Origin: Centipeda noxia ATCC 43541 | Lineage (GTDB): Bacteria > Bacillota > Negativicutes > Selenomonadales > Selenomonadaceae | Length of the DNA: 64,000 bases | Assembly (NCBI RefSeq): GCF_000160555.1 | Contig: NZ_GG749279.1 | Coordinates: 376,413-440,412 of the forward strand | Reading direction: 5' to 3' | Part shown: positions 1 through 64,000 of the stretch, in pieces | Position numbering within the stretch: position 1 is the stretch's first letter | How the letters are laid out: every line of letters starts with the position of its first letter | The notes under the pieces: model-generated | Told to the model about the DNA's origin: nothing | Database searches by the model: none | The model's input: only the letters and a program-made list of their open reading frames with translations | Position numbers and translations under genes: made by a program

Positions 1-2028
1 ATCAATTTCAATGACCTTGACCTCGAGCTGATCGCCAATCTTTACAACATCCTCGACGCTCTCTACGCGATGTTTTGCAAGCTGTGAGATATGACAAAGT
101 CCCTCTTTGCCGGGCAAAAGTTCAACGAATGCACCAAATTTTAGGAAGCGAGTGACACGCCCTGTATATACCTCGCCAACCTCGACTTCACGTACGATAT
201 CCTCAATCATCTTGCGGGCACGGTCCATTGCCTCCGTATTCGGCGACGTAATGAAGATATTTCCATCCTCATGGATGTCAATATCGACACCCGTTTCATC
301 AATGATTTTTCGTACAACCTTGCCCCCCGTTCCAATGACATCGCGAATTTTGTCAACGTCGATGGTAATGGTCTCTACACGCGGTGCATACGGTGAGAGT
401 TCTTCTGCCGGTTTATCGATGCATTCCAGCATTTTCCCAAGAATGAACGCACGCCCCTGTTTTGCCTGTGCCAGAGCTGCAGCGAGAATATCTCGCGTAA
501 TCCCAGCAATCTTAATGTCCATCTGAATTGCCGTAATTCCCTTGGATGTGCCGGCAACCTTGAAGTCCATGTCACCGAGAGCGTCCTCCATCCCTTGAAT
601 GTCTGTAAGAATAGAGTAGTTATCCCCATCACGCACAAGCCCCATGGCAATGCCGGACACAGGGCGCTTGATTGGAACGCCCGCACACATGAGCGACAAT
701 GTGCTCCCACAAATGCTCCCCATCGAACTCGAGCCGTTCGACTCAAGGATCTCGGATACTAGGCGTATGGTATAGGGAAATTCCTCAATTGATGGAATCA
801 TCGGAAAAAGTGCACGCTCCGCCAGAGCGCCATGCCCGATTTCCCGACGTCCGGGGCTGCGCATGGGACGAGCCTCACCGACACTATAGCCCGGGAAGTT
901 ATATTGATGAAGATAGTGCTTCGTTGTCTCTGAACCAAGGCCGTCGATAATCTGCTCGTCTCCAATCGAGCCGAGTGTGGTAACGGTGAGCACCTGTGTC
1001 TGACCTCTGGTGAAGAGACCAGAGCCATGTGCACGCGGCAAGATCCCAACCTCACAGCTCACAGGCCGTATCTCGTCAAGGGCACGTCCGTCCGGTCGGA
1101 TCTTTTCATGGGTAATCATATGCCGAACAATTCCCTTTTCAATTTTATAAAGAATCTGTGCGATTTCCTTTGCAGCATCCGGATATTCTTCAACAAAATA
1201 TTCAATAGCTTCTGCTTTGATACCTGCAATATCTGCATCACGTGCCAGTTTATCGCTGTTCCGCGTTGCGGCATCAAGCCGTTCCTCTGCATAGGAACGT
1301 ACCTTGGATTCCAGTTCCTCAGAAAGGGTGAAAATTGAGGGAATAATCTTTTCTTTCCCGCAAGTATTCCTGATATTCTGCTGGAACTCTACAAGACGGC
1401 GGATTTCAGCATGACCGAATAGAATCGCATCAAGAACAACTTCTTCAGAAAGTTCGTTTGCCCCCGCCTCCACCATCATGACCGCATCATAGGATCCCGC
1501 TACCGCGAGATTCAGCTCCGAAACCGAACGCTGCTGTTCCGTCGGGTTGATGATGAATTCGCCATCAATATAACCAACACGCACGCCTGCAATCGGTCCC
1601 ATAAAAGGAATATCCGATACGGTGAGTGCACAAGAGGCACCGATCATCGCGGCAATCTCCGGAGGATTGTCCTGTTCAACAGAGAGAACTGTCGCGACAA
1701 TTTGAACATCATTGCGGAAACCATCAGGAAAAAGAGGGCGAATAGGGCGGTCAATCAGACGAGCACAGAGGATTGCATCATTGCTGGGGCGCCCCTCTCT
1801 CTTAATAAAGCCTCCAGGAATCTTGCCCACCGCATACATTTTCTCTTCGTAATCCACCGTCAGCGGAAAGAAGTCAACCCCCTCTCTCGGCGCACTGGAA
1901 GCGGTCGCGGTAACCAAGACAACAGTGTCCCCATAGCGAACCAAGACAGCACCATTTGCCTGCTTTGCCATTTTTCCGTGTTCTATGACAAGTTTCCGGC
2001 CGCCCAGTTCAATTTCGAAACTTTGCAT
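1..2028 (-). CDS. pnp: Polyribonucleotide nucleotidyltransferase (PNPase), 3' end beyond the window
   Basis: Partial gene, 676 codons visible; its C-terminus lies before base 1. PNPase degrades RNA 3' to 5' with phosphate and is a core mRNA-decay enzyme. The translation starts [13 protein letters not shown] and shows two RNase PH-like halves; the second, catalytic core includes [11 protein letters not shown] and [14 protein letters not shown] domain lies near residues 549-612 ([11 protein letters not shown]) and an S1 domain starts near 620 ([14 protein letters not shown]). The ATG at 2028 follows an AGGAGG site; an ORF is open to the window edge. It lies downstream of rpsO, the usual rpsO-pnp order, with a terminator between them. 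Family length is about 700 residues, so only a short tail is missing. Confidence 0.97.
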
Positions 2029-2109
2029 ACATATCCTCCTAAGTTCCTCTATTCGTTCCATACGACAAAAGCATTCGACAAAATATCTTGGAATCCTTGT
2101 GCCTATAGC

Positions 2110-2134
2110 AAAAAAGCGGGGAATCTCCCCCGCT
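2110..2134 (-). terminator. Rho-independent terminator after rpsO
   Basis: On the minus strand a GCGGGG stem (2128-2133 with 2116-2121) with a 6-base loop is followed by a run of six T. It lies between rpsO and pnp, so pnp is expressed by read-through or by its own promoter. Confidence 0.85.
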
Positions 2135-2157
2135 CTTTGCTCTCCGTGTCCGAAGCG

Positions 2158-2424
2158 TTACTTACGCAGATTGAGCTTTGTGATGATTGCACGATACCGC
2201 TCAATATCCGTTTGATACAGATAGCTCAGAAGACGGCGGCGATGTCCAACCATCTTCAAAAGTCCGCGACGTGAATGATGATCTTTTTTATGTTCCTTCA
2301 AGTGCTCCGTAAGGTATTGAATGCGTGCCGTAAGAACAGCAATCTGAACCTCGGGAGACCCCGTATCGCCTTCATGAACCGCATGTTCTTTGATGATTTC
2401 CTGTTTCTTTTCCTGTGTGAGCAT
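2158..2424 (-). CDS. rpsO: 30S ribosomal protein S15
   Basis: 88 residues, the normal length for S15, which binds the central domain of 16S rRNA early in 30S assembly. The protein starts [14 protein letters not shown] and carries the typical segments [16 protein letters not shown] and [19 protein letters not shown], the latter making the rRNA contacts. An AAGGAGG site precedes the ATG. The gene is followed by a strong terminator and then pnp, as in most bacteria. S15 often represses its own translation by binding its leader; the leader here can form hairpins (see findings), but whether this happens is not shown by the sequence. Confidence 0.98.
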
Positions 2425-2508
2425 ATAGAATCCTCCTTATAAATCTCCACCATTGACCAAGAAAACGTCGGATTACTCGCAATCTGAGTCATGGTAACAT
2501 TGCGCTGT

Positions 2509-3468
2509 TCATATTACCATAGAAATATTTTCTTGTAAACGAAAACTTTCTTTCAAGCCCTTTATTGCCGCCTCCTTATCTTTTTTGATCTGAATAATCA
2601 GTTCATCTGCTGTCGAAAAACGCTGTTCATCGCGTATTTTGAAAAAGAAGGAAACGGTGATCTCAGAATCGTAAAGATCTCCTGAAAAGTCGATAATATG
2701 AACTTCTAAGCGGCGGTCATATCCGCCAAATGTCGGGTTGTTTCCGATGTTTGCAACACCATGGTAACTATGCTTTTTATGAACAACCATGACAGCATAA
2801 ACTCCGTTGGGCGGAGACTCATAGGATTCATGCAAAGATACATTTGCCGTTGGAAAGCCAAGAGTACGTCCCCTTTCCTGCCCGTGAATAACCGTACCGG
2901 TAACAGTAAATGGATACCCTAGATATGCATTGACATGCGACAAATCGCCTTGAGCAAGCAGTGCACGAATCCTTGTACTGCTCACGGGTACCCCTCCATA
3001 CAAAACAGGCGGACACACAATTAGATGAAATCCATACCTTCCGGATTGCTCCTTTAGGAGATTTGGATTTCCTCTTCCACCTCGCCCAAAGGTGTAGTTT
3101 TCTCCCACGACAATATACTTTGGTGCAAAATATTGCTGAAGCAGATGAATAAATCCATTCGCTGTTGTTTCAGCAAAAGATGAGGTAAATGCTATTTCAA
3201 CCAAAGCATCCACACCTAAGTTTTTCAATATACGAAGACGAACTGATTGGCAGCCAATGCGATGGGGTGCCCCTTCTGGTACAATAACAGCACGCGGGTG
3301 ATTTGCAAACGAAAAAACAAGCGCAGTCCCCTTTATTTCCTGCGCTTTCTTCACAGCTGTACGAATGACCTCCTGATGTCCTATATGAAGGCCATCAAAC
3401 ATACCAAGTGCGATAACAATATTTTCATATTTTGACGAGAAATAAGTGAGTTGAGTATATTTTTCCAT
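2509..3468 (-). CDS. ribF: Bifunctional riboflavin kinase / FAD synthetase
   Basis: 319 residues. Makes FMN and FAD from riboflavin and ATP. The N-terminal FAD synthetase half has the nucleotidyltransferase motif GMFDGLHIGHQ at about residues 22-32 (HIGH-type) and SSTRIRALLAQGD near 165. The C-terminal riboflavin kinase half starts near 185 and shows GRTLGFPTANV and GVYAV. The Shine-Dalgarno is poor: the nearest GAGGAG is about 14 bases from the ATG, so the exact start is less sure. It lies between murB and rpsO; with rpsO and pnp downstream this resembles the common ribF-rpsO-pnp neighbourhood. Confidence 0.95.
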   Translation of the reverse strand: MEKYTQLTYFSSKYENIVIALGMFDGLHIGHQEVIRTAVKKAQEIKGTALVFSFANHPRAVIVPEGAPHRIGCQSVRLRILKNLGVDALVEIAFTSSFAETTANGFIHLLQQYFAPKYIVVGENYTFGRGGRGNPNLLKEQSGRYGFHLIVCPPVLYGGVPVSSTRIRALLAQGDLSHVNAYLGYPFTVTGTVIHGQERGRTLGFPTANVSLHESYESPPNGVYAVMVVHKKHSYHGVANIGNNPTFGGYDRRLEVHIIDFSGDLYDSEITVSFFFKIRDEQRFSTADELIIQIKKDKEAAIKGLKESFRLQENISMVI

Positions 3469-3510
3469 ATGGAAGAAGCATGCTCCTCAAAGAATTATCC
3501 ATGGCTCCAA

Positions 3511-4422
3511 TCAGAATTCACCAATGATGCGAAGTTCCGGAAAAAGCTGCACCTCGTGTTTTGCATAGACCCGTTTCTGTACGGCTGAAATCAACTGCTG
3601 AACATCATTTGCCGTAGCATTGCCGATGTTAATAACAAACCCCGCATGTTTTTGTGAAACCTGCGCACCGCCGACCGTAAGCCCCTTTAATCCGGTCTGA
3701 TCAATCAATGTTCCTGCAAAATATCCAGGAGGGCGCTTAAATGTGCTTCCCGCACTTGGATATGCCAATGGCTGCTTACTTTTACGGCGCTGATTCAGAT
3801 CTTTCATGCGCGCCAAAATCAGCGTCTTATCATCTTCACGCAAATGCAGACGTATTTCACAAATCGCTTCGTCACAAGTCTGGAAAATACTGTGGCGGTA
3901 GCTAAAATCAAGATCCTCGGAAAGGTAAACACGAATATCACCGTTCAGAGAGACCGTCTTTACCGAAACAACAACGGATTTCATCTCGTCATCGTAGGCC
4001 CCTGCATTCATGAAAACGGCACCGCCAATACTACCCGGAATCCCACAGGCAAACTCAAGACCAGAGAGACCTCTTTCCTGAGCAAAGGAAGCAACATCTC
4101 GAAGAAGTGCCCCTGCGCCAACAATGAGGTCTTCCCCCTCATGAGAGATATCTTCCATCTTATGACTGAACCTGATAACAAGACCGCGAATACCGCCATC
4201 ACGAACCAATATATTAGATCCGTTTCCAAGCCATGTGACCAGCTCGTCATATTTTTTTGCCAAGCGGATGATCTTCTGCACTTCCTCTGTATTCTTCGGA
4301 TAAAATAAAAGGTCGGCAGGCCCACCTATCCGGAATGTCGTATGAAAACGCATGGGTGCATCTTGAAATAAGCGAATGGGATCAAACTCTTCATAACAGA
4401 CACGCACAAAATCTTTGTTCAT
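3511..4422 (-). CDS. murB: UDP-N-acetylenolpyruvoylglucosamine reductase (MurB)
   Basis: 303 residues. NADPH- and FAD-dependent reduction of UDP-GlcNAc-enolpyruvate to UDP-MurNAc, the second committed step of peptidoglycan synthesis, in the cytosol. FAD-binding motifs are visible: FRIGGPADLL, LGNGSNILVRDGG and GIPGSIGGAVFMNAGAY. The catalytic serine lies in SAGSTFKRP and the C-terminal conserved Glu in FPELRIIGEF. The length and SYRHSIFQ segment fit the short type II MurB of Firmicutes. Its ATG overlaps the trmL stop as ATGA, so it is translationally coupled to trmL. Confidence 0.97.
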   Translation of the reverse strand: MNKDFVRVCYEEFDPIRLFQDAPMRFHTTFRIGGPADLLFYPKNTEEVQKIIRLAKKYDELVTWLGNGSNILVRDGGIRGLVIRFSHKMEDISHEGEDLIVGAGALLRDVASFAQERGLSGLEFACGIPGSIGGAVFMNAGAYDDEMKSVVVSVKTVSLNGDIRVYLSEDLDFSYRHSIFQTCDEAICEIRLHLREDDKTLILARMKDLNQRRKSKQPLAYPSAGSTFKRPPGYFAGTLIDQTGLKGLTVGGAQVSQKHAGFVINIGNATANDVQQLISAVQKRVYAKHEVQLFPELRIIGEF

Positions 4423-4913
4423 ATATGATCCGAGCCCCCAAACCCCGTTCCGGCAAGACGTAAATCGACAAAGGCATTTTGACGCAACGCCTCATATGCA
4501 ACAACAGCGACTGCGTTGGACAAATTCAAAGAACGCGCCCCTGCCTGCATTGGTATACGAACCGTATGCTCCTCATTGTCTTCCAGCAAAGATTCCGGCA
4601 AGCCTTCGGTTTCTTTGCCAAAGACGAAAAATGCATCCGATGTATATACAATATCCGAGTAAATATGTGCAGCTTTCGTGGTACAGAAGTAGAAGGGATG
4701 CCCCTTATACTGCTTTCGAACATCTGAAAAGCTGTCATGATAGTGCACCTTGACAAGGTGCCAATAATCCAGGCCTGCACGTTTCAAATACTTATCATCT
4801 GTTGAAAATCCCAGCGGCCTCACGAGATGAAGGTCCATACCAGTCCCGGCACATAACCGTGCAATATTTCCTGTATTCCCCGGAATTTCTGGTTCGACTA
4901 GGACAATATGCAT
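4419..4913 (-). CDS. trmL: tRNA (cytidine/uridine(34)-2'-O)-methyltransferase (TrmL, SPOUT family)
   Basis: 164 residues from the ATG at 4913. A longer open frame exists upstream but would run through the ilvD terminator; the chosen start gives MHIVLVEPEIPGNTGNIAR, the normal family N-terminus, and has GGAGG upstream. SPOUT-fold motifs are clear: IPGNTGNIARLC, FGKETEGLP, and the knot segment IPMQAGARSLNLSNAVAV. The family methylates the ribose of the wobble nucleotide of some tRNA-Leu species using S-adenosylmethionine. It is followed by an overlapping murB. Exact tRNA target is inferred from the family. Confidence 0.93.
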   Translation of the reverse strand: MHIVLVEPEIPGNTGNIARLCAGTGMDLHLVRPLGFSTDDKYLKRAGLDYWHLVKVHYHDSFSDVRKQYKGHPFYFCTTKAAHIYSDIVYTSDAFFVFGKETEGLPESLLEDNEEHTVRIPMQAGARSLNLSNAVAVVAYEALRQNAFVDLRLAGTGFGGSDHI

Positions 4914-4976
4914 ACGAGACGATCCTCCACTCTCTTCCAGAAATAATGCAACGCCATTATAGCGAATCACAAGCAT

Positions 4977-5011
4977 AAAAACAACCCACAGGAACAGAAA
5001 CTCCTGTGGGT
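4977..5011 (-). terminator. Terminator after ilvD
   Basis: Minus-strand stem ACCCACAGG/CCTGTGGGT (5003-5011 with 4984-4992), a 10-base loop, then TTGTTTTT. It closes the ilvD transcript just upstream of the trmL start. Confidence 0.88.
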
Positions 5012-5025
5012 GCAAGATGTTTTTC

Positions 5026-6678
5026 TCAGTGCAAAACGGCACCTGCATTTGCAGACGTTGTCAGCTTTGCATAGCGCGCAAGATACCCTGTTTTGATTTT
5101 AGGTTCCGGCTGAACCCAGTTTGCACGACGCTTTTCGAGTTCTTCATCACTGATCTCAAGTTCGAGTTTTCGATTTGGAATGTCAATCGTAATCATATCA
5201 CCATCTTCAATCAGCGCAATCGGTCCTCCTGACATTGCCTCCGGAGACACATGACCAACACAGGCCCCCTGACTTGCGCCGCTGAAACGCCCGTCCGTAA
5301 TCAAACCTACCTTCAACCCCATTCCCGTAATGACGGCTGTGGGGTTGAGCATCTCCTGCATTCCAGGGCCGCCCTTCGGCCCTTCATAGCGAATGACTAC
5401 GACATCCCCATCATGGATTTTTCCGTCCATAATGGCATTAACTCCATCCTCCTCGGAATTAAAGCATCGTGCCGTACCACGATAGGTAAGCATATCATCG
5501 GCGACTGCTGAGGCCTTGACAACAGCACAGTCCGGTGCAAGATTACCGCTCAGAATGGCAAGACCGCCCTCCGGGCGATAGGGATTCCCGACACTGTGAA
5601 TCACCGTGGAATCCATAATTTCTGCATGTTCGATACGCTCACGCACTGTTCCCGTAACGGTCAGCGCATCCAGATGCAGCAGATTTTTCTTCGACAACTC
5701 CTTCATCACCGCTGAAATACCGCCTGCTTCATTCAGATCCTGCATATGATGAGTTCCTGCAGGGCTCAGCTTTGTAATGTATGGCGTGCGTCTGCTGATC
5801 TCATCAAAGAGAGGCGGCGGAAGTTCAATGCCTGCCTCGTGCGCAATCGCTGTGAGGTGCAAAACGGTGTTGGACGATCCGCCAATCCCCATATCGACCG
5901 TAATGGCATTCTCAAAAGCCTCACGTGTCATAATATCGCGCGGGCAGATATTTTCTTTGATAAGATCAAGGATAACAGCCCCTGCCTGTTTTGCAAGCAA
6001 ACGGCGCTCCCCCGTATAAGGGGCCGGTATCGTTCCATTGCCGGAAAGTCCCATACCGAGTACCTCCGTCAAGGAGTTCATCGTATTTGCGGTGAACAGA
6101 CCGGAACAGGAGCCGCAGCTCGGGCAGGCGTGCTCCTCAATGGCAGTCATTTCACGAGCATCCATTTTTCCTGCAGCAAACATGCCGGCTGCCTCAAAGG
6201 CCTGGCTGACACTGATGTCGCGCCCACGGTAACGCCCCGCAAGCATAGGCCCGCCGCTAACAAGGATGGCCGGAATGTTAAGGCGAGCCGCCGCCATGAG
6301 CATTCCGGGAACGACCTTATCACAGTTTGGAATAAGAACAAGGCCGTCAAACCCGGACGCCATTGCAACGGCTTCAATCGAGTCCGCAATCAGCTCACGG
6401 CTCGCAAGTGAGTATTTCATCCCCGTATGTCCCATGGCAATGCCATCACAGACACCAATCGAAGGAAATTCAATGGGGGTCCCACCGGCAGCAGCTACGC
6501 CAAGCTTCACCGCTTCCGCAATCGTATTCAGGTGAAAGTGTCCCGGAATGATCTCATTAAATGAATTACAGATGCCAATTAATGGCTTTCCAAGATCCTC
6601 AGAACCATATCCATTTGCGTGAAAAAGTGAGCGATGTGCACAGCGCGTCGCTCCTTTTTTTACAACATCACTTCTCAT
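5026..6678 (-). CDS. ilvD: Dihydroxy-acid dehydratase
   Basis: 550 residues, the usual length. Dehydrates 2,3-dihydroxy-isovalerate and its C6 homologue to the keto acids that precede valine, isoleucine, leucine and pantothenate. Iron-sulfur ligands are visible in [10 protein letters not shown] (about residue 118) and [17 protein letters not shown] (about 185-200); the C-terminal [14 protein letters not shown] segment is also typical. The ATG at 6678 (MRSDVVKKG) has a GGGAGAG site; a TTG five codons upstream does not. No other ilv or leu gene is adjacent, so it is a stand-alone transcription unit with its own promoter (6760-6788) and terminator (4977-5011). Confidence 0.97.
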
Positions 6679-6759
6679 AAAAAGCTCTCCCAATCTACAA
6701 ATTATTTATGAAAGGCACACACTTCCATAAATCAAACATGACATAAACATATTTCAGAG

Positions 6760-6788
6760 ATTTTAACGCATTATACATTTTTTTTCAA
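6760..6788 (-). promoter_or_regulatory. Candidate promoter of ilvD
   Basis: TTGAAA (6783-6788), 17-base spacer, TAAAAT (6760-6765) on the minus strand. The predicted leader is about 75 bases. I see no T-box or other recognisable attenuator in it. Confidence 0.65.
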
Positions 6789-6845
6789 TGGTTGATTGCC
6801 AAATATCTCTCATAGCGCATCGATATCGAATATGCTATAATCTGA

Positions 6846-7382
6846 TTAAAATTCAATTCCCTTCTGTGCTTTTATCCCCTCTTGATAGGGATGCTTGATT
6901 AGACGCATTTCCGTAACGAGATCCGCTCGGTCAATAAGTTCTGGCGATGCATTTCTTCCCGTGAAGATCAAATGGGTATGCGCGGGACGTATCGCGAGTA
7001 AGGACTCCAAGTCATCTATGTGAATAAATCCAAAAGAATATGCATAGTTAAATTCATCAAGGATAACCATATCCCAAGTATCACTCTGAAGCTCTTGCTC
7101 TGCTGTACGGAGAAGATCAATAGCAGCTTGCCGGTGTTCGTCCTGTTTCCCAGACTCACGCTGTGAAAAACCAAGGCCTCCCTGACGTATGTCGATACAT
7201 CTCTTTGCGCTTGATAGTGCTTTGATGGCTTCGAGCTCTCCATAGGTCCAACTCCCCTTGATAAACTGCAGAATGAGTACGCGTAAGTGGTTGCCCCATG
7301 CACGCATGGCCATCCCGAGAGCAGCTGTTGTTTTTCCCTTTCCATCTCCAGTATGGACAATAATAAGCCCTTTATTTTTCAT
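6846..7382 (-). CDS. cobO: Cob(I)yrinic acid a,c-diamide adenosyltransferase (CobO/BtuR family)
   Basis: 178 residues. Transfers the adenosyl group from ATP to the cobalt of corrinoids, forming adenosylcobalamin or its precursors. The P-loop HTGDGKGKTTAALG is at about residues 10-23, and FIKGSWTYGE, ILDEFNYAY and FTGRNASPELIDRADLVTEM match the family. No other cobalamin gene and no cobalamin riboswitch is visible nearby, so it may serve corrinoid salvage as well as synthesis (inference). It is divergent from the SGNH hydrolase gene that starts at 7437; only 54 bases separate the two starts. Confidence 0.94.
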   Translation of the reverse strand: MKNKGLIIVHTGDGKGKTTAALGMAMRAWGNHLRVLILQFIKGSWTYGELEAIKALSSAKRCIDIRQGGLGFSQRESGKQDEHRQAAIDLLRTAEQELQSDTWDMVILDEFNYAYSFGFIHIDDLESLLAIRPAHTHLIFTGRNASPELIDRADLVTEMRLIKHPYQEGIKAQKGIEF

Positions 7383-7436
7383 TAGAATCCCTCAACTTTC
7401 TATGCAAAAATAAAAATGATATATTTAGGTGAGTGT

Positions 7437-9059
7437 ATGAAACATTATTTCTTTTTCACGAGTATTATTTTCCTCGCAGTCATCGGATGTATTTATTTCA
7501 TTGAAAAAACCGATTTTTTGAATTTGAAACAACTCGACATCATCGGTAAAATTCATGAGGAAAACGGATCTTCCATACTCACATGGGAACGTCCCCCCTA
7601 CCCTTGCTATTATCGTATCGATACCTATATTAAAACAACAGGAATTATCCCTGAGGCCCCCATATATGAACATATAAAGACTGAGTTTTCGACAGCCCCC
7701 TACTATCCGATTCCCTCTGCACCAATCCCATTCTATTATCAGATTACAGCTTACGGAATGTTTGGTGCCATAACATCTCCTTCAACACTGATTTCTTCCC
7801 CATATTTTACAGCAAATGCCCCCATTCCGATCTACCATTACACTGAGGAACACCCCGCCAGTCTCATGCCATTCCTCGTGTGGCACAGTATCCCCAATGC
7901 TGTGCTCTATGAAGTCGAACTGCTCTCTGGGCCGCCGACGCAGGAAGGCGGAACAATGCTTTCTCAAAAAAATCATTTAACGAGCATTCGCAGTATTTAT
8001 ACAAATGGATGGCAAGCAGATCTACGCTCTCTTCAAGCCTATAAAAAAATTTACTGGAGAGTCCGTGCTTTAGATCTGAGGGATGAGCCCATTGGTGAGT
8101 TTTCCATAGCCGAGCCTCTTTGCTTAGATAAAGACGCGGCATTACCTGATCGACCAATCCCGAACACCTATGATCAAGTAATGAATTTCCACCAACCGCT
8201 CTATCCTGTATATCAATGGATCCCGCTGAACGGCGTCACACATTATGAAGTAGAGCTGCTAACAGCTCCTCCAATTCATGAACATGGAAAGCTTCCCGAT
8301 CCAAACCGCGCCTGGGCGCAGACGATTTCCTCTGTCAATGCTATATACGACGAATATGCACGTCCTTATGCGGGTGTTTATTATTGGCGCGTACGAGGAT
8401 TAGATGAGCAGAACAACACTATTGGTACTTGGTCGGATCTTGCCTCATTTACCGTTGAAGCACTGCCTAAAGATCACATCTACGCAGCAGCATTTGGAGA
8501 CAGTATTACACATGGAGGAGGAGCAATATCAAATTCTCCCGCATTCCTTGAATACAGCTATACAACCTATTTGACTTTCGACTGTCTCAATCTTGGACGC
8601 AGCGGTGACACCTCACATACGACGCTAGAACGCTTTGAGCAAGACGTACTTCCGATTCATCCTGCAAACCTCTTGATTTTAACCGGTTCCAACAGTCTAC
8701 GTGCAGATACGATAACACCGCAGGACATCATTCAGGATCTGGATGAGCTCCAGCAAAAGTGCATCAATCACGGAATTCGGCCCATTCTCCTGACGCTCCT
8801 CCCGCTCAACCCTGAACGCATCACACTTGCCTTCCATTCTGAAACAGATCCAAAATGGCAATGGAAGATGAACGCCGTCAACACTTGGATCCGAGCACAG
8901 AAGTATTACATAGACATCGAGCCGTATTTTTATGATTCGGAAAAGCACATCCTTGAACCTTTGCTATCAACAGATGGATTGCATCCTGATATCAATGGAA
9001 AACGGATGATGGCGGAAATCGTCAATGAACACCGCGATCTGTTCTATGAAATACCTTAA
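7437..9059 (+). CDS. Membrane-anchored or lipid-anchored SGNH (GDSL-type) hydrolase with beta-sandwich repeats
   Basis: 540 residues from the ATG at 7437, which has AGGTGAG just upstream (an ATG 21 bases earlier has no such site). The N-terminus is a short basic stretch then FFFTSIIFLAVIGC, either a transmembrane anchor or a lipoprotein signal with Cys at about 18. Residues about 40-340 hold beta-sandwich (FnIII-like) modules; two are clearly homologous, each with YEVELL..PP near the start and YWRVR[AG]LD near the end. The C-terminal domain has SGNH signatures: FGDSITHGGG with Ser356, LGRSGDTS, GSN with Asn419, and DGLHPD with Asp513 and His516. This is a lone plus-strand gene. The substrate (a surface glycan or acyl group) is unknown. 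Confidence 0.8.
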   Translation: MKHYFFFTSIIFLAVIGCIYFIEKTDFLNLKQLDIIGKIHEENGSSILTWERPPYPCYYRIDTYIKTTGIIPEAPIYEHIKTEFSTAPYYPIPSAPIPFYYQITAYGMFGAITSPSTLISSPYFTANAPIPIYHYTEEHPASLMPFLVWHSIPNAVLYEVELLSGPPTQEGGTMLSQKNHLTSIRSIYTNGWQADLRSLQAYKKIYWRVRALDLRDEPIGEFSIAEPLCLDKDAALPDRPIPNTYDQVMNFHQPLYPVYQWIPLNGVTHYEVELLTAPPIHEHGKLPDPNRAWAQTISSVNAIYDEYARPYAGVYYWRVRGLDEQNNTIGTWSDLASFTVEALPKDHIYAAAFGDSITHGGGAISNSPAFLEYSYTTYLTFDCLNLGRSGDTSHTTLERFEQDVLPIHPANLLILTGSNSLRADTITPQDIIQDLDELQQKCINHGIRPILLTLLPLNPERITLAFHSETDPKWQWKMNAVNTWIRAQKYYIDIEPYFYDSEKHILEPLLSTDGLHPDINGKRMMAEIVNEHRDLFYEIP

Positions 9060-9064
9060 ACCCG

Positions 9065-9102
9065 AAACAATGCGATGTTTATATTTCATTGCATTGTTTT
9101 TT
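9065..9102 (+). terminator. Terminator after the SGNH hydrolase gene
   Basis: Stem AAACAATGC/GCATTGTTT (9065-9073 with 9091-9099) then a T run on the plus strand. It lies between convergent genes and may also serve queA on the minus strand, although the T run is weaker there. Confidence 0.7.
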
Positions 9103-10132
9103 ATGCCCGCATTTGAATCATCATGGCATCTCCAAAAGAAAAAAACCGATACCGTTCTTCAACAGCAGTCCGGTATGCCTCAAGTGTAAAATCCCGTCCA
9201 GCAAAAGCGCTGACCAGCATAATCAATGTAGATTTTGGCAGATGAAAATTTGTAATTACTGCGTCCACAACTTTAAATTGATAGCCGGGATAAATGAAGA
9301 TATCCGTCCATCCAGAGCCAGCCGCAATGATCCCCGCACTCGCAACAGCAGCCTCAAGCGTGCGAATCGACGTTGTGCCGACAGAAATGACACGACGGCC
9401 TTCTTTCTTTGCCGTTTGAACAAGTTCTGCTGTCTCTGGTGGTATCGAATAAAACTCTCGGTGCATAACATGATCTTCGACCACATCAACATGAACCGGA
9501 CGAAATGTACCAAGTCCGACATGCAGCGTGATAAAACCGAATTGGACGCCCTTCTCACGAAGGCGCTCCATAAGTGCTTCTGTAAAATGGAGTCCCGCTG
9601 TCGGAGCCGCCGCTGATCCTTTTACACGATTATATACTGTCTGATAGCGCTCACGATCTTCGAGCGTCTCATGTATATAGGGAGGAAGAGGCATCGTGCC
9701 TAAACGATCCAAAATTTCCTCAAACACACCATTGTAGATAAAACGAACTATTCGACCGCCAAAATCCGTACGATCGATAATCTCACAAGACAGCTCCTCA
9801 CCAAAGGAAATGACAGTACCAATACGAGCTTTTTTCCCTGGCTTGACAAGTACTTCCCAATGATTTTTGTCCATCTGATGAAGGAGGAAAATCTCAACCT
9901 TCCCTCCCGTATGCTCCCTCTCTCCAATGAGGCGTGCGGGAATGACACGGGTATCATTGAAAATCAAAACATCACCTTTTTTTAGAAAGTCTTCCAGCTG
10001 ATAAAAATAATGATGCTGTATTGTTCGTTCTTTTGGATTTAAAACCATGAGGCGAGAAGAGTCCCGCGGCTCTGCCGGAACCTGAGCAATTTGTTCCTGC
10101 GGAAGATCGTAATCAAAATCAGAAATATCCAT
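9101..10132 (-). CDS. queA: S-adenosylmethionine:tRNA ribosyltransferase-isomerase
   Basis: 343 residues from the ATG at 10132 (AAGGTG upstream; a GTG four codons earlier is possible). Converts preQ1 at tRNA position 34 to epoxyqueuosine, using the ribosyl part of S-adenosylmethionine. Family motifs are present: [22 protein letters not shown] at the N-terminus, [24 protein letters not shown] and [20 protein letters not shown]. It is the last gene of the ruvCAB-queH-spoIID-queA run, so both late steps of queuosine synthesis (QueA then QueH) are encoded within 3 kb. Confidence 0.97.
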
Positions 10133-10149
10133 ATAGATGTACACCTTGC

Positions 10150-11301
10150 TTAATAGAGTTTTTCAAGTGTAACCCCCGTATAGTAATGGAAAAGGATATC
10201 TTTATAGCTTTTCCTTTGGTCCGCAAGGGCTTTTGCCCCCCATTGGGATAAACCAAGCCCATGACCGGAACCATATCCGCTAAAGACAATCCCCGTCTTA
10301 CTGAGACGTACATCAAACAGTGTGCTTGGCAGAGAAAACATGGAGCGCAGTTCATTCCCGGAGAGCAGAGCATGTCCCTTAGTTCCAACAAAATCTGCCG
10401 ACCGAACCCGTCCGGACAGACTCCGATCTCCACTTCCTTTTCCTATATTCAGTCGTGAAAGACGAACCTCTCTAAGAAGGCCAACCCTCTTTCCGTTCTT
10501 TTCAAAGCTTTTTACAGCAACATCCATAGAAACTGTGCGACTCCAAGGCTTTGTCTGTGATTGAACTTCGTTCACGGCTCTCAAATATGGTACAGAACTC
10601 CCCCACATATTTTCACTGGATTCCGTCATTCCACCCGAATCTGTGTGAAAGAGTGCATCAATGATTGTACCTTTATAGAAAAGCACCTCTCCACGGGTAC
10701 GGTTGACCGCCTCTGTTGTCAACTTCGTTTCTGCTGACATCCCTTCATAGACTTGGCAATGCGAGGTGCTGCAAAGATCAAATCCTTCTGTACTATGGCG
10801 TTTTCGATTTTTCAGCGCAAAAGTACGCGCTGCTACACTTTGTGCCCGCAGGGCTTCCATAGACCAGCTAGATGGCATTTCTTTCGGAACAACACCGTAG
10901 AGATAATCTTCTACCAGAACATTATTGACAACGGTAAGCCCCGATCTCTTCAGGAGAGTGATATATCCTCGATATGGCATACCATTCACCTTAATAAACT
11001 TTTCAGGCTCTGGCTGAATAACCAAACGATCCCCTTTTATCTCCTGCCCGTTTGCCAAAATCTTTCCTTGCAGTATACGAACATCGAGTTCTTTTCTCTG
11101 TGGAAGTACAAAAATCGGATGTTTTTCAGGATTTTCATATACGTACAGTGTACCGCCCGTGGTCGAAAATTGAACCGAAGAAGCCCCCTGCATAATCCCT
11201 ATTGTGATTTCAGGCTGCCATGAAGCCGAAGCCGGGAATGGCAATACAACAACAAATACAGCAAACAGAAAAGATATGTACAGACGAAGATAACCGCTCA
11301 T
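10150..11301 (-). CDS. SpoIID/LytB-domain protein, exported
   Basis: 383 residues from the ATG at 11301 (GAGG upstream). A signal peptide or anchor is visible at the N-terminus ([20 protein letters not shown]). The SpoIID domain runs from about residue 110 to the end, with [56 protein letters not shown] and the closing [19 protein letters not shown]. SpoIID of sporulating Firmicutes is a lytic transglycosylase cutting glycan strands lacking stem peptides; LytB-type relatives act in vegetative wall remodelling. No other sporulation gene is seen in this window, so a general peptidoglycan role is more likely (inference). Lies between queH and queA. Confidence 0.88.
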
Positions 11302-11322
11302 TGTAGATTCCTCTTTCACTGG

Positions 11323-11919
11323 CTATGCCATGAGGCGCAGACGCTTTCTCTCTTTATTTTCCTTGCGCTGAAGTTTCCGAAGAGCACGACTGTACCGCTC
11401 CTCTTCGCTGAATATACAACCACAGTAGGACTGGCGATAGAGACCAAGCTCTTTACTCAGATCGATCCCATCCTGCCAGCCAATACGAAAATCTTCGTAA
11501 TAAAAAGAAACACCATAAAAGTCGGCAAAGTGTTCTGCAACGGAACGCATCAAATCGTGGTGCTGATAGATGCTATAAAACAGAGTTGAGGTAAACGTGT
11601 CAAATCCATGTTCAGATGCATACCGAGCCGTTTCTTCCAATCGCCATGTATAACACATATGGCAGCGGCCTTTTTTTGTTCCCTCCGCCGGAAGGGCCTT
11701 TTTTAAAAAATCGCGCATAGCATACGTTTCATCTGCAACGAAGTCCATCTGCATAATCTCAGCAAACTTCCTTGCTGTTTGCAGACGTTCATTCCACTCC
11801 CGATAAGGATGGATGTTCGGATTGAAAAAATATCCTGTAGGTTCAATTCCATCGGTACGCAGTTTTTTCAACGGATAGCAGGAACAGGGCCCGCAGCACA
11901 TGTGCATGAGCATTTTCAT
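11323..11919 (-). CDS. queH: Epoxyqueuosine reductase QueH
   Basis: 198 residues from the ATG at 11919, directly after the ruvB stop; a longer frame would overlap ruvB by over 100 bases. QueH reduces epoxyqueuosine in tRNA to queuosine and replaces the unrelated cobalamin enzyme QueG. The cysteine motifs of the family (formerly DUF208) are visible: MCCGPCSC near the N-terminus, CHMCYTWR in the middle and SYCGC near residue 165, which hold the iron-sulfur cluster and a redox pair. Other typical segments are GYFFNPNIHPYREW and FYSIYQHHDL. Neighbour queA provides its substrate. Confidence 0.93.
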   Translation of the reverse strand: MKMLMHMCCGPCSCYPLKKLRTDGIEPTGYFFNPNIHPYREWNERLQTARKFAEIMQMDFVADETYAMRDFLKKALPAEGTKKGRCHMCYTWRLEETARYASEHGFDTFTSTLFYSIYQHHDLMRSVAEHFADFYGVSFYYEDFRIGWQDGIDLSKELGLYRQSYCGCIFSEEERYSRALRKLQRKENKERKRLRLMA

Positions 11920-11920
11920 C

Positions 11921-12958
11921 TCAGAGAAGCTCTCCTTGTCTGTCATCATTTTGTGGAAATGGAATACCCATATGCTCATACCCCCCGCGGGTAACAATTC
12001 GTCCGCGTGCCGTACGTGCGATAAAGCCAAGCTGGATGAGATATGGCTCATAAACATCCTCTATGGTTTCCACCATCTCACTCAGTGCCGCCGCCAGTGT
12101 CTTTAGTCCGACAGGACCGCCGGAGAATTTTCGAATCATAACTTCCAGCATATGGCGGTCCTTATTCTCCAACCCCTTCTCATCGACCTCCAGCGCTTCC
12201 AGCGCCTCAATCGTCACGGCCTTCGATACCATTTGCTCACCAGCAACCTGTGCAATATCACGCACACGCTTTAGGATGCGGTTCGCGACACGAGGTGTTC
12301 CGCGCGAACGCCGAGCAATCTCCAGCGCCCCCTCGCGTTCGATATGGACAGAAAGGATTTCAGCTGTTCGTTCAATGATGAGCAGCAGTGCTTCCGATGT
12401 ATAATATTCCAGCCGTGACTGGATGCCAAACCGATCGCGCAGCGGCGCAGAAAGCGCTCCTGTTTTGGTCGTTGCGCCAATGAGGGTGAATGGTGCAAGA
12501 TCCAGACGCAAAGAGCGTGCACTAGGCCCCTTCCCAATGATGATATCAATGGCATGATCCTCCATTGCAGAGTAGAGAATCTCCTCGACATGATGAGAGA
12601 GGCGGTGAATTTCGTCGATAAAAAGGATGTCATTCGTCTGCAGGTTCGTAAGCAGAGAAGCGAGATCCCCCTGACGCTCGATGGCAGGAGCAGATGTTTG
12701 GCGGAAATTAGCCCCCATTTCATTGGCAATAATCGCAGCAAGTGTTGTCTTCCCAAGGCCGGGCGGTCCATAGAGCAGCACATGATCCAGAGCCTCCCCC
12801 CGTGAGAGGGCCGCTTGTATGAACTTGGACAGATTCGACTTCACCTTATCCTGCCCTATGTATTCATTCAAACGGCGCGGCCTCAGACTATACTGCCAGC
12901 CATCCGCTGCCTGTTCCTCAAACGAGATCAATTCCTCGTCCTCATATAAATCGTGCAT
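11921..12958 (-). CDS. ruvB: Holliday junction branch-migration ATPase RuvB
   Basis: 345 residues. AAA+ motor that drives branch migration of Holliday junctions with RuvA. Walker [10 protein letters not shown] is at residues 64-72, Walker B is in LFIDEIHRL, sensor 1 follows in [18 protein letters not shown], and the C-terminal winged helix has [11 protein letters not shown] and [15 protein letters not shown]. The ATG has a GGGGGG site five bases away. The gene lies 15 bases after ruvA and one base ahead of queH, in the order ruvC-ruvA-ruvB. Confidence 0.98.
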
Positions 12959-12973
12959 CGAATCCCCCCTTTT

Positions 12974-13576
12974 TCAAAATCGCTGCAGCTCAGCCAAAGC
13001 ATAGCGAATTATCTCTTCCGTACTTTCCCAATCCATCTTTTTCTTCAGTACAGACTGAATTTCACTCTGCCCAAAGCCAAGATTGAGAAGTGCTTCTGTC
13101 GCCTCAGAGATCTTATCGCCCATACTGTCAGCAAAACCAGCTGCATGATCTGCAAAAGAATCATCATCAAAAGAGGAGGATGTAAGTTTATCCTTCAGCT
13201 CCAAGATAATTCGTTCTGCAGTCTTTTTTCCAATCCCCGGGAGTTTCGTAATTGCCTTGACATCCTTCTGATGGATTAATCGATAAAACTCATTTGCCGT
13301 AATTGCCGAAAGAATCCCCTGTGCAACCTTTGGCCCAATTCCTGAGATGCCGATCAAATGTTGAAAGAGATCATACTCCTCTTGTGAAAAGAAGCCGTAT
13401 AGGAGTATGGCATCCTCACGTACATGTGTATGAATATAGAGCATGACTTCTTCGCCGACACTGAGGTGATTGCGTGTCTGGTGGGAGACAAACACACGAT
13501 AGCCAACATCGTGGACATCTAAAAAACAATAATCCGGAAATGTATATGTAACTTTCCCGCGTAAAAATCCAATCAT
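12974..13576 (-). CDS. ruvA: Holliday junction DNA-binding protein RuvA
   Basis: 200 residues, the normal length. Forms a tetramer that holds the four-way junction and loads RuvB. The N-terminal OB fold begins MIGFLRGKVTY; the two helix-hairpin-helix motifs are visible as LIGISGIGPKVAQGILS (about 70-86) and LPGIGKKTAERIILELKDKL (about 108-127). The C-terminal domain that contacts RuvB (about 150-200) contains EALLNLGFGQSE. Nineteen bases separate it from ruvC. Confidence 0.97.
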   Translation of the reverse strand: MIGFLRGKVTYTFPDYCFLDVHDVGYRVFVSHQTRNHLSVGEEVMLYIHTHVREDAILLYGFFSQEEYDLFQHLIGISGIGPKVAQGILSAITANEFYRLIHQKDVKAITKLPGIGKKTAERIILELKDKLTSSSFDDDSFADHAAGFADSMGDKISEATEALLNLGFGQSEIQSVLKKKMDWESTEEIIRYALAELQRF

Positions 13577-13595
13577 TTATTCTATGCTCCCCCAT

Positions 13596-14090
13596 CTATA
13601 TTCGATTGCGCCATGCAATACTATCCACGCAATGCGCAGCACTGATGGCAACTGCAAGAGCGTCGGCAGCATCATCCGGGTGAGGCGGCGCCGGAAGATT
13701 CAAGAGCTTTGTCACCATATATATGACCTGTTCTTTCGTCGCCTTCCCATAGCCCGTCACAGACTGCTTTACCTGCAGTGGCGTTCGCTCCACAATTGGT
13801 ATATTATTCTGAGCTGCAGCAAGGAGCACGATACCACGTGCCTGTCCGACCGGAATCGCTGTTGTCACGTTCCGATTAAAGAAAAGCTGCTCCACCCCCA
13901 TTGCATCGGGCGCATATTTTTGGATGAGCACCTCAAGCTCCGTATAGATTTTCAAAAGGCGCTTCTCAACCGCCATTTTCGATGGTGTTGTAATCGCGCC
14001 ATAGGCATGCGGACGCAGACGTGAGCCTGTCAGCTCCACAAAGCCATAGCCGCAAATGGCAGTCCCTGGATCAATACCGAGTACTAACAT
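13596..14090 (-). CDS. ruvC: Crossover junction endodeoxyribonuclease RuvC
   Basis: 164 residues from the ATG at 14090, which gives the standard N-terminus MLVLGIDPGT. A frame extending 17 codons further upstream runs through a hairpin and lacks family similarity. RuvC cuts Holliday junctions symmetrically. Its acidic catalytic residues are visible: Asp7 in GIDPGT, Glu in GVEQLFF and the Asp pair in HPDDAADAL. The Shine-Dalgarno is weak (AAGAAT). It follows a terminator-like hairpin after yebC. Confidence 0.96.
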   Translation of the reverse strand: MLVLGIDPGTAICGYGFVELTGSRLRPHAYGAITTPSKMAVEKRLLKIYTELEVLIQKYAPDAMGVEQLFFNRNVTTAIPVGQARGIVLLAAAQNNIPIVERTPLQVKQSVTGYGKATKEQVIYMVTKLLNLPAPPHPDDAADALAVAISAAHCVDSIAWRNRI

Positions 14091-14102
14091 CTTCTTATTC
14101 TT

Positions 14103-14132
14103 AAAAGAGTGCAGACATCTTGTCTGCACTCT
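14103..14132 (-). terminator. Terminator-like hairpin between yebC and ruvC
   Basis: Eleven-base perfect stem AGAGTGCAGAC/GTCTGCACTCT (14122-14132 with 14106-14116), 5-base loop, then only four T. It lies 13 bases before the ruvC start. The short T run suggests partial termination or an RNA-processing site rather than a full stop. Confidence 0.6.
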
Positions 14133-14149
14133 GATAAGCAATCCTCCGC

Positions 14150-14878
14150 TTATTCACCCATTTCATAGTTGCTGTACACATTCTGGACATCATCATTGTC
14201 CTCGAGCGCATCAATCAATGTCTGCATTTTTTCTGCATCCTTATCAACCAGGTGAACTGTCGTATCAGGAACCATCGTCACCTCGGCAGAGACTGTTTCA
14301 ATGCCCTTTTCCCCCAGTACACTTTCGATGGAGTCAAAGACATCAGGCTCAGCAATGATCTCGAAAGCATCATCCTCTGTACGCATATCCTCCGCGCCTG
14401 CTTCCAATACAAGCTCAAGAAGGGCATCCTCATCATCAAAAGCTTCACGTTCCACGATAAAAACTGCCTTCTTCTTGAACATCCATGATACGCAGCCATC
14501 CTGCCCCAAATTTCCGCCATATTTCGAAAAGAGGTGACGAACATCAGCAGCCGTACGGTTGCGGTTGTCCGTCAATATATCGAGCATAACGGCGGTACCA
14601 CCAGGTCCATACCCCTCGTAGAAGAGTTCTTCGTAATTGCTTCCGTCGGTCGCACCAAGACCCTTCTGGATGGCGCGATTAATGTTATCTTTTGGAATAT
14701 TATTGGCTTTTGCCTTGGAAAGAGCGAGCTTCAAACGCATATTGCCCGTTGGATCTCCGCCGCCCATACGGACGGCAATTGTAATCTCGCGTCCTATCTT
14801 TGTCGTGATCTTGCCACGAATTGCATCATTTGCTCCCTTTTTGCGTTTTATATTTGCCCATTTTGAATGACCTGACAT
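14150..14878 (-). CDS. YebC/PmpR-family regulatory or translation-associated protein
   Basis: 242 residues from the ATG at 14878 (AGGAGG site). It begins MSGHSKWANIKRKKGANDA and contains GRKITIAVRMGGGDP-like (here GREITIAVRMGGGDP), IQKGLGATDGSNYEE and GYGPGGTAVMLDILTDN, all diagnostic of the family. Some members bind DNA as transcription regulators and recent work links YebC-type proteins to translation of difficult motifs; the role here cannot be told from sequence. It lies upstream of ruvCAB, a very common arrangement, and its start is 17 bases from the tyrS stop. Confidence 0.93.
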   Translation of the reverse strand: MSGHSKWANIKRKKGANDAIRGKITTKIGREITIAVRMGGGDPTGNMRLKLALSKAKANNIPKDNINRAIQKGLGATDGSNYEELFYEGYGPGGTAVMLDILTDNRNRTAADVRHLFSKYGGNLGQDGCVSWMFKKKAVFIVEREAFDDEDALLELVLEAGAEDMRTEDDAFEIIAEPDVFDSIESVLGEKGIETVSAEVTMVPDTTVHLVDKDAEKMQTLIDALEDNDDVQNVYSNYEMGE

Positions 14879-14894
14879 TGTTTCCTCCTTCCTA

Positions 14895-16124
14895 TCACAC
14901 TTCAGAAGAACTGTGATTCCCATATAAAAGCTGATAATGTTTCTTTTTCCCTTTTTTAATCAACGCTATACCCTGCAAGAAATCGATCTCATTAAGGACA
15001 TAATATTCATCCGTAACACGCACATCGTTCAGTGTGATTCCCCCTTGTTGGATCAGGCGGCGAGCCTCTCCCTTTGATGAGAGCACCTTGCTTCGTGTAA
15101 GCACATCGATAAGCTTTTCTCCAATCGTCACATGGATTTTCGGAAGCTGCGCAGATATACCTCCGCTAAACAATGTTCTTGCTGTTTCCTGTGCCTTCAA
15201 TGCCTCCTGCTCACCATGAACGATTTTCGTCACTTCATATGCGAGGATCTCTTTGGATCGATTAATATTTCGTCCTTCGGCTGCAGCAAGACGACGCACT
15301 TCCTCCATGGGAAGATAGGTGAGAAGAGACAGACAAATTTCAATGTCGGCATCGTCAATATTACGCCAGTATTGATAGAAGTCATAGGAGGATGTCTTTT
15401 CTGGATCAAGCCAGAGCGCTCCCCCAGCTGTTTTTCCCATCTTACTTCCATCACTCTTTGTCAAGAGCCTATTGGTAAGTCCAAAGACTGTAATATTTTT
15501 TTTACGGCGACAAAGCTCTACGCCGGCAATGATATTTGACCATTGGTCATCACCACCCATTTGCAGTCTACATCCATAACGCCTATTTAGTTCGAGAAAA
15601 TCATATGCCTGCATAATCATATAATTGAACTCAAGAAAGGTAAGCCCTTTCTCCCAACGCTGCTTATAACTTTCAGCAGATAGCATACGATTTACCGTAA
15701 AATGTTTTCCGACATCACGAAGCAAATCGATATAGTTAAGTTTACGAAGCCAATCTCCATTATCTACCATAATTGCTCGATCGTCATTAAAGTCGATAAA
15801 TCGTGAAATCTGCTTTTTAAAGCACTCACAGTTATAGTGAATGGTATCATCGGTCATAACCCTACGCATATCTGTACGTCCGGATGGATCTCCAACAGTT
15901 CCAGTGCCTCCGCCAACAAGACAAATCGGGCGATGCCCCGCACGTTGCATATGCGACATAGCCATAAGAGCAATCAGATGTCCTGCATGGAGACTATCTG
16001 CCGTAGGATCAAAACCAATATAGAAGGTGACTCGCTCTTTTTCGAGAAGATCTCGTAGCGTATCTTCATCTGTGCATTGTGCAAGAAAATTACGTTCTTT
16101 TAGTATATCGACTGCATTCAACAC
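14895..16124 (-). CDS. tyrS: Tyrosyl-tRNA synthetase
   Basis: 409 residues with a GTG start at 16124 (AAGGGG upstream). Class I synthetase that charges tRNA-Tyr. The nucleotide-binding motif HAGH is in FDPTADSLHAGHLIALM (about residues 46-49), with GGGTGTVGDPSGR after it. The KMSKS loop is seen as SDGSKMGKT at about 230. An S4 RNA-binding domain fills the C-terminus (VLSSKGEARRLIQQGGITLND). No T-box leader is visible; the gene follows PBP1A by 13 bases and is probably transcribed with it. Confidence 0.97.
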   Translation of the reverse strand: MLNAVDILKERNFLAQCTDEDTLRDLLEKERVTFYIGFDPTADSLHAGHLIALMAMSHMQRAGHRPICLVGGGTGTVGDPSGRTDMRRVMTDDTIHYNCECFKKQISRFIDFNDDRAIMVDNGDWLRKLNYIDLLRDVGKHFTVNRMLSAESYKQRWEKGLTFLEFNYMIMQAYDFLELNRRYGCRLQMGGDDQWSNIIAGVELCRRKKNITVFGLTNRLLTKSDGSKMGKTAGGALWLDPEKTSSYDFYQYWRNIDDADIEICLSLLTYLPMEEVRRLAAAEGRNINRSKEILAYEVTKIVHGEQEALKAQETARTLFSGGISAQLPKIHVTIGEKLIDVLTRSKVLSSKGEARRLIQQGGITLNDVRVTDEYYVLNEIDFLQGIALIKKGKKKHYQLLYGNHSSSEV

Positions 16125-16137
16125 AATACCCCTTTTC

Positions 16138-18261
16138 TTAGTTCTGTCCTTTTTCTACACCCATTCCAGGTTCCGGCGTATCAGAAGCTCCGGGAGACGG
16201 AACATGTGATGCCTGCGCAGCAGATCTATTTGGCCTATGCTTTCCTGCAGAAGAAGTCCCTGATGTTTTTCCGGTATCTTTTCCCTTCTCTTCAGAAGAA
16301 CTTTTTCCATCATTTTCTTTCTCAGGAGTTTCGTTAGAATCCTCTGCATCCGATGACACAGGGTAAGACGAAGTTCCCTCAAAATGGCGTACCGGAAGGC
16401 CAGCGTGTGCCCTCAGCATAAACGCCTGCCATATCACGGCCGGTGTCATTCCTCCAGACATTCCCTTTAGGTCACCAACACTGTCATTTCCAATCCAAAC
16501 GCCTGCGACAAGATCGGGGGTATATCCCACGAACCAAGCATCGTGATAGTCACTTGTCGTACCCGTCTTTCCGGCTGCAGGCCTCCCTATATTAGCGCTC
16601 GTCCCCGTTCCACGTTGGATGACATCCTCCAACATAGCCGACATTGTGGAAGCGTTCGCCGCAGAGATGACACTCTTTTCTTTACGTTCCGCTTCTTCGA
16701 GGACCTTTCCAGTACGTGAAACAACGCGAATAATTGCAACCGGATCGACATGAACCCCTCGATTAGCAAAGGTACCATATGCACTCGTAAGTTCAAGCGG
16801 CGACACTCCACGTGTCATACCCCCAAGTGCAGTTGCCAAGTTGCGATCATTAGTTGTTCCGTCAAGTACAAATGTTGATATCCCCATCTCCTGCGCATAG
16901 AAGATCGCCTTATCAATACCGATATCCTGTGCAATTCGAACCGTAGGAACATTAAGAGATAAGCGTACAACATCACGGAGGCGAACCTTGCCGGAAAATT
17001 TACGGTTATAGTTCTGCGGTTCCCAGCCACCGACCTTTAAAGGCTTATCATCGATGACAGATTCCGGCGTATAGTTATTTTCAAGTGCTGCTACAAAGAC
17101 AAAAGGCTTAAATGCTGATCCTGGCTGGCGGACTGCCTGTGTCGCACGATTAAACTGATCAGTGCCGCGCCCACCTACCATTGCTTTAATGTATCCTGTA
17201 TGCGGGTCAATGGCTACCAATGCCCCTTGCGGCTGAACGATCCCATTTGCATCAGTAAAATAGGATGGCAGATTCTGCATAGCAGCCTCTGCCGCAGATT
17301 GAAGATCCATATCAATAGTCGTATAGATCTTCAACCCGTCCTTATAGATCGCATCATCTCCATATTTTTCAGCAAGGAGCTGCAACACATAGTCGACAAA
17401 ATAGGAGGCTCTCCCTCCCACATCGTTTGTGCTTTTTACAATAGGAAGTTCTTCTTTTTTCGCAGCACTTGCTTCGCTCTCACTGATATATCCGTATTTA
17501 ACCATCTGATCAAGAACAACGGCTTTACGCTCTGTTGCAGCTTCCATATTGTTCAGAGGGGAATAATAGTTAGGGCTCTTTGGAATGCCGGCAAGCATGG
17601 CGCATTCATTGAGTGTCAGATCCTTAGCATCCTTGCCGAAATATGTACGTGCAGCGGCCTGAACTCCATAGGCTCCTTGTCCAAAGTAAATTTGATTCAT
17701 ATAAAGTTCAAGGATTTCCTGCTTTGTATACTGACGTTCCAACTGAAGTGCAAGAAAAGCTTCCTGTATCTTACGTTTTAAGGTTTGATCCTGGGTCAAA
17801 TAGGCATTCTTTGCAAGCTGCTGTGTAATGGTAGAACCACCCTCGGTGACAGTGCGGCCTCGAATATTAGCCCAAATAGCGCGCATGATCGCGCGGGGGT
17901 CAATGCCAATATGATCGTAGAAGCGATTATCCTCAACGGCAATAAAGGCATTCTGAAGGTTTTTCGGAATCTCATTGATCCCCACGGGTCTACGGTTCTC
18001 CGCAGCATGAATATTAGCAATCTCATTGCCGTGAATATCATAGATCTGCGAGGATGCAGGCGGAACAATATCTTCGGCGAGATTTGATCTCGTATTGAGA
18101 CTTGCAGTCAAAAATCCACAGCCTACGCCTATGATCATAACAAATAGAATCAACCCCACGACGAGAATTGCTTTCCCAAGAATGGAACCTTTATTTGATT
18201 TCTTAGCCGCTTTCTTTTCGCCTTTTTGCATAGATACCTTCTTGTTTTGATATTTTTCCAT
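16138..18261 (-). CDS. Class A penicillin-binding protein (PBP1A family)
   Basis: 707 residues from the ATG at 18261 (GGGAGAG site). Bifunctional glycosyltransferase/transpeptidase of peptidoglycan synthesis. Order: basic cytoplasmic tail, one membrane segment (about 30-55), GT51 domain with VEDNRFYDHIGID and GGSTITQQLAKN, then the transpeptidase with SxxK at Ser382 (PGSAFKPF), SLN in RLSLNVPTVR and KTGTT near 565. After the transpeptidase lies a roughly 70-residue Ser/Glu/Lys/Pro-rich tail (about 635-707) with no apparent domain. It heads the tyrS-yebC-ruvCAB run and has a candidate promoter at 18291-18318. Confidence 0.96.
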   Translation of the reverse strand: MEKYQNKKVSMQKGEKKAAKKSNKGSILGKAILVVGLILFVMIIGVGCGFLTASLNTRSNLAEDIVPPASSQIYDIHGNEIANIHAAENRRPVGINEIPKNLQNAFIAVEDNRFYDHIGIDPRAIMRAIWANIRGRTVTEGGSTITQQLAKNAYLTQDQTLKRKIQEAFLALQLERQYTKQEILELYMNQIYFGQGAYGVQAAARTYFGKDAKDLTLNECAMLAGIPKSPNYYSPLNNMEAATERKAVVLDQMVKYGYISESEASAAKKEELPIVKSTNDVGGRASYFVDYVLQLLAEKYGDDAIYKDGLKIYTTIDMDLQSAAEAAMQNLPSYFTDANGIVQPQGALVAIDPHTGYIKAMVGGRGTDQFNRATQAVRQPGSAFKPFVFVAALENNYTPESVIDDKPLKVGGWEPQNYNRKFSGKVRLRDVVRLSLNVPTVRIAQDIGIDKAIFYAQEMGISTFVLDGTTNDRNLATALGGMTRGVSPLELTSAYGTFANRGVHVDPVAIIRVVSRTGKVLEEAERKEKSVISAANASTMSAMLEDVIQRGTGTSANIGRPAAGKTGTTSDYHDAWFVGYTPDLVAGVWIGNDSVGDLKGMSGGMTPAVIWQAFMLRAHAGLPVRHFEGTSSYPVSSDAEDSNETPEKENDGKSSSEEKGKDTGKTSGTSSAGKHRPNRSAAQASHVPSPGASDTPEPGMGVEKGQN

Positions 18262-18290
18262 TGTGCTCTCCCTACACATGTGACTTCTTT

Positions 18291-18318
18291 ATTTTAACAC
18301 AAACTTTGAGTTTTGTAA
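18291..18318 (-). promoter_or_regulatory. Candidate promoter of the PBP1A operon
   Basis: TTACAA (18313-18318), 16-base spacer, TAAAAT (18291-18296) on the minus strand, 30 bases before the PBP1A ATG. A second TTGACA-like hexamer further upstream is too far to pair with this -10. Confidence 0.5.
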
Positions 18319-18360
18319 GGACATTTTGTCAAAATCGAAAGCATTCACTGAGACAATTAT

Positions 18361-20718
18361 CTATTTCAGTTTCACAATAGTTACACCGGTTCCTCCTTCT
18401 GAAATATCAGCGAAAGAAAAAGACAACACAAATTTATTATGTTTCAAATAATTTTGTAAACCTTTTCGCAAAGCACCTGTTCCCTTCCCATGAATCAGCA
18501 AGACCTTGGAAAGCCCCGTGAAAACGGCATCATCAATAAATTTCCCAAGAACAGACTCCGCTTCGGATACCGTCATCCCCCGTACATCAATCTGTGGACG
18601 AATTTCTACAGACTTTCTAGAAATCGACGCACCAATATGAACCTTATTTGTATCTTTTTTACTCTTTTTATGCCCGATAAAGGTACAAGCATTCATCTTG
18701 ATAGTGGTGCGTAATCCTCCTACCTGAACAATAAGTTCTTTATCGCGAACCGAGAGGACTGTTCCCTCCTGCGCCAGGCTTTGGATATACACGATATCAC
18801 CGTTTCGGATTTCACTTGGACGAACTGTTTTTCCAATCGAATTATTTTGGGGGACATATCCTTGAACATAAGCCTCATTCAGTCGATTCCTAGCATCTTG
18901 GATCATCTTTTGACGCTCTTTAACTCCGTGATCATCGAATTGCTCTTTTAGTGATTTAATCGTCTCTTCAGCGGTACGTCGAGCATCACGAATAATATTA
19001 TTCGCCTCTTCGCGAGCCTTATGTAGAATGTTTTTCTGACTCCTCGCAATTTTCTCACTGGCTTCACGCAGCCGGGCTTCCAACATTGTCATCTCTTTTT
19101 CTTTTTTATAAAGTAGATCTAGTTTTATTTCATAATCCTTCTTTTTCTGTTCCAGTGCATTGATTACCTTATCAAAATGCATATGCTCTTCGTTAATATA
19201 GAGCTCTGCCCTCTGCACAATATCCTGCGACAAGCCAAGCTGCCGACTGATCGAAAAGGCATTGCTGGCCCCCGGTATACCCATCAGAAGCCGATAGGTC
19301 GGACGCAGTGTATTCAAATCAAATTCAACAGAAGCGTTCTGAATACCTGGCTGTGTATAAGCATACGTCTTGAGCACAGCATAATGCGTCGTTGCAAGAA
19401 CAGAAATATGACACGTTCGAAAATGCTCAATGATGCTGCGCGCAAGGGCCGCACCCTCATCCGGGTCTGTACCTGCCCCGACCTCATCCAAAAGGATCAA
19501 ATCCCCCGGCTCCGCCTTTTCGATAATGCGGACAATATTCCGTGTATGCGCCGAGAACGTAGAAAGACTCTGCTCAATGCTCTGCTCATCGCCAATGTCG
19601 GCATAGATATTACGGTAGACGGGAAGCGTCGAATCCGGAGCTGCGGGAAGGAAGCAGCCCGATTGTGCTAAAAGTGCTAAGAGCCCAAGAGTCTTCATAC
19701 TAACTGTTTTACCGCCCGTATTCGGACCAGTAATCAACAGAATAGAAAATGCACTGCCGAGCTCTATATCAATTGGAACGACCTTATCCTTTTGGAGCAA
19801 GGGATGCCTTGCTCGTTTTAAACGGACAACTCCATCCCGATTCAGTATCGGCGGATATGCCTCCATCTCACGTGCAAGACCGCCACGTGCAAAAACAAAA
19901 TCAATCTCTGCGAGGATTTTACAGTTATCGGCAAGGATGTCAGCGTTCTTGGCAATCTCCGCTGTCAGCTTCTGGAGAATTCGCTGAATCTCCTGCTCAC
20001 GTGCAATCCCCAACTGCCGCACCATATTATTCAGTTCTACGGTAGCCAACGGCTCCACAAAGAGAGTTGCACCGCTGGTAGATTGATCGTGAATCACCCC
20101 AGGAAAATAATTGCGGTATTCTTGCTTAACCGGAATAACATAGCGCTCATCACGCACAGTGACAATTGCTTCCTGAAAGTATTTCTGATTCACTGCATCA
20201 TGCAAAATAGCAGAAAGGCGGTCCTTTACGCGTGTCTGTGCTGTTTGAAGCTCACACGTAATCCTGCGCAGTTCCGGGCTCGCATCATCACGAAAATTGC
20301 CGTGCTCGTCAATGGTATCCTTCAAATGGCGCTCTACAATTCCAAGAACTTCAATGGGACGCGCCATCGACTTGAGGAGCGGTACATCCTGCATGAGATC
20401 ACGAAAAAAATATTTCATATTGCGCATGCTGCTCATCGTACTCATGACAGAGCGAAGTTCATCCAGTTCAAGAACGGATCCCATCAATGCTTTCTTTAAG
20501 ATCACACGCAAGTCATAGATGCCGCCAAAAGGAGGGGGCTGTATTTGCTGAACTTGCAATGCCTCTGCCGTTTCCTGATGAAGGCGCATAACCGCATCAT
20601 AGTCTCCGGACGGGACAATATTGCGGCAGAGTTCTTTGCCACCTGCGGAGGAAGCATATGCAGCAAGCCAACTTTTGATTTTCTCGTACTCTAAGACCTT
20701 AAATGACTCAGTGTCCAT
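18361..20718 (-). CDS. mutS2: MutS2-family ATPase/endonuclease
   Basis: 785 residues from the ATG at 20718 (AGAGGTG nearby). MutS2 proteins lack the mismatch-recognition domain of MutS; they suppress recombination and, in Bacillus subtilis, act on collided ribosomes as RqcU. The MutS core has Walker A GPNTGGKTVS at about 329-338 and Walker B in LILLDEVGAGTDPDEG. A long Lys/Glu-rich coiled coil follows (about 510-620), then a KOW-like segment and a C-terminal Smr domain with DVRGMTVSEAE and IHGKGTGALRKG. It is the last gene of the ftsY-to-mutS2 run, 9 bases after the U32 protein gene. Confidence 0.95.
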   Translation of the reverse strand: MDTESFKVLEYEKIKSWLAAYASSAGGKELCRNIVPSGDYDAVMRLHQETAEALQVQQIQPPPFGGIYDLRVILKKALMGSVLELDELRSVMSTMSSMRNMKYFFRDLMQDVPLLKSMARPIEVLGIVERHLKDTIDEHGNFRDDASPELRRITCELQTAQTRVKDRLSAILHDAVNQKYFQEAIVTVRDERYVIPVKQEYRNYFPGVIHDQSTSGATLFVEPLATVELNNMVRQLGIAREQEIQRILQKLTAEIAKNADILADNCKILAEIDFVFARGGLAREMEAYPPILNRDGVVRLKRARHPLLQKDKVVPIDIELGSAFSILLITGPNTGGKTVSMKTLGLLALLAQSGCFLPAAPDSTLPVYRNIYADIGDEQSIEQSLSTFSAHTRNIVRIIEKAEPGDLILLDEVGAGTDPDEGAALARSIIEHFRTCHISVLATTHYAVLKTYAYTQPGIQNASVEFDLNTLRPTYRLLMGIPGASNAFSISRQLGLSQDIVQRAELYINEEHMHFDKVINALEQKKKDYEIKLDLLYKKEKEMTMLEARLREASEKIARSQKNILHKAREEANNIIRDARRTAEETIKSLKEQFDDHGVKERQKMIQDARNRLNEAYVQGYVPQNNSIGKTVRPSEIRNGDIVYIQSLAQEGTVLSVRDKELIVQVGGLRTTIKMNACTFIGHKKSKKDTNKVHIGASISRKSVEIRPQIDVRGMTVSEAESVLGKFIDDAVFTGLSKVLLIHGKGTGALRKGLQNYLKHNKFVLSFSFADISEGGTGVTIVKLK

Positions 20719-20727
20719 ACGCACCTC

Positions 20728-23226
20728 TTATAGGATTCCGCGGAAATAATGTCCGCGTGTAATATCGTTTCCCTCCTGCATCCGCAGATATTGCTCATCG
20801 TCTTCCTTCACGGGCGATTTACGCAGCATCGCATTGCGATACATTTCGACAACACGACAGAGGTCATGAGCAAGCATAGCACGGCCCTCAATCCGCAGTG
20901 TCTTTACGCCCATGCGAAGAAGGTTCTGCACATAGGGCAGCAGAGATAATTGTTTGCTGTTCAATATATGCATACGGCAAAATTGATCGGTCATTATGGG
21001 AAAGTCGACGCCCTTGCGGTCACGGAGGTAAAAATTCTGTCTGCGGCAAGGCATCGTGCATATTCCCGTATCAAGATCACCAAGAAAGCTGCCTACGACA
21101 CAGTATTCCGATATCATTAGCGGAAGACGTCCGCTGACAAGCACCGTCAACGGAATGGGGCTTGTTTTTACAAGCTGCTCTATTTGCTTTCCGTTGAGTT
21201 CCGGCGAAAGAGTTGCTTCACCGAATCCATGGGAATGGAGGAACTCAAGTGCAGACGTATTATAGGAAATCATTGAGTAATCTGCGTGAAGTATAACGGG
21301 TACACGCTCACGCGCAAGGTGTGCTGTCCCAATATGATGAACATGCAGGGCTGACGGCAGTTTCTCCCCAAAGCTCTCAAATAAGCGAATCAAAGCTGCC
21401 TGCTCATCCCCGCGGACAATACGGGGCGTATTATAGTCAATTCGAATACCGAACGCCCGCGCATAATCCCACGCCATATCATAGTCCTTCGGCCGGAGTG
21501 CAGATCCACGGAAAGACTCTCCTCCGTAGAGAATTCCATCTGCCCCAGCAGCAACAGCAGCCTTCATTGACTCTATATCATCAACGGCCACCATAAGAGA
21601 AGCGGGGGTAGGCATATCCAATTCGTGGACGGTTTGCACTGCACTGGCTTCCCCGATAAGACACACCGTTTCGCTTCGCTTGCTCTGAAAGAGCCGGATG
21701 CGCACTTCCTCGAGTGCGGCGATAGCGGAACGGCGCACCTTATTGAGTTCACTGACCGGCACCATCACAGAATCATCCATATCGCACGAAAGACTCGCAA
21801 GGGAGAACAAGGTTGTGCCAAGGCGCCCCATTTGCTTTTGTACCGTTTCCATAGTGAGAGGACGGTTGTTTGCCGAAACAACAACATAGTCACTTTCGGC
21901 ATCTGCTCGGTTTTTCTCATCATCCTCAATATGCAGGCGTAATTTTTCTCCAAGCCTTGCATGAAGGACTGCGTGAAGAGGAATTTTCTCAGAGCGTTCA
22001 GGATCATAGGACTGTCTGGCCTCATCCATGAGTCTCGCATCATAGATCTTGAATACTCGGTCATTCATATGTACTTTTCCGCGAACTACAAAAGAGATCG
22101 TCTCTCCTGCATTTGCCTCAGTGCACTCCTGCCCGTGCATTTTATACAGGCGTTCAATCTCGGTGCTGACACGTCCGCCCACTTTCACCCAGAAATCCAC
22201 CTGATCTCCAACAGCAAGCTTTCTGGACAGCTTCACCGAGACCATATGCGTTTGGTGATCGTATGCTGTGACACGCCCAATCAAAAGGCCGCGATTGTTT
22301 GGTCGGCGATCACTCATCATATATCTTCCCTGGCGCTTTTCCATATATGCAGTTGTAAAGTCACGATTGAATACCTGTGCCAAATGATCCCGATCTGAAT
22401 CGTCAACAGACGAGCTTCGTACACGAAGATGGTGGTCAATCGCTTTACGATACGTATGCACAATCGTTGCAACATACTCGGGACGCTTCATCCGACCTTC
22501 GATTTTCAGAGAGTCAATCCCCGCATCAAGGAGCTCCGGTATAAGATCTATTGTATTCAAATCACGCGGAGAGAGGAGAAAGTTGCCTGCGGATTCTCCC
22601 AACACATCTTTTCCCTCTGCATCAACCAGTGTGTAAGGCAAACGACAGGGCTGTGCACAGCGCCCGCGATTCCCGCTGCGGCCGCCGATCACACTGCTCA
22701 TCAGACATTGCCCCGAATAGCAGACACAAAGCGCGCCATGCACGAAGCTCTCGATCTCAACATGTGTATTGGCACATATATGGCGAATTTCCGCAATGCT
22801 AAGTTCACGCGCCAAAACAACACGCGAAAATCCAAGTTCCTCTAATGCCTGAACACCAGCAAGGTTGTGTACCGTCATCTGCGTACTCGCATGAAGAGGA
22901 AGCTTTGGAACGACCTCCTTCGCCAGCCGTACTGCACCAAGATCCTGCAGAAGAACAGCATCTGCTCCCGCATCATAAAGAAACGACAGGTATTGCTTCA
23001 ATTGCGGCAATTCATCACAGGCAACAATTGTATTAACGGCAACATGAACATGCACGTTTTTCAAATGTGCATGCCGAATGACCGCAGCCAATTCGTCTTC
23101 ATCAAAGTTAGAAGCATAAGCACGTGCTCCAAACATCTTACCGGCCAGGTAAACCGCATTGGCACCGTTTTCAACAGCGGCAAGAAATGCTTCCTTCGTT
23201 CCCGCCGGAGCGAGTAGTTCAACCAA
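20728..23226 (-). CDS. U32-family protein with two U32 modules and a DUF3656-like middle
   Basis: About 832 residues. The start is uncertain: a TTG at 23226 gives MVELLAPAG and has AAAGGA at good spacing; a TTG at 23235 overlaps the scpB stop but lacks spacing. The first U32 module carries FVHGALCVCYSGQCLMSS and GRCAQPCRLPY plus SLKIEGRMKRPEYVA; a middle beta-rich segment (about 320-450) resembles DUF3656. A second, diverged U32 module (about 530-832) retains TGICTMPCRRQNFYLRD and KTLRIEGRAM. Despite the peptidase name, the E. coli relative with this layout (RlhA) is needed for 5-hydroxycytidine in 23S rRNA; that role is plausible but inferred. Conserved cysteines fit a prephenate-fed hydroxylase system. 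Confidence 0.85.
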   Translation of the reverse strand: MVELLAPAGTKEAFLAAVENGANAVYLAGKMFGARAYASNFDEDELAAVIRHAHLKNVHVHVAVNTIVACDELPQLKQYLSFLYDAGADAVLLQDLGAVRLAKEVVPKLPLHASTQMTVHNLAGVQALEELGFSRVVLARELSIAEIRHICANTHVEIESFVHGALCVCYSGQCLMSSVIGGRSGNRGRCAQPCRLPYTLVDAEGKDVLGESAGNFLLSPRDLNTIDLIPELLDAGIDSLKIEGRMKRPEYVATIVHTYRKAIDHHLRVRSSSVDDSDRDHLAQVFNRDFTTAYMEKRQGRYMMSDRRPNNRGLLIGRVTAYDHQTHMVSVKLSRKLAVGDQVDFWVKVGGRVSTEIERLYKMHGQECTEANAGETISFVVRGKVHMNDRVFKIYDARLMDEARQSYDPERSEKIPLHAVLHARLGEKLRLHIEDDEKNRADAESDYVVVSANNRPLTMETVQKQMGRLGTTLFSLASLSCDMDDSVMVPVSELNKVRRSAIAALEEVRIRLFQSKRSETVCLIGEASAVQTVHELDMPTPASLMVAVDDIESMKAAVAAGADGILYGGESFRGSALRPKDYDMAWDYARAFGIRIDYNTPRIVRGDEQAALIRLFESFGEKLPSALHVHHIGTAHLARERVPVILHADYSMISYNTSALEFLHSHGFGEATLSPELNGKQIEQLVKTSPIPLTVLVSGRLPLMISEYCVVGSFLGDLDTGICTMPCRRQNFYLRDRKGVDFPIMTDQFCRMHILNSKQLSLLPYVQNLLRMGVKTLRIEGRAMLAHDLCRVVEMYRNAMLRKSPVKEDDEQYLRMQEGNDITRGHYFRGIL

Positions 23227-23231
23227 TCTAT

Positions 23232-23888
23232 TCAATCCTTTGTATCATGCGAAAATATAGGGGCACACCGTCCGTCATGCCCATTGTCATCGTTTATATC
23301 AGTATTTTCAATTGCATCAGCAGCATGCATCTCCTCAAAGAGGCGTAGCTGATCATCATCCAATGTAGCCTTTATGGCATCGATATCCGGCAATGTTGGG
23401 AGCTTATCAATGCTGTCCAAGCCGAATGCACGCAGGAATAAATCCGTTGTCCCGTAGAGAATAGGGCGTCCGACAACCTGCTTACGCCCAACTTCACAGA
23501 CGAGTTCAAGCTCCAGCAGACGAGCAATCGACCGTTCCGCACGAACACCGCGGATATGTTCTACCTCCTGCTTGGTAATTGGCTGTTTGTAAGCAATAAT
23601 GGAGAGTGTCTCCATTGCAGAGGAGGATAGTGTCGGCTGAACATGCTCCGATAGCTTTTTGACCCACGGAAAGGCATTCGGATGAGTCACCAACTGATAG
23701 CCGCCTGCAGATCTGCGCAGAAATATTCCGCTTCCTCGGCCAGACAACTCTTGCTCAAGCTGTGTCATGGATTCCTGAACCTCCCATTCGGGAGATTCCA
23801 TGATTTCTGCCAGTTTTGATATAGTGATCGGGTCTCCGGCAGCAAATAAAACGGCCTCCAAAATATGCGTTCGGCTAAGAGACTGCAC
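23232..23888 (-). CDS. scpB: Segregation and condensation protein B
   Basis: 218 residues with a GTG start at 23888 behind AGGAGG. ScpB dimers bind ScpA and with Smc form the condensin that organises and segregates the chromosome. The protein has two winged-helix regions with family segments ILEAVLFAAGDPIT at the N-terminus, SSAMETLSIIAYKQPITKQEVEHIRGV in the centre and GRPILYGTTDLFLRAFGL near 160. Its start lies inside the 3' end of scpA, which indicates coupling. The C-terminal 30 residues are acidic and variable. Confidence 0.96.
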   Translation of the reverse strand: MQSLSRTHILEAVLFAAGDPITISKLAEIMESPEWEVQESMTQLEQELSGRGSGIFLRRSAGGYQLVTHPNAFPWVKKLSEHVQPTLSSSAMETLSIIAYKQPITKQEVEHIRGVRAERSIARLLELELVCEVGRKQVVGRPILYGTTDLFLRAFGLDSIDKLPTLPDIDAIKATLDDDQLRLFEEMHAADAIENTDINDDNGHDGRCAPIFSHDTKD

Positions 23889-24603
23889 GGTTCCCCTCCT
23901 TCACTGAAATAGAGATCTCGTGATACAGATGTTCCTGCGTAAGAAATACCATCTGCATTTTTGCAAGCTCCAAAAGCGCCAGGAATGTCGACAGGAGTTC
24001 CTCCCTTGTGCCCGTTGGGAAAGCATCATTCAAACGGATTTTCCCATGGCTGCGCTTAAGCAGCTCCAGTATATCTGTCATCTTATCCTGCACGCGATAT
24101 TCTTCGGCAGAAACAACAACAGCTGGGATCGCCGGCTCCTCCTGAATACGCTGAACATCCGAAAAAAACCGCATAAGAGAGTCTGCCGAAAGCCCCTGAA
24201 GCGGCAGACGGTATGCGGGAAGAATCATCGGAGAACGTTCAATATAAGGACTCTGTGCATCATTCATAGAAAAGAGAATGGCGGATATCTCCTTAAAGCG
24301 GCGATATTCAATCAGGCGCTCCACGAGTTCCAGCCTGGGATCCTCTTCCTTCTCATTCTCCGCGTCCGTCCTGGGGAGCATCATCCGTGACTTGATCCGC
24401 AGAAGAGTCGCTGCCATGACCAAAAACTCACTTGCGTATTCGATATCAAACTGATACAGCGTGTCAATGTGATCCAGATACTGTCGTGTCAAATCTGCAA
24501 TTGGAATGTCATAGAGATCAATTTTATTTTTTTCGATCAGATGCATGAGGAGATCCATCGGCCCCTCGAATGCATCCAATTTAACAAGATAATCTGCTGC
24601 CAT
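23875..24603 (-). CDS. scpA: Segregation and condensation protein A
   Basis: 242 residues from the ATG at 24603; the Shine-Dalgarno is weak, and a TTG two codons upstream is possible. This is the kleisin of the Smc-ScpAB complex, bridging the two Smc heads. The N-terminus has KLDAFEGPMDLLMHLIEKNKIDLYDIP, and further on YLVMA-like (here FLVMAATLLRIKSRMMLP), the typical kleisin helix. The C-terminal winged helix carries TFLALLELAKMQMVFLTQE. Overlaps scpB by 14 bases; smc lies 2 kb upstream. Confidence 0.96.
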   Translation of the reverse strand: MAADYLVKLDAFEGPMDLLMHLIEKNKIDLYDIPIADLTRQYLDHIDTLYQFDIEYASEFLVMAATLLRIKSRMMLPRTDAENEKEEDPRLELVERLIEYRRFKEISAILFSMNDAQSPYIERSPMILPAYRLPLQGLSADSLMRFFSDVQRIQEEPAIPAVVVSAEEYRVQDKMTDILELLKRSHGKIRLNDAFPTGTREELLSTFLALLELAKMQMVFLTQEHLYHEISISVKEGNRAVS

Positions 24604-24611
24604 ATGCAAGC

Positions 24612-25241
24612 CTAGAACAGGAGAATGTCGCCGAGAATCTTATACCCGCCGTATACCAGCTGAAAGAGCGGCATAAGAACAACACTGAGTACAGGTGTTG
24701 CAATAAATACCAGCATGATCAATATGCTGTAACGTTCAAGTGATTGATAGCGATAGGCCAAGTCGGGCGGGAGAAGATTGCGCAGGATATGTGACCCATC
24801 GAGCGGAGGAATCGGCAGCATATTAAAGATTGCAAAATTGACATTGTAGATGAATATCATCTGAATAATCCCATATGTAATCGGAGAAACGTCTATATTA
24901 TGCAAACGAATCAACAACATCGCATAGAAAGCAATGAACCCAAGAAGAAGATTCATAGCAGGACCTGCAACCGAAACCAGAATATCGTCCCGTTTCGGCT
25001 GGCAAAAATTACTTGGGTTAACCATCACAGGTTTTGCCCAGCCAAATCGCACCAGAAAAAGCATGATCAGTCCGACAGGATCGATGTGTGCACGCGGGTC
25101 AAGTGTCAGGCGGCCCATCAAACGCGGTGTAAAATCCCCAAGAGCAACCGCTACGCGCGCATGTGCATACTCATGAAAGGTCATCGCTATAATAAGCCCC
25201 GGAATCCCAAGCAGTATCTGTGTAAAATCAAATTCGAACAT
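24612..25241 (-). CDS. Site-2 protease (M50) family membrane metalloprotease
   Basis: 209 residues, nearly all hydrophobic. The zinc motif HEYAH is in the first membrane segment (about residues 23-27), and the second metal-binding motif is seen as NMLPIPPLDGSHIL near 150. There are about five membrane segments and no PDZ domain, matching the small YwhC-like branch found in Firmicutes. Substrates are not known for this branch. A GGGAG site precedes the ATG. The gene is sandwiched between the Nudix gene and scpA in a run read in one direction. Confidence 0.9.
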   Translation of the reverse strand: MFEFDFTQILLGIPGLIIAMTFHEYAHARVAVALGDFTPRLMGRLTLDPRAHIDPVGLIMLFLVRFGWAKPVMVNPSNFCQPKRDDILVSVAGPAMNLLLGFIAFYAMLLIRLHNIDVSPITYGIIQMIFIYNVNFAIFNMLPIPPLDGSHILRNLLPPDLAYRYQSLERYSILIMLVFIATPVLSVVLMPLFQLVYGGYKILGDILLF

Positions 25242-25257
25242 ATTTATCTCCCGCTCA

Positions 25258-25803
25258 TCATCTGATCAAACGCTCTGCAGCCATCATCAAAGAAATGATT
25301 GTTTTTGAGTCAATAATTTCTCCAGTTTTTACAAGGCCCAACGCTTCAGAAAACGACATTTCAACGACGTTGACAAACTCATCTTCATCCGTATGCTGGG
25401 AACCGGCAGACAGGTTCTGTGCCAAATACAGATGAATGTATTCATTTGAAAAACCAACCGTTGTTGCAATAGTTGTCAATTTTTCATATTGCTCCGCCGT
25501 ATATCCGGTCTCCTCCGACAATTCCCGACACGCACAATGCAGAGGATCCTCTCCTGCCGCATCCAGTTTTCCTGCGGGCACCTCCAGCGTTACTTTCTCA
25601 ATAGGGTACCGATACTGCCGTACCAGAATCACATTTCCATTCGGCAGGACAGGAAGCACGGCAGCGGCCCCCGGATGGCGAATCCATTCTCGTACGGCCC
25701 TCTTTCCATTGGGCAGGCACACAATATCACGACATACATGAAGCAGGGTTCCGTCAAAGATGTTCTCGCTGCTGCACTTTTTTTCTACAAGATCCTCATG
25801 CAT
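25258..25803 (-). CDS. Nudix hydrolase, ADP-ribose pyrophosphatase type
   Basis: 181 residues. Probably cleaves ADP-ribose to AMP and ribose 5-phosphate. The upstream family signature VLVRQYRYPIEKVTLEVPAGK is clear, followed by the Nudix box ending CRELSEETGY. Compared with the classic Gx5Ex7REUxEExGU pattern, the first gap is one residue longer (GKLDAAGE), a small variation. AAGGGAC precedes the ATG. It is the second gene after ftsY in the minus-strand run. Confidence 0.88.
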   Translation of the reverse strand: MHEDLVEKKCSSENIFDGTLLHVCRDIVCLPNGKRAVREWIRHPGAAAVLPVLPNGNVILVRQYRYPIEKVTLEVPAGKLDAAGEDPLHCACRELSEETGYTAEQYEKLTTIATTVGFSNEYIHLYLAQNLSAGSQHTDEDEFVNVVEMSFSEALGLVKTGEIIDSKTIISLMMAAERLIR

Positions 25804-25835
25804 AATAACGTCCCTTTTCAGTCAACTATAATTGT

Positions 25836-26771
25836 TTATGCCTCTGCCTCATTCTCACCTTTGACAAAGAGGGCACTCACAAATTCCTCCGCATGGAAGG
25901 GGCGAAGGTCGTCCATCCCCTCTCCGACACCAATCCATTTGATTGGAATCGAAAGTTGAGACTTGATTCCAATGGTTACACCGCCCTTGGCCGTCCCGTC
26001 CAATTTCGTAAGCACAACACCAGAAACGGGGGCTGCTTGTGTAAAGATTTCTGCCTGGCTGATCGCATTCTGCCCCGTTCCGGCATCGAGTACAAGCAGA
26101 GTCTCATGAGGCGCTCCCGGGATTTCACGCCCAATCACACGATAGATCTTCTCAAGTTCCTGCATGAGATTCGACTTCGTTTGGAGACGCCCTGCCGTAT
26201 CAACGATAACAATGTCGATATTTCTGGCTTTTGCGGCCTGTAAGGCATCAAACACAACTGCTGCCGGATCTGAGTTTTCTCCATGTTTGATGACCTGTGC
26301 ATCGGCACGCTTCCCCCAGATCTCCAGCTGATCAATGGCTGCAGCACGAAACGTATCGGCAGCAGCAAGCAAAACCGATTTCCCCTGCCTGCGGTAATAT
26401 GCACTCAGCTTGCCGATCGTCGTGGTCTTTCCGACACCATTGGTTCCAACCACCAAGAGCACTGTGGGGCCCTGCTCCGCCATATGAAAGGTCTTTTCGC
26501 CAGATTCCAGAATCCGCACAATCTCCTTTTCCAAAAACGGTATCAAATCCTCCGGAGTTTGTATTTCTTTCTCTTTGATCCCCTTACGCACCGCCGAAAT
26601 AAGCATCTCTGTTGTCTTTACGCCGACATCCGCCATCAGCAGAGTCTCCTCAAGATCATCAATCAGCTCATCATCGATGTCGGCATATCCGATAATGAGG
26701 CGCTCAATATTCTGCGTGAAGTTCTCACGTGTTTTTGCCAATCCTTTTTTCAGTCGGTCAAAAAATCCCAC
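25836..26771 (-). CDS. ftsY: Signal recognition particle receptor FtsY
   Basis: 311 residues with a GTG start at 26771 behind AAAGGAG. GTPase that docks SRP-ribosome complexes at the membrane for co-translational insertion. The N domain covers about 1-95; the G domain has GTNGVGKTTTIGKL (109-122), AADTFRAAA, DTAGRLQTKSNLM and TKLDGTAKGG. The acidic A domain of E. coli FtsY is absent, as usual in Firmicutes. It lies 24 bases downstream of smc, a standard smc-ftsY pair. Confidence 0.97.
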   Translation of the reverse strand: MGFFDRLKKGLAKTRENFTQNIERLIIGYADIDDELIDDLEETLLMADVGVKTTEMLISAVRKGIKEKEIQTPEDLIPFLEKEIVRILESGEKTFHMAEQGPTVLLVVGTNGVGKTTTIGKLSAYYRRQGKSVLLAAADTFRAAAIDQLEIWGKRADAQVIKHGENSDPAAVVFDALQAAKARNIDIVIVDTAGRLQTKSNLMQELEKIYRVIGREIPGAPHETLLVLDAGTGQNAISQAEIFTQAAPVSGVVLTKLDGTAKGGVTIGIKSQLSIPIKWIGVGEGMDDLRPFHAEEFVSALFVKGENEAEA

Positions 26772-26795
26772 ACTAAACTCCTTTCTGTCTGTGGA

Positions 26796-29700
26796 TCAGG
26801 CACTCTGTTCCGATTCATAATCCTTCAGGCGAATGGACAGGACCTTTGAGACCCCTGCATCCTCTACAGTAACGCCATACATGGTATCGGCTGCACGCAT
26901 CGTCCCCTTGCGGTGCGTAACCACAATGAACTGCGTATCCTTTGCGAACTCCTGCAGAAACTCTCCAAAACGGGACACATTTGCCTCATCCAGCGCCGCA
27001 TCAATCTCATCCAAAATAGAAAACGGCGAGGGTCGATACCGCAAGAAGGAGAAAAGCAGTGCAATAACTGTGAGTGCCCGCTCCCCGCCGGAAAGAGCAG
27101 ACAGATTCTGCCGCTTCTTTTCCGGCAAAGTCACAAGGATCTCAACACCGCTGCTTAGTATATCCTCTTTGTCCGTCAGGCGCAATTCTGCAACACCTCC
27201 ACCAAAGAGGCGCACAAATATCTCGTTGAAGTATTCCTGAATCTGATGGAATGCATCACGAAATCTGTGTGTCATATCCTCATCAATCTTCCGAATGATG
27301 TGTTCAATATCCTGTTTTGCTGCCTTTAGATCCTGTATCTGAGCCTCTTCCGACTCATATCGCTTTTTCTTCTCCTCATACTCCTCAACAGCATTGGGGT
27401 TTACAGCACCGAGGCCATTGATTGCATTCTCCAAGAAACACAGACGTTCGTCCAAAAATTCCTGTTCTACAGCCTGCACCTGTGCGGCAGCACTCTCCGG
27501 CGTCAGCCCGAAATCAGACAGGATGCTCCCGCGACAGTCCTCCATGCGTATGAGCGTCCGTTCCAAACGCTTATCATATTCATGCTGCTTTGCACGAACA
27601 GCCTCAATTTTTGCGACGCTGTTTCGGACAGCAACATCCAGCACACGGGCCTCGGCCTCATGTGCCAGGCGCTGGTCTCTCAGCACGGCACTGCTCTTTT
27701 CACGATCTTGATATAACGCATCCAGATCTGCAATGTCGCTTTCGAGTTCAGAGAGCCGTACCTCATCTTTTTGCAGTTCATCCGCAAGCTGCTCGCGCTG
27801 TTCTGTAATATCTCTCAGAGATTTTTCTGCCTCTGCATGATCGAGCTCACGGGAGTTTCTGTTTCGTTCTCGCGTTTCAATCTCAGCGGATAGAGCTGCC
27901 AAGGAAATGTCCAACTCATGCAGATGCTCTTCCTGCTCTCTGCCGGCAGAACGCAGTCCTGCGCATCGCTCATTCAGCTGTACAATGGCCTGTGCGAAAC
28001 GCATCTCATGTTCCTCACACTGCGCCGTATGGCGCTCAATTTGCGTACGCCTTTGCACCATCTTTGCACCATGAGCAAGGCGAGTCTCTTCTGCCTGCTC
28101 CATCGCATGAATCATTTTCGTCTGATCAGATATACGTTCTCTTAATACATCGCATTTTCCGCGCTCCTCCATGAGCGTCTGCGCGAGACGATTGGCCGTC
28201 TCCTTGTGCTCCGCATATTTCACATTTGATTCCTTGAGCAAGGTTCTTTGCTCCTCTAAGGCGGAACTTTGCTCCCTATATGCTTCCTCACAGGCATGCA
28301 GTTCCCTGCTCATCGCGTCGATTTCCGTACGCCGATTCAATAATGTGGTCTTTTGCTTGCTGCGGCCTCCGCCAGAGAGCGACCCGCCCGGGTTCAAAAG
28401 TTCCCCTGTCAGCGTCACAATACGGAGACGATACCCCTCCTGCTTCGCCATAATCAGAGCTTCATCCAATGTCTCCATCACGAGAGTCTGTGCAAGCAAA
28501 TGATCGATAACCTTTTGAAAACGGCCTTCTGCTTGGACAAGTGTATTTGCCCAGCCAATGACGCCTTGGCAGCAGCGCTGATCAATTTCACGCGGACGGC
28601 GCACCGTAATTGTCGTCAACGGCAGAAAGGTAACACGTCCCCCGTTTTTCCGCTTCAAATAAGATATCGCCGCTTTTGCCGTATCCGTATCCTCTGTGAC
28701 AATATTTCGCACACTCCCGCCAAGCGCCACATCAATCGCCAAAAGATAACGCTCAGGAATGCTGATGAGATCGGCAACCGTCCCGGCAATGCCGTTCCTC
28801 CAGCCTTCCGCCGCCTGAAGAACGGTCTGCACATCTCTCCCAAAGCCCTCATAGCTATCCTGCACACGCTGCTGAAAATCAAGCGTTTGGCGAATACGTG
28901 TGCGTTCCAGATCCGTTGTCCGAAGTGCTGCCTCCCCGTGTTCGATTGTTTTGCGAAGATCCTCTGCAGCCATTCGGAGGCAATCTCTTTCCTGCGATAT
29001 GTTCTGCAGTTCTTCTGCAGTAAGATCAATCTGCCTCAGTTTACTTTCAAGTTCGTTCTGTACGTCTGCAAGAAGACCGCGTCGGCGCTCATATTCTTCC
29101 TTCTGCTGCCGCCGATCCTCATCACCTGTACGTACAGTATTCAAAGCAACTGCAAGTTCCTCACGCAGCCGTGCCAATACATGCTGTACAGCAATACGCG
29201 AACGCTCCTGCTGCGCCAGCTGGTATTCCCCATTTAGCAGCAGCTTATGCAGGCGCTCAGATTCTGTTCTCACCACCTCCTGTTCCGTTTTTTTATCCTG
29301 AATTTCAAGTCTCTTTTGCGCCAGAAGAGCATCGAGTTGGGCAATCTCCTGCGCTGTCGCATGAATTTTAGAAGAAGCTGCCTGAAGCATACGCTCAATG
29401 TCCTCTTGCCTGCGATGCCTCTGATCCTGCTGGCCTTTGATAAGAGCGGCTTCCTGTCGGAGCGTGTCAAGATTGTTCTGCAGTCTGCGGCTCTCCTGCT
29501 CTTCTGCTTGCAGACGAAGGTCAATCGATGCGATATTTTCCTCGATCGCCCCCCTTTTCTCCTCCGCATCCATACGTTCCCGTATTTCACGAGCCTCTTC
29601 ATCTCGATGCACATTCAGTGCCTGGGTGATCGACTCCTGTTCCCGGATGAGTTGATCATATTGCTGCACCAGTGCCACGAGCAGATACTGCCGCCGCTCC

Positions 29701-30359
29701 TCATCAAGCTTGCGGAACTGCATTGTCTTTTCTGCCTGTATGGAGAGCGGCTCCAATTCCTCTCTATGCGCACACATAATATCGCCGAGGCGCACGAGAT
29801 CTCCCTCGTTTTCACGCAATTTCCGGAGGGCTTCCTGCTTCCGCGTGCGATACTTCGTGATACCTGCCGTTTCCTCAAAAAAAACGCGGCGGTCCTCCGG
29901 ACGGCTGTCAAGAATGTCATTCAATCGGTTTTGTCCGATAATGCTCATGCCGTCATGCCCAATCCCCGTATCTGCAAAGAGCTGATAGATGTCCTTGATG
30001 CGACAGCGCGAGTCATTCAGATATATCTCACTGTCGCCATTCCGATAGAGACGTCGCTTAACAACAACCTCATCATAATCAATCGGAAGTGTCTTATCTC
30101 TATTATCAAAAACCAATACAACTTCAGCGACGCTGAGCGCACGCCGTGCTGCAGAACCGGAAAAGATGATGTCCTCAGAGCGCAGTCCGCGCAGCATGCG
30201 GATGTTCTGTTCGCCAAGGACCCAGCGAACCGCATCTGTAATGTTGCTTTTTCCGCTGCCATTGGGGCCCACAACGGCAGTAATCCCACGGTCAAACTGA
30301 ACCACAATCCGCTCGGCGAATGACTTGAACCCATACGCTTCCAAGCGCTTTAACTGCAC
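26796..30359 (-). CDS. smc: Chromosome segregation ATPase Smc
   Basis: 1187 residues from a GTG at 30359, which gives MQLKRLEAYGFKSF and lies nine bases after AAGGCGG; a GTG three codons upstream sits on top of that site and is less likely. Walker A GPNGSGKS is at 31-38. Two long coiled coils (about 170-500 and 670-1000) flank a hinge with NGIAGTVADLISIPE and GRVTFLPL. The C-terminal head has the signature LSGGERALTVIALLF and Walker B ILDEIDAALDEAN. Forms condensin with ScpA/ScpB. A good promoter lies at 30393-30421. Confidence 0.97.
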   Translation of the reverse strand: MQLKRLEAYGFKSFAERIVVQFDRGITAVVGPNGSGKSNITDAVRWVLGEQNIRMLRGLRSEDIIFSGSAARRALSVAEVVLVFDNRDKTLPIDYDEVVVKRRLYRNGDSEIYLNDSRCRIKDIYQLFADTGIGHDGMSIIGQNRLNDILDSRPEDRRVFFEETAGITKYRTRKQEALRKLRENEGDLVRLGDIMCAHREELEPLSIQAEKTMQFRKLDEERRQYLLVALVQQYDQLIREQESITQALNVHRDEEAREIRERMDAEEKRGAIEENIASIDLRLQAEEQESRRLQNNLDTLRQEAALIKGQQDQRHRRQEDIERMLQAASSKIHATAQEIAQLDALLAQKRLEIQDKKTEQEVVRTESERLHKLLLNGEYQLAQQERSRIAVQHVLARLREELAVALNTVRTGDEDRRQQKEEYERRRGLLADVQNELESKLRQIDLTAEELQNISQERDCLRMAAEDLRKTIEHGEAALRTTDLERTRIRQTLDFQQRVQDSYEGFGRDVQTVLQAAEGWRNGIAGTVADLISIPERYLLAIDVALGGSVRNIVTEDTDTAKAAISYLKRKNGGRVTFLPLTTITVRRPREIDQRCCQGVIGWANTLVQAEGRFQKVIDHLLAQTLVMETLDEALIMAKQEGYRLRIVTLTGELLNPGGSLSGGGRSKQKTTLLNRRTEIDAMSRELHACEEAYREQSSALEEQRTLLKESNVKYAEHKETANRLAQTLMEERGKCDVLRERISDQTKMIHAMEQAEETRLAHGAKMVQRRTQIERHTAQCEEHEMRFAQAIVQLNERCAGLRSAGREQEEHLHELDISLAALSAEIETRERNRNSRELDHAEAEKSLRDITEQREQLADELQKDEVRLSELESDIADLDALYQDREKSSAVLRDQRLAHEAEARVLDVAVRNSVAKIEAVRAKQHEYDKRLERTLIRMEDCRGSILSDFGLTPESAAAQVQAVEQEFLDERLCFLENAINGLGAVNPNAVEEYEEKKKRYESEEAQIQDLKAAKQDIEHIIRKIDEDMTHRFRDAFHQIQEYFNEIFVRLFGGGVAELRLTDKEDILSSGVEILVTLPEKKRQNLSALSGGERALTVIALLFSFLRYRPSPFSILDEIDAALDEANVSRFGEFLQEFAKDTQFIVVTHRKGTMRAADTMYGVTVEDAGVSKVLSIRLKDYESEQSA

Positions 30360-30392
30360 GCAACGCACCCGCCTTTACAAATTGGTCCACTC

Positions 30393-30421
30393 ATTATAAC
30401 AGAACAGCTTGGAAATTTCAA
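30393..30421 (-). promoter_or_regulatory. Promoter of smc
   Basis: TTGAAA (30416-30421), exact 17-base spacer, TATAAT (30393-30398) on the minus strand, with a TG one base before the -10 (extended -10). It is back to back with the fba promoter. Confidence 0.75.
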
Positions 30422-30448
30422 AAAGCGGTATCTTCCGTAAATGATCTA

Positions 30449-30457
30449 TGATATAAT
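30449..30457 (+). promoter_or_regulatory. Candidate extended -10 promoter of fba
   Basis: TGATATAAT gives a consensus TATAAT (30452-30457) with the TGn extension; there is no good -35 hexamer at normal distance. Confidence 0.55.
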
Positions 30458-30503
30458 GAGAATACTCATAGGATTTTTTAGCTTTTTATTAGGGGGTAAT
30501 CAC

Positions 30504-31502
30504 ATGCCACTCGTCGGAACAAAGGAAATGTTTAAGAAAGCCTATGACGGCGGATATGCCATCGGCGCTTTCAACGTCAACAACATGGAGATCGTTCAGG
30601 GCATTACGGATGCTGCTGGCGAACTCAAGTCTCCTCTGATTCTGCAGGTTTCCGCAGGTGCGCGCAAGTATGCTCGCCACGAGTATCTGGTTCACCTCGT
30701 AAAAGCCGCTCTTGAAATCAATGATATCCCCATCGCGCTGCATCTCGATCATGGTGCAGACTTCGATATTTGCAAATCCTGCATCGACGGTGGCTTTACC
30801 TCTGTTATGATTGACGGTTCTCATCTTCCTTACGATGAGAATGTCGCTCTTGCAAAGCGTGTTGCAGAATATGCGCACGCGCACGGCGTCGTTGTCGAGG
30901 CAGAACTTGGCCAGCTTGCCGGCATCGAGGACGACGTTAATGTATCTGCAGAGGATGCATCCTACACCAAGCCTGAGGAAGTACAGGACTTTGTTGAAAA
31001 GACGGGGGTCGACTCCCTCGCCATCGCCATCGGCACCTCGCACGGCGCATTTAAGTTTACCCCCGATCAGTGCACACGCAACGCAGACGGCGTTCTTGTT
31101 CCCCCGCCGCTTCGTTTTGATATTCTGGAAGAGATTGAGAAACGCATTCCCGGCTTCCCCATTGTTCTCCACGGCGCCTCCTCCGTTATTCCAAAGTACG
31201 TGAAGATCATCAATGAGAACGGCGGCCACATGCCGGACGCTGTCGGTATTCCTGAGGATCAGCTGCGACGTGCGGCAAAGTCCTCCGTCTGCAAGATCAA
31301 TATTGACTCCGATCTTCGTCTTGCGATGACGGCAGGCATCCGTGAACACTTCAAGAAAGAGCCGTCCCATTTTGATCCGCGTCAGTATTTGACCATTGGC
31401 CGCAGCTATATCAAAGACCTCGTCACACATAAGATCAAAGAGGTTCTCGGCTCCGACGGCAAGGCATTGGAAATTCAAGCTCTCATCAACCAAAACAAAT
31501 AA
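30504..31502 (+). CDS. fba: Class II fructose-1,6-bisphosphate aldolase
   Basis: 332 residues from the ATG at 30504, behind AGGGGGT (longer frame upstream has no similarity). Reversible cleavage of fructose 1,6-bisphosphate to triose phosphates in glycolysis and gluconeogenesis. Zinc- and substrate-binding segments are visible: ALHLDHGADFD with two His/Asp ligands, GSHLPYDENV, AELGQLAGIEDDV, IGTSHGAFKF and VLHGASS, followed by INIDSDLRLAMTAGIREH. This composition matches the class IIB aldolases. The gene stands alone with its own promoter and terminator. Codons are strongly biased to C/T-ending common types, as expected for a highly expressed enzyme (by eye). Confidence 0.97.
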   Translation: MPLVGTKEMFKKAYDGGYAIGAFNVNNMEIVQGITDAAGELKSPLILQVSAGARKYARHEYLVHLVKAALEINDIPIALHLDHGADFDICKSCIDGGFTSVMIDGSHLPYDENVALAKRVAEYAHAHGVVVEAELGQLAGIEDDVNVSAEDASYTKPEEVQDFVEKTGVDSLAIAIGTSHGAFKFTPDQCTRNADGVLVPPPLRFDILEEIEKRIPGFPIVLHGASSVIPKYVKIINENGGHMPDAVGIPEDQLRRAAKSSVCKINIDSDLRLAMTAGIREHFKKEPSHFDPRQYLTIGRSYIKDLVTHKIKEVLGSDGKALEIQALINQNK

Positions 31503-31534
31503 GTTTCCGATTATATCAGCAACTCAATCATTCT

Positions 31535-31573
31535 ATGACCTCATCCCACTACCTGAGATGGGGTCATGTTTTT
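31535..31573 (+). terminator. Terminator after fba
   Basis: Stem ATGACCTCATC (31535-31545) pairs with GATGGGGTCAT (31557-31567) with one G-T pair, followed by a T run at 31569-31574. Confidence 0.85.
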
Positions 31574-31604
31574 TGTCCTGTACTCCTGCGCGTATGGTCT
31601 TTAC

Positions 31605-31633
31605 TGGACACTGCCTCATTTTTCGAGTATAAT
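31605..31633 (+). promoter_or_regulatory. Promoter of lysC
   Basis: TGGACA (31605-31610), 17-base spacer, TATAAT (31628-31633). The remaining leader of about 45 bases is too short for a lysine riboswitch, and none is visible. Confidence 0.75.
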
Positions 31634-31686
31634 GGTTCAGCAATTCACCAGTATGGGAATTATATCAATCCATAGGGGGACATTAT

Positions 31687-32919
31687 ATGGCATTAATTGT
31701 GAAAAAATTTGGCGGAAGCTCTGTGGCAACGCCTGAAAAGATCAAAAATGTAGCAAAACGTATTCTAAGTGAGAAAGCCCCCGACGATCGTATTGTCATG
31801 GTAGTCTCTGCCATGGGTGACACAACAGATGACCTCATCTCACTCGCAGGCGAAGTAGTCGAGAACCCCTATCAGTACGCCCGCGAAATGGATATGCTGA
31901 TGACTACGGGTGAACAGATCTCCATTGCGCTCCTTGCCATGGCCTTCCGGTCAATGGGACAGCCGGCCGTCTCCCTCACCGGCGCAATGGCAGGCATGCG
32001 AACAGATGACGCACACACAAAGGGCCGTATTCTCGGAATCCATCCATCCCGTGTTCATGAGGAACTGGGCAAGGGCAACATTGTTGTGATTGCAGGCTTT
32101 CAGGGTACGGATGCAGAGGGAAATCCGGTCACTTTAGGACGCGGCGGTTCAGACACCTCGGCTGTTGCGATTGCCGGAGCAATTGCGGCCGACACCTGCG
32201 AAATCTACACCGATGTGGACGGTATTTACTCGGCAGATCCTCGCATTGCTAAGGGTGCACGCCGAATGTGTGAAATTACGTACAATGAAATGCTTGAAAT
32301 GGCGCGTCTTGGCGCTGGTGTCATGCAGCCGCGCTCTGTGGAGATGGGACAGCTTTACGGCATTCCCATCCACGTCCGCTCTACTTTTACTTCGGAACCG
32401 GGAACCATCATTAGGGAGGAATACACTGTGGAAGAAAAGTCCTTTATCATTCGCGGCGTTACACACGACGAGCACGTATCCAAGATCACAGTTCTGGGTG
32501 TGTCGAATACCCCGGGAGTCGCACATAGGATCTTCTCCGCACTTGCCGATGCAAATATTGACGTAGACATGATTGTACAGAGCATTCGCAGTGCAGAGTC
32601 CAACATGACGGATATGGTCTTTACGGTTGCCTCCATTGACGCAGAAGAGGCGCGTCAGGTTGTGGAAGGCATCTCTGCAGAGACCAAAGCGTCCGCAGTC
32701 GCCATTGACAATGATGTAGCAAAGATTTCCATTGTCGGCGCAGGCATGCTCGGCAACCCGGGAATTGCGGCCCGCATGTTCGGCGCTCTTTCCCGTGCAG
32801 AAATCAACATCGAGATCATCAGCACGTCCGAGATCAGCATCTCATGCCTCATCAAAGGCGGAAGCGTCAAAGACGCAGTCAACATGATCCACGATGAATT
32901 CTTCCATGACGAAACATAA
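31687..32919 (+). CDS. lysC: Aspartate kinase
   Basis: 410 residues. Phosphorylates aspartate, the entry to lysine, methionine, threonine and diaminopimelate. The kinase domain begins IVKKFGGSSVATPEKI and has LTGAMAGMRTD, GFQGTDAEGNPVTLGRGGSDTSAVAIA and TDVDGIYSADPRI. Two ACT domains follow from about 265 (VSNTPGVAHRIFSALADANI and VGAGMLGNPGIAARMFGALS), the standard allosteric module for amino-acid feedback. AGGGGGA precedes the ATG. hom and thrB of the same pathway lie 25 kb away at 58050-60298. Confidence 0.97.
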   Translation: MALIVKKFGGSSVATPEKIKNVAKRILSEKAPDDRIVMVVSAMGDTTDDLISLAGEVVENPYQYAREMDMLMTTGEQISIALLAMAFRSMGQPAVSLTGAMAGMRTDDAHTKGRILGIHPSRVHEELGKGNIVVIAGFQGTDAEGNPVTLGRGGSDTSAVAIAGAIAADTCEIYTDVDGIYSADPRIAKGARRMCEITYNEMLEMARLGAGVMQPRSVEMGQLYGIPIHVRSTFTSEPGTIIREEYTVEEKSFIIRGVTHDEHVSKITVLGVSNTPGVAHRIFSALADANIDVDMIVQSIRSAESNMTDMVFTVASIDAEEARQVVEGISAETKASAVAIDNDVAKISIVGAGMLGNPGIAARMFGALSRAEINIEIISTSEISISCLIKGGSVKDAVNMIHDEFFHDET

Positions 32920-33062
32920 TTACAACACGAAGAATACCTGTATACACCGGTTAAAATAATGGACACCAGTCTCAGAAAGCACTATCATCATTACGTGTTA
33001 ATGACAGAATTGCTGATATTCATTTAATCAGTGGATTCAGAGAAAAGGAGAGCGTATTCATA

Positions 33063-34304
33063 ATGGCTATTCAGATGGCAGCATCACACGCGGCTTCGCG
33101 AATACTAAAAGATGCAATTTTCGGTGCCGCAGCGGCATGCCGCACAGCAGCTGCAGTGCACGGTGAAGAGAATGTCGTAAACGCAACCATCGGCGCCGTA
33201 ATGGACGACGCAGGAAAACTGGCACATCTTCCCACCGTTGAGCGCGTATTTCGCTCGCTTCCTATTGAGGACTACATTGCATATGCGCCGATTGCCGGAC
33301 TTCCCGAGTATCTGGAAGCCGCAATTGACATCACCTTTGCCGGGAACCGGCCGGATGGCTTTCTGGGAGCCATTGCAACTGCCGGCGGTACGGGCGCGCT
33401 TCGTACGGCCGTAGACGACTACGTCGAAAGAGGAGATCAGGTTCTCACCTCTGATTGGTTCTGGGGGACCTACAACGTCATTTGTCAGGAGCTTGGATGC
33501 TCTGTGACGAATTTCCAGCTCTTCGATGAGGAAAATAATTTTAACAACAAGGCCTTTGCTGCATCTGTGGACAGACTCTTCCAGACGCAGGAGAGTCTGC
33601 TCATCATCCTGAATACCCCGGCGCACAACCCGACCGGATACAGCCTTTCCTTGGAGGATTGGGATCATGTGTTGGAGACGATAAAGAAACATGCAAAAGA
33701 GGGAAAGAAAATCCAGCTGCTCGTCGATATTGCCTACATTGACTTTGCTGGTGAAAAGTTTGAGACCCGCAAGTTTATGCGCAAGTTTGCAAATCTTCCG
33801 GAAAACATCCTGACGCTCTTTGCATTCTCAATGTCCAAGGCATATACATTCTATGGGCAGCGCTGCGGCGCCCTCATCGCTCTGTCTTCCAACAAGGGAG
33901 TCATTGATGAGTTCAGCGAAATCAGCAAGTATGCGGCTCGCGCAACATGGTCGAATATCAACCGCGGGGCCATGACACTCCTGACGCGGATTCAGCAGGA
34001 CAGTGCGGCATATGCCTCCTATGAGGCAGAGCGCGATGCACTTTATCATCTGGTGCAAGAGCGCGGCGACATATTTATGAAAGAGGCAGCAGCGTGCGGT
34101 CTTCCCGCTCTCCCCTACAAGGGAGGCTTCTTCCTCGCCATTCCGGCTGCAAATCCCCAGGCGGTCTGCGACCAGCTGCACGAGGATCTCATCTTTGCAG
34201 TTCCCTTGAAGATGGGTGTGCGCATTGCGGCCTGCTCTGTTCCGAGCAGAAAGATGCACGGAATTGCTGAAAAAGTCAAACAGGCAATGGATAAAATTTC
34301 TTGA
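33063..34304 (+). CDS. PLP-dependent aminotransferase, class I/II (aspartate/aromatic type)
   Basis: 413 residues. The fold-type I aminotransferase core is visible, with GGTGALRTAVDDYV (phosphate-binding region), LNTPAHNPTGYSLS, LVDIAYIDFAG and the PLP lysine in FAFSMSKAYTFYGQRCGAL. The SMSKAYTFYGQR segment resembles the aspartate/tyrosine aminotransferase group rather than the LL-DAP or AlaT groups. The substrate cannot be set from sequence; aspartate or an aromatic amino acid is most likely. AAGGAGAG lies upstream of the ATG. The gene follows lysC after 143 bases with no clear terminator; the rplM promoter overlaps its stop codon. Confidence 0.87.
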   Translation: MAIQMAASHAASRILKDAIFGAAAACRTAAAVHGEENVVNATIGAVMDDAGKLAHLPTVERVFRSLPIEDYIAYAPIAGLPEYLEAAIDITFAGNRPDGFLGAIATAGGTGALRTAVDDYVERGDQVLTSDWFWGTYNVICQELGCSVTNFQLFDEENNFNNKAFAASVDRLFQTQESLLIILNTPAHNPTGYSLSLEDWDHVLETIKKHAKEGKKIQLLVDIAYIDFAGEKFETRKFMRKFANLPENILTLFAFSMSKAYTFYGQRCGALIALSSNKGVIDEFSEISKYAARATWSNINRGAMTLLTRIQQDSAAYASYEAERDALYHLVQERGDIFMKEAAACGLPALPYKGGFFLAIPAANPQAVCDQLHEDLIFAVPLKMGVRIAACSVPSRKMHGIAEKVKQAMDKIS

Positions 34305-34329
34305 CATTCTGCCTAAAATTTCATAGAAT
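34301..34329 (+). promoter_or_regulatory. Promoter of rplM-rpsI
   Basis: TTGACA (34301-34306), 17-base spacer, TAGAAT (34324-34329). The -35 hexamer overlaps the stop codon of the aminotransferase gene. Confidence 0.75.
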
Positions 34330-34335
34330 AGCGAC

Positions 34336-34435
34336 GTGTGATATTTTTTCATGTATCCATTAGCCCCGGAGACGTGAGTGCATATCGCATCAACTCATAA
34401 TAATTGAAATCTCTTACTCTCTAGGGGGGAATTAC
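34336..34435 (+). promoter_or_regulatory. Possible L13-type ribosomal protein leader
   Basis: About 100 untranslated bases between the promoter and rplM. A stem of TGAGTGC with GCATCAACTCA (around 34375-34400) and an outer GAGA/TCTC pairing can be drawn. Firmicutes carry a known L13 leader motif at this place; I cannot confirm a match by eye. Confidence 0.35.
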
Positions 34436-34876
34436 GTGAAAACCACGGTTATGGCAAAAGCCGCCGATGTTGAGCGCAAGTGGTACGTTGTAGATGCTGA
34501 GAATCAGACGGTCGGTCGTCTTGCGGCAGAGATTGCAAAGGTTCTGCGCGGCAAGAACAAGCCCATCTACACACCGCATGTCGATACCGGTGACTATGTT
34601 ATTGTCATCAATGCTGAGAAAGTGAAGTTCACGGGAAAGAAGCTGACGGACAAGACCTATTTCCGTCATTCCGGTTATCAGGGCGGCACGACCTTTACGA
34701 CTGCCGGTCAGATGCTCGAGCGCTTCCCGACCCGTGTCATTGAACACGCTGTAAAGGGCATGCTTCCGAAGAACAGCCTCGGAGCACAGATCTTCCGCAA
34801 ACTCAACGTTTACGTTGGTCCCGAGCATCCCCATGCAGCACAGAAGCCTGAACCGCTGGCGTTTAATATTCGCTGA
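34436..34876 (+). CDS. rplM: 50S ribosomal protein L13
   Basis: 146 residues with a GTG start behind AGGGGGGAATTAC, giving [21 protein letters not shown], the standard N-terminus. An early assembly protein of the large subunit. Other typical segments are [41 protein letters not shown] and [11 protein letters not shown]. It is followed after 26 bases by rpsI, the universal rplM-rpsI operon. Confidence 0.98.
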
Positions 34877-34902
34877 GTTTCATAAAAGGAGGAATCTGTT
34901 CG

Positions 34903-35295
34903 ATGGCACAAGTCACATATTACGGCACAGGCCGCCGCAAGACTTCAGTCGCTCGTGTTCGTCTCGTTCCCGGCGACGGCAAGGTTACAATCAACGGCCG
35001 TGAAATGGCAGAGTACTTTGGGCTCAAGACGCTCGAATTGATCGTTCGTCAGCCTCTCAATCTGACCGAAACGGTTGATAAATACGATGTTATTGCCAAT
35101 GTATCCGGCGGCGGTGCATCCGGTCAGGCCGGTGCAATTCGCCACGGCATTACCCGCGCGCTGATGGAGATGGATGCGGAGCTTCGTCCTGCTCTCAAGA
35201 AAGCAGGCTTCGTCACACGCGATCCGCGCGAGAAGGAACGTCGTAAGTACGGTCTCAAAAAGGCACGTAAGGCTTCTCAGTTCTCGAAGCGTTAA
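34903..35295 (+). CDS. rpsI: 30S ribosomal protein S9
   Basis: 130 residues. S9 sits in the head of the 30S subunit, its basic C-terminal tail reaching the P-site tRNA. The protein has [16 protein letters not shown] at the N-terminus, [19 protein letters not shown] in the centre and the closing [12 protein letters not shown] tail. AAAGGAGG precedes the ATG. A strong terminator follows. Confidence 0.98.
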
Positions 35296-35315
35296 TATTA
35301 ATATTTACGCATATA

Positions 35316-35347
35316 AAATCCCTTCTTCTTACGAAGAAGGGATTTTT
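35316..35347 (+). terminator. Terminator after rplM-rpsI
   Basis: Thirteen-base perfect stem (35316-35328 with 35333-35345), a four-base loop and a T run. The next promoter starts just after it at 35350. Confidence 0.92.
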
Positions 35348-35349
35348 AT

Positions 35350-35378
35350 TTGACATTTCTCCCTCTTTAACATATTAT
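35350..35378 (+). promoter_or_regulatory. Promoter of the Rrf2-family gene
   Basis: Consensus TTGACA (35350-35355), 17-base spacer, TATTAT (35373-35378), 42 bases before the ATG. Confidence 0.75.
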
Positions 35379-35419
35379 ATTGATATAAAAGATATGCTTT
35401 ATGAAAAGAGGCTGTTTTT

Positions 35420-35863
35420 ATGAAAATCTCTGCAAAGGGGCGCTATGGACTGGCTGCTATGATTGTTCTTGCACGCAGCTATGAATCCTCCTCCCCTGTT
35501 ACCATCATCAGTATCTCAGAACACCTTGGAATTTCTAAAATATATTTAGAGCAGGTGTTTTCTCTATTGAAGCGCAGCAAGCTTGTCAACTCGATCAAAG
35601 GCTCTCAGGGCGGCTATCAGCTTTCTCGGCATCCACGCGAGATTACAGCTTACGAGATCCTATCCTCGATCGAAATTTCCCTGATCGAAAAGACTGGAAC
35701 GGTCTCCGAGAAAATGGATCAGCTCAATCATGTTCTCGCTCGGGAACTCTTTGACCAGCTTGATAAAAATATCTTTGAGACGTTGAACGCCATTACCCTA
35801 GAAGGGCTTCTTACTGCACTCATTCACGAAGAAAGCAGCGAAACACTGATGTACTTTATCTAA
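35420..35863 (+). CDS. Rrf2-family transcription regulator without cysteines
   Basis: 147 residues. The N-terminal winged helix is typical of the family: MKISAKGRYGLAAMIVLA, ISISEHLGISKIYLEQVFSLLKRSKLV and SIKGSQGGYQLSRHPREITAYEIL. In IscR, NsrR and RsrR the region after residue 90 carries three cysteines for an iron-sulfur cluster; this protein contains no cysteine at all, so it cannot hold one through Cys. It is closer in that respect to CymR, the cysteine-metabolism regulator that needs CysK as partner. The C-terminus (about 95-147) is acidic and shows no known ligand site. It stands alone, converging on the DUF445 genes; target genes are unknown. Confidence 0.88.
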   Translation: MKISAKGRYGLAAMIVLARSYESSSPVTIISISEHLGISKIYLEQVFSLLKRSKLVNSIKGSQGGYQLSRHPREITAYEILSSIEISLIEKTGTVSEKMDQLNHVLARELFDQLDKNIFETLNAITLEGLLTALIHEESSETLMYFI

Positions 35864-35865
35864 AT

Positions 35866-37149
35866 TTATAGGACGTTCGTACAAATAAAGAGAAGCAGAC
35901 CTATGCATCCGCCGACAAGAGATCCATTGATCCGAATCCAAAGCAAATCCTGCTCCACTTTATTGTAAATCAAATGATTGAGTTCTTCATCTGTAAGCCG
36001 CGACAACACATTACCGACAACAACGCCAACCAGCGTCTGGGCGTGGAGCGCAGAACGTGCCAGCAGATCGTACAATACCTTCGCTATAATCTTCTGGAGT
36101 TCCTGCCGAGACTGAACCAGTGAAAGCATATGCTGATATTCGACATGGAGAATATTGCGCAGCTGCAGATAGAACGCAGGCATATGCTCTTCGATCGGAT
36201 CTACTTCACGGCTCAAATCCATCTGGAAGTGTTTTCGAAGCCCTTGGAAGAGACGTGCAAGAGTCTCGTCGATTGGAAGTTCCTGAGCAATTTTTTCCTG
36301 CAGCTCACCGATCAGATGAATCACCTCTTCATCTCTGCGAAGGTCCGACAAGCAGTCATGGATAAGTGCAAGGGTATTATTCTGCAAAGAGGAGTTCTCT
36401 CTTCCGAGTTCTTTCAGCACATTGCATGTATGACGCTGAATCAGTTCAGCCCCCTCATCCAGATTGACCGTATTTGTTGCTTCAAGGAGATGTGATAAAA
36501 AACCATCACCAATTTTCTCATATTCCAACTGTGCAAGCGCATCTCGAATCGAGGTCCTTGTTTCCTCTGTTGACACTTCGCTTACAAGAAGAGAAGAAAT
36601 ACGCATAAGAGCTCTTTTGTTCCAGCCATTTGAACCTGCGAGCAAAGCAAATCGATGCATAAGTTCTAAGGGATTTTCTCTCAGCAGAAGGGCCTTCAGA
36701 CGCATGGACAGGTAAGCAATCATCTTTTTATTATTTTTACGAAGAAAAGACGCCCGAATAAAATGCAGGACCATTCCCGTCAGCTGCTCTTCCGTTTCCT
36801 TTCGCTGCAGATATTCCTGGAGCATAGGAATTAAATGAATTTTTTCCATATGGCGAAATATCTTACGCCGGGAAAAGAACTCTTTTTGCACCATAATAAC
36901 AATTGATTGAATGAAACTGTCCCGCCGCCGCGGTAAAATCGCTGTATGATACGGAAATCCCAGCGGCTTACGAAAGAGCGCAGTGACAGCAAACCAGTCC
37001 GCAGCTCCTCCGACAAGAGCGGCTTCGCTGACGGTCAGTAGGCCATCGGCCCAAAGGGCATTTGGAAACTGCAAGTGCAGATATAAAGAAGCAAGAAATG
37101 CAAGGAAGGAACCTGCAAGAGCCGCATCTGCCTTATTGACTCCAATCAT
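35866..37149 (-). CDS. DUF445 family membrane protein (second of a tandem pair)
   Basis: 427 residues from an ATG that overlaps the stop of the upstream paralogue as ATGA. Function is unknown; family members such as YheB of Bacillus are membrane proteins. An N-terminal hydrophobic pair (about 10-55, with VGGAADWFAVTALFRKPLG) is followed by a long soluble helical region and a C-terminal membrane segment (IRINGSLVGGCIGLLLFI). The ends are clearly homologous to the neighbouring protein, so the pair arose by duplication. There is only a two-base gap to the converging Rrf2 gene. Confidence 0.85.
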   Translation of the reverse strand: MIGVNKADAALAGSFLAFLASLYLHLQFPNALWADGLLTVSEAALVGGAADWFAVTALFRKPLGFPYHTAILPRRRDSFIQSIVIMVQKEFFSRRKIFRHMEKIHLIPMLQEYLQRKETEEQLTGMVLHFIRASFLRKNNKKMIAYLSMRLKALLLRENPLELMHRFALLAGSNGWNKRALMRISSLLVSEVSTEETRTSIRDALAQLEYEKIGDGFLSHLLEATNTVNLDEGAELIQRHTCNVLKELGRENSSLQNNTLALIHDCLSDLRRDEEVIHLIGELQEKIAQELPIDETLARLFQGLRKHFQMDLSREVDPIEEHMPAFYLQLRNILHVEYQHMLSLVQSRQELQKIIAKVLYDLLARSALHAQTLVGVVVGNVLSRLTDEELNHLIYNKVEQDLLWIRINGSLVGGCIGLLLFICTNVL

Positions 37150-38378
37150 ATCCCCCACACCCTTTCTGCCATCGTCACTACAACTGACAGAAGCATGCCG
37201 ACAAGTGCACCGACGATTGCCCCATTGATCCGAATCATCTGCAGATCTGTTCGCACCTTTCGCTCGATAAAAGAAACGAGTTCATCATCCGATTTTTGAT
37301 TCAGATAATCACGGATAAATGCGGCTATCATATCGTGATGCTTTTCTACTTCTCCGGCAGCCAAATTTTTCATCCATCGATCTGCACGACTTCTCCAGCC
37401 ATCCGAATGAATAAACAGATCCATTTTTTCATTCAAAATCTCTCTGACGTAGGGAACCCAAAAGGGATGATTGTTCTTCACGCGCTGTTCAACAAAGTCT
37501 GCCAGAATACTTTCTATGTCAATCTTCTTGATGAGGTAGATTTTATAACGATGAAGTGCTTCATACAAGGGCGCATCTTTCTGCATGGAGGCAAAAAAAG
37601 AAGAAAGTGCCCGGACACCATCTATATGGCGCTGATCCGAGGGGTTCATGGCAGACTGCAGGATCTCTTCCAAGCGCGTTGTCATCCATCTTCCAATCAT
37701 CTCATCATCAAAAAAAGATAAAACAAAAGCACGCACCATACCGTCACCTTCATACTCCTTCCGTATGGAGGCGATATTCTCATGGAGCATGTCTTGAAAT
37801 ATCTGTGTATGAACCAATGCAAGCCCCATACGGATCAGCATATTGAAAATGCGGTCTGTATGGGGTTCTTCTCTCAGAACATCGAAGAGTTCAGCAAAGC
37901 TGTCCTCCAGGGGCAGTGCATGAAGTGCCTGCATGACATAGGGGCTCAGTTCTTTCGAGATACGCCGGCTGTCAATGTCGGCCGCAACATGCCGAAGGAT
38001 ATCGACAGCCGCCTCAACCAGCCTTTCACGCCCCCCCCGGTGTTCTAAATACTCTGCAAGAAGTGCGCCTATGTTTTCACGCTCGACAACATCCATGATG
38101 TTCTCTTTGCTAAGCAAATCATCCGATGAAAATTTTACAAGCGACTCCATAATGCGTGCTCGGTTGCGGCGAAGTATATCTGTTCGATGTGATATGCCGA
38201 GTGGACGTCCAAAAATTGCCTTCACTGCAAACCAATCTGCCAGTCCGCCCACTGTTGCAGCTAAAAAGCCGTGATGAACCACGCCTGCAAAGAGAAAGTC
38301 CCCGCCTTTTCCAGCCGTCACGGCCGCACCGATCACACTGAGTGCAAGAGCCAGATTCGCTTGATTTTCTTTCTGCAA
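37146..38378 (-). CDS. DUF445 family membrane protein (first of a tandem pair)
   Basis: 410 residues, TTG start at 38378 behind GAGGCG. Same layout as the next gene: hydrophobic N-terminus with VGGLADWFAVKAIFGRPLG, a long helical middle (about 70-370), and a C-terminal membrane segment IRINGAIVGALVGMLLSVVV. Both termini are hydrophobic, so the large middle part probably lies on one side of the membrane as a hairpin (inference). It follows galU after about ten bases and is translationally coupled to the second copy. No function is known. Confidence 0.85.
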   Translation of the reverse strand: MQKENQANLALALSVIGAAVTAGKGGDFLFAGVVHHGFLAATVGGLADWFAVKAIFGRPLGISHRTDILRRNRARIMESLVKFSSDDLLSKENIMDVVERENIGALLAEYLEHRGGRERLVEAAVDILRHVAADIDSRRISKELSPYVMQALHALPLEDSFAELFDVLREEPHTDRIFNMLIRMGLALVHTQIFQDMLHENIASIRKEYEGDGMVRAFVLSFFDDEMIGRWMTTRLEEILQSAMNPSDQRHIDGVRALSSFFASMQKDAPLYEALHRYKIYLIKKIDIESILADFVEQRVKNNHPFWVPYVREILNEKMDLFIHSDGWRSRADRWMKNLAAGEVEKHHDMIAAFIRDYLNQKSDDELVSFIERKVRTDLQMIRINGAIVGALVGMLLSVVVTMAERVWGI

Positions 38379-38388
38379 TAGAATCGCC

Positions 38389-39273
38389 TCACATCGTGTC
38401 TACGATTTTTTTAAGATAGGCTTGAAAAGGACCTCCGAGATCTGGGCGCCGAAGAGCAAACTCAACCGTTGCTTCCAAGAAGCCAAGCTTATCTCCTAAA
38501 TCATATCGCTTTCCCTCAAAATCATAAGCATAGACAGCCTCGCGCTGTGCAAGTACTTTGAGCGCATCTGTCAGCTGGATTTCCCCGCCCTTCCCCGGCT
38601 TTGTCTCACCAAGGATGGAAAAAATCTCCGGCCGTATGATATAACGGCCAAGTACGGCCATACGACTGGGGGCCTCCTCAAGAGACGGCTTCTCCACCAT
38701 GTCGGAAACACGCATCAGGCGGCGGTTTTCAAGGGTCTCTCCCCCAACAATACCATAGGAAGATACCTGCTCATCCGATACGATCTGACAGCCAAGGACA
38801 GATCCCCCCGTCTCTTCATAGATGTCGATCAGCTGCCGCAGCGCGGAACGCTCCGGATGATAGACAACGTCATCACCCAGAAGGACAGCAAAAGGCTCGT
38901 CGCCGACAAAACTCCGCGCACAAAGAATTGCATCGCCAAGACCACGCATATATTTCTGGCGTACATAGTGAACATTTACATCCGTTGTTTCCCGTACGAC
39001 ATCAAGGAGGTCCTGCTTCCCTTTTCGTGCAAGTTCATGTTCCAGTGCCGGTGCTGAATCAAAGTGATCTTCAATGGCACGCTTTCCATGCCCGCTGATA
39101 ATCAAAATATCTTCAATTCCGCTTTCCAGAGCCTCCTCAACGATGTATTGGATGGTCGGTTTATCCACAATGGGCAGCATTTCCTTTGGTGTCGCCTTTG
39201 TTGCGGGAAGAAAGCGTGTTCCATAACCTGCTGCCGGAATCACAGCTTTTCGTATGTACTGTCTCTTCTCCAT
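38389..39273 (-). CDS. galU: UTP-glucose-1-phosphate uridylyltransferase
   Basis: 294 residues. Makes UDP-glucose for surface polysaccharides, lipopolysaccharide core and glycolipids. The nucleotidyltransferase signature AVIPAAGYGTRFLPATKATPKEMLPI is at the N-terminus, followed by VDKPTIQYIVEEAL, LGDDVVYHP and GKGGEIQLTDAL with EGKRYDLGDKLGFLEA at the end. GGAG lies ten bases before the ATG. A terminator hairpin lies just upstream, so galU either uses its own promoter (none clear) or read-through. Confidence 0.96.
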   Translation of the reverse strand: MEKRQYIRKAVIPAAGYGTRFLPATKATPKEMLPIVDKPTIQYIVEEALESGIEDILIISGHGKRAIEDHFDSAPALEHELARKGKQDLLDVVRETTDVNVHYVRQKYMRGLGDAILCARSFVGDEPFAVLLGDDVVYHPERSALRQLIDIYEETGGSVLGCQIVSDEQVSSYGIVGGETLENRRLMRVSDMVEKPSLEEAPSRMAVLGRYIIRPEIFSILGETKPGKGGEIQLTDALKVLAQREAVYAYDFEGKRYDLGDKLGFLEATVEFALRRPDLGGPFQAYLKKIVDTM

Positions 39274-39300
39274 ATCATATACGCTCCATCCATTATGTAA

Positions 39301-39329
39301 ATAGAGCGCAAGGCGTTCAGCCTTGCGCT
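39301..39329 (-). terminator. Terminator-like hairpin between the dehydrogenase gene and galU
   Basis: Perfect ten-base stem AGCGCAAGGC/GCCTTGCGCT (39305-39314 with 39320-39329). The T run is short on the minus strand (CTATTT), so efficiency is uncertain. Confidence 0.6.
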
Positions 39330-39347
39330 TTTCTTATATGAAAATAC

Positions 39348-40412
39348 TCAGCGTCCCAGAATCTCAAGCACAGCTGCACCAATATCTGCGGTCTTCGCAC
39401 TGCCGCCAAGATCAGCCGTTAATATTCTCCGTTCCATGAGTAAAATCTCGATTGCAGAAAGCAGTCGTTGTGACCACTCCCTCTCTCCAAGAAACTCCAA
39501 CATCTGACTGACAGACCAGATGGATGCCAATGGATTGGCAATCCCCTTTCCCGCAATATCCGGAGCACTTCCATGAATTGGCTCAAACATCGACGGATAC
39601 TTTCGTTCCGGATTGAGGTTTGCCCCCGCTGCGAGGCCCATTCCCCCAGCAATTGCCGCGCCAAGATCCGTAAGGATATCGCCGAACAAATTGCTTGTCA
39701 CAACAATCTCGAACCGTTTTGGATCTTTAACGAAGAACATACTTGCCGCATCAACCAAAAGGCTATGCGTCTCTACATCGGGGTATTCCTGTCCAATCTC
39801 CGCAAAAACCTCATCCCAAAAAACCATAGAATAACGCAGTGCATTTCCTTTGGAAATTGAGGTGAGTGAACGTTTTTCATGCCGTGCAAGTTCAAACGCG
39901 TATCGTATAACACGCTCACATCCATGGCGAGAGAATACAGCCGTCTGAAATGCCACCTCACGTTCCGTATCCGAGTACAAACGTGCGCCGACATTTGCAT
40001 ATTCCCCTTCACTGTTCTCGCGCACTACAATCATATTAACATCTTCCGGCCGTACATCGGCAAGAGGACACGGGGCACCTTTCAGGAGACGAATTGGGCG
40101 GAGATTGATGTATTCATCAAAACCACGCCGAATACGAAGAAGTAAGCCGCCGAGAGAAATATGATCAGGTACTCCCGGATATCCTACTGCACCAAGATAA
40201 ACGGCATCAAATCCGCGCAGGAGATCCATACCATCAGCTGGCATCATTTCGCCCGTTTTCAGATAGTATTCACACCCCCACGGAAAATCTGTAAAGGAAA
40301 CAGAAAAATTCCCATCTATTCTGGAAATCCCGGAGAACACCTTCTTGCCTTCCTCGATCACTTCGGGGCCGACACCGTCGCCGGCAATTACCGCAATGTT
40401 AAAATGCTCCAT
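39348..40412 (-). CDS. Isocitrate/isopropylmalate dehydrogenase family, probably D-malate/tartrate type
   Basis: 354 residues. Oxidative decarboxylation of a 2-hydroxy acid with NAD. The family signature is strong: AVIAGDGVGPEVI, substrate-binding arginines in LRIRRGFDEYINLRPIRLL, VVRENSEGEYANVG, and NLFGDILTDLGAAIAGGMGLAAGANLNPE. The segment VPDHISLGGLLLRIRRGFDEY resembles tartrate/D-malate dehydrogenases (TtuC/DmlA) more than LeuB, and no leu gene is nearby, so a role in D-malate or tartrate use is favoured. LeuB or an isocitrate enzyme cannot be fully excluded. GGAG lies in front of the ATG. Confidence 0.82.
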   Translation of the reverse strand: MEHFNIAVIAGDGVGPEVIEEGKKVFSGISRIDGNFSVSFTDFPWGCEYYLKTGEMMPADGMDLLRGFDAVYLGAVGYPGVPDHISLGGLLLRIRRGFDEYINLRPIRLLKGAPCPLADVRPEDVNMIVVRENSEGEYANVGARLYSDTEREVAFQTAVFSRHGCERVIRYAFELARHEKRSLTSISKGNALRYSMVFWDEVFAEIGQEYPDVETHSLLVDAASMFFVKDPKRFEIVVTSNLFGDILTDLGAAIAGGMGLAAGANLNPERKYPSMFEPIHGSAPDIAGKGIANPLASIWSVSQMLEFLGEREWSQRLLSAIEILLMERRILTADLGGSAKTADIGAAVLEILGR

Positions 40413-40455
40413 ATGCCTTCTCCGTAATCAACTGTGAGATTCCCAAAAGGGTCAT

Positions 40456-41601
40456 TTAAAACGATTCTGCAATCGTCTTGATGAGCAGTGCTTCCTGTTG
40501 GCGCGGGAGACGACTTTGATGCAATGCACGTCCGAAGCCAATGAGAAAATCAATTTTCTGAAGGTGTGTGAGTGTCATATTCTCACGCAGGACCTTGGTA
40601 ATTGCACGCATCCCAGCAACACTTGGATCACGGCGAAGCTGAATCTCCATCGCGAGCTGCCCCGCGAGGATATGACGGCGAACCTCGTCAGAGATGCCGG
40701 CAAGATCCGCATCCCCTCCCTGTGCTGTCTGATCAGATGAAAATGCAGGAACGCCCTCGGGGCGAACAGAATGTTCGGCAACTGGCATCGCATCTTTCGT
40801 TGTCGTCGGAGCGAGACGCTGTTCCAGATTTGTTTCCAAAACATGAAAACGTTCCGGCAGCTTCGGCAAGGCTCCAACGTCCACCGGGGACATCAAAGAG
40901 AAAGACTTATGCGGCATCTCCGGATAATGCGGGCGCAGCGGTCTTTGTTCGGCCTGCTCCTCTAGATGGAAAGAGGAAGGGCTCTGCTCTGCTTTCGGCT
41001 GTATCGTTTGAGCCGTTTTCTCTGCAGGGAAGTCTTGTGTATTTGCTGCCTGTATCGGCTGCTGTTCTTGTACAACATTCTGAACCTGCATTTGCTGTAC
41101 AGGCGGAGTCGGTGCTTGCGGCGGGAGTTCCCGCTGCATATTTACTTCTCCGACAAGTTCCTGCGCAGGGCGCCCTTCCTTTACCGCCTGCTTTTCTTCA
41201 CGTTTTACATCTTCTGCCGTGATAATCACCGGTTTGGGTTTTTGTACGGCGAGTACAAATGATGGTTGTGCGTTGCGCTCAGCAATACTTGTATCCACAC
41301 TCTCCCAACGCAGGCGCGTTGGTTCTGAGGCTTTGCCATGCAAATCACCCTGTGCAGAGGCGGCAGATTCCAAGTTTTTTTTCTGAGAAATAGACGCCTC
41401 ATAGCGGTCCGTTGCTGCAGTTTCTTCCATCGCCGGTTTTTTCGAATGGTCTGTCACAAGATGATCCGAATGAAACAATTCCTGTGTATCTACCGTTCCG
41501 GGAGTAGCCGCATATGTTGTCCCCGAAGAAAGTGCAACAAGCACCGCAGCTGTGAGTATCGTTTTCTTAGATGACGTCTTCATTAAAACCTTCTCCTTCA
41601 T
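40456..41601 (-). CDS. Exported protein of unknown function, Pro/Gln-rich centre
   Basis: 381 residues from an ATG at 41601 (GGGGAG); an ATG at 41583 with AAGGAG nine bases away is equally good. A signal peptide ends in SSGTTYA. The middle (about 130-235) is rich in Pro, Gln and Val, low complexity and probably disordered; the last 90 residues are helical (DEVRRHILAGQLAMEIQLRRD onward) and look like a folded domain. I do not recognise a family. It follows another exported protein by 32 bases in the rimO-cinA run, so it is likely part of the same transcript. A periplasmic or outer-membrane-linked role is likely in a diderm. Confidence 0.7.
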   Translation of the reverse strand: MKEKVLMKTSSKKTILTAAVLVALSSGTTYAATPGTVDTQELFHSDHLVTDHSKKPAMEETAATDRYEASISQKKNLESAASAQGDLHGKASEPTRLRWESVDTSIAERNAQPSFVLAVQKPKPVIITAEDVKREEKQAVKEGRPAQELVGEVNMQRELPPQAPTPPVQQMQVQNVVQEQQPIQAANTQDFPAEKTAQTIQPKAEQSPSSFHLEEQAEQRPLRPHYPEMPHKSFSLMSPVDVGALPKLPERFHVLETNLEQRLAPTTTKDAMPVAEHSVRPEGVPAFSSDQTAQGGDADLAGISDEVRRHILAGQLAMEIQLRRDPSVAGMRAITKVLRENMTLTHLQKIDFLIGFGRALHQSRLPRQQEALLIKTIAESF

Positions 41602-41633
41602 TTCTTTCTCCCCTATATTATGAAAATGATCTC

Positions 41634-42284
41634 TCACGAAATCGCATGCAATGTGCGTGCTCCCGCTAAAAATGCAGAGACAGAAGCAGAGCGAAGCTCT
41701 GGATTATCAATGAGTTCAAAACCATAACGTTGTCCATTTTCTCCGCGAAAGAACAGAACGGCCATCTGACTGTCTGCTTTTGCCGTAGCATCCACAACGC
41801 CGTCACCATCTTCATCAATCTCGACTTCTTTTGCCGTTGTGGCAAAAATCGCCTTGTTGCTTTCCGATAAGTTGACCAGCATGATGCCTTCATAGCCGTT
41901 GCTGCCCATAATTCGTCCCAAAAGGTCAACTGCCTGCTTCGGGTTAATGGTATTGAGATTCGGAACAGAATCATCCGAGAATGCATTCACAAGGATGACC
42001 CATGCATATTTAATGTGATATTCCTCATTCTCAAAGATCAATATTTCTCCCTCTCGATTTTCGAATAATGCATTCGCAGGAATAACCCCGACAGGACGCT
42101 GAGGACACATAATACGATATCCATATGCTGTACTCTCATAGGAATAGGGAAGCTCAATAGGTGCTGTACTCTTTGTATCTTCCTTGGCTGTCGGCATGTC
42201 GACTTCTGCCGCATAAACATTTGCTCCTCCGTAGAAAATCGTCACAGCGCTGAACACAGCAAGAATTTTTCTACAACTTTTCAT
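41634..42284 (-). CDS. Exported protein of unknown function
   Basis: 216 residues. The signal peptide MKSCRKILAVFSAVTIFYGGANVYA is clear. The mature part has YGYRIMCPQRPVGVIPA and a beta-rich segment, and near 155 an acidic loop DEDGDGVVD that looks like the first nine residues of a calcium-binding EF-type loop, but the position-12 acid is absent (Ala). I do not recognise the family. Its ATG overlaps the cinA stop as ATGA, so it is translationally coupled. It may act in the cell envelope together with the next gene (inference). Confidence 0.72.
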   Translation of the reverse strand: MKSCRKILAVFSAVTIFYGGANVYAAEVDMPTAKEDTKSTAPIELPYSYESTAYGYRIMCPQRPVGVIPANALFENREGEILIFENEEYHIKYAWVILVNAFSDDSVPNLNTINPKQAVDLLGRIMGSNGYEGIMLVNLSESNKAIFATTAKEVEIDEDGDGVVDATAKADSQMAVLFFRGENGQRYGFELIDNPELRSASVSAFLAGARTLHAIS

Positions 42285-42775
42285 CCGTCAATACTCCTTA
42301 TTGCACTTTGAATCATTGTGAGTGCTTTTTCGACCGCCATCATCTTATTCTCAGCCCGCGTTCCTGGAAAATTATTTTTAGAAGCAGTAATATGCGCCCC
42401 CGTAGATACGGCAATGTATACGAGACCAACTGGCTTTTCACACGATCCGCCGTCAGGACCAGTAATCCCTGTAATACCAACGCCAATATCTGTCTGGATC
42501 AGATTTCGCACGCCTTCCGCCATCTCATGTGCAGTCTCTGCAGAGACTGCACCAAAAACAGCAAGGGTGTCACCAGAAACATGAAGGATGCGCGATTTAA
42601 CATCATTCGAGTAAGACACAACACTCCCCATAACATAGAAAGAACTGCCGGGGACATCCGTCAATGTACTGGTAAGCAGCCCGCCGGTACAGGATTCTGC
42701 ACAGGCAATCGTAAGTCCTGCAGCACGTAGTTTCCTGCCAACTTCTTCGGAAAGGCTATCAAGTACAGGCTTCAT
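42281..42775 (-). CDS. CinA C-terminal-domain protein, nicotinamide-nucleotide amidohydrolase type
   Basis: 164 residues from the ATG at 42775, which overlaps the rimO stop (TGATG). The family deamidates NMN to nicotinic acid mononucleotide in the pyridine-nucleotide cycle (PncC). Conserved segments are TIACAESCTGGLLTSTLTDVPGSS near the N-terminus, VVSYSNDVKSRILHVS, GAVSAETAHEMAEGVR and GITGITGPDGGSCEKPVGLVY. Only this short domain is present; the N-terminal molybdopterin-binding-like half of full-length CinA is absent. Coupled to rimO upstream and to an unknown exported protein downstream. Confidence 0.9.
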   Translation of the reverse strand: MKPVLDSLSEEVGRKLRAAGLTIACAESCTGGLLTSTLTDVPGSSFYVMGSVVSYSNDVKSRILHVSGDTLAVFGAVSAETAHEMAEGVRNLIQTDIGVGITGITGPDGGSCEKPVGLVYIAVSTGAHITASKNNFPGTRAENKMMAVEKALTMIQSAIRSIDG

Positions 42776-44103
42776 CAATGTACCTTCTCCCCTACAATAT
42801 CGTAGGTAAAGCCTTGCAAAAGGCGAACACGGGCAATATCGCCGACACGGCTTTCCGTATCACTCTCAATATAGATCTGACCGTCAACCTCAGGAGCTTC
42901 ACGATAAGAACGCCCAATCGATATCCCTTCCTGCTCTTCATCACGCCCCTCGATCAGAACATCAACCTCTTTTCCTTCCAAAGAAACGTTGATCTCCTCG
43001 GAAATCTTGCTTTGCAGGCTCATTAAATCATGATAACGCTCCTGCATAACTTCTTCCGGAACCTTCTGCGCCATCTTTGCTGCAGGCGTATCCTCCTCCT
43101 CTGAGTAGGTGAAGATCCCAACTTTATCAAAACGCTGTGCCTCAACAAAGGAACGAAGTGCCTGGTAATGTGTGTCTGTCTCACCGGGAAATCCTACAAT
43201 GAATGTTGAACGAATCGCAACGCCTGGAATCCGTTCACGCAGCCTTTTGATCAGTTTTTCAACCCCTTCACGCGTATCGGGGCGGTTCATTGAACGCAAA
43301 ACGGCATCGTGTGCGTGCTGCAGAGGGAGATCCACATATTTGACAACTTTAGGCTCAGTTGCAAACACCTCTATGAGTTCATCACTAAAATATTTTGGAT
43401 AGCTGTATAGAACACGTATCCATGCGATGTCCTTGATCTTTGTCAATGCGCGCAGCAACGCCGGCAGCATCGGCTTTTCATAGAGGTCAAGGCCATAGTT
43501 TGCGCTGTCCTGTGCAATCAGCACCAACTCACGGACCCCTTGTGCAGCCAGATGTTCTGCCTCCGCCACGACATCTTCCATCACCCGGCTCCGAAAACTC
43601 CCGCGAATAAGAGGTATGGCGCAGAATGCACAGCGATGATCGCACCCCTCCGCAATTTTAACATACGCCGTATAATTTGGTGTGGTACGCAAACGTGGAG
43701 TTTTTGCATCATAGATTGTATCATCCTTACCGGAGATCAGAAGGCGCCTCCCTTTGAGGGTCTCCTCAATAACCTCCATAATACGGCTCCAAGCACCTGT
43801 CCCGATGATAGCATTCGCCTCAGGAATTTCATCAAGCAGCTGCTGACCATACCGCTGTCCGAGGCAGCCCGCCACGATCAGGCTGCGGCATCGACCGCTC
43901 TCTTTATAATCTGCCATCCCCAGCACCGTGGTGATAGATTCTTCTTTCGCTGACTCAATAAATGCACAAGTGTTGACGATCAGGATATCCGCCTCTGCCG
44001 GCTCATTTGTGATATCAATGCCATGTTCCCTCATGATGCCGAGCATAACCTCTGTATCAACCAGGTTCTTGGCACAACCGAGACTGATAAAACCTGCTTT
44101 CAC
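42775..44103 (-). CDS. rimO: Ribosomal protein S12 methylthiotransferase RimO
   Basis: 442 residues from a GTG at 44103, with GGAG eight bases away (longer frame upstream would start inside the previous gene). Radical SAM enzyme that adds a methylthio group to an Asp of S12. The N-terminal cluster domain has GCAKNLVDTE, NTCAFIESAKEES and AGCLGQRY; the radical SAM motif CDHRCAFC is near 154. Further on are SRVMEDVVAEAEHLA and GFPGETDTHYQAL, and a C-terminal TRAM domain from about 375. The start of the cinA gene overlaps its stop. Confidence 0.95.
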   Translation of the reverse strand: MKAGFISLGCAKNLVDTEVMLGIMREHGIDITNEPAEADILIVNTCAFIESAKEESITTVLGMADYKESGRCRSLIVAGCLGQRYGQQLLDEIPEANAIIGTGAWSRIMEVIEETLKGRRLLISGKDDTIYDAKTPRLRTTPNYTAYVKIAEGCDHRCAFCAIPLIRGSFRSRVMEDVVAEAEHLAAQGVRELVLIAQDSANYGLDLYEKPMLPALLRALTKIKDIAWIRVLYSYPKYFSDELIEVFATEPKVVKYVDLPLQHAHDAVLRSMNRPDTREGVEKLIKRLRERIPGVAIRSTFIVGFPGETDTHYQALRSFVEAQRFDKVGIFTYSEEEDTPAAKMAQKVPEEVMQERYHDLMSLQSKISEEINVSLEGKEVDVLIEGRDEEQEGISIGRSYREAPEVDGQIYIESDTESRVGDIARVRLLQGFTYDIVGEKVH

Positions 44104-44126
44104 TGGTAAAACTCCTTCGACTTTCG

Positions 44127-45179
44127 CTACTCCTCGTAAAATCGGACTTCTTTGATCCACCGATCCAGAAGAATCTCTTTTTCCTTCTTGCTGAAATACG
44201 GTCTGTTTCTAAAAAGGCTGATATTCTTCCCTGCAAACATCTGATAAGACAACGTTATAGGATTCGTGGTTAAAAAATAGAATCGCCGATGTGCAAGAGC
44301 AAATTGGGCCTCGTCTGTCAACAACCAATCGGCAAAGCTCTCTGCCGTATGCGCATCCTGTTCTGAGGCGCGAAAAACGATCCCTGTTCCGTAAATCACC
44401 GCAGACGTGCCGTCTATCGGATAGAAAATACGGATGGGGTAGTCGTCATGCACATAGCGAAGCGTCTCACTGAGTATTGTAACGGAAAGGTCCACCTCGC
44501 CCATCCCGGCTTGGCGCACCGGCGTATGTAAATATTTGGAGTACTGCATGATCTTCGGCTGAATCCTACGCCAGATATCAAAAGCGCGCTGATCCCCATA
44601 TTCGGCGACCATGCTATAAAGCAAGTTAGACGAAGCGTCTGCAGCCATAAAATCTGTCATTCCAATACGGATATCTCTCTGTTGGGCAAGCATTTGCCAT
44701 GAGTTTGGGAGGTCAATATGCGTGCGCAAATAGTCCTGATTCACTGCAAACACGATAGGATCATACCATACGCCTGTCCAATAGCCATTGGGATGACGAA
44801 ATGTATCTGCGACCTGATCGCTTTTCTCGGAAATGTAGGGTACAAGGTATCCCGCGGCTGCAGCACGGCCCAGAGTCTCCTGGTCGGTCAATACAAGTGC
44901 AGATTTTCCTTCCTGCACTCCAAGAGCCTGCTCTTGCAGTCGTTTTAAAATTTGCTCGGAAGAGAGCTGAACGAAATTTACACGAATATTATACTCTTTT
45001 TCATATGCTTCCGACAACGCCATCGCGACCTCTGCAGGAAGCGACGTATATGCAGTAAACCCACGCATAGGGTGATGGTATTTAGCTTCGCGTGAGCCGG
45101 ACGAAAGATATGCCGAACCTGCAGCAATCGATATTACTAGAAGGGCGGTCATCACAATGAACAGCGAATACCGCTTCAT
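44127..45179 (-). CDS. Extracellular solute-binding protein, orphan
   Basis: 350 residues from the ATG at 45179 (GAGG upstream). An N-terminal membrane or signal segment (about 4-25) is followed by the type II periplasmic binding fold: FTAYTSLPAEVAMALSEAYEKEYN, SEQILKRLQEQ, YLVPYISEKSDQVADTF and GVWYDPIVFAVN. This resembles the ferric-iron and spermidine/putrescine group of ABC binding proteins. No lipobox cysteine follows the hydrophobic part and no permease or ATPase gene is adjacent, so its partner is unknown. It has its own promoter (45219-45247) and probably feeds the rimO transcript. Confidence 0.78.
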   Translation of the reverse strand: MKRYSLFIVMTALLVISIAAGSAYLSSGSREAKYHHPMRGFTAYTSLPAEVAMALSEAYEKEYNIRVNFVQLSSEQILKRLQEQALGVQEGKSALVLTDQETLGRAAAAGYLVPYISEKSDQVADTFRHPNGYWTGVWYDPIVFAVNQDYLRTHIDLPNSWQMLAQQRDIRIGMTDFMAADASSNLLYSMVAEYGDQRAFDIWRRIQPKIMQYSKYLHTPVRQAGMGEVDLSVTILSETLRYVHDDYPIRIFYPIDGTSAVIYGTGIVFRASEQDAHTAESFADWLLTDEAQFALAHRRFYFLTTNPITLSYQMFAGKNISLFRNRPYFSKKEKEILLDRWIKEVRFYEE

Positions 45180-45218
45180 AAGGATTCCTCTTTCATTTAG
45201 AACAACTTGTCTTTTTAT

Positions 45219-45247
45219 ATTATAAACAATTCCCCCAAAATCCACAA
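45219..45247 (-). promoter_or_regulatory. Candidate promoter of the binding-protein gene
   Basis: TTGTGG (45242-45247), 17-base spacer, TATAAT (45219-45224) on the minus strand, 40 bases before the ATG. Confidence 0.6.
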
Positions 45248-45280
45248 GCCATTTTATCTATGCAGTCATGCTTCCGTGCC

Positions 45281-45321
45281 AAAATGAAAAAGATGCTCTC
45301 ATCATAGCGAAAGCATCTTTT
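45281..45321 (-). terminator. Terminator after the split transketolase genes
   Basis: Stem AAAAGATGCT/AGCATCTTTT (45288-45297 with 45312-45321) followed on the minus strand by TCATTTT. Confidence 0.75.
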
Positions 45322-45329
45322 GGGTTCAT

Positions 45330-46271
45330 TTATTTGCTGATAAGCTTTTTTGTATGAGCTACAATATGCTCTGAAGTAAGGCCAAATTGTTTCAAAAGCT
45401 CCGCAGCAGGTCCAGAGTGTCCGAACTCATCATTGACACCGATGCGGTGCACAGGAACTGGACAGTTCTCGGCAAGGACGGCGCAGACAGCTTCACCAAG
45501 ACCACCGATAATATTGTGTTCTTCGACTGTTACAATCTTTCCGCAATCCTCCGCTGCCTGAATAACAATATCCTTATCAAGCGGCTTTATCGTCGCCATA
45601 TTGATGACGCGGGCACGTATGCCCTCAGCAGCGAGACGTTCTCCGGCATCAATAGCCTCAGGAACAAGGATCCCTGTTGCAATAATTGCGACATCTTTTC
45701 CGTTTCGAAGCACTTCGCCTTTCCCCACAGCAAATGCGAAGGACTCGTCATGATACACCGGCGTTGCTGCCCGACCGAAACGGATGTACACGGGGCCCTC
45801 CATCTCGTACGCCGCACGCAGCATCTTACGTGCTTCCACATCATCCGACGGACACATAACGGTCATACCTGGGATCGTACGCATCAGAGCAAAATCCTCG
45901 CAGCACTGATGCGAGGCACCATCCTCCCCCACAGAAATGCCGCCGTGCGTCGCGCAGATCTTTACGTTCAGATGCGGGTAACCGATTGTATTGCGTATCT
46001 GCTCATAGGCTCGCCCCGCCACGAACATAGCAAAGGTGGAAACAAACGGAACAAGCCCCATTGTCGAGAGTCCGGCTCCGACACCGACCATATTTGATTC
46101 TGCAATACCGCAATTAAAATGCCGCTCCGGAAACGCCTTCTTGAACATTCCGCTCTTTGTGGCTCCTGCAAGATCCGCATCCAGCACAACAATATTCTCG
46201 TGTATTTTCCCAAGCTCTACAAGCCCGTTTCCATAGCTGTCACGCGTTGCAATCTTCTTTACGTCCGCCAT
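45330..46271 (-). CDS. Transketolase, C-terminal subunit
   Basis: 313 residues from the ATG at 46271, behind AGGGGTG. Carries the pyrimidine-binding half and C-terminal domain of transketolase, which moves two-carbon units between sugar phosphates in the non-oxidative pentose phosphate pathway. Segments include GKIHENIVVLDADLAGATKSG, FPERHFNCGIAESNMVGVGAGLS, ATHGGISVGEDGASHQ and the C-terminal EEHNIIGGLGEAV. The gene starts three bases after the stop of the N-terminal subunit gene. Split transketolases are common in Firmicutes and archaea. A second pathway role such as a DXS-like step is not supported. Confidence 0.92.
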   Translation of the reverse strand: MADVKKIATRDSYGNGLVELGKIHENIVVLDADLAGATKSGMFKKAFPERHFNCGIAESNMVGVGAGLSTMGLVPFVSTFAMFVAGRAYEQIRNTIGYPHLNVKICATHGGISVGEDGASHQCCEDFALMRTIPGMTVMCPSDDVEARKMLRAAYEMEGPVYIRFGRAATPVYHDESFAFAVGKGEVLRNGKDVAIIATGILVPEAIDAGERLAAEGIRARVINMATIKPLDKDIVIQAAEDCGKIVTVEEHNIIGGLGEAVCAVLAENCPVPVHRIGVNDEFGHSGPAAELLKQFGLTSEHIVAHTKKLISK

Positions 46272-46273
46272 TC

Positions 46274-47125
46274 TCACCCCTCCTCAAGATCCCGGCGAAT
46301 CGCAGCAAGTTCCTCGAGGCCTCGAGCGAGTTCGTCATCATTAGGCGCCTTGCCATGCCAACCAGCATTGTTTTCCATAAAGGATATATCCTTCCCCTTG
46401 ATCGTCTTCATTAGAATGACGGTAGGTTTTCCGCTGCTCTTATTGGCATGAAATGCAGTAAAAGCACGCTCAAGGGCCTCGTAATCATGTCCGTCAATCT
46501 TAAGTACTGCACAGCCAAATGCTTCGAATTTCTTATCGATCGGTTCCGTATTCATGACATCTGCTGTCGCTCCATCAATTTGAAGTCCATTAACATCAAC
46601 CGTGATGCAGAGATTGTCAAGGCCATAGTGTGCAGCAAACATCGTGGCCTCCCAAACTTGCCCTTCGGCAAGTTCGCCGTCTCCAAGAAGTGTATAGACG
46701 TTGATGTTCTTCTTTAGATATTTTGCTCCCTTAGCCATGCCAACCGCTGTCGAAATTCCCTGGCCCAATGAGCCTGTAGACATATCCACGCCCGGCGTGA
46801 GGTTCATATTCGGGTGTCCCTGCAGACGCGACCCAATATGGCGAAGAGTCAGGAGTTCTTCCACGGGAAAAAATCCGCGATTGGCAAGTGTTGCATAGAG
46901 ACCAGGGGCGACATGTCCCTTTGAGAGTACAAGGCGATCACGCTCCGGATCATGAGGCTTCTTAGGGTCCACACGAAGTTCCTTGTTGTAAAGGTAGGTA
47001 AAATATTCCGTCGATGAAAGTGAACCGCCGGGATGCCCACTCTTTGCGGCATGTGTGCTGCGTAGAATCCCCTCACGCACCTTTACGGCAAAAAGCCGAA
47101 GCTCTTTTTGTTCAGCTGCTGTCAT
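46274..47125 (-). CDS. Transketolase, N-terminal subunit
   Basis: 283 residues from the ATG at 47125 (AGGAGGAG site). Holds the thiamine-diphosphate-binding half: HAAKSGHPGGSLSSTEYFTYLY, RDRLVLSKGHVAPGLYATLA, TGSLGQGISTAVGMAKGAK and LLGDGELAEGQVWEA for the Mg-diphosphate motif. Full transketolase activity requires the C-terminal subunit encoded directly downstream. Together they equal one full-length transketolase chain in length (about 596 residues). A candidate promoter is at 47168-47196. Confidence 0.93.
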   Translation of the reverse strand: MTAAEQKELRLFAVKVREGILRSTHAAKSGHPGGSLSSTEYFTYLYNKELRVDPKKPHDPERDRLVLSKGHVAPGLYATLANRGFFPVEELLTLRHIGSRLQGHPNMNLTPGVDMSTGSLGQGISTAVGMAKGAKYLKKNINVYTLLGDGELAEGQVWEATMFAAHYGLDNLCITVDVNGLQIDGATADVMNTEPIDKKFEAFGCAVLKIDGHDYEALERAFTAFHANKSSGKPTVILMKTIKGKDISFMENNAGWHGKAPNDDELARGLEELAAIRRDLEEG

Positions 47126-47167
47126 AAAACTCCTCCTCACCCGAAAAGCCATAATAAAGCTACGTCT

Positions 47168-47196
47168 ATTTTATCCTCTTTTCTTCTGGGACGCAA
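47168..47196 (-). promoter_or_regulatory. Candidate promoter of the split transketolase operon
   Basis: TTGCGT (47191-47196), 17-base spacer, TAAAAT (47168-47173) on the minus strand, between the RNase J terminator and the N-terminal subunit. Confidence 0.55.
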
Positions 47197-47228
47197 CATG
47201 CTTAAAGTTACAATTTTACCTGTATCTC

Positions 47229-47259
47229 CAAAAAGAAAAGCCATCCCATAAGGATGGCT
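47229..47259 (-). terminator. Terminator after RNase J
   Basis: Stem AGCCATCC/GGATGGCT (47252-47259 with 47239-47246), five-base loop, then TTTCTTTTT on the minus strand. Confidence 0.85.
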
Positions 47260-47265
47260 CGCAGA

Positions 47266-48954
47266 TCAGATTTCCATAATGATGGGCAAAATCATTGGAC
47301 GGCGACGCGTTTTATCGAAAAGATACCGGCTGAGCGCATCACGTACATTTGATTTAATCGCAGACCATTCGCGTACGTTCTCGTCCTCGCAGCGATCAAG
47401 CGCCTGCTGCACGCGCGCCCGGGCCTCCTCCATCAGCGCTTCCGACTCACGCACGTAGACGAAACCGCGCGATACAATATCGGGACCGGAAACCACTTGA
47501 TTCGTCTGCCGATCCATCGTCACAACAATAATAAGTATGCCATCCTGCGAGAGCTGGCGACGATCACGCAAAACGATATTACCGACATCGCCGACTCCAA
47601 GCCCGTCGACCATAACCATGCCGGACTGCACACGACCAACAACCTGCCCCTTCTCCTTTGTAAACTCGAGGATCTGTCCGTTCTCACTGATGAAGATATT
47701 TTCCTTTGGCATCCCAAGTTCACGTGCCAAATCTGCGTGCTGTACGAGATGATGGTACTCACCATGCACCGGCATAAAGAATTTCGGACGTACAAGATTG
47801 TGCATCAGCTTGAGTTCTTCACGGCTGCCGTGCCCTGAGACATGAATTCCCTTATCACGTCCATAGATGACGTTTGCACCGAGCTTCATTAGATTATCTA
47901 CCGTCTTGGATACAAGCTTTTCATTGCCCGGAATAGGCGTTGCCGAGATGATGACTGTATCTCCTGGGACAATCGTGATCTTTCGATGATCGGATGAAGC
48001 CATGCGCGATAATGCAGACATGGGTTCGCCTTGGCTGCCCGTAGTCACGATGACAATCTGATCCGCCCGAAAATTGTTGACTTCATCAATACTGATGATA
48101 GTTCCTTCCGGAGCAGTGAGATAACCGAGTTCAAGGGAGATTCCCACCACATTCTCCATACTGCGGCCAAGGACAGCAACGCGGCGATTATATTTCACGG
48201 CAGTATCAATGACCTGCTGAATGCGATGAACATTTGATGAAAATGTCGCTACAATAATTCGTCCGCGCATATTATGGAACGCCTTATCAAACGCTGCGCC
48301 GACAGTTCGCTCGCTCGCTGTATGACCATCACGCTCCGCATTCGTACTGTCAGCGAGAAGCAAAAGGACTCCTTTGTTGCCAAGATCTGAGAAACGGCGA
48401 AAATCCGTCATCTGGCCATCCACCGGCGTATAATCGAGCTTGAAGTCCCCTGTATGAACGATCATTCCTACCGGAGTCTTGATTGAAAGGCCAACCGCGT
48501 CGGGAATGGAGTGATTGACTCGAATAAAACCGACGCTGAAACAGCCGATGTTAATGATATCTCCTGCCATCACAGAGTGCAGATTAGCCGAGTCCACACC
48601 GTTTTCCTTAAGCCTTCCTTCGAGAATCCCAAGCGTCAACCGCGTCCCGTACACAGGTGCAGGAATCTGCTTCATTACATACGGCAAAGCACCAATATGA
48701 TCTTCATGTCCGTGCGTAAGGACGATCGCGTTGACTTTATCCTTGTTCTCAATCAAATAAGTGATATCCGGAATAACAAGATCAACGCCGAGCATATCTT
48801 CCTCCGGGAACATCAGCCCAGAGTCTACAACGAGAATCTCATCGTCCACCCGGATGGCAGTCATATTCTTTCCGATCTCACCTAGGCCGCCAAGCGGTAT
48901 TACCTGCACCTTCTGCACACTCTTTCCATGATTGCCATTACGATTTAACGACAA
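47266..48954 (-). CDS. rnj: Ribonuclease J
   Basis: 562 residues. The best start is a TTG at 48954, eight bases after GGAGG, giving MSLNRNGNHGKS; an ATG at 48975 overlaps that site region and has no Shine-Dalgarno of its own. RNase J is a 5'-to-3' exonuclease and endonuclease central to mRNA decay in Firmicutes. The metallo-beta-lactamase motif THGHEDHIG is near 80-88, with VHTGDFKLDYTP and ADSTNAERDGHT after it; the beta-CASP region has GSQGEPMSALSRMA and VSGHGSREELKLM with a C-terminal domain from about 450. Another copy (J2) is not in the window. The pnp decay partner is also present at the window start. Confidence 0.95.
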   Translation of the reverse strand: MSLNRNGNHGKSVQKVQVIPLGGLGEIGKNMTAIRVDDEILVVDSGLMFPEEDMLGVDLVIPDITYLIENKDKVNAIVLTHGHEDHIGALPYVMKQIPAPVYGTRLTLGILEGRLKENGVDSANLHSVMAGDIINIGCFSVGFIRVNHSIPDAVGLSIKTPVGMIVHTGDFKLDYTPVDGQMTDFRRFSDLGNKGVLLLLADSTNAERDGHTASERTVGAAFDKAFHNMRGRIIVATFSSNVHRIQQVIDTAVKYNRRVAVLGRSMENVVGISLELGYLTAPEGTIISIDEVNNFRADQIVIVTTGSQGEPMSALSRMASSDHRKITIVPGDTVIISATPIPGNEKLVSKTVDNLMKLGANVIYGRDKGIHVSGHGSREELKLMHNLVRPKFFMPVHGEYHHLVQHADLARELGMPKENIFISENGQILEFTKEKGQVVGRVQSGMVMVDGLGVGDVGNIVLRDRRQLSQDGILIIVVTMDRQTNQVVSGPDIVSRGFVYVRESEALMEEARARVQQALDRCEDENVREWSAIKSNVRDALSRYLFDKTRRRPMILPIIMEI

Positions 48955-49080
48955 AAAACACACCTCCAAAATCATGAGACAAAGGGTTCTAGCCCCTCTG
49001 CTCTAAAATTATTTGTTCATATCATTCGATCATGAAATCAGAATTCATCCACACGAAAATACAGCGACCTGGAGGAGCTA
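48955..49080 (-). other. Leader region of RNase J, no gene seen
   Basis: Between the possible small ORF and the RNase J start lie 126 bases with no convincing coding frame. A weak GGG-loop-CCC hairpin is near the 3' end, just before the Shine-Dalgarno. Neither of the ORFs of 74-79 residues on the two strands here has a start signal. Confidence 0.5.
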
Positions 49081-49191
49081 TTATCTCCGTTTGCCGCCAT
49101 ACATGGAAAAACGCCGTCTCCGTACGATTGCTGCGAAAAAATACGACCACACAGCAATTTCGAAAACTGCAAGAAAAATAATCCGATCCAT
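49081..49191 (-). CDS. Possible small single-pass membrane protein (36 residues)
   Basis: Encodes MDRIIFLAVFEIAVWSYFFA followed by an Arg-rich stretch and GGKRR at the C-terminus: one 20-residue hydrophobic helix and a strongly positive tail, a layout typical of small membrane proteins that sit with the tail inside. The ATG is at 49191 and the stop at 49081-49083. A good extended -10 promoter lies so close that the predicted transcript would have only about seven bases of leader, with AAGTGA right at the ATG. It stands in the RNase J leader. It could be chance coding in an untranslated region; I do not recognise a family. Confidence 0.4.
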   Translation of the reverse strand: MDRIIFLAVFEIAVWSYFFAAIVRRRRFSMYGGKRR

Positions 49192-49204
49192 TCACTTAAT
49201 TTAT

Positions 49205-49233
49205 ATTTTACCATTGCAACAGCAACAATGCAA
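49205..49233 (-). promoter_or_regulatory. Promoter of RNase J (and the small ORF)
   Basis: TTGCAT (49228-49233), 17-base spacer, TAAAAT (49205-49210) with a TGn extension on the minus strand, about 250 bases before the RNase J start. Confidence 0.65.
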
Positions 49234-49238
49234 ATAAA

Positions 49239-49274
49239 ATTTAAAAGGCATCTCTCGCATGTGCAAGAGATGCC
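49239..49274 (-). terminator. Terminator after the outer-membrane barrel gene
   Basis: Stem GGCATCTCT/AGAGATGCC (49266-49274 with 49247-49255) followed by a T-rich run on the minus strand. Confidence 0.85.
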
Positions 49275-49307
49275 CAATGTTCTTTTATGTTTTCCTTTTG
49301 TGAACGG

Positions 49308-49811
49308 TCAAAATCGCATCGTAAGACCAACGCCGACCCCGTTTTCACGGGTGCCGTGATCCGGCTTAAAGTTATGATAGTTCACATTGAGATCAAGGTT
49401 GGCAATGAGCGATTTGTTAAGCCCTACTTGCGTCTCATTGAAATCCTTGCCGGCAATATAGGAGGCATATGCATTGAATCCGAGGACGCTCGGTGTACTG
49501 AGACCAAGTCCGCCGTATAGGTTGTTTTCATCTGTCGGCCCCATATCCCAACGATAGCCGCCGATCAAACGAATATTTTGTCCGAGAACATTATACTGCA
49601 TATAGATATCCTTCGGATTTCCGTACTCATCACGATCATTGCGCGCAATACCAACCGTCATCTCATCTGTTGGCTTGTGTTCAATAAAAGCCTCTTTCGT
49701 TCCAATACCGACCGCAGTGTCGTGTGCGTCGAGATGATTAATCGGTGCCGCCATAGCTGCCGAAGAAATCGAAAGGCCTATCGCTGTAGCAAGAAGTGCA
49801 CTTTTCCTCAT
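49308..49811 (-). CDS. Small outer-membrane beta-barrel-like protein
   Basis: 167 residues from the ATG at 49811 (AAAGGAGG site). A signal peptide MRKSALLATAIGLSISSAAMA is cut before AP. The mature 145 residues alternate polar and hydrophobic residues in short strands (for example IYMQYNVLGQNIRLIGGYRW, NAYASYIAGKDF and VGVGLTMRF) and end in Phe, the C-terminal signal read by the Bam machinery. Probably an eight-strand barrel. It is the main evidence in the window for an outer membrane and fits Negativicutes. No closer family can be named. It is a single gene with its own promoter and terminator. Confidence 0.82.
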   Translation of the reverse strand: MRKSALLATAIGLSISSAAMAAPINHLDAHDTAVGIGTKEAFIEHKPTDEMTVGIARNDRDEYGNPKDIYMQYNVLGQNIRLIGGYRWDMGPTDENNLYGGLGLSTPSVLGFNAYASYIAGKDFNETQVGLNKSLIANLDLNVNYHNFKPDHGTRENGVGVGLTMRF

Positions 49812-49836
49812 CGTAAATCCTCCTTTCTGATATAGT

Positions 49837-49865
49837 ATATTATCCATTTATTTCTTTATACTCAA
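49837..49865 (-). promoter_or_regulatory. Promoter of the outer-membrane barrel gene
   Basis: TTGAGT (49860-49865), 17-base spacer, TAATAT (49837-49842) on the minus strand, with a short leader to the AAAGGAGG site. Confidence 0.6.
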
Positions 49866-49921
49866 ATTAAATTATTATTATTGTTTGATAAATTTTAGTA
49901 CCTAGCACTAAATCAAAAATT

Positions 49922-51346
49922 TCAGAGAAGATTCTGCTTCGCTTCAAGTTCAGAAATAATACGATGCTCCTCTGCCATTAGAGCCTCCGCCGCATCGAGC
50001 TGACTCTCAACCTGTTCATAAGATGTTCCCCCATAAGAGTTGCGGCATGCAACGCAAGTCTCCGGGCGAATCACCTCATATACGTCTTCATCGAAGAGTG
50101 GGGAGAGTTTCTGATAGTCAGCAAGCGACATATCACGGAGCCAGATTCCGCGTGCAATACACTGTGCTACAGATTGTCCCGCGACGGTATGTGCCTGACG
50201 GAACGGCATCCCCTTCTGAACGAGATAGTCGGCGAGATCCGTTGCATTGGAGAAATCGGCTTCAACAGCATGGCGCATTACATCGGCCCGTACCTTCATA
50301 CCGCGAATCAGCTGCGCATAAACAGCAAGGCTGAACTTCACCGTATCAATGGCGTCAAAGAGTCCTTCTTTATCTTCCTGCAAATCCTTGTTGTAGGCGA
50401 GAGGCAACCCCTTTACTGCCGTGAGCATTGCCATGAGATGACCGACGACACGCCCGGTCTTTCCGCGCACAAGTTCGGAGACATCGGGATTTTTCTTCTG
50501 CGGCATCATGGACGATCCGGTACAGTGTGCATCGTCCAATTCAACAAACGAGAACTCACGGGAACACCAGAGGATAATCTCTTCTGAAAGCCGAGAAAGA
50601 TGCACCATGAGGATAGATGCCGCTGCGAGGAATTCGAGAATGTAGTCGCGATCGCTGACCGCATCCATACTGTTCGTATAGATGCGGTCGAAGTTCAGCT
50701 TCCTAGCGACAAATGCACGATCAATCGGCAGCGTTGTTCCAGCAAGAGCACCGGCACCGAGCGGCATGAGATCCGTTCGCACATAAACCCCTTGAAATCG
50801 CTCAAAATCCCGCGTGAGCATGTTAAAATATGCCATAAGATGATGTGCAAAGAGAATTGGCTGCGCACGCTGGAGATGCGTATATCCTGGCATGATGATA
50901 TCCTTGTTTGCATCTGCAGATTCAACAAGCGCATTTTGAAGTTCCCTGATATGGTCCAGCACCTCCACAACAGCATGCCGCACAAACATATGGGTATCAA
51001 GCGCTACCTGATCGTTGCGGCTGCGTGCCGTGTGCAGTCGGCTTCCGGCATCTCCGATGGCATCCGTGAGATGTTTTTCGATATTCATATGAATATCTTC
51101 AAGCTCCGTGCTGAACTCAAATTCCCCGCATTCGATCTGCCCAAGGATATCACGAAGCCCGGCATTAATCGCTTGATAATCTTCCTCTGAGATAATTCCC
51201 ACTCTCATCAGCATTTCAGCATGCGCAAGAGAGCCTGCAATGTCCTCGCGGTACATCCGTCGGTCAAAGCCGATGGATGCTTGGAACTCGTTGATCATCT
51301 CATCAGTCGTTTTAGAGAAGCGCCCGCCCCAGAGCTTTTCGCTCAT
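49922..51346 (-). CDS. argH: Argininosuccinate lyase
   Basis: 474 residues. Last step of arginine synthesis: argininosuccinate to arginine and fumarate. It begins [21 protein letters not shown] and has [31 protein letters not shown] and the superfamily signature [12 protein letters not shown] at about 280-291. The ATG overlaps the argG stop as ATGA, so the two are coupled. It is the promoter-distal gene of the argC-J-B-D-F-G-H operon; no clear terminator is visible in the 70 bases after its stop. Confidence 0.98.
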
Positions 51347-52557
51347 TTATTCTGCCCCTCCTGCATAAGAGCGCGCACCTTGAGCGGCAGTCCAAAGAGA
51401 TTGATGAATCCCGTCGCATCTGCCTGGTTATAGACGTCGTCATGCTCAAACGTGACAAATTCCTTGCTGTACAGCGAGTATGGCGATGTTGTGCCTGCTG
51501 AAATGATATTGCCCTTGTAGAGTTTCAGACGCACCTCGCCCGTCACCGTCTCCTGCGTGCTGTCCACAAATGCGGAAAGCGCCTCACGCAGCTGGCAGAA
51601 CCACATCCCATCGTAAACGAGCTCGCCGTAGCGGATCGCAAGCCCCTCTTTGTAGTGATAGGTTGCGCGATCAAGACAGAGATACTCGAGCTCGCGATGC
51701 GCGTAGTAGAGGATCGAGCCGCCCGGATTCTCATAGACGCCGCGCGACTTCATGCCGACAAGGCGGTTCTCGCAGATGTCCACGATACCGACGCCATTGC
51801 GCGCACCAATTTCGTTGAGCTTCGTCAGCAGCTCGACCGCGCCCAGCTTCTCGCCATTGACGGCGACGGGAACGCCCTTTTCAAACGTGACGGAAACATA
51901 CTCCGGTGCATCCGGCGCATTCTCCGGTGCACAAGAAATCAGGAACATGGAGTTCTTCGGCTCATTCGCAGGATCCTCAAGGTCGGAGCCCTCATGGGAG
52001 AGATGCCAGATATTTCGGTCCATACTGTATGTCTTATTGTCCTCGGCAACCGGTATCCCATGCTTCTTGGCATACGCAATCTCAGCGCTGCGGGAATCAA
52101 GATCCCACTCACGCCACGGCGCAATGATCTGGAGGTTTGGAGCGAGAGCCTTTACCGTCAGTTCGAATCGAACCTGGTCATTTCCCTTTCCCGTTGCGCC
52201 GTGCGCAATGGCATCTGCCCCCTCGCGCTTTGCGATCTCGACGAGCGCCTTTGCAATCACGGGACGCGCAAACGATGTGCCGAGCAGATACTTCCCCTCA
52301 TAGACGGCGCCCGCCTTGAGTGTCGGCCAAACATACTCCTCAAGGAACTCCTTTGTCAGATCGACAATGTGCACCTTCGATGCGCCGGATGCCAGCGCCT
52401 TGTCATGAACGGGTTCCAGTTCCTCGCCCTGCCCGATGTCCGCACAGACGGCAATGACCTCACAGCCGTCATAGTGCTCTTTGAGCCAGGGAATAATAAC
52501 CGAGGTGTCAAGACCTCCGGAGTATGCAAGAACTACCTTTTTGATTTGCTTTGCCAT
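51343..52557 (-). CDS. argG: Argininosuccinate synthase
   Basis: 404 residues. Joins citrulline and aspartate with ATP. The ATP PP-loop [17 protein letters not shown] is at about 9-25; further segments are [40 protein letters not shown] and [27 protein letters not shown] lies 11 bases before the ATG. This and the neighbouring arg genes look richer in G and C than, for example, tyrS or ribF by eye, in keeping with codon preference for efficient expression or a separate history; this was not computed. Confidence 0.98.
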
Positions 52558-52581
52558 ACTTGAAACAACTCCTTTGTATAA

Positions 52582-53517
52582 TCAGCCGCCCATAACGAGC
52601 GCCATGATGGCTTTTTGAACATGGAGACGGTTCTCCGCCTCATCAAAGATCACATTGGCAAATTCCTCAAAGACATCCTCCGTGATCTCCTCTCCCCGAT
52701 AGGCGGGCAGACAGTGCATGACAATGCAGCGCGGATCGCCTGACTCGGCAACGAGTTCCCAATTCACCTGATAGGGACGAAAGACCGCCGTTCGCGCGTC
52801 GTGCTCCGCCTCCTGCCCCATGCTCGCCCACGTGTCCGTGACGATGACAGCTGCACCCGCAACCGCTTCCATCGGATTGTGCGTGATCGTGACGGTCGCG
52901 CCTGTTGCTGCCGCATCTGCCTTGGCATTTGCCACAACTTCGGCATTCGGCTCATATCCCTCGGGTGTTGCCACCGCGAAGTTCATGCCGACCTTTGCCG
53001 CCGCATACATGAGCGAGTGCGTCATATTGTTGCCGTCGCCGACGTATGCCATCTTCAACCCCGCGAGATTCTTGCCCTTATACTCACGGATCGTGAAGAG
53101 GTCAGTGAGCGCCTGGCACGGATGCAGGAGATCGCTGAGCGCATTGATAACAGGGATGTCCGCATAGCGTGCCAGCTCCTCGATACACTCATGCCCATAG
53201 GTACGGATCATGATGCCGTCGAGGTAGCGCGAGAGGACGCGCGCCGTATCCTTGATCGGTTCGCCGCGCCCGAGCTGCAGGTCCCGGCTGCTGAGAAAGA
53301 GCGCCTGTCCGCCGAGCTGATACATCCCGACCTCAAAGGATACGCGTGTACGCGTTGAGGCTTTCTCAAAGATCATACCGAGGGTCTTACCCGCAAGAAT
53401 CGGATGCGTGATACCCGCCTTCTGCTTTGCCTTGAGATCAGCGGCAAACGTCAGAATCTCATCCACATCATCTGCACTGAGTGCATGGATGGAGAGTAAA
53501 TCCATGCCTTTCTTCAT
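52582..53517 (-). CDS. argF: Ornithine carbamoyltransferase
   Basis: 311 residues from the second of two adjacent ATGs, at 53517 (six bases from AGGAGG); the first at 53520 overlaps the argD stop as ATGA. Makes citrulline from ornithine and carbamoyl phosphate. Motifs: FEKASTRTRVSFEVGM (carbamoyl-phosphate loop), HPCQALTDLFTI, VGDGNNMTHSLM and the ornithine-binding MHCLPAYRGEE. Anabolic role follows from its place in the biosynthetic operon; no arcA or arcC is nearby. Confidence 0.98.
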   Translation of the reverse strand: MKKGMDLLSIHALSADDVDEILTFAADLKAKQKAGITHPILAGKTLGMIFEKASTRTRVSFEVGMYQLGGQALFLSSRDLQLGRGEPIKDTARVLSRYLDGIMIRTYGHECIEELARYADIPVINALSDLLHPCQALTDLFTIREYKGKNLAGLKMAYVGDGNNMTHSLMYAAAKVGMNFAVATPEGYEPNAEVVANAKADAAATGATVTITHNPMEAVAGAAVIVTDTWASMGQEAEHDARTAVFRPYQVNWELVAESGDPRCIVMHCLPAYRGEEITEDVFEEFANVIFDEAENRLHVQKAIMALVMGG

Positions 53518-54734
53518 CATAGCCCTCCTTGCTCGCATATGTCAAGAATGCAGCGCTCCAAAATACCAATCAGTTCATCCACTTCATTCTTTGTAAAAAT
53601 CAGCGGCGGAATAAAGCGCAGGACATTCCCCGCCGTACAGTTGATAATAACGCCGCGTTCCAGCATAAGCCGTGCAATCGCAGCCGCATCCTTGCTCTGC
53701 TTCATCTCCATGCCGAGAATCAGTCCTGCGCCGCGCACCTCTGTGATATGTTCCGCGAATTTCTCCTGCAAGTCCATGAGGGCCCGCTTAAAGTGCGCGC
53801 CGACGGATTTCACAGTGCTCAAAAAATCCTCATCCGCAATTGTATCAAGGACGACATTTGCCGCCGCACAAGCAAGCGGGTTGCCGCCGAACGTAGAGCC
53901 GTGATCCCCTGCGTGAAAGGCTGCGGCAACCTTTTCTGTGACAACAAATGCACCGATCGGCACGCCACCGGCAAGCCCCTTGGCAAGGGTCACAATGTCC
54001 GGCGCCGCGCCATACATCTCGTAGGCATAAAAGCTGCCCGTGCGTCCCATCCCTGTCTGGATCTCGTCAAAGATCAAAAGTGCATCATACTTGTTGCAGA
54101 GGGCACGCACCTGCTGCAGATACTCCGCCAACGGCGTGCGTACGCCTCCCTCGCCCTGAATCGGTTCGAGTAAAACAGCCGCCGTATGCTCACTCATCTT
54201 TTCTTCGAGCGCCGCAATATCATTATACGGCACATAGTCAAATCCGCCCGGCAGCGGCTCGAATCCCTTGTGGAACTTCTCCTGTGCCGTTGCAGTCAAA
54301 GTCGCAAGCGTGCGTCCGTGGAAACTGCCGAGCGCCGTTATAATCTGCGATTTTTCCGGACTGATCGTATGCGCGTATTTACGAGCGGCCTTAATTGCTC
54401 CTTCATTCGCCTCAGCACCGGAGTTCCCAAAGAATACCTTGCCGCCTGCGGTCAGCCGAGACAGCTTTGCTGATGCATTCGCCTGTGCCTCCGTGTAGTA
54501 TAGGTTCGATACGTGTATGAGGCGCTTTGCCTGATCCGCAATGGCATTCACGAGCGGAACATAGTTATGTCCTAGCACATTGACGGCAATGCCGCCAAGC
54601 GCATCCAGATATTTTCGTCCATTGACATCCCACACATACGATCCCTCGCCATGATCGAGGACAATCGGATAGCGCGCAAACACAGGCAAGTAGCTTGCCT
54701 GGTCTTCTTTCATAATCTCTTCTGCGTTTTTCAT
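53517..54734 (-). CDS. argD: Acetylornithine aminotransferase
   Basis: 405 residues. PLP enzyme that forms N-acetylornithine; in many bacteria it also serves succinyl-diaminopimelate synthesis. The class III signature is clear: SGAEANEGAIKAARKYAH, LIFDEIQTGMGRTGSFYAYEMYG and the PLP-lysine in TLAKGLAGGVPIGAF (about residue 247), with HGSTFGGNPLACAAA. GGAG precedes the ATG. It overlaps argF and follows argB by 12 bases. Confidence 0.96.
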   Translation of the reverse strand: MKNAEEIMKEDQASYLPVFARYPIVLDHGEGSYVWDVNGRKYLDALGGIAVNVLGHNYVPLVNAIADQAKRLIHVSNLYYTEAQANASAKLSRLTAGGKVFFGNSGAEANEGAIKAARKYAHTISPEKSQIITALGSFHGRTLATLTATAQEKFHKGFEPLPGGFDYVPYNDIAALEEKMSEHTAAVLLEPIQGEGGVRTPLAEYLQQVRALCNKYDALLIFDEIQTGMGRTGSFYAYEMYGAAPDIVTLAKGLAGGVPIGAFVVTEKVAAAFHAGDHGSTFGGNPLACAAANVVLDTIADEDFLSTVKSVGAHFKRALMDLQEKFAEHITEVRGAGLILGMEMKQSKDAAAIARLMLERGVIINCTAGNVLRFIPPLIFTKNEVDELIGILERCILDICEQGGL

Positions 54735-54746
54735 TGCAACTCCTGC

Positions 54747-55631
54747 CTACGGAAGCACCATCGTTCCGATGCCGCGCGACGTAAAAATCTCCAATATGAT
54801 CGAGTGATCCAGCCGTCCGTCAATGATATGCGCTTTATGCGCCCCTGCCTCGAGAGCACGGAGACAGGCCTCCACTTTTGGAATCATCCCGCCGTCGATC
54901 ACACCGCTGCGAATGTATGCTTTCGCTTCTTCCAGATGCAGCTGCGAGATCAGGCTGCTCTTATCTGCAAAATCTTTGTATACGCCCTCGACATCCGTCA
55001 GAAGCAGCAACTTCTCCGCCCGAAGCGCACCGGCAATCTCTGCAGCGACATAATCAGCGTTGATATTGTAGCTCTCGCCATGCTCGCCCATGCCGATGGG
55101 CGCAATGACGGGGACATAATCCTGCTGCAGAAGGTCTGTAATAATCCGCGTGTCAACGGCCGTAACTTCGCCGACATAGCCGATGTCCACCTCGCGCACG
55201 GCATCGCTTTCATACACGGCAGCCAGCTTCTTCTTTGCCTTAATCAGCCCTGCGTCCTTCCCGCTGAGACCGACGGCACGCACCCCGCGCAGATTCAAGA
55301 GGCTTACGATCTCGGAGTTCAGCTTGCCGTCCAAGACCATCTCTGCGATTTCAACCGTCTCTTCATCCGTCACCCTGAGCCCGGAGACAAATGACGATTC
55401 CTTGCCGACCTTTTTGAGAAATCCCGTGATCTCCGGGCCCCCTCCGTGTACGAGAATCGGCTGTATCCCGACGAACTTCATCAGCGCCACATTGCGCATG
55501 ACGTTTTCTTTCAACGCCTCATTGATCATCGCATTCCCGCCGTATTTGATTACGACGGTCGTTCCGTAAAACTCCTGAATATACGGGAGTGCATCCATTA
55601 GGATCTCAGCTTTGTCTTTATCGGAGTACAT
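54747..55631 (-). CDS. argB: Acetylglutamate kinase
   Basis: 294 residues. Phosphorylates N-acetylglutamate. The amino-acid kinase fold shows VVIKYGGNAMIN (about 25-36), ILVHGGGPEI, LSGKDAGLIKAKK and INADYVAAEIAGALRAEKLLLLTDVEGVY. The extended N-terminal helix of about 20 residues (SDKDKAEILMDALPYIQEFYG) is the type found in hexameric, arginine-sensitive kinases, so feedback by arginine is likely (inference). Follows argJ by 12 bases. Confidence 0.97.
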   Translation of the reverse strand: MYSDKDKAEILMDALPYIQEFYGTTVVIKYGGNAMINEALKENVMRNVALMKFVGIQPILVHGGGPEITGFLKKVGKESSFVSGLRVTDEETVEIAEMVLDGKLNSEIVSLLNLRGVRAVGLSGKDAGLIKAKKKLAAVYESDAVREVDIGYVGEVTAVDTRIITDLLQQDYVPVIAPIGMGEHGESYNINADYVAAEIAGALRAEKLLLLTDVEGVYKDFADKSSLISQLHLEEAKAYIRSGVIDGGMIPKVEACLRALEAGAHKAHIIDGRLDHSIILEIFTSRGIGTMVLP

Positions 55632-55643
55632 GTCTCCCTCCTC

Positions 55644-56855
55644 TCAGGTATGGTATTCGCCGTTGATCTTGACGTACTCATACGAGAAATCGCACGTCCA
55701 GACCTTTGCCTCCTCCGGTCCGTCGCCGAGATCGACCTCGATCACAATATCATGCGCCGTCATGACCGCGCGCAGCGCATCTGCATCGTAGGCTGCACCA
55801 ACACCGTCAGAATAAACGGGGATGCCGCCGAACTTTACGGTTGTGCGGTGCGGATCCATCGAAACACCGGAATAGCCAACTGCACAGATAACACGCCCCC
55901 AGTTTGGATCCTCGCCAAAGAATGCCGTTTTGACCAGCGGACTGTTTGCAACGCTCATGCCGACGGTTTTTGCATCGGCGAAGCTTTTTGCCCCCTTGAC
56001 ATGAATGGTCAGGAACTTCGTTGCGCCCTCGCCGTCGGCGGCAATCTTTTCCGAGATGCCTTGGCAGAGCGCAAGCAGCGCGTTCTTGAACGCCTCATAG
56101 TCCGCATTCTTCTCTTTGATCTTGGGGTTCCCGGCAGCGCCGTTAGCAAGCACAATCGCCATATCATTTGTACTCATGTCGCCGTCAATCGAGATCATAT
56201 TGAGGCTGTGCTCAATGACTTCGGAGAGGGCCTCCTGGAGCAGTACACCGTCAATATCCGCATCGGTCGTGATAAAGCAGAGTACGGTTGCCATATCCGG
56301 GCGAATCATGCCGGAACCTTTTGCAATGACGCCAAACCGGACCTCTTTTCCGCCGAGCGCAACCGTTGTCGTCCCGGCTTTGGAATACGTATCTGTCGTA
56401 ATGATGGCATTCCCCGCATCCGCACTGCCATCCAGAGAAAGCGCCTTGACTGCCGCGTGAATGCCGGATTCCACTTTATCCATCGGAAGCGGCTGTCCAA
56501 TGATGCCGGTCGATGCGACGATCACATCCTGCGCTCTGCATCCAAGCGCATCGGCCGCAATCTCCTGCATGCAGACAGCATCTTCCTCTCCTTGGGCTCC
56601 CGTACAGGCATTTGCACAGCCTGCATTGGCAACAATCGCATGTGCCGTGTGTGTCGCAACAACCGCCTTAGAAACATGCACGGGAGCTGCTGCAACGGCA
56701 TTCTTCGTGAATGTCCCTGCAACGGCAGCTTCTTTTTCACTGTAGATCACAGCAACATCGGGATTACCGCTTCTTTTGATGCCCGCCTTGACTCCAGCTG
56801 CCAGAAATCCTTTCGGGTAGGTAATCCCTGCTTTTGCACTCTGTTCACTAAACAT
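55644..56855 (-). CDS. argJ: Bifunctional glutamate N-acetyltransferase / amino-acid acetyltransferase
   Basis: 403 residues from the ATG at 56855 (GGAGG eight bases away; the ATG at 56870 lies in front of that site). Recycles the acetyl group from acetylornithine to glutamate, and the bifunctional type can also use acetyl-CoA. The autoproteolysis site is in MATVLCFITTDA (Thr near 189), where the chain is cut into alpha and beta subunits. Other segments: GFLAAGVKAGIKRSG, STGIIGQPLPMD and NDMAIVLANGAAG. Presence of ArgJ explains why no argE is seen. 19 bases after argC. Confidence 0.96.
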   Translation of the reverse strand: MFSEQSAKAGITYPKGFLAAGVKAGIKRSGNPDVAVIYSEKEAAVAGTFTKNAVAAAPVHVSKAVVATHTAHAIVANAGCANACTGAQGEEDAVCMQEIAADALGCRAQDVIVASTGIIGQPLPMDKVESGIHAAVKALSLDGSADAGNAIITTDTYSKAGTTTVALGGKEVRFGVIAKGSGMIRPDMATVLCFITTDADIDGVLLQEALSEVIEHSLNMISIDGDMSTNDMAIVLANGAAGNPKIKEKNADYEAFKNALLALCQGISEKIAADGEGATKFLTIHVKGAKSFADAKTVGMSVANSPLVKTAFFGEDPNWGRVICAVGYSGVSMDPHRTTVKFGGIPVYSDGVGAAYDADALRAVMTAHDIVIEVDLGDGPEEAKVWTCDFSYEYVKINGEYHT

Positions 56856-56874
56856 ATGTATTTCCTCCATTCAA

Positions 56875-57909
56875 TTACGGATACATCGGCACAAGATCAA
56901 GCCCCGTGCGTTCATCAAATCCAAATGCAATATTCATATTCTGAATCGCTTGGCCCGCTGCGCCCTTGACGAGATTATCGATTGCTGAAAATACGACAAC
57001 GCGCCGCGTGCGCGGGTCCACATGCCAGCCAATATCGCAGAAATTTGTGCCGCGGACGTATTTCGTCGAGGGATACCCTCCCCGTCCGAGCAAACGAATG
57101 AAAATTTCATCCGCATACATTTTTTCGAATGCCGCGTCAATTTCCTCGAATGCAGCGTCAGCGCGTATCGTCGCATAGCAGGTCGCAAGAATACCGCGTG
57201 AGATCGGAGCAAGATGCGGCGTAAAATTGACAATGATAGTTTCTCCCGCCTGATCACTCAGCGCTTGCTCGATCTCAGGTGTATGCCGGTGTGAAACAGC
57301 TCCATATGCCGTAAAATTGTCATAGAACTCCGGAAAATGCGAACTCTCCTTTGGGGATCGTCCAGCCCCTGACACCCCGGAGACCGCATCGACAAGCAGG
57401 GAATCCATATACACAAGATGTTCCTTTACAAGCGGTGCGAGCGCCAGAATACTCGCGGTTGTATAACACCCGGCATTTCCGATGATACGGGCTGTACGTA
57501 CTTGACTGCGATAGAGCTCTGAAAGACCATATGCACGGTCTGCATGCGAATCAACGTGATCTACACGATACCATTCCTCATATACAGACACATCCGCGAA
57601 GCGATAATCTGCTCCAAGATCGATGATCCGCAGCGGCAAATCCGAAAGAGCCTTTGCTATCTTCATCGCATGACCATGCGGAAGAGCAATAAAGAGAACA
57701 TCACTGGCTGCTCCGATGTCATGAATTTTCTCCATGGAGTCAAGTTTATTATCATAAATTCCCTTTAAATGCGGATAAAGTTTCGATATTTGTTCGCCTG
57801 TACGGCTTTCCGAAGTCAAATATGCAATCTCTGCTTTCGGGTGTCCATGCAGAAGACGAAGAAGTTCTTCCCCTGCATAGCCGGATGCTCCGATAATACT
57901 CGCTTTCAT
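56875..57909 (-). CDS. argC: N-acetyl-gamma-glutamyl-phosphate reductase
   Basis: 344 residues. Reduces acetylglutamyl phosphate with NADPH. Nucleotide-binding GASGYAGEELLRLL is at the N-terminus, followed by IALPHGHAMKIAKAL; the catalytic Cys is in IGNAGCYTTASILALAPL near 148. Further typical segments are SGVSGAGRSPKESSHFPE and FTPHLAPISRGILATCYA. It is the first gene of the arg operon and has a promoter and a candidate ARG box just upstream. Confidence 0.97.
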   Translation of the reverse strand: MKASIIGASGYAGEELLRLLHGHPKAEIAYLTSESRTGEQISKLYPHLKGIYDNKLDSMEKIHDIGAASDVLFIALPHGHAMKIAKALSDLPLRIIDLGADYRFADVSVYEEWYRVDHVDSHADRAYGLSELYRSQVRTARIIGNAGCYTTASILALAPLVKEHLVYMDSLLVDAVSGVSGAGRSPKESSHFPEFYDNFTAYGAVSHRHTPEIEQALSDQAGETIIVNFTPHLAPISRGILATCYATIRADAAFEEIDAAFEKMYADEIFIRLLGRGGYPSTKYVRGTNFCDIGWHVDPRTRRVVVFSAIDNLVKGAAGQAIQNMNIAFGFDERTGLDLVPMYP

Positions 57910-57942
57910 TTTATCCCTTCTCTATTCCCTTTCATAAAAGTT

Positions 57943-57956
57943 TTTATAATTATACA
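57943..57956 (-). promoter_or_regulatory. Candidate ARG box
   Basis: TGTATAATTATAAA on the minus strand matches 11 of 14 positions of an idealised TGAATAATTATTCA box and overlaps the -10 hexamer of argC. Arginine repression through ArgR is inferred from this position. Confidence 0.35.
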
Positions 57957-57978
57957 TCTTTATTGGATATTTTTTCAA
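57949..57978 (-). promoter_or_regulatory. Promoter of the argCJBDFGH operon
   Basis: TTGAAA (57973-57978), 18-base spacer, TATAAT (57949-57954) on the minus strand, about 40 bases before the argC ATG. Confidence 0.7.
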
Positions 57979-57987
57979 GTCTTTTCC

Positions 57988-58041
57988 AAAAAAATTTTAC
58001 CGGCCTCGCAGCAGTTCAAAAACATACTACAGACCGGTAAA
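57988..58041 (-). terminator. Terminator after hom-thrB
   Basis: Stem TTTACCGG/CCGGTAAA (58034-58041 with 57996-58003) with a long loop, followed by ATTTTTTT on the minus strand. The loop is larger than usual, so confidence is moderate. Confidence 0.7.
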
Positions 58042-58049
58042 TAAGGGAA

Positions 58050-59000
58050 TCAGCCTCTTACCAGGGAATCTTTCCGGCGCAGAATACGCGCCCCCTTCGT
58101 ATCCAGATGCAGATGCAAAGGCCGGGCATCGACATCATGCGCACGGAATGCTTTACGCATAGCCGCAGCAACTTCCTCCGTACAGTTTCGATGTTCCGGC
58201 ACAAAAGCGATGAGACAGGGCCCCGCCCCGCTCAATACTGCACCGTAAGCCCCCGCCTTTTTTGCTGCCGCAAAGACATCAAACATTCCCGGGATAAGCG
58301 GCGCACGATAGTTTTGATGCAGGGCATCCTCGAAAGCATTCTCCAAATGCCTCTCCGAGCCTCGTGCAAGGGCTGCTGTCAGCATGGATGCATGGCTGAT
58401 ATTAAAAATGGCATCCTTCATCGGCACTTCTGATGGAAGCACCTGTCTGGCAGATTTCGTTGAAAGATAGAAATCCGGCACCATAACAACAAAATGTATG
58501 AGGATACGCGGTAAAAACGAAAAACACTCTACATAATTGTCCGTTACCGTATTCACTGTAAAGCCGCCGTAAATTGCAGGCGCGACATTATCCGGATGCC
58601 CCTCGATATCTGTCGCAAGCTGAAGCAGATCATGCCGACTGAACGGATTTCCAACGATAGCGTTCGCTGCTGTGAGCCCGGCAACAATCGCAGTTGCACT
58701 GCTGCCCAGACCACGCGAAAGCGGAATCCGATTGCTCATACGAATCTTTGCGCCCCGAAACTCATCCATACAATCCGCTCTCTGCAGGAGGTACTGTATC
58801 GATTTCCATACAATATTGCGTGCATCGGTTGGAATATAGGCCGCGCCTTCTCCACGTGCCACAATATTCAGACCCGGCTCAGGGGTGAGCGTAAGAGTCA
58901 TTTCATTGTAAATCGTGCAGGCTATGCCAAGCGCATCAAATCCGGGTCCCAGATTCGCACTGGTCGCAGGAACACGAACCCGTACCGATCGCTCGTTCAT
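58050..59000 (-). CDS. thrB: Homoserine kinase
   Basis: 316 residues, GHMP kinase family. Phosphorylates homoserine for threonine synthesis. Motif 1 is VRVPATSANLGPGFDALG, the ATP loop is IPLSRGLGSSATAIVAGL near 95-112, and the third motif AYGAVLSGAGPCLIAF lies near 250. The ATG overlaps the hom stop as ATGA. Threonine synthase (thrC) is not adjacent, so the end of the pathway must lie elsewhere. Confidence 0.96.
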   Translation of the reverse strand: MNERSVRVRVPATSANLGPGFDALGIACTIYNEMTLTLTPEPGLNIVARGEGAAYIPTDARNIVWKSIQYLLQRADCMDEFRGAKIRMSNRIPLSRGLGSSATAIVAGLTAANAIVGNPFSRHDLLQLATDIEGHPDNVAPAIYGGFTVNTVTDNYVECFSFLPRILIHFVVMVPDFYLSTKSARQVLPSEVPMKDAIFNISHASMLTAALARGSERHLENAFEDALHQNYRAPLIPGMFDVFAAAKKAGAYGAVLSGAGPCLIAFVPEHRNCTEEVAAAMRKAFRAHDVDARPLHLHLDTKGARILRRKDSLVRG

Positions 59001-60298
59001 ATCGTGTCCTCCTGCCCATCAGCAACGCGAATCAAACTGCGTACCTCACGCACAACAGGGAGTGCTCTCAACGCTTCTGCTGCAGCAGATGCTGCCGCGT
59101 GCGTAACAACATGGGTCACAGCAACGATTTCCGCATCCCCGTCCTCGGTCCAGCGCGCCTGTATGACAGACTTTAAGCTGACCTTTGCACGGCCGAAGGT
59201 TGTTGCAATCTCTCCGAGCACGCCAGGTTCATCCGCAACGACAAGACGAAGATAATAGGATGATCGCGTTTTCTCTACGGGACAGAGTTTCTTCCTCTCT
59301 CCGATTCTATACTTCATACGTCCCGTTGTTCCAGAGACAATATCCCGTACGACCTCGATGATGTCAGCAACAACGGCCGATGCTGTTGGAAGTGCCCCCG
59401 CCCCACGCCCGTAGAACATGGCATCACCGATCACATCTCCGCGAACAAAAACTGCATTGAAAACACCGTTTACCGAAGCAAGCGGATGCATCTTCGGGAG
59501 GAATACCGGATGTACGCGAACATCAATACCGTCGTCCGTATTGCGCCCGACAGCAAGCAGTTTGATCACATAGCCCAGATTGAGCCCGTATTCAATGTCA
59601 TCCTCTGTAATATGCGAGATTCCCTCAACGGAAACATCCTCAAACTCAATAACCGTATCAAAAGCAAGCGAGGCAAGAATCGCCGCCTTTCGCGCAGCAT
59701 CCAGTCCGTCTACATCCGCCGACGGATTCGCTTCGGCATAGCCCTTTTCCTGCGCACGACGCAAAACAGCATCATAGCTGATATGCTTCTCCGTCATCTT
59801 CGTCAGCATATAGTTCGTCGTTCCGTTGATAACGCCCATAATCTCAGAAATTTTGTTCGCCGTAAGACATTCCTTCAGCGGTTTAATGATTGGAATGCCG
59901 CCGCCAACACTTGCTTCATAGAGGAAATCAACGGTATTTTCATTTGCAGCCGTATAGAGCTCGCTCAGATGCTGTGCGATGACATCCTTATTCGCCGTAA
60001 CAACATGCTTTCCTGCGGCCATCGAACGCAGCATATAGTCCCGCGCCGGAGAAAGGCCGCCCATAACCTCGACGACAATCGAAATCTCCTCATCGTCGAG
60101 AATTTCATCAAAATTATCTGTTAATAAAATCCCGTTCACTTCGGGTCGCTGTTTTTTAGCATCGCGTACGAGAATTTTTTTGATCTCAATATATGCGCCG
60201 GAACGTCCCGCAATTATGTCCGCATTCATGGACAGTGCCTGAATGACCCCCGAACCGACTGTTCCCGCTCCTAAAAGAGCAATCTTGATCGTATGCAC
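58997..60298 (-). CDS. hom: Homoserine dehydrogenase
   Basis: 433 residues with a GTG start at 60298 behind GGGGGATG. Reduces aspartate semialdehyde to homoserine, the branch to threonine and methionine. N-terminal NAD(P) site ALLGAGTVGSGVIQAL, catalytic domain with EASVGGGIPIIKPLKE and INGTTNYMLTKM, ADVDGLDAARKAAILA, and a C-terminal ACT domain from about 350 (VVADEPGVLGEIATTFG) that implies feedback control by threonine. A candidate promoter lies at 60362-60391. Confidence 0.96.
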   Translation of the reverse strand: MHTIKIALLGAGTVGSGVIQALSMNADIIAGRSGAYIEIKKILVRDAKKQRPEVNGILLTDNFDEILDDEEISIVVEVMGGLSPARDYMLRSMAAGKHVVTANKDVIAQHLSELYTAANENTVDFLYEASVGGGIPIIKPLKECLTANKISEIMGVINGTTNYMLTKMTEKHISYDAVLRRAQEKGYAEANPSADVDGLDAARKAAILASLAFDTVIEFEDVSVEGISHITEDDIEYGLNLGYVIKLLAVGRNTDDGIDVRVHPVFLPKMHPLASVNGVFNAVFVRGDVIGDAMFYGRGAGALPTASAVVADIIEVVRDIVSGTTGRMKYRIGERKKLCPVEKTRSSYYLRLVVADEPGVLGEIATTFGRAKVSLKSVIQARWTEDGDAEIVAVTHVVTHAAASAAAEALRALPVVREVRSLIRVADGQEDTI

Positions 60299-60361
60299 AG
60301 AATCTCATCCCCCATTTTCAGCCTGTTCGAGCATCTCATGATATTTTTACCACATAATCAA

Positions 60362-60391
60362 AGTATATCATAATACAAAAGATTTCATCAA
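60362..60391 (-). promoter_or_regulatory. Candidate promoter of hom-thrB
   Basis: TTGATG (60386-60391), 18-base spacer, TATACT (60362-60367) on the minus strand. It starts just after the plsY stop, so read-through from plsY is also possible. Confidence 0.5.
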
Positions 60392-60407
60392 ACATAAAGG
60401 ACAGACA

Positions 60408-60986
60408 TCAAATCTTGTTTTCCGTTCCGCGTATCAACCGATTGATATTCTCACGATGCCGCAGAATAACAAGAGTAGAAGCAAGCATGGCAAAGAGGAT
60501 ATACTCCATCGGGTACCCAAAGGCCGCAGCAAGGATTGGTGTGAGAACAGCGGCCGTAACTGAGCCGAGAGAAACATACCGCGTCTTGTAGACAATGATC
60601 AGCCAAATTGCAAATACAAGGAAGGTAACATTCCCCATCAATATTGTCAAAACGCCGAGAGATGTGGCAACGCCCTTCCCGCCGTGAAAGCGAAGGAACA
60701 GTGAAAAACTGTGTCCAATAATGGCAAAAAGTCCGCCAATGACGGCTGCAATTGGGGTCCCCGGCAGCGAAAGGCCGAGCAAGACGCCTGCTTGCCCCTT
60801 GATGCAGTCCGCAATGAACACAGCAATCCCGGCTCCTTTCCCAAGTGTTCTCCATGCATTCGTCGCGCCAATATTGCGGCTCCCATGTGCGCGCAGATCT
60901 GTGTGCCAAAAGAGTCTGCCGAGAATCAACCCGCTTGGAATAGAGCCAATGATATAGGAAAAGACAGCAACGAGAATATAATCCAT
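60408..60986 (-). CDS. plsY: Acyl-phosphate:glycerol-3-phosphate acyltransferase
   Basis: 192 residues from the second of two ATGs (60986); the first, at 60989, overlaps the der stop as ATGA. Integral membrane enzyme that puts the first acyl chain on glycerol 3-phosphate from acyl phosphate. Conserved motifs: IGSIPSGLILGRLFWHTDLR, GSRNIGATNAWRTLGKG, LRFHGGKGVATSLGVL and the C-terminal RHRENINRLIRGTE. Seven hydrophobic segments are visible. The der-plsY order is common in Firmicutes. Confidence 0.97.
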   Translation of the reverse strand: MDYILVAVFSYIIGSIPSGLILGRLFWHTDLRAHGSRNIGATNAWRTLGKGAGIAVFIADCIKGQAGVLLGLSLPGTPIAAVIGGLFAIIGHSFSLFLRFHGGKGVATSLGVLTILMGNVTFLVFAIWLIIVYKTRYVSLGSVTAAVLTPILAAAFGYPMEYILFAMLASTLVILRHRENINRLIRGTENKI

Positions 60987-62311
60987 CATTCCTCCTCCTT
61001 GCGCGCACGTACGATAAGACGAAGCGGCGTTCCCTCGAATCCGAAACTTTCACGCAGGCGATTTTCGAGAAAGCGCAGATACGAAAAATGCATCAATTCC
61101 GGATCATTCACAAAAATGACGAAGGTCGGCGGTATAATACTTACCTGCGTAACAAAAAGTATTTTGAGCTGCTTTCCTTTCTTTGTCGGCGGAGGATTGA
61201 CGGAAACCGCATCACGAATCAGTTCATTGAGCACACTTGTCTTGATGCGCATCGACTGCTGTTCCGCAACATATTTCACCAGTTCCGTCACACGTTCGAT
61301 GCGCTGCCCCGTAAGCGCCGAGGTATAGAGTATAGGTGCATATTGAAGAAATCCAAATTTATCACGAAGTTCATCGGTAAACCGGAGCGTAGACTTATCA
61401 TTCTTATCCGGAAAAATATCCCATTTATTTACAACAATAATGACACCCTTGCCAGATTCATGCACATAACCTGCAATCTTCGTATCCTGTTCCAAAATCC
61501 CTTCAGCTGCATTGATGACCATGAGTACCACGCCCGCACGATCAATCGCACGCAGGGAACGCATGACACTGTAACGCTCAACGGGCAGAGTGATCTTCCC
61601 CTTGCGGCGCATGCCGGCAGTATCAATGAGGAGATACTTCACCCCGTCGCGTGTGAAGTGTGTGTCAATGGCGTCGCGTGTCGTTCCGGGAACATCACTG
61701 ACGATGACGCGGTCTTCTCCCAGCAGACGATTTACCAGAGAGGATTTTCCGACATTCGGACGTCCAACTACGGCGATTGCGATCTCGTCCGATTCTGCAT
61801 CTGCATCTGTCGCCCTTGGGAATGCCGCAGCGACCATATCCAGAAGGTCACCAAGATTCATGGCATTCGACGCAGAAATTGGAATCGGATCGCCCAAGCC
61901 AAGTGCGTAAAAATCATAAATCAATGCCTCACGGTCAAAGCTATCAATCTTATTAACCGCAAGAATCACCGGCTTTTGGGTTCGGCGCAAAATGCGCGCA
62001 ACCTCCTCATCAGATGAGGTCAGCCCCGCACGTCCATCGACAAGAAAGAGGATGACATCTGCCTCCTCTATTGCAAGTTCTGCCTGACTGCGCATGGAAC
62101 GGAGAATATGATCGCTCTCATCAAATTCAATGCCGCCCGTATCAATCATGATAAACTCATGGTTCAGCCATTCCGCATCCATATAGATACGGTCACGCGT
62201 CACACCTGGCATATCGTCAACAATGGAGATACGCTTCTTGCCAATTTGGTTAAACAGCGTTGACTTCCCCACATTGGGGCGTCCAACTACTGCTACAATA
62301 GGCTTGCTCAT
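60986..62311 (-). CDS. der: Ribosome-biogenesis GTPase Der (EngA)
   Basis: 441 residues. Essential GTPase that assists 50S subunit maturation, with two GTPase domains in tandem: the first G1 loop is VVGRPNVGKSTLFN (about 8-21), the second VVGRPNVGKSSLVN near 185, and each has DTGG or DTAG, NKID or NKWD motifs after it. The C-terminal KH-like domain starts near 355 (TSVLNELIRDAV, PPTKKGKQLKILFVTQ). The ATG at 62311 has GAGGAG nine bases away and lies inside the 3' end of the DUF512 gene by 62 bases. Confidence 0.98.
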   Translation of the reverse strand: MSKPIVAVVGRPNVGKSTLFNQIGKKRISIVDDMPGVTRDRIYMDAEWLNHEFIMIDTGGIEFDESDHILRSMRSQAELAIEEADVILFLVDGRAGLTSSDEEVARILRRTQKPVILAVNKIDSFDREALIYDFYALGLGDPIPISASNAMNLGDLLDMVAAAFPRATDADAESDEIAIAVVGRPNVGKSSLVNRLLGEDRVIVSDVPGTTRDAIDTHFTRDGVKYLLIDTAGMRRKGKITLPVERYSVMRSLRAIDRAGVVLMVINAAEGILEQDTKIAGYVHESGKGVIIVVNKWDIFPDKNDKSTLRFTDELRDKFGFLQYAPILYTSALTGQRIERVTELVKYVAEQQSMRIKTSVLNELIRDAVSVNPPPTKKGKQLKILFVTQVSIIPPTFVIFVNDPELMHFSYLRFLENRLRESFGFEGTPLRLIVRARKEEE

Positions 62312-63737
62312 CGAACGCAGCTCCTCTCATAGTCCCTGTGAATGCATTTCCGGCTGCAGGTTTCGTATAACCGGCATTACTTTGCCATGTATATCCTCCG
62401 CTGGCGCGTTCGCGATGATAATGCTCCCAATCTGTAATCGCCTCATAATAGTCGGCCCCAGTCGCAACCGGCTCGATACGGACATCAGGAAAGCTGCGGC
62501 GCATATCATCCAGCGTGACATCATCCAAAAAGACATCCTCTCCTTCACGCAAAGAGGATGCCGGGATTAATATCCCCTCTATATTCTCATCCAGCATCTT
62601 CAATGAATGGATCATATCACGTCCCGTAAGAAGCCCCGATACATTGACAGTTGCCCCAAAATGACGGTTTTCAATGGGCAGGACATGTATGCTCTGTGCC
62701 TCCGGATCAATCTCCCGTGCCAGTCGCTCTATCACAGGCGCAACTGCTGTCCCGCTCACAACAGCGAGTGATGATGTCCGTCCTTCTTTCGCACTCGGGG
62801 TGCTCACACGCGCCCATTCTTCGATGAAATTGCGCGTTAAACCTATACCGTTGTCCAACTGCGGAAACCCATCATACATTTCAGCAGGAGGAACTTCACG
62901 TCCTGCGAGAAAATAAAACTCATCTCCCAAATAGATAAAAGTACGTCCCTCCTCTGCACGAATCTGATGCTGCCAGCGTTCGACCTCATCAATCACGCAC
63001 GCGGCCCCTTCACGATCGAACTGCACAAGAGGAAACGGATCACTGCGATGCTTGGTGAGCCCCACGGGAACGATCGCAAGGGACAGCGCATGCGGCCGGC
63101 GCGCTACAATATCACGAATCGTTCGTTCCAGCTCTTCCCCATCATTCAGTCCGTGGCAGAGTACTACCTGCGTATGGTAATCCGCTCCCGCTTCTTCCAG
63201 TTTTGTGAGTTGCCCAAGGATATCTGCCGCTCCTTTATATCGGAGCATTTCAGCACGCAGTACGGGATTCGTACACTGTACGGAAACGTAGAGCGGCGAC
63301 AGGTGAAAGCTTTGGATGCGTGAAAAATCCGCCGGTCCCATATTCGTCAGTGTTACAAAATTTCCATAGAGAAAGGAGAGCCGATAGTCGTCATCCTTGA
63401 CAGAGAGACTATGTCGCATATTCGGGGCAATCATATCGACAAAACAAAAGCAACAGTGATTCGCACATTCGCGAATCCCGTCAAAGACTGCGCGCTCAAA
63501 CTCTACGCCAAAATCCTCATCATAATCCTTATCAAATTCGATGAGTTCCTGTTCCCCGTTCGTATGCTCGACAAGGAGTTCGATTTCCTCGTCTGCCATC
63601 GCAAAACTAAAATCAATGATATCACGCAAGGGCATGTTGTTTACAGAGAGGATCTTATCCCCCGGCACAAGCTCCAATTCCTCGGCAATACTGTTCTCTA
63701 TAACACGCAATATAACGCCCGGATATAACTTCGCCAT
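62250..63737 (-). CDS. PDZ / radical-SAM DUF512 family protein
   Basis: 495 residues. N-terminal PDZ-like domain (about 1-70, with SIAEELELVPGDKILSVNN), then a radical SAM-type motif CANHCCFC near 88-96, LSFLYGNFVTLTN, and the DUF512 region from about 200 with VPVGLTKHR and YLGDEFYF. The last part has PASSLREGEDVFLDDVTLDDM and ends in a roughly 55-residue tail (after TDWEHYH) that looks unrelated to the family; its final 20 codons overlap der out of frame. The family function is unknown. It has an AAGGAGTGA site that is repeated in the upstream terminator (see findings). Confidence 0.88.
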   Translation of the reverse strand: MAKLYPGVILRVIENSIAEELELVPGDKILSVNNMPLRDIIDFSFAMADEEIELLVEHTNGEQELIEFDKDYDEDFGVEFERAVFDGIRECANHCCFCFVDMIAPNMRHSLSVKDDDYRLSFLYGNFVTLTNMGPADFSRIQSFHLSPLYVSVQCTNPVLRAEMLRYKGAADILGQLTKLEEAGADYHTQVVLCHGLNDGEELERTIRDIVARRPHALSLAIVPVGLTKHRSDPFPLVQFDREGAACVIDEVERWQHQIRAEEGRTFIYLGDEFYFLAGREVPPAEMYDGFPQLDNGIGLTRNFIEEWARVSTPSAKEGRTSSLAVVSGTAVAPVIERLAREIDPEAQSIHVLPIENRHFGATVNVSGLLTGRDMIHSLKMLDENIEGILIPASSLREGEDVFLDDVTLDDMRRSFPDVRIEPVATGADYYEAITDWEHYHRERASGGYTWQSNAGYTKPAAGNAFTGTMRGAAFDEQAYCSSSWTPQCGEVNAV

Positions 63738-63756
63738 ATGTCACTCCTTTCTCACG

Positions 63757-63784
63757 AAAAAGGAGTGACGTTGCATCACTCCTT
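63757..63784 (-). terminator. Terminator after the S1-domain gene
   Basis: Stem AAGGAGTGA/TCACTCCTT (63776-63784 with 63760-63768), seven-base loop, then a T run on the minus strand. The 3' arm can also pair with the DUF512 Shine-Dalgarno at 63741-63749. Confidence 0.85.
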
Positions 63785-63815
63785 CATTATCGTATGAAAT
63801 TATTCGCAATCCGAC

Positions 63816-64000
63816 TTACTTCAGCCAATCGAGATGCGCTTCGACCTGACCTTCCGTGTTCTCGCTTGCTTCTGCCTTTTCTGCCTGGCTCTCATCCACA
63901 TATTTCTTAACATCCGCAGCATCTGCATCGCGCTTTGCCTTGGTGATCGAAAGTGAAATACGCTTACGTTTTGTATCGATGCGGAGTACTTTAACCAGTA
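63816..64000 (-). CDS. S1 RNA-binding domain protein, C-terminal end only (rpsA-like)
   Basis: Only the last 61 codons are visible; the gene runs off the right edge. The sequence LVKVLRIDTKRKRISLSITK is the end of an S1 domain as in ribosomal protein S1, followed by a charged tail (Asp/Glu/Ala/Lys-rich) ending LDWLK. In Negativicutes S1 is often fused to the C-terminus of IspH, the last enzyme of isoprenoid precursor synthesis, but the visible part does not allow that to be tested. Confidence 0.75.
   Translation of the reverse strand, partial: LVKVLRIDTKRKRISLSITKAKRDADAADVKKYVDESQAEKAEASENTEGQVEAHLDWLK

Follow-up and report, generated by a model that had tools for sequence, protein, structure and literature searches.

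A probable intrinsic terminator between the S1 and DUF512 genes of Centipeda noxia, and its counterparts in other Negativicutes

The 64,000-nt window analyzed here (contig NZ_GG749279.1 of Centipeda noxia ATCC 43541, positions 376,413 to 440,412) carries a hairpin that is probably a Rho-independent-type terminator. It would close the transcript of the gene for ribosomal protein S1 and has probably long insulated an ispH-S1 block from a DUF512-der block, and the DUF512 ribosome site that competes for one of its arms probably does so by chance pairing. What had looked like a regulatory switch in the first-pass annotation would become a piece of genome history, in which a terminator-like hairpin stayed put as its neighbouring genes were exchanged. 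We regard the locus as ordinary, save for one mild puzzle, the conservation of the stem.

Layout of the locus

The features are listed in window coordinates, with the basis of each assignment.

63816-63998, minus strand: 3' end of the S1 gene within the window (stop codon TAA at 63818-63816; the whole 389-aa ORF is at 2229-3398 of region L066)
63774-63785, minus strand: 5' arm of the hairpin, GAAGGAGTGATG (sequence and fold)
63759-63770, minus strand: 3' arm of the hairpin, CGTCACTCCTTT, anti-Shine-Dalgarno-like (sequence, fold, duplex energies)
63757-63761, minus strand: five-T run TTTTT, overlapping the 3' arm in part (sequence)
63741-63750, minus strand: DUF512 ribosome-binding site AAAGGAGTGA, the "third arm" (sequence, pairing predictions)
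62250-63737, minus strand: DUF512 gene, whose product has PDZ, radical SAM-like and DUF512 domains; der comes next (ORF and domains)

Along the minus strand, the S1 stop codon is followed after 30-31 nt by GAAGGAGTGATG-CAA-CGTCACTCCTTT, the T run, AAAGGAGTGA and the DUF512 start codon (ATG, 63737-63735). We take the S1 gene to be S1, and the ORFs upstream of it in L066 to be ispH, guaA, recX and recA, by recognition rather than by family search. The stretch between the S1 stop codon and the hairpin (63786-63815) is ATAAYTTCATA-like and can be aligned in part, by eye, across the genus; at the other end of the DUF512 ORF, 62 bases (62250-62311) are shared with the start of the der ORF.

The first-pass annotation had placed a terminator 3' of S1, and the anatomy and the relatives of this terminator-type hairpin (GGAGTGATG-loop-CGTCACTCC, then five T) bear this out. 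The hairpin is stable, as judged from folding and stem pairing, and a T run (TTTTT, 63761-63757) stands at the stem's 3' foot, although this run is weaker, even poor, in some relatives (e.g., CCCTATTTACAG in Anaerovibrio). It shares with intrinsic terminators a GC-containing hairpin of 9-12 bp, a short loop, a T run and a position 30-31 nt past a stop codon. It departs from them in its stem, whose sequence persists from genus to genus and into some families; the sequences of two control terminators vary even inside the genus. From these features we infer that the hairpin terminates S1 transcription. It is not among the entries of a consensus terminator scan, a miss that we put down to a rule extending the stem into the T run. 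A DNA-binding palindrome or dif-like site is not favoured, as the spacer between half-sites ranges from 2 to 9 nt. A literature search found no paper title concerning this hairpin.

Conservation of the hairpin across relatives

A covariance model, built from 33 selected sequences (alignment A1), matched right after S1 in 94 of the 96 family genomes in which both places are known (106 genomes with a match, minus ten without a listed S1 place); "right after" denotes a model match that lies on the strand of the S1 match and between -30 and 250 nt downstream of it. Two family genomes, G116 and G121, have model matches away from S1. Across the class, 202 of 380 genomes gave a match at E up to 0.05. 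In 62 chosen genomes S1 was located as well (57 with an S1 match), and among these many of the non-family model matches lie away from S1 and may be due to chance.

Within alignment A1, 99.7% of stem cells are paired and four of the ten pairs have changed on both sides, counts that lean towards structure since the sequences were picked for carrying the motif and S1 ends without it were excluded (L004, L069 and L088 were added by hand; L040, L044, L070 and others were left out). The loop and flanks are variable. Paired changes in the stem, together with placement after S1 across the family, indicate an old hairpin. A strict stem pattern (GGAGTGRTG..CATCACTCC) matched 74 of the 189 family genomes, and its control matched no row; this pattern misses the window's own genus, in which the inner pairs are G-U variants. 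DUF512 itself was found in all 14 genus genomes, the window's own included, and in 179 of the 189 family genomes, and 34 loci were drawn from genome contigs.

Gene neighbourhood and promoters

The hairpin does not travel with one gene. It lies behind S1 with DUF512 elsewhere in 11 genomes (G003, G006 and G010 of the same genus; G127 and G130-G136 of another), a set of 12 from which G153 was removed for a contig break, and a MutS-like ORF comes after it in L071-L073. Families f8, f9 and f17 include ten genomes whose match, on the same strand as S1, comes some 3.2 kb after it; in the five of these regions read for ORFs, S1 is within a longer ORF (reading like an ispH-S1 fusion in L197), and more ORFs precede the hairpin, which is then followed by DUF512. 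The hairpin stands within about 65 nt of DUF512 in L203 (f16) and L216 (f22), one genome per family, where the model scored it on the opposite strand, as a palindrome permits. The one in L203 sits inside a far longer palindrome (TATAATATAGCAAGGAGTGATG...) at about 1900-1960. In all, there are five other families in which the hairpin precedes DUF512 away from S1, mostly with a SigH-type motif next. Since the hairpin thus remains where one operon ends and the promoter of the next begins, even as the flanking genes change, we favour an insulating terminator.

The E. coli S1 gene, rpsA, is autoregulated at its translation start. An S1 gene adjoins the element here too; the element differs in lying at the 3' end of S1, and it is not always attached to that gene, being some 3.2 kb off in the f8, f9 and f17 genomes and not beside S1 in several families.

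A SigH motif consisting of AGGA and GAAT, 17-18 nt apart, is described for Sporomusa sphaeroides in PMC12456013. The pattern AGGA-N17/18-GAAT occurs between hairpin and DUF512 in eight of nine loci of f8, f9 and f17 (L197-L201, L215, L029 and L030) and, by eye, in L216, none of them Selenomonadaceae; it is missing from this interval in L028 and L203. Within the genus, TTGTAA-N16-18-TATAAT is found shortly upstream of DUF512 in G006 and G010 (L002 and L005; repeats L037, L042 and L211), where DUF512 is apart from S1. At L002:1920-1948 and L005:1936-1964 the spacer is 17 nt and a TG stands ahead of the -10 box. The ten linked leaders all lack the exact N16-18 pattern, and so do G003 and G004 (L047, L048), which are unlinked. 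The promoter pattern of the unlinked genomes fits, but does not prove, a dependence of linked DUF512 on upstream transcription. With 22-28 nt from the hairpin to the first start codon of the operon that contains the GTPase gene der, read-through is the likely route of transcription. A promoter for DUF512 beside the hairpin in the window was rejected: the candidate at 63828-63799 is a weak 9/12 match and is, by eye, lost in L031.

Stem conservation relative to control terminators

By eye, the terminators after RNase J and the transketolase subunit, taken as controls, differ in sequence within the genus. The median longest string shared between 120-nt ends within the genus was 13 for S1, 8 for RNase J, 8 for the transketolase subunit and 7 for background; between the genus and other genera it was 10 (6-14) for S1 and 7 (5-10) for RNase J. 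Among the 27 S1 ends in this test, G005 was miscut, and in G007 the hairpin, about 200 nt away, falls outside the 120-nt piece; both lower the S1 figure. The stem appears to be conserved beyond these two control terminators and more than plain termination demands, a mild puzzle for the view that terminator sequences drift freely.

A conserved RNA element that does more than terminate (by protecting the 3' end, binding a protein or yielding a 3'-end-derived small RNA), with the third arm incidental, would explain the conserved stem, and we give this reading a small but appreciable probability. It draws on the longer shared string at S1 ends (13, against 8 and 8 for the controls and 7 for background), on the retention of the hairpin beside different genes in other families and on the poor T run of some relatives. 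It has to contend with a hairpin that follows no single gene and with a comparison to two control terminators only. Moreover, by eye, a recognisable copy is absent or replaced in 24 of 40 S1 3' ends. One large genus accounts for 14 of the 24, and G004, from the window's own genus, is another; the 40 ends were chosen partly for missing the strict pattern, so this count is no frequency estimate. The further variant, that the hairpin was kept over several Negativicutes families for such an extra job and was in this one oral species drawn into a competition damping DUF512-der translation in read-through RNA, seems to us improbable.

Competition between the hairpin and the ribosome site

The nine bases AAGGAGTGA had been reported on the minus strand at 63776-63784 and again at 63741-63749, with their complement between the copies at 63760-63768, and these places are exact; the complement reads TCACTCCTT on that strand. 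The window holds three matches to AAGGAGTGA, compared with a mean of 0.47 over 100 window shuffles, none of which reaches three. Three short arms alone are attributable to chance, since 5-mer three-arm patterns are rarer in the 2.05-Mb genome (16) than matches to a reversed control pattern (26). GGAGTGA-N3-16-TCACTCC occurs at one place in the genome (control 0). A genome-wide repeat is rejected, the element having a single place here and the strict pattern being single-copy in nearly every family genome that has it (G153 has two places, both at contig ends).

In the window, the 3' arm has two mutually exclusive partners. The fold of 63730-63830 (-29.7 kcal/mol; z = -3.53; 1/200 shuffles as good) has as its minimum the complement paired with the ribosome site over 13 bp. 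For a 66-nt piece the terminator is the minimum, at -20.3 kcal/mol vs. -19.3 kcal/mol with ribosome-site pairing forced. Predicted pairing of arm and leader over four read-through RNA lengths is 0.27, 0.93, 0.94 and 0.18, and in these models the balance of the two pairings is close and context-dependent.

The leader from hairpin to start codon measures 22-28 nt in the ten linked genus loci, and its ribosome site is able to pair with about six arm bases, G-U pairs counted. Hairpin and ribosome site are both present in the nine other linked genus genomes, where the site does not duplicate the arm and reads AAAGGAGGGG in seven, AAAGGGGGG in L031 and GAAGGAGGG in L036. With pairing forced, the terminator beats the ribosome-site hairpin in all ten linked loci, by 1.0 kcal/mol in the window and by 1.6-7.9 kcal/mol in the others; in L031, however, a different arm-leader pairing is the unforced minimum, at -15.1 against -14.7 for the terminator. 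The highest arm-leader pairing over the four lengths is 0.01 in L003, 0.04 in L004, 0.29 in L031, 0.11 in L033, 0.00 in L036, 0.49 in L040, 0.22 in L043, 0.00 in L044 and 0.37 in L045, and at the longest RNA length the pairing in L045 (0.30) exceeds that in the window (0.18). Beyond the genus, 24 chosen loci gave values of 0-0.07, computed for one RNA length and four bases per arm, as opposed to four lengths and seven bases in the genus. The contrast between the window and its relatives became weaker when the genus was rerun at four lengths. The models point to a difference of degree from the genus relatives, L031, L040 and L045 also being predicted to have some competition. Its predicted strength peaks in the window, drops to faint or nil in the other loci and varies with context. 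By the same predictions, competition in read-through RNA of this species is physically possible.

Part of this pairing may follow from the arm itself, whose sequence CACUCCUUU is close to the anti-Shine-Dalgarno sequence at the 16S 3' end. Any strong ribosome site can pair with a terminator arm that, by its CUCCUUU, resembles the anti-Shine-Dalgarno. For 55 window genes, whose ORFs and starts were picked by a script that favours strong ribosome sites, duplexes with the S1 arm have a median energy of -7.8 kcal/mol, compared with -4.4 to -5.3 kcal/mol for three other terminator arms. The DUF512 site ranks first of the 55 (-16.1 kcal/mol; next, -15.3 kcal/mol). The genus-typical DUF512 site gives -11.0 kcal/mol with the arm, vs. 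-11.1 kcal/mol for a perfect Shine-Dalgarno. Near 46271 on the minus strand, the 20 nt before the script-chosen start of a transketolase subunit pair with the S1 arm at -15.3 kcal/mol. Selection for an anti-Shine-Dalgarno mimic is not favoured, as relatives alter the 3' arm (ACTTCC in L102 and L103, ACTCTTT in Pelosinus) and their stems are still paired.

Under the insulating-terminator reading, the history of the locus could have been as follows. The genus leader would have shrunk to 22-28 nt, bringing the DUF512 ribosome site beside the hairpin, and in this species AAAGGAGTGA would have replaced the usual AAAGGAGGGG, extending a chance pairing to nine bases and more. As the RNA is made, the terminator would form first; partial read-through past it would supply DUF512-der transcripts, and in these the competing hairpin may somewhat damp translation in this species. 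Counting against this reading are the conservation of the stem, the poor T run of some relatives, the S1 ends that lack a copy, the first rank of the DUF512 site among 55 genes and the competition predicted in L031, L040 and L045.

A three-arm switch is unlikely at this locus. The first-pass annotation proposed that the complement alternates between two hairpins, with DUF512 expression set by S1 translation or by protein binding; the two exclusive partners of the 3' arm stand, and a working switch finds no support in the relatives, the comparison that the annotation itself had named as a test. In its full form we hold the proposal to be very improbable. The exact nine-base copies, the nearly equal energies of the two states in the window, a pairing of 0.93-0.94 at two of four RNA lengths and the strongest ribosome-site pairing with the arm among 55 genes all speak for it. 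Against it, the pairing is 0.27 and 0.18 at the other two lengths and is not kept in relatives (0-0.49 in the nine linked, 0-0.07 in the 24 outside the genus), 11 genomes have the hairpin after S1 although their DUF512 is elsewhere, and both states would lower expression. In an E. coli system treated in PMC4824070, termination was at its maximum beyond a distance of about 27-30 nt; the S1 stop codon is 30-31 nt from the stem, so the suggestion that ribosomes there tip the balance is unlikely to hold. An Rfam search of 63400-64000 at E up to 5 matched no known RNA family and found no sensor.

Leaders of the trp type are transcription attenuators with competing hairpins, and the present locus resembles them in having one segment with two exclusive partners, one pairing being terminator-like. 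The same likeness extends to pyrBI, named among attenuators in a passage of PMC4824070. The locus differs from both in that the alternative pairing hides the ribosome site, leaving neither state plainly ON, in that neither a leader peptide nor a ligand domain is seen, and in that the pairing is weak in relatives.

The other origin that had been offered, a recent duplication of the terminator arm that made the ribosome site, accounts for nine identical bases but is scarcely credible, as the nine linked relatives have the site at the same place, a few substitutions apart.

PMC11659888 treats DUF512 proteins that also carry PDZ and radical SAM domains, the three domains of the protein encoded downstream here; its abstract concerns structure and cobalamin binding, not gene regulation. 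DUF512 matches in many relatives stop near residue 459-474 of 495.
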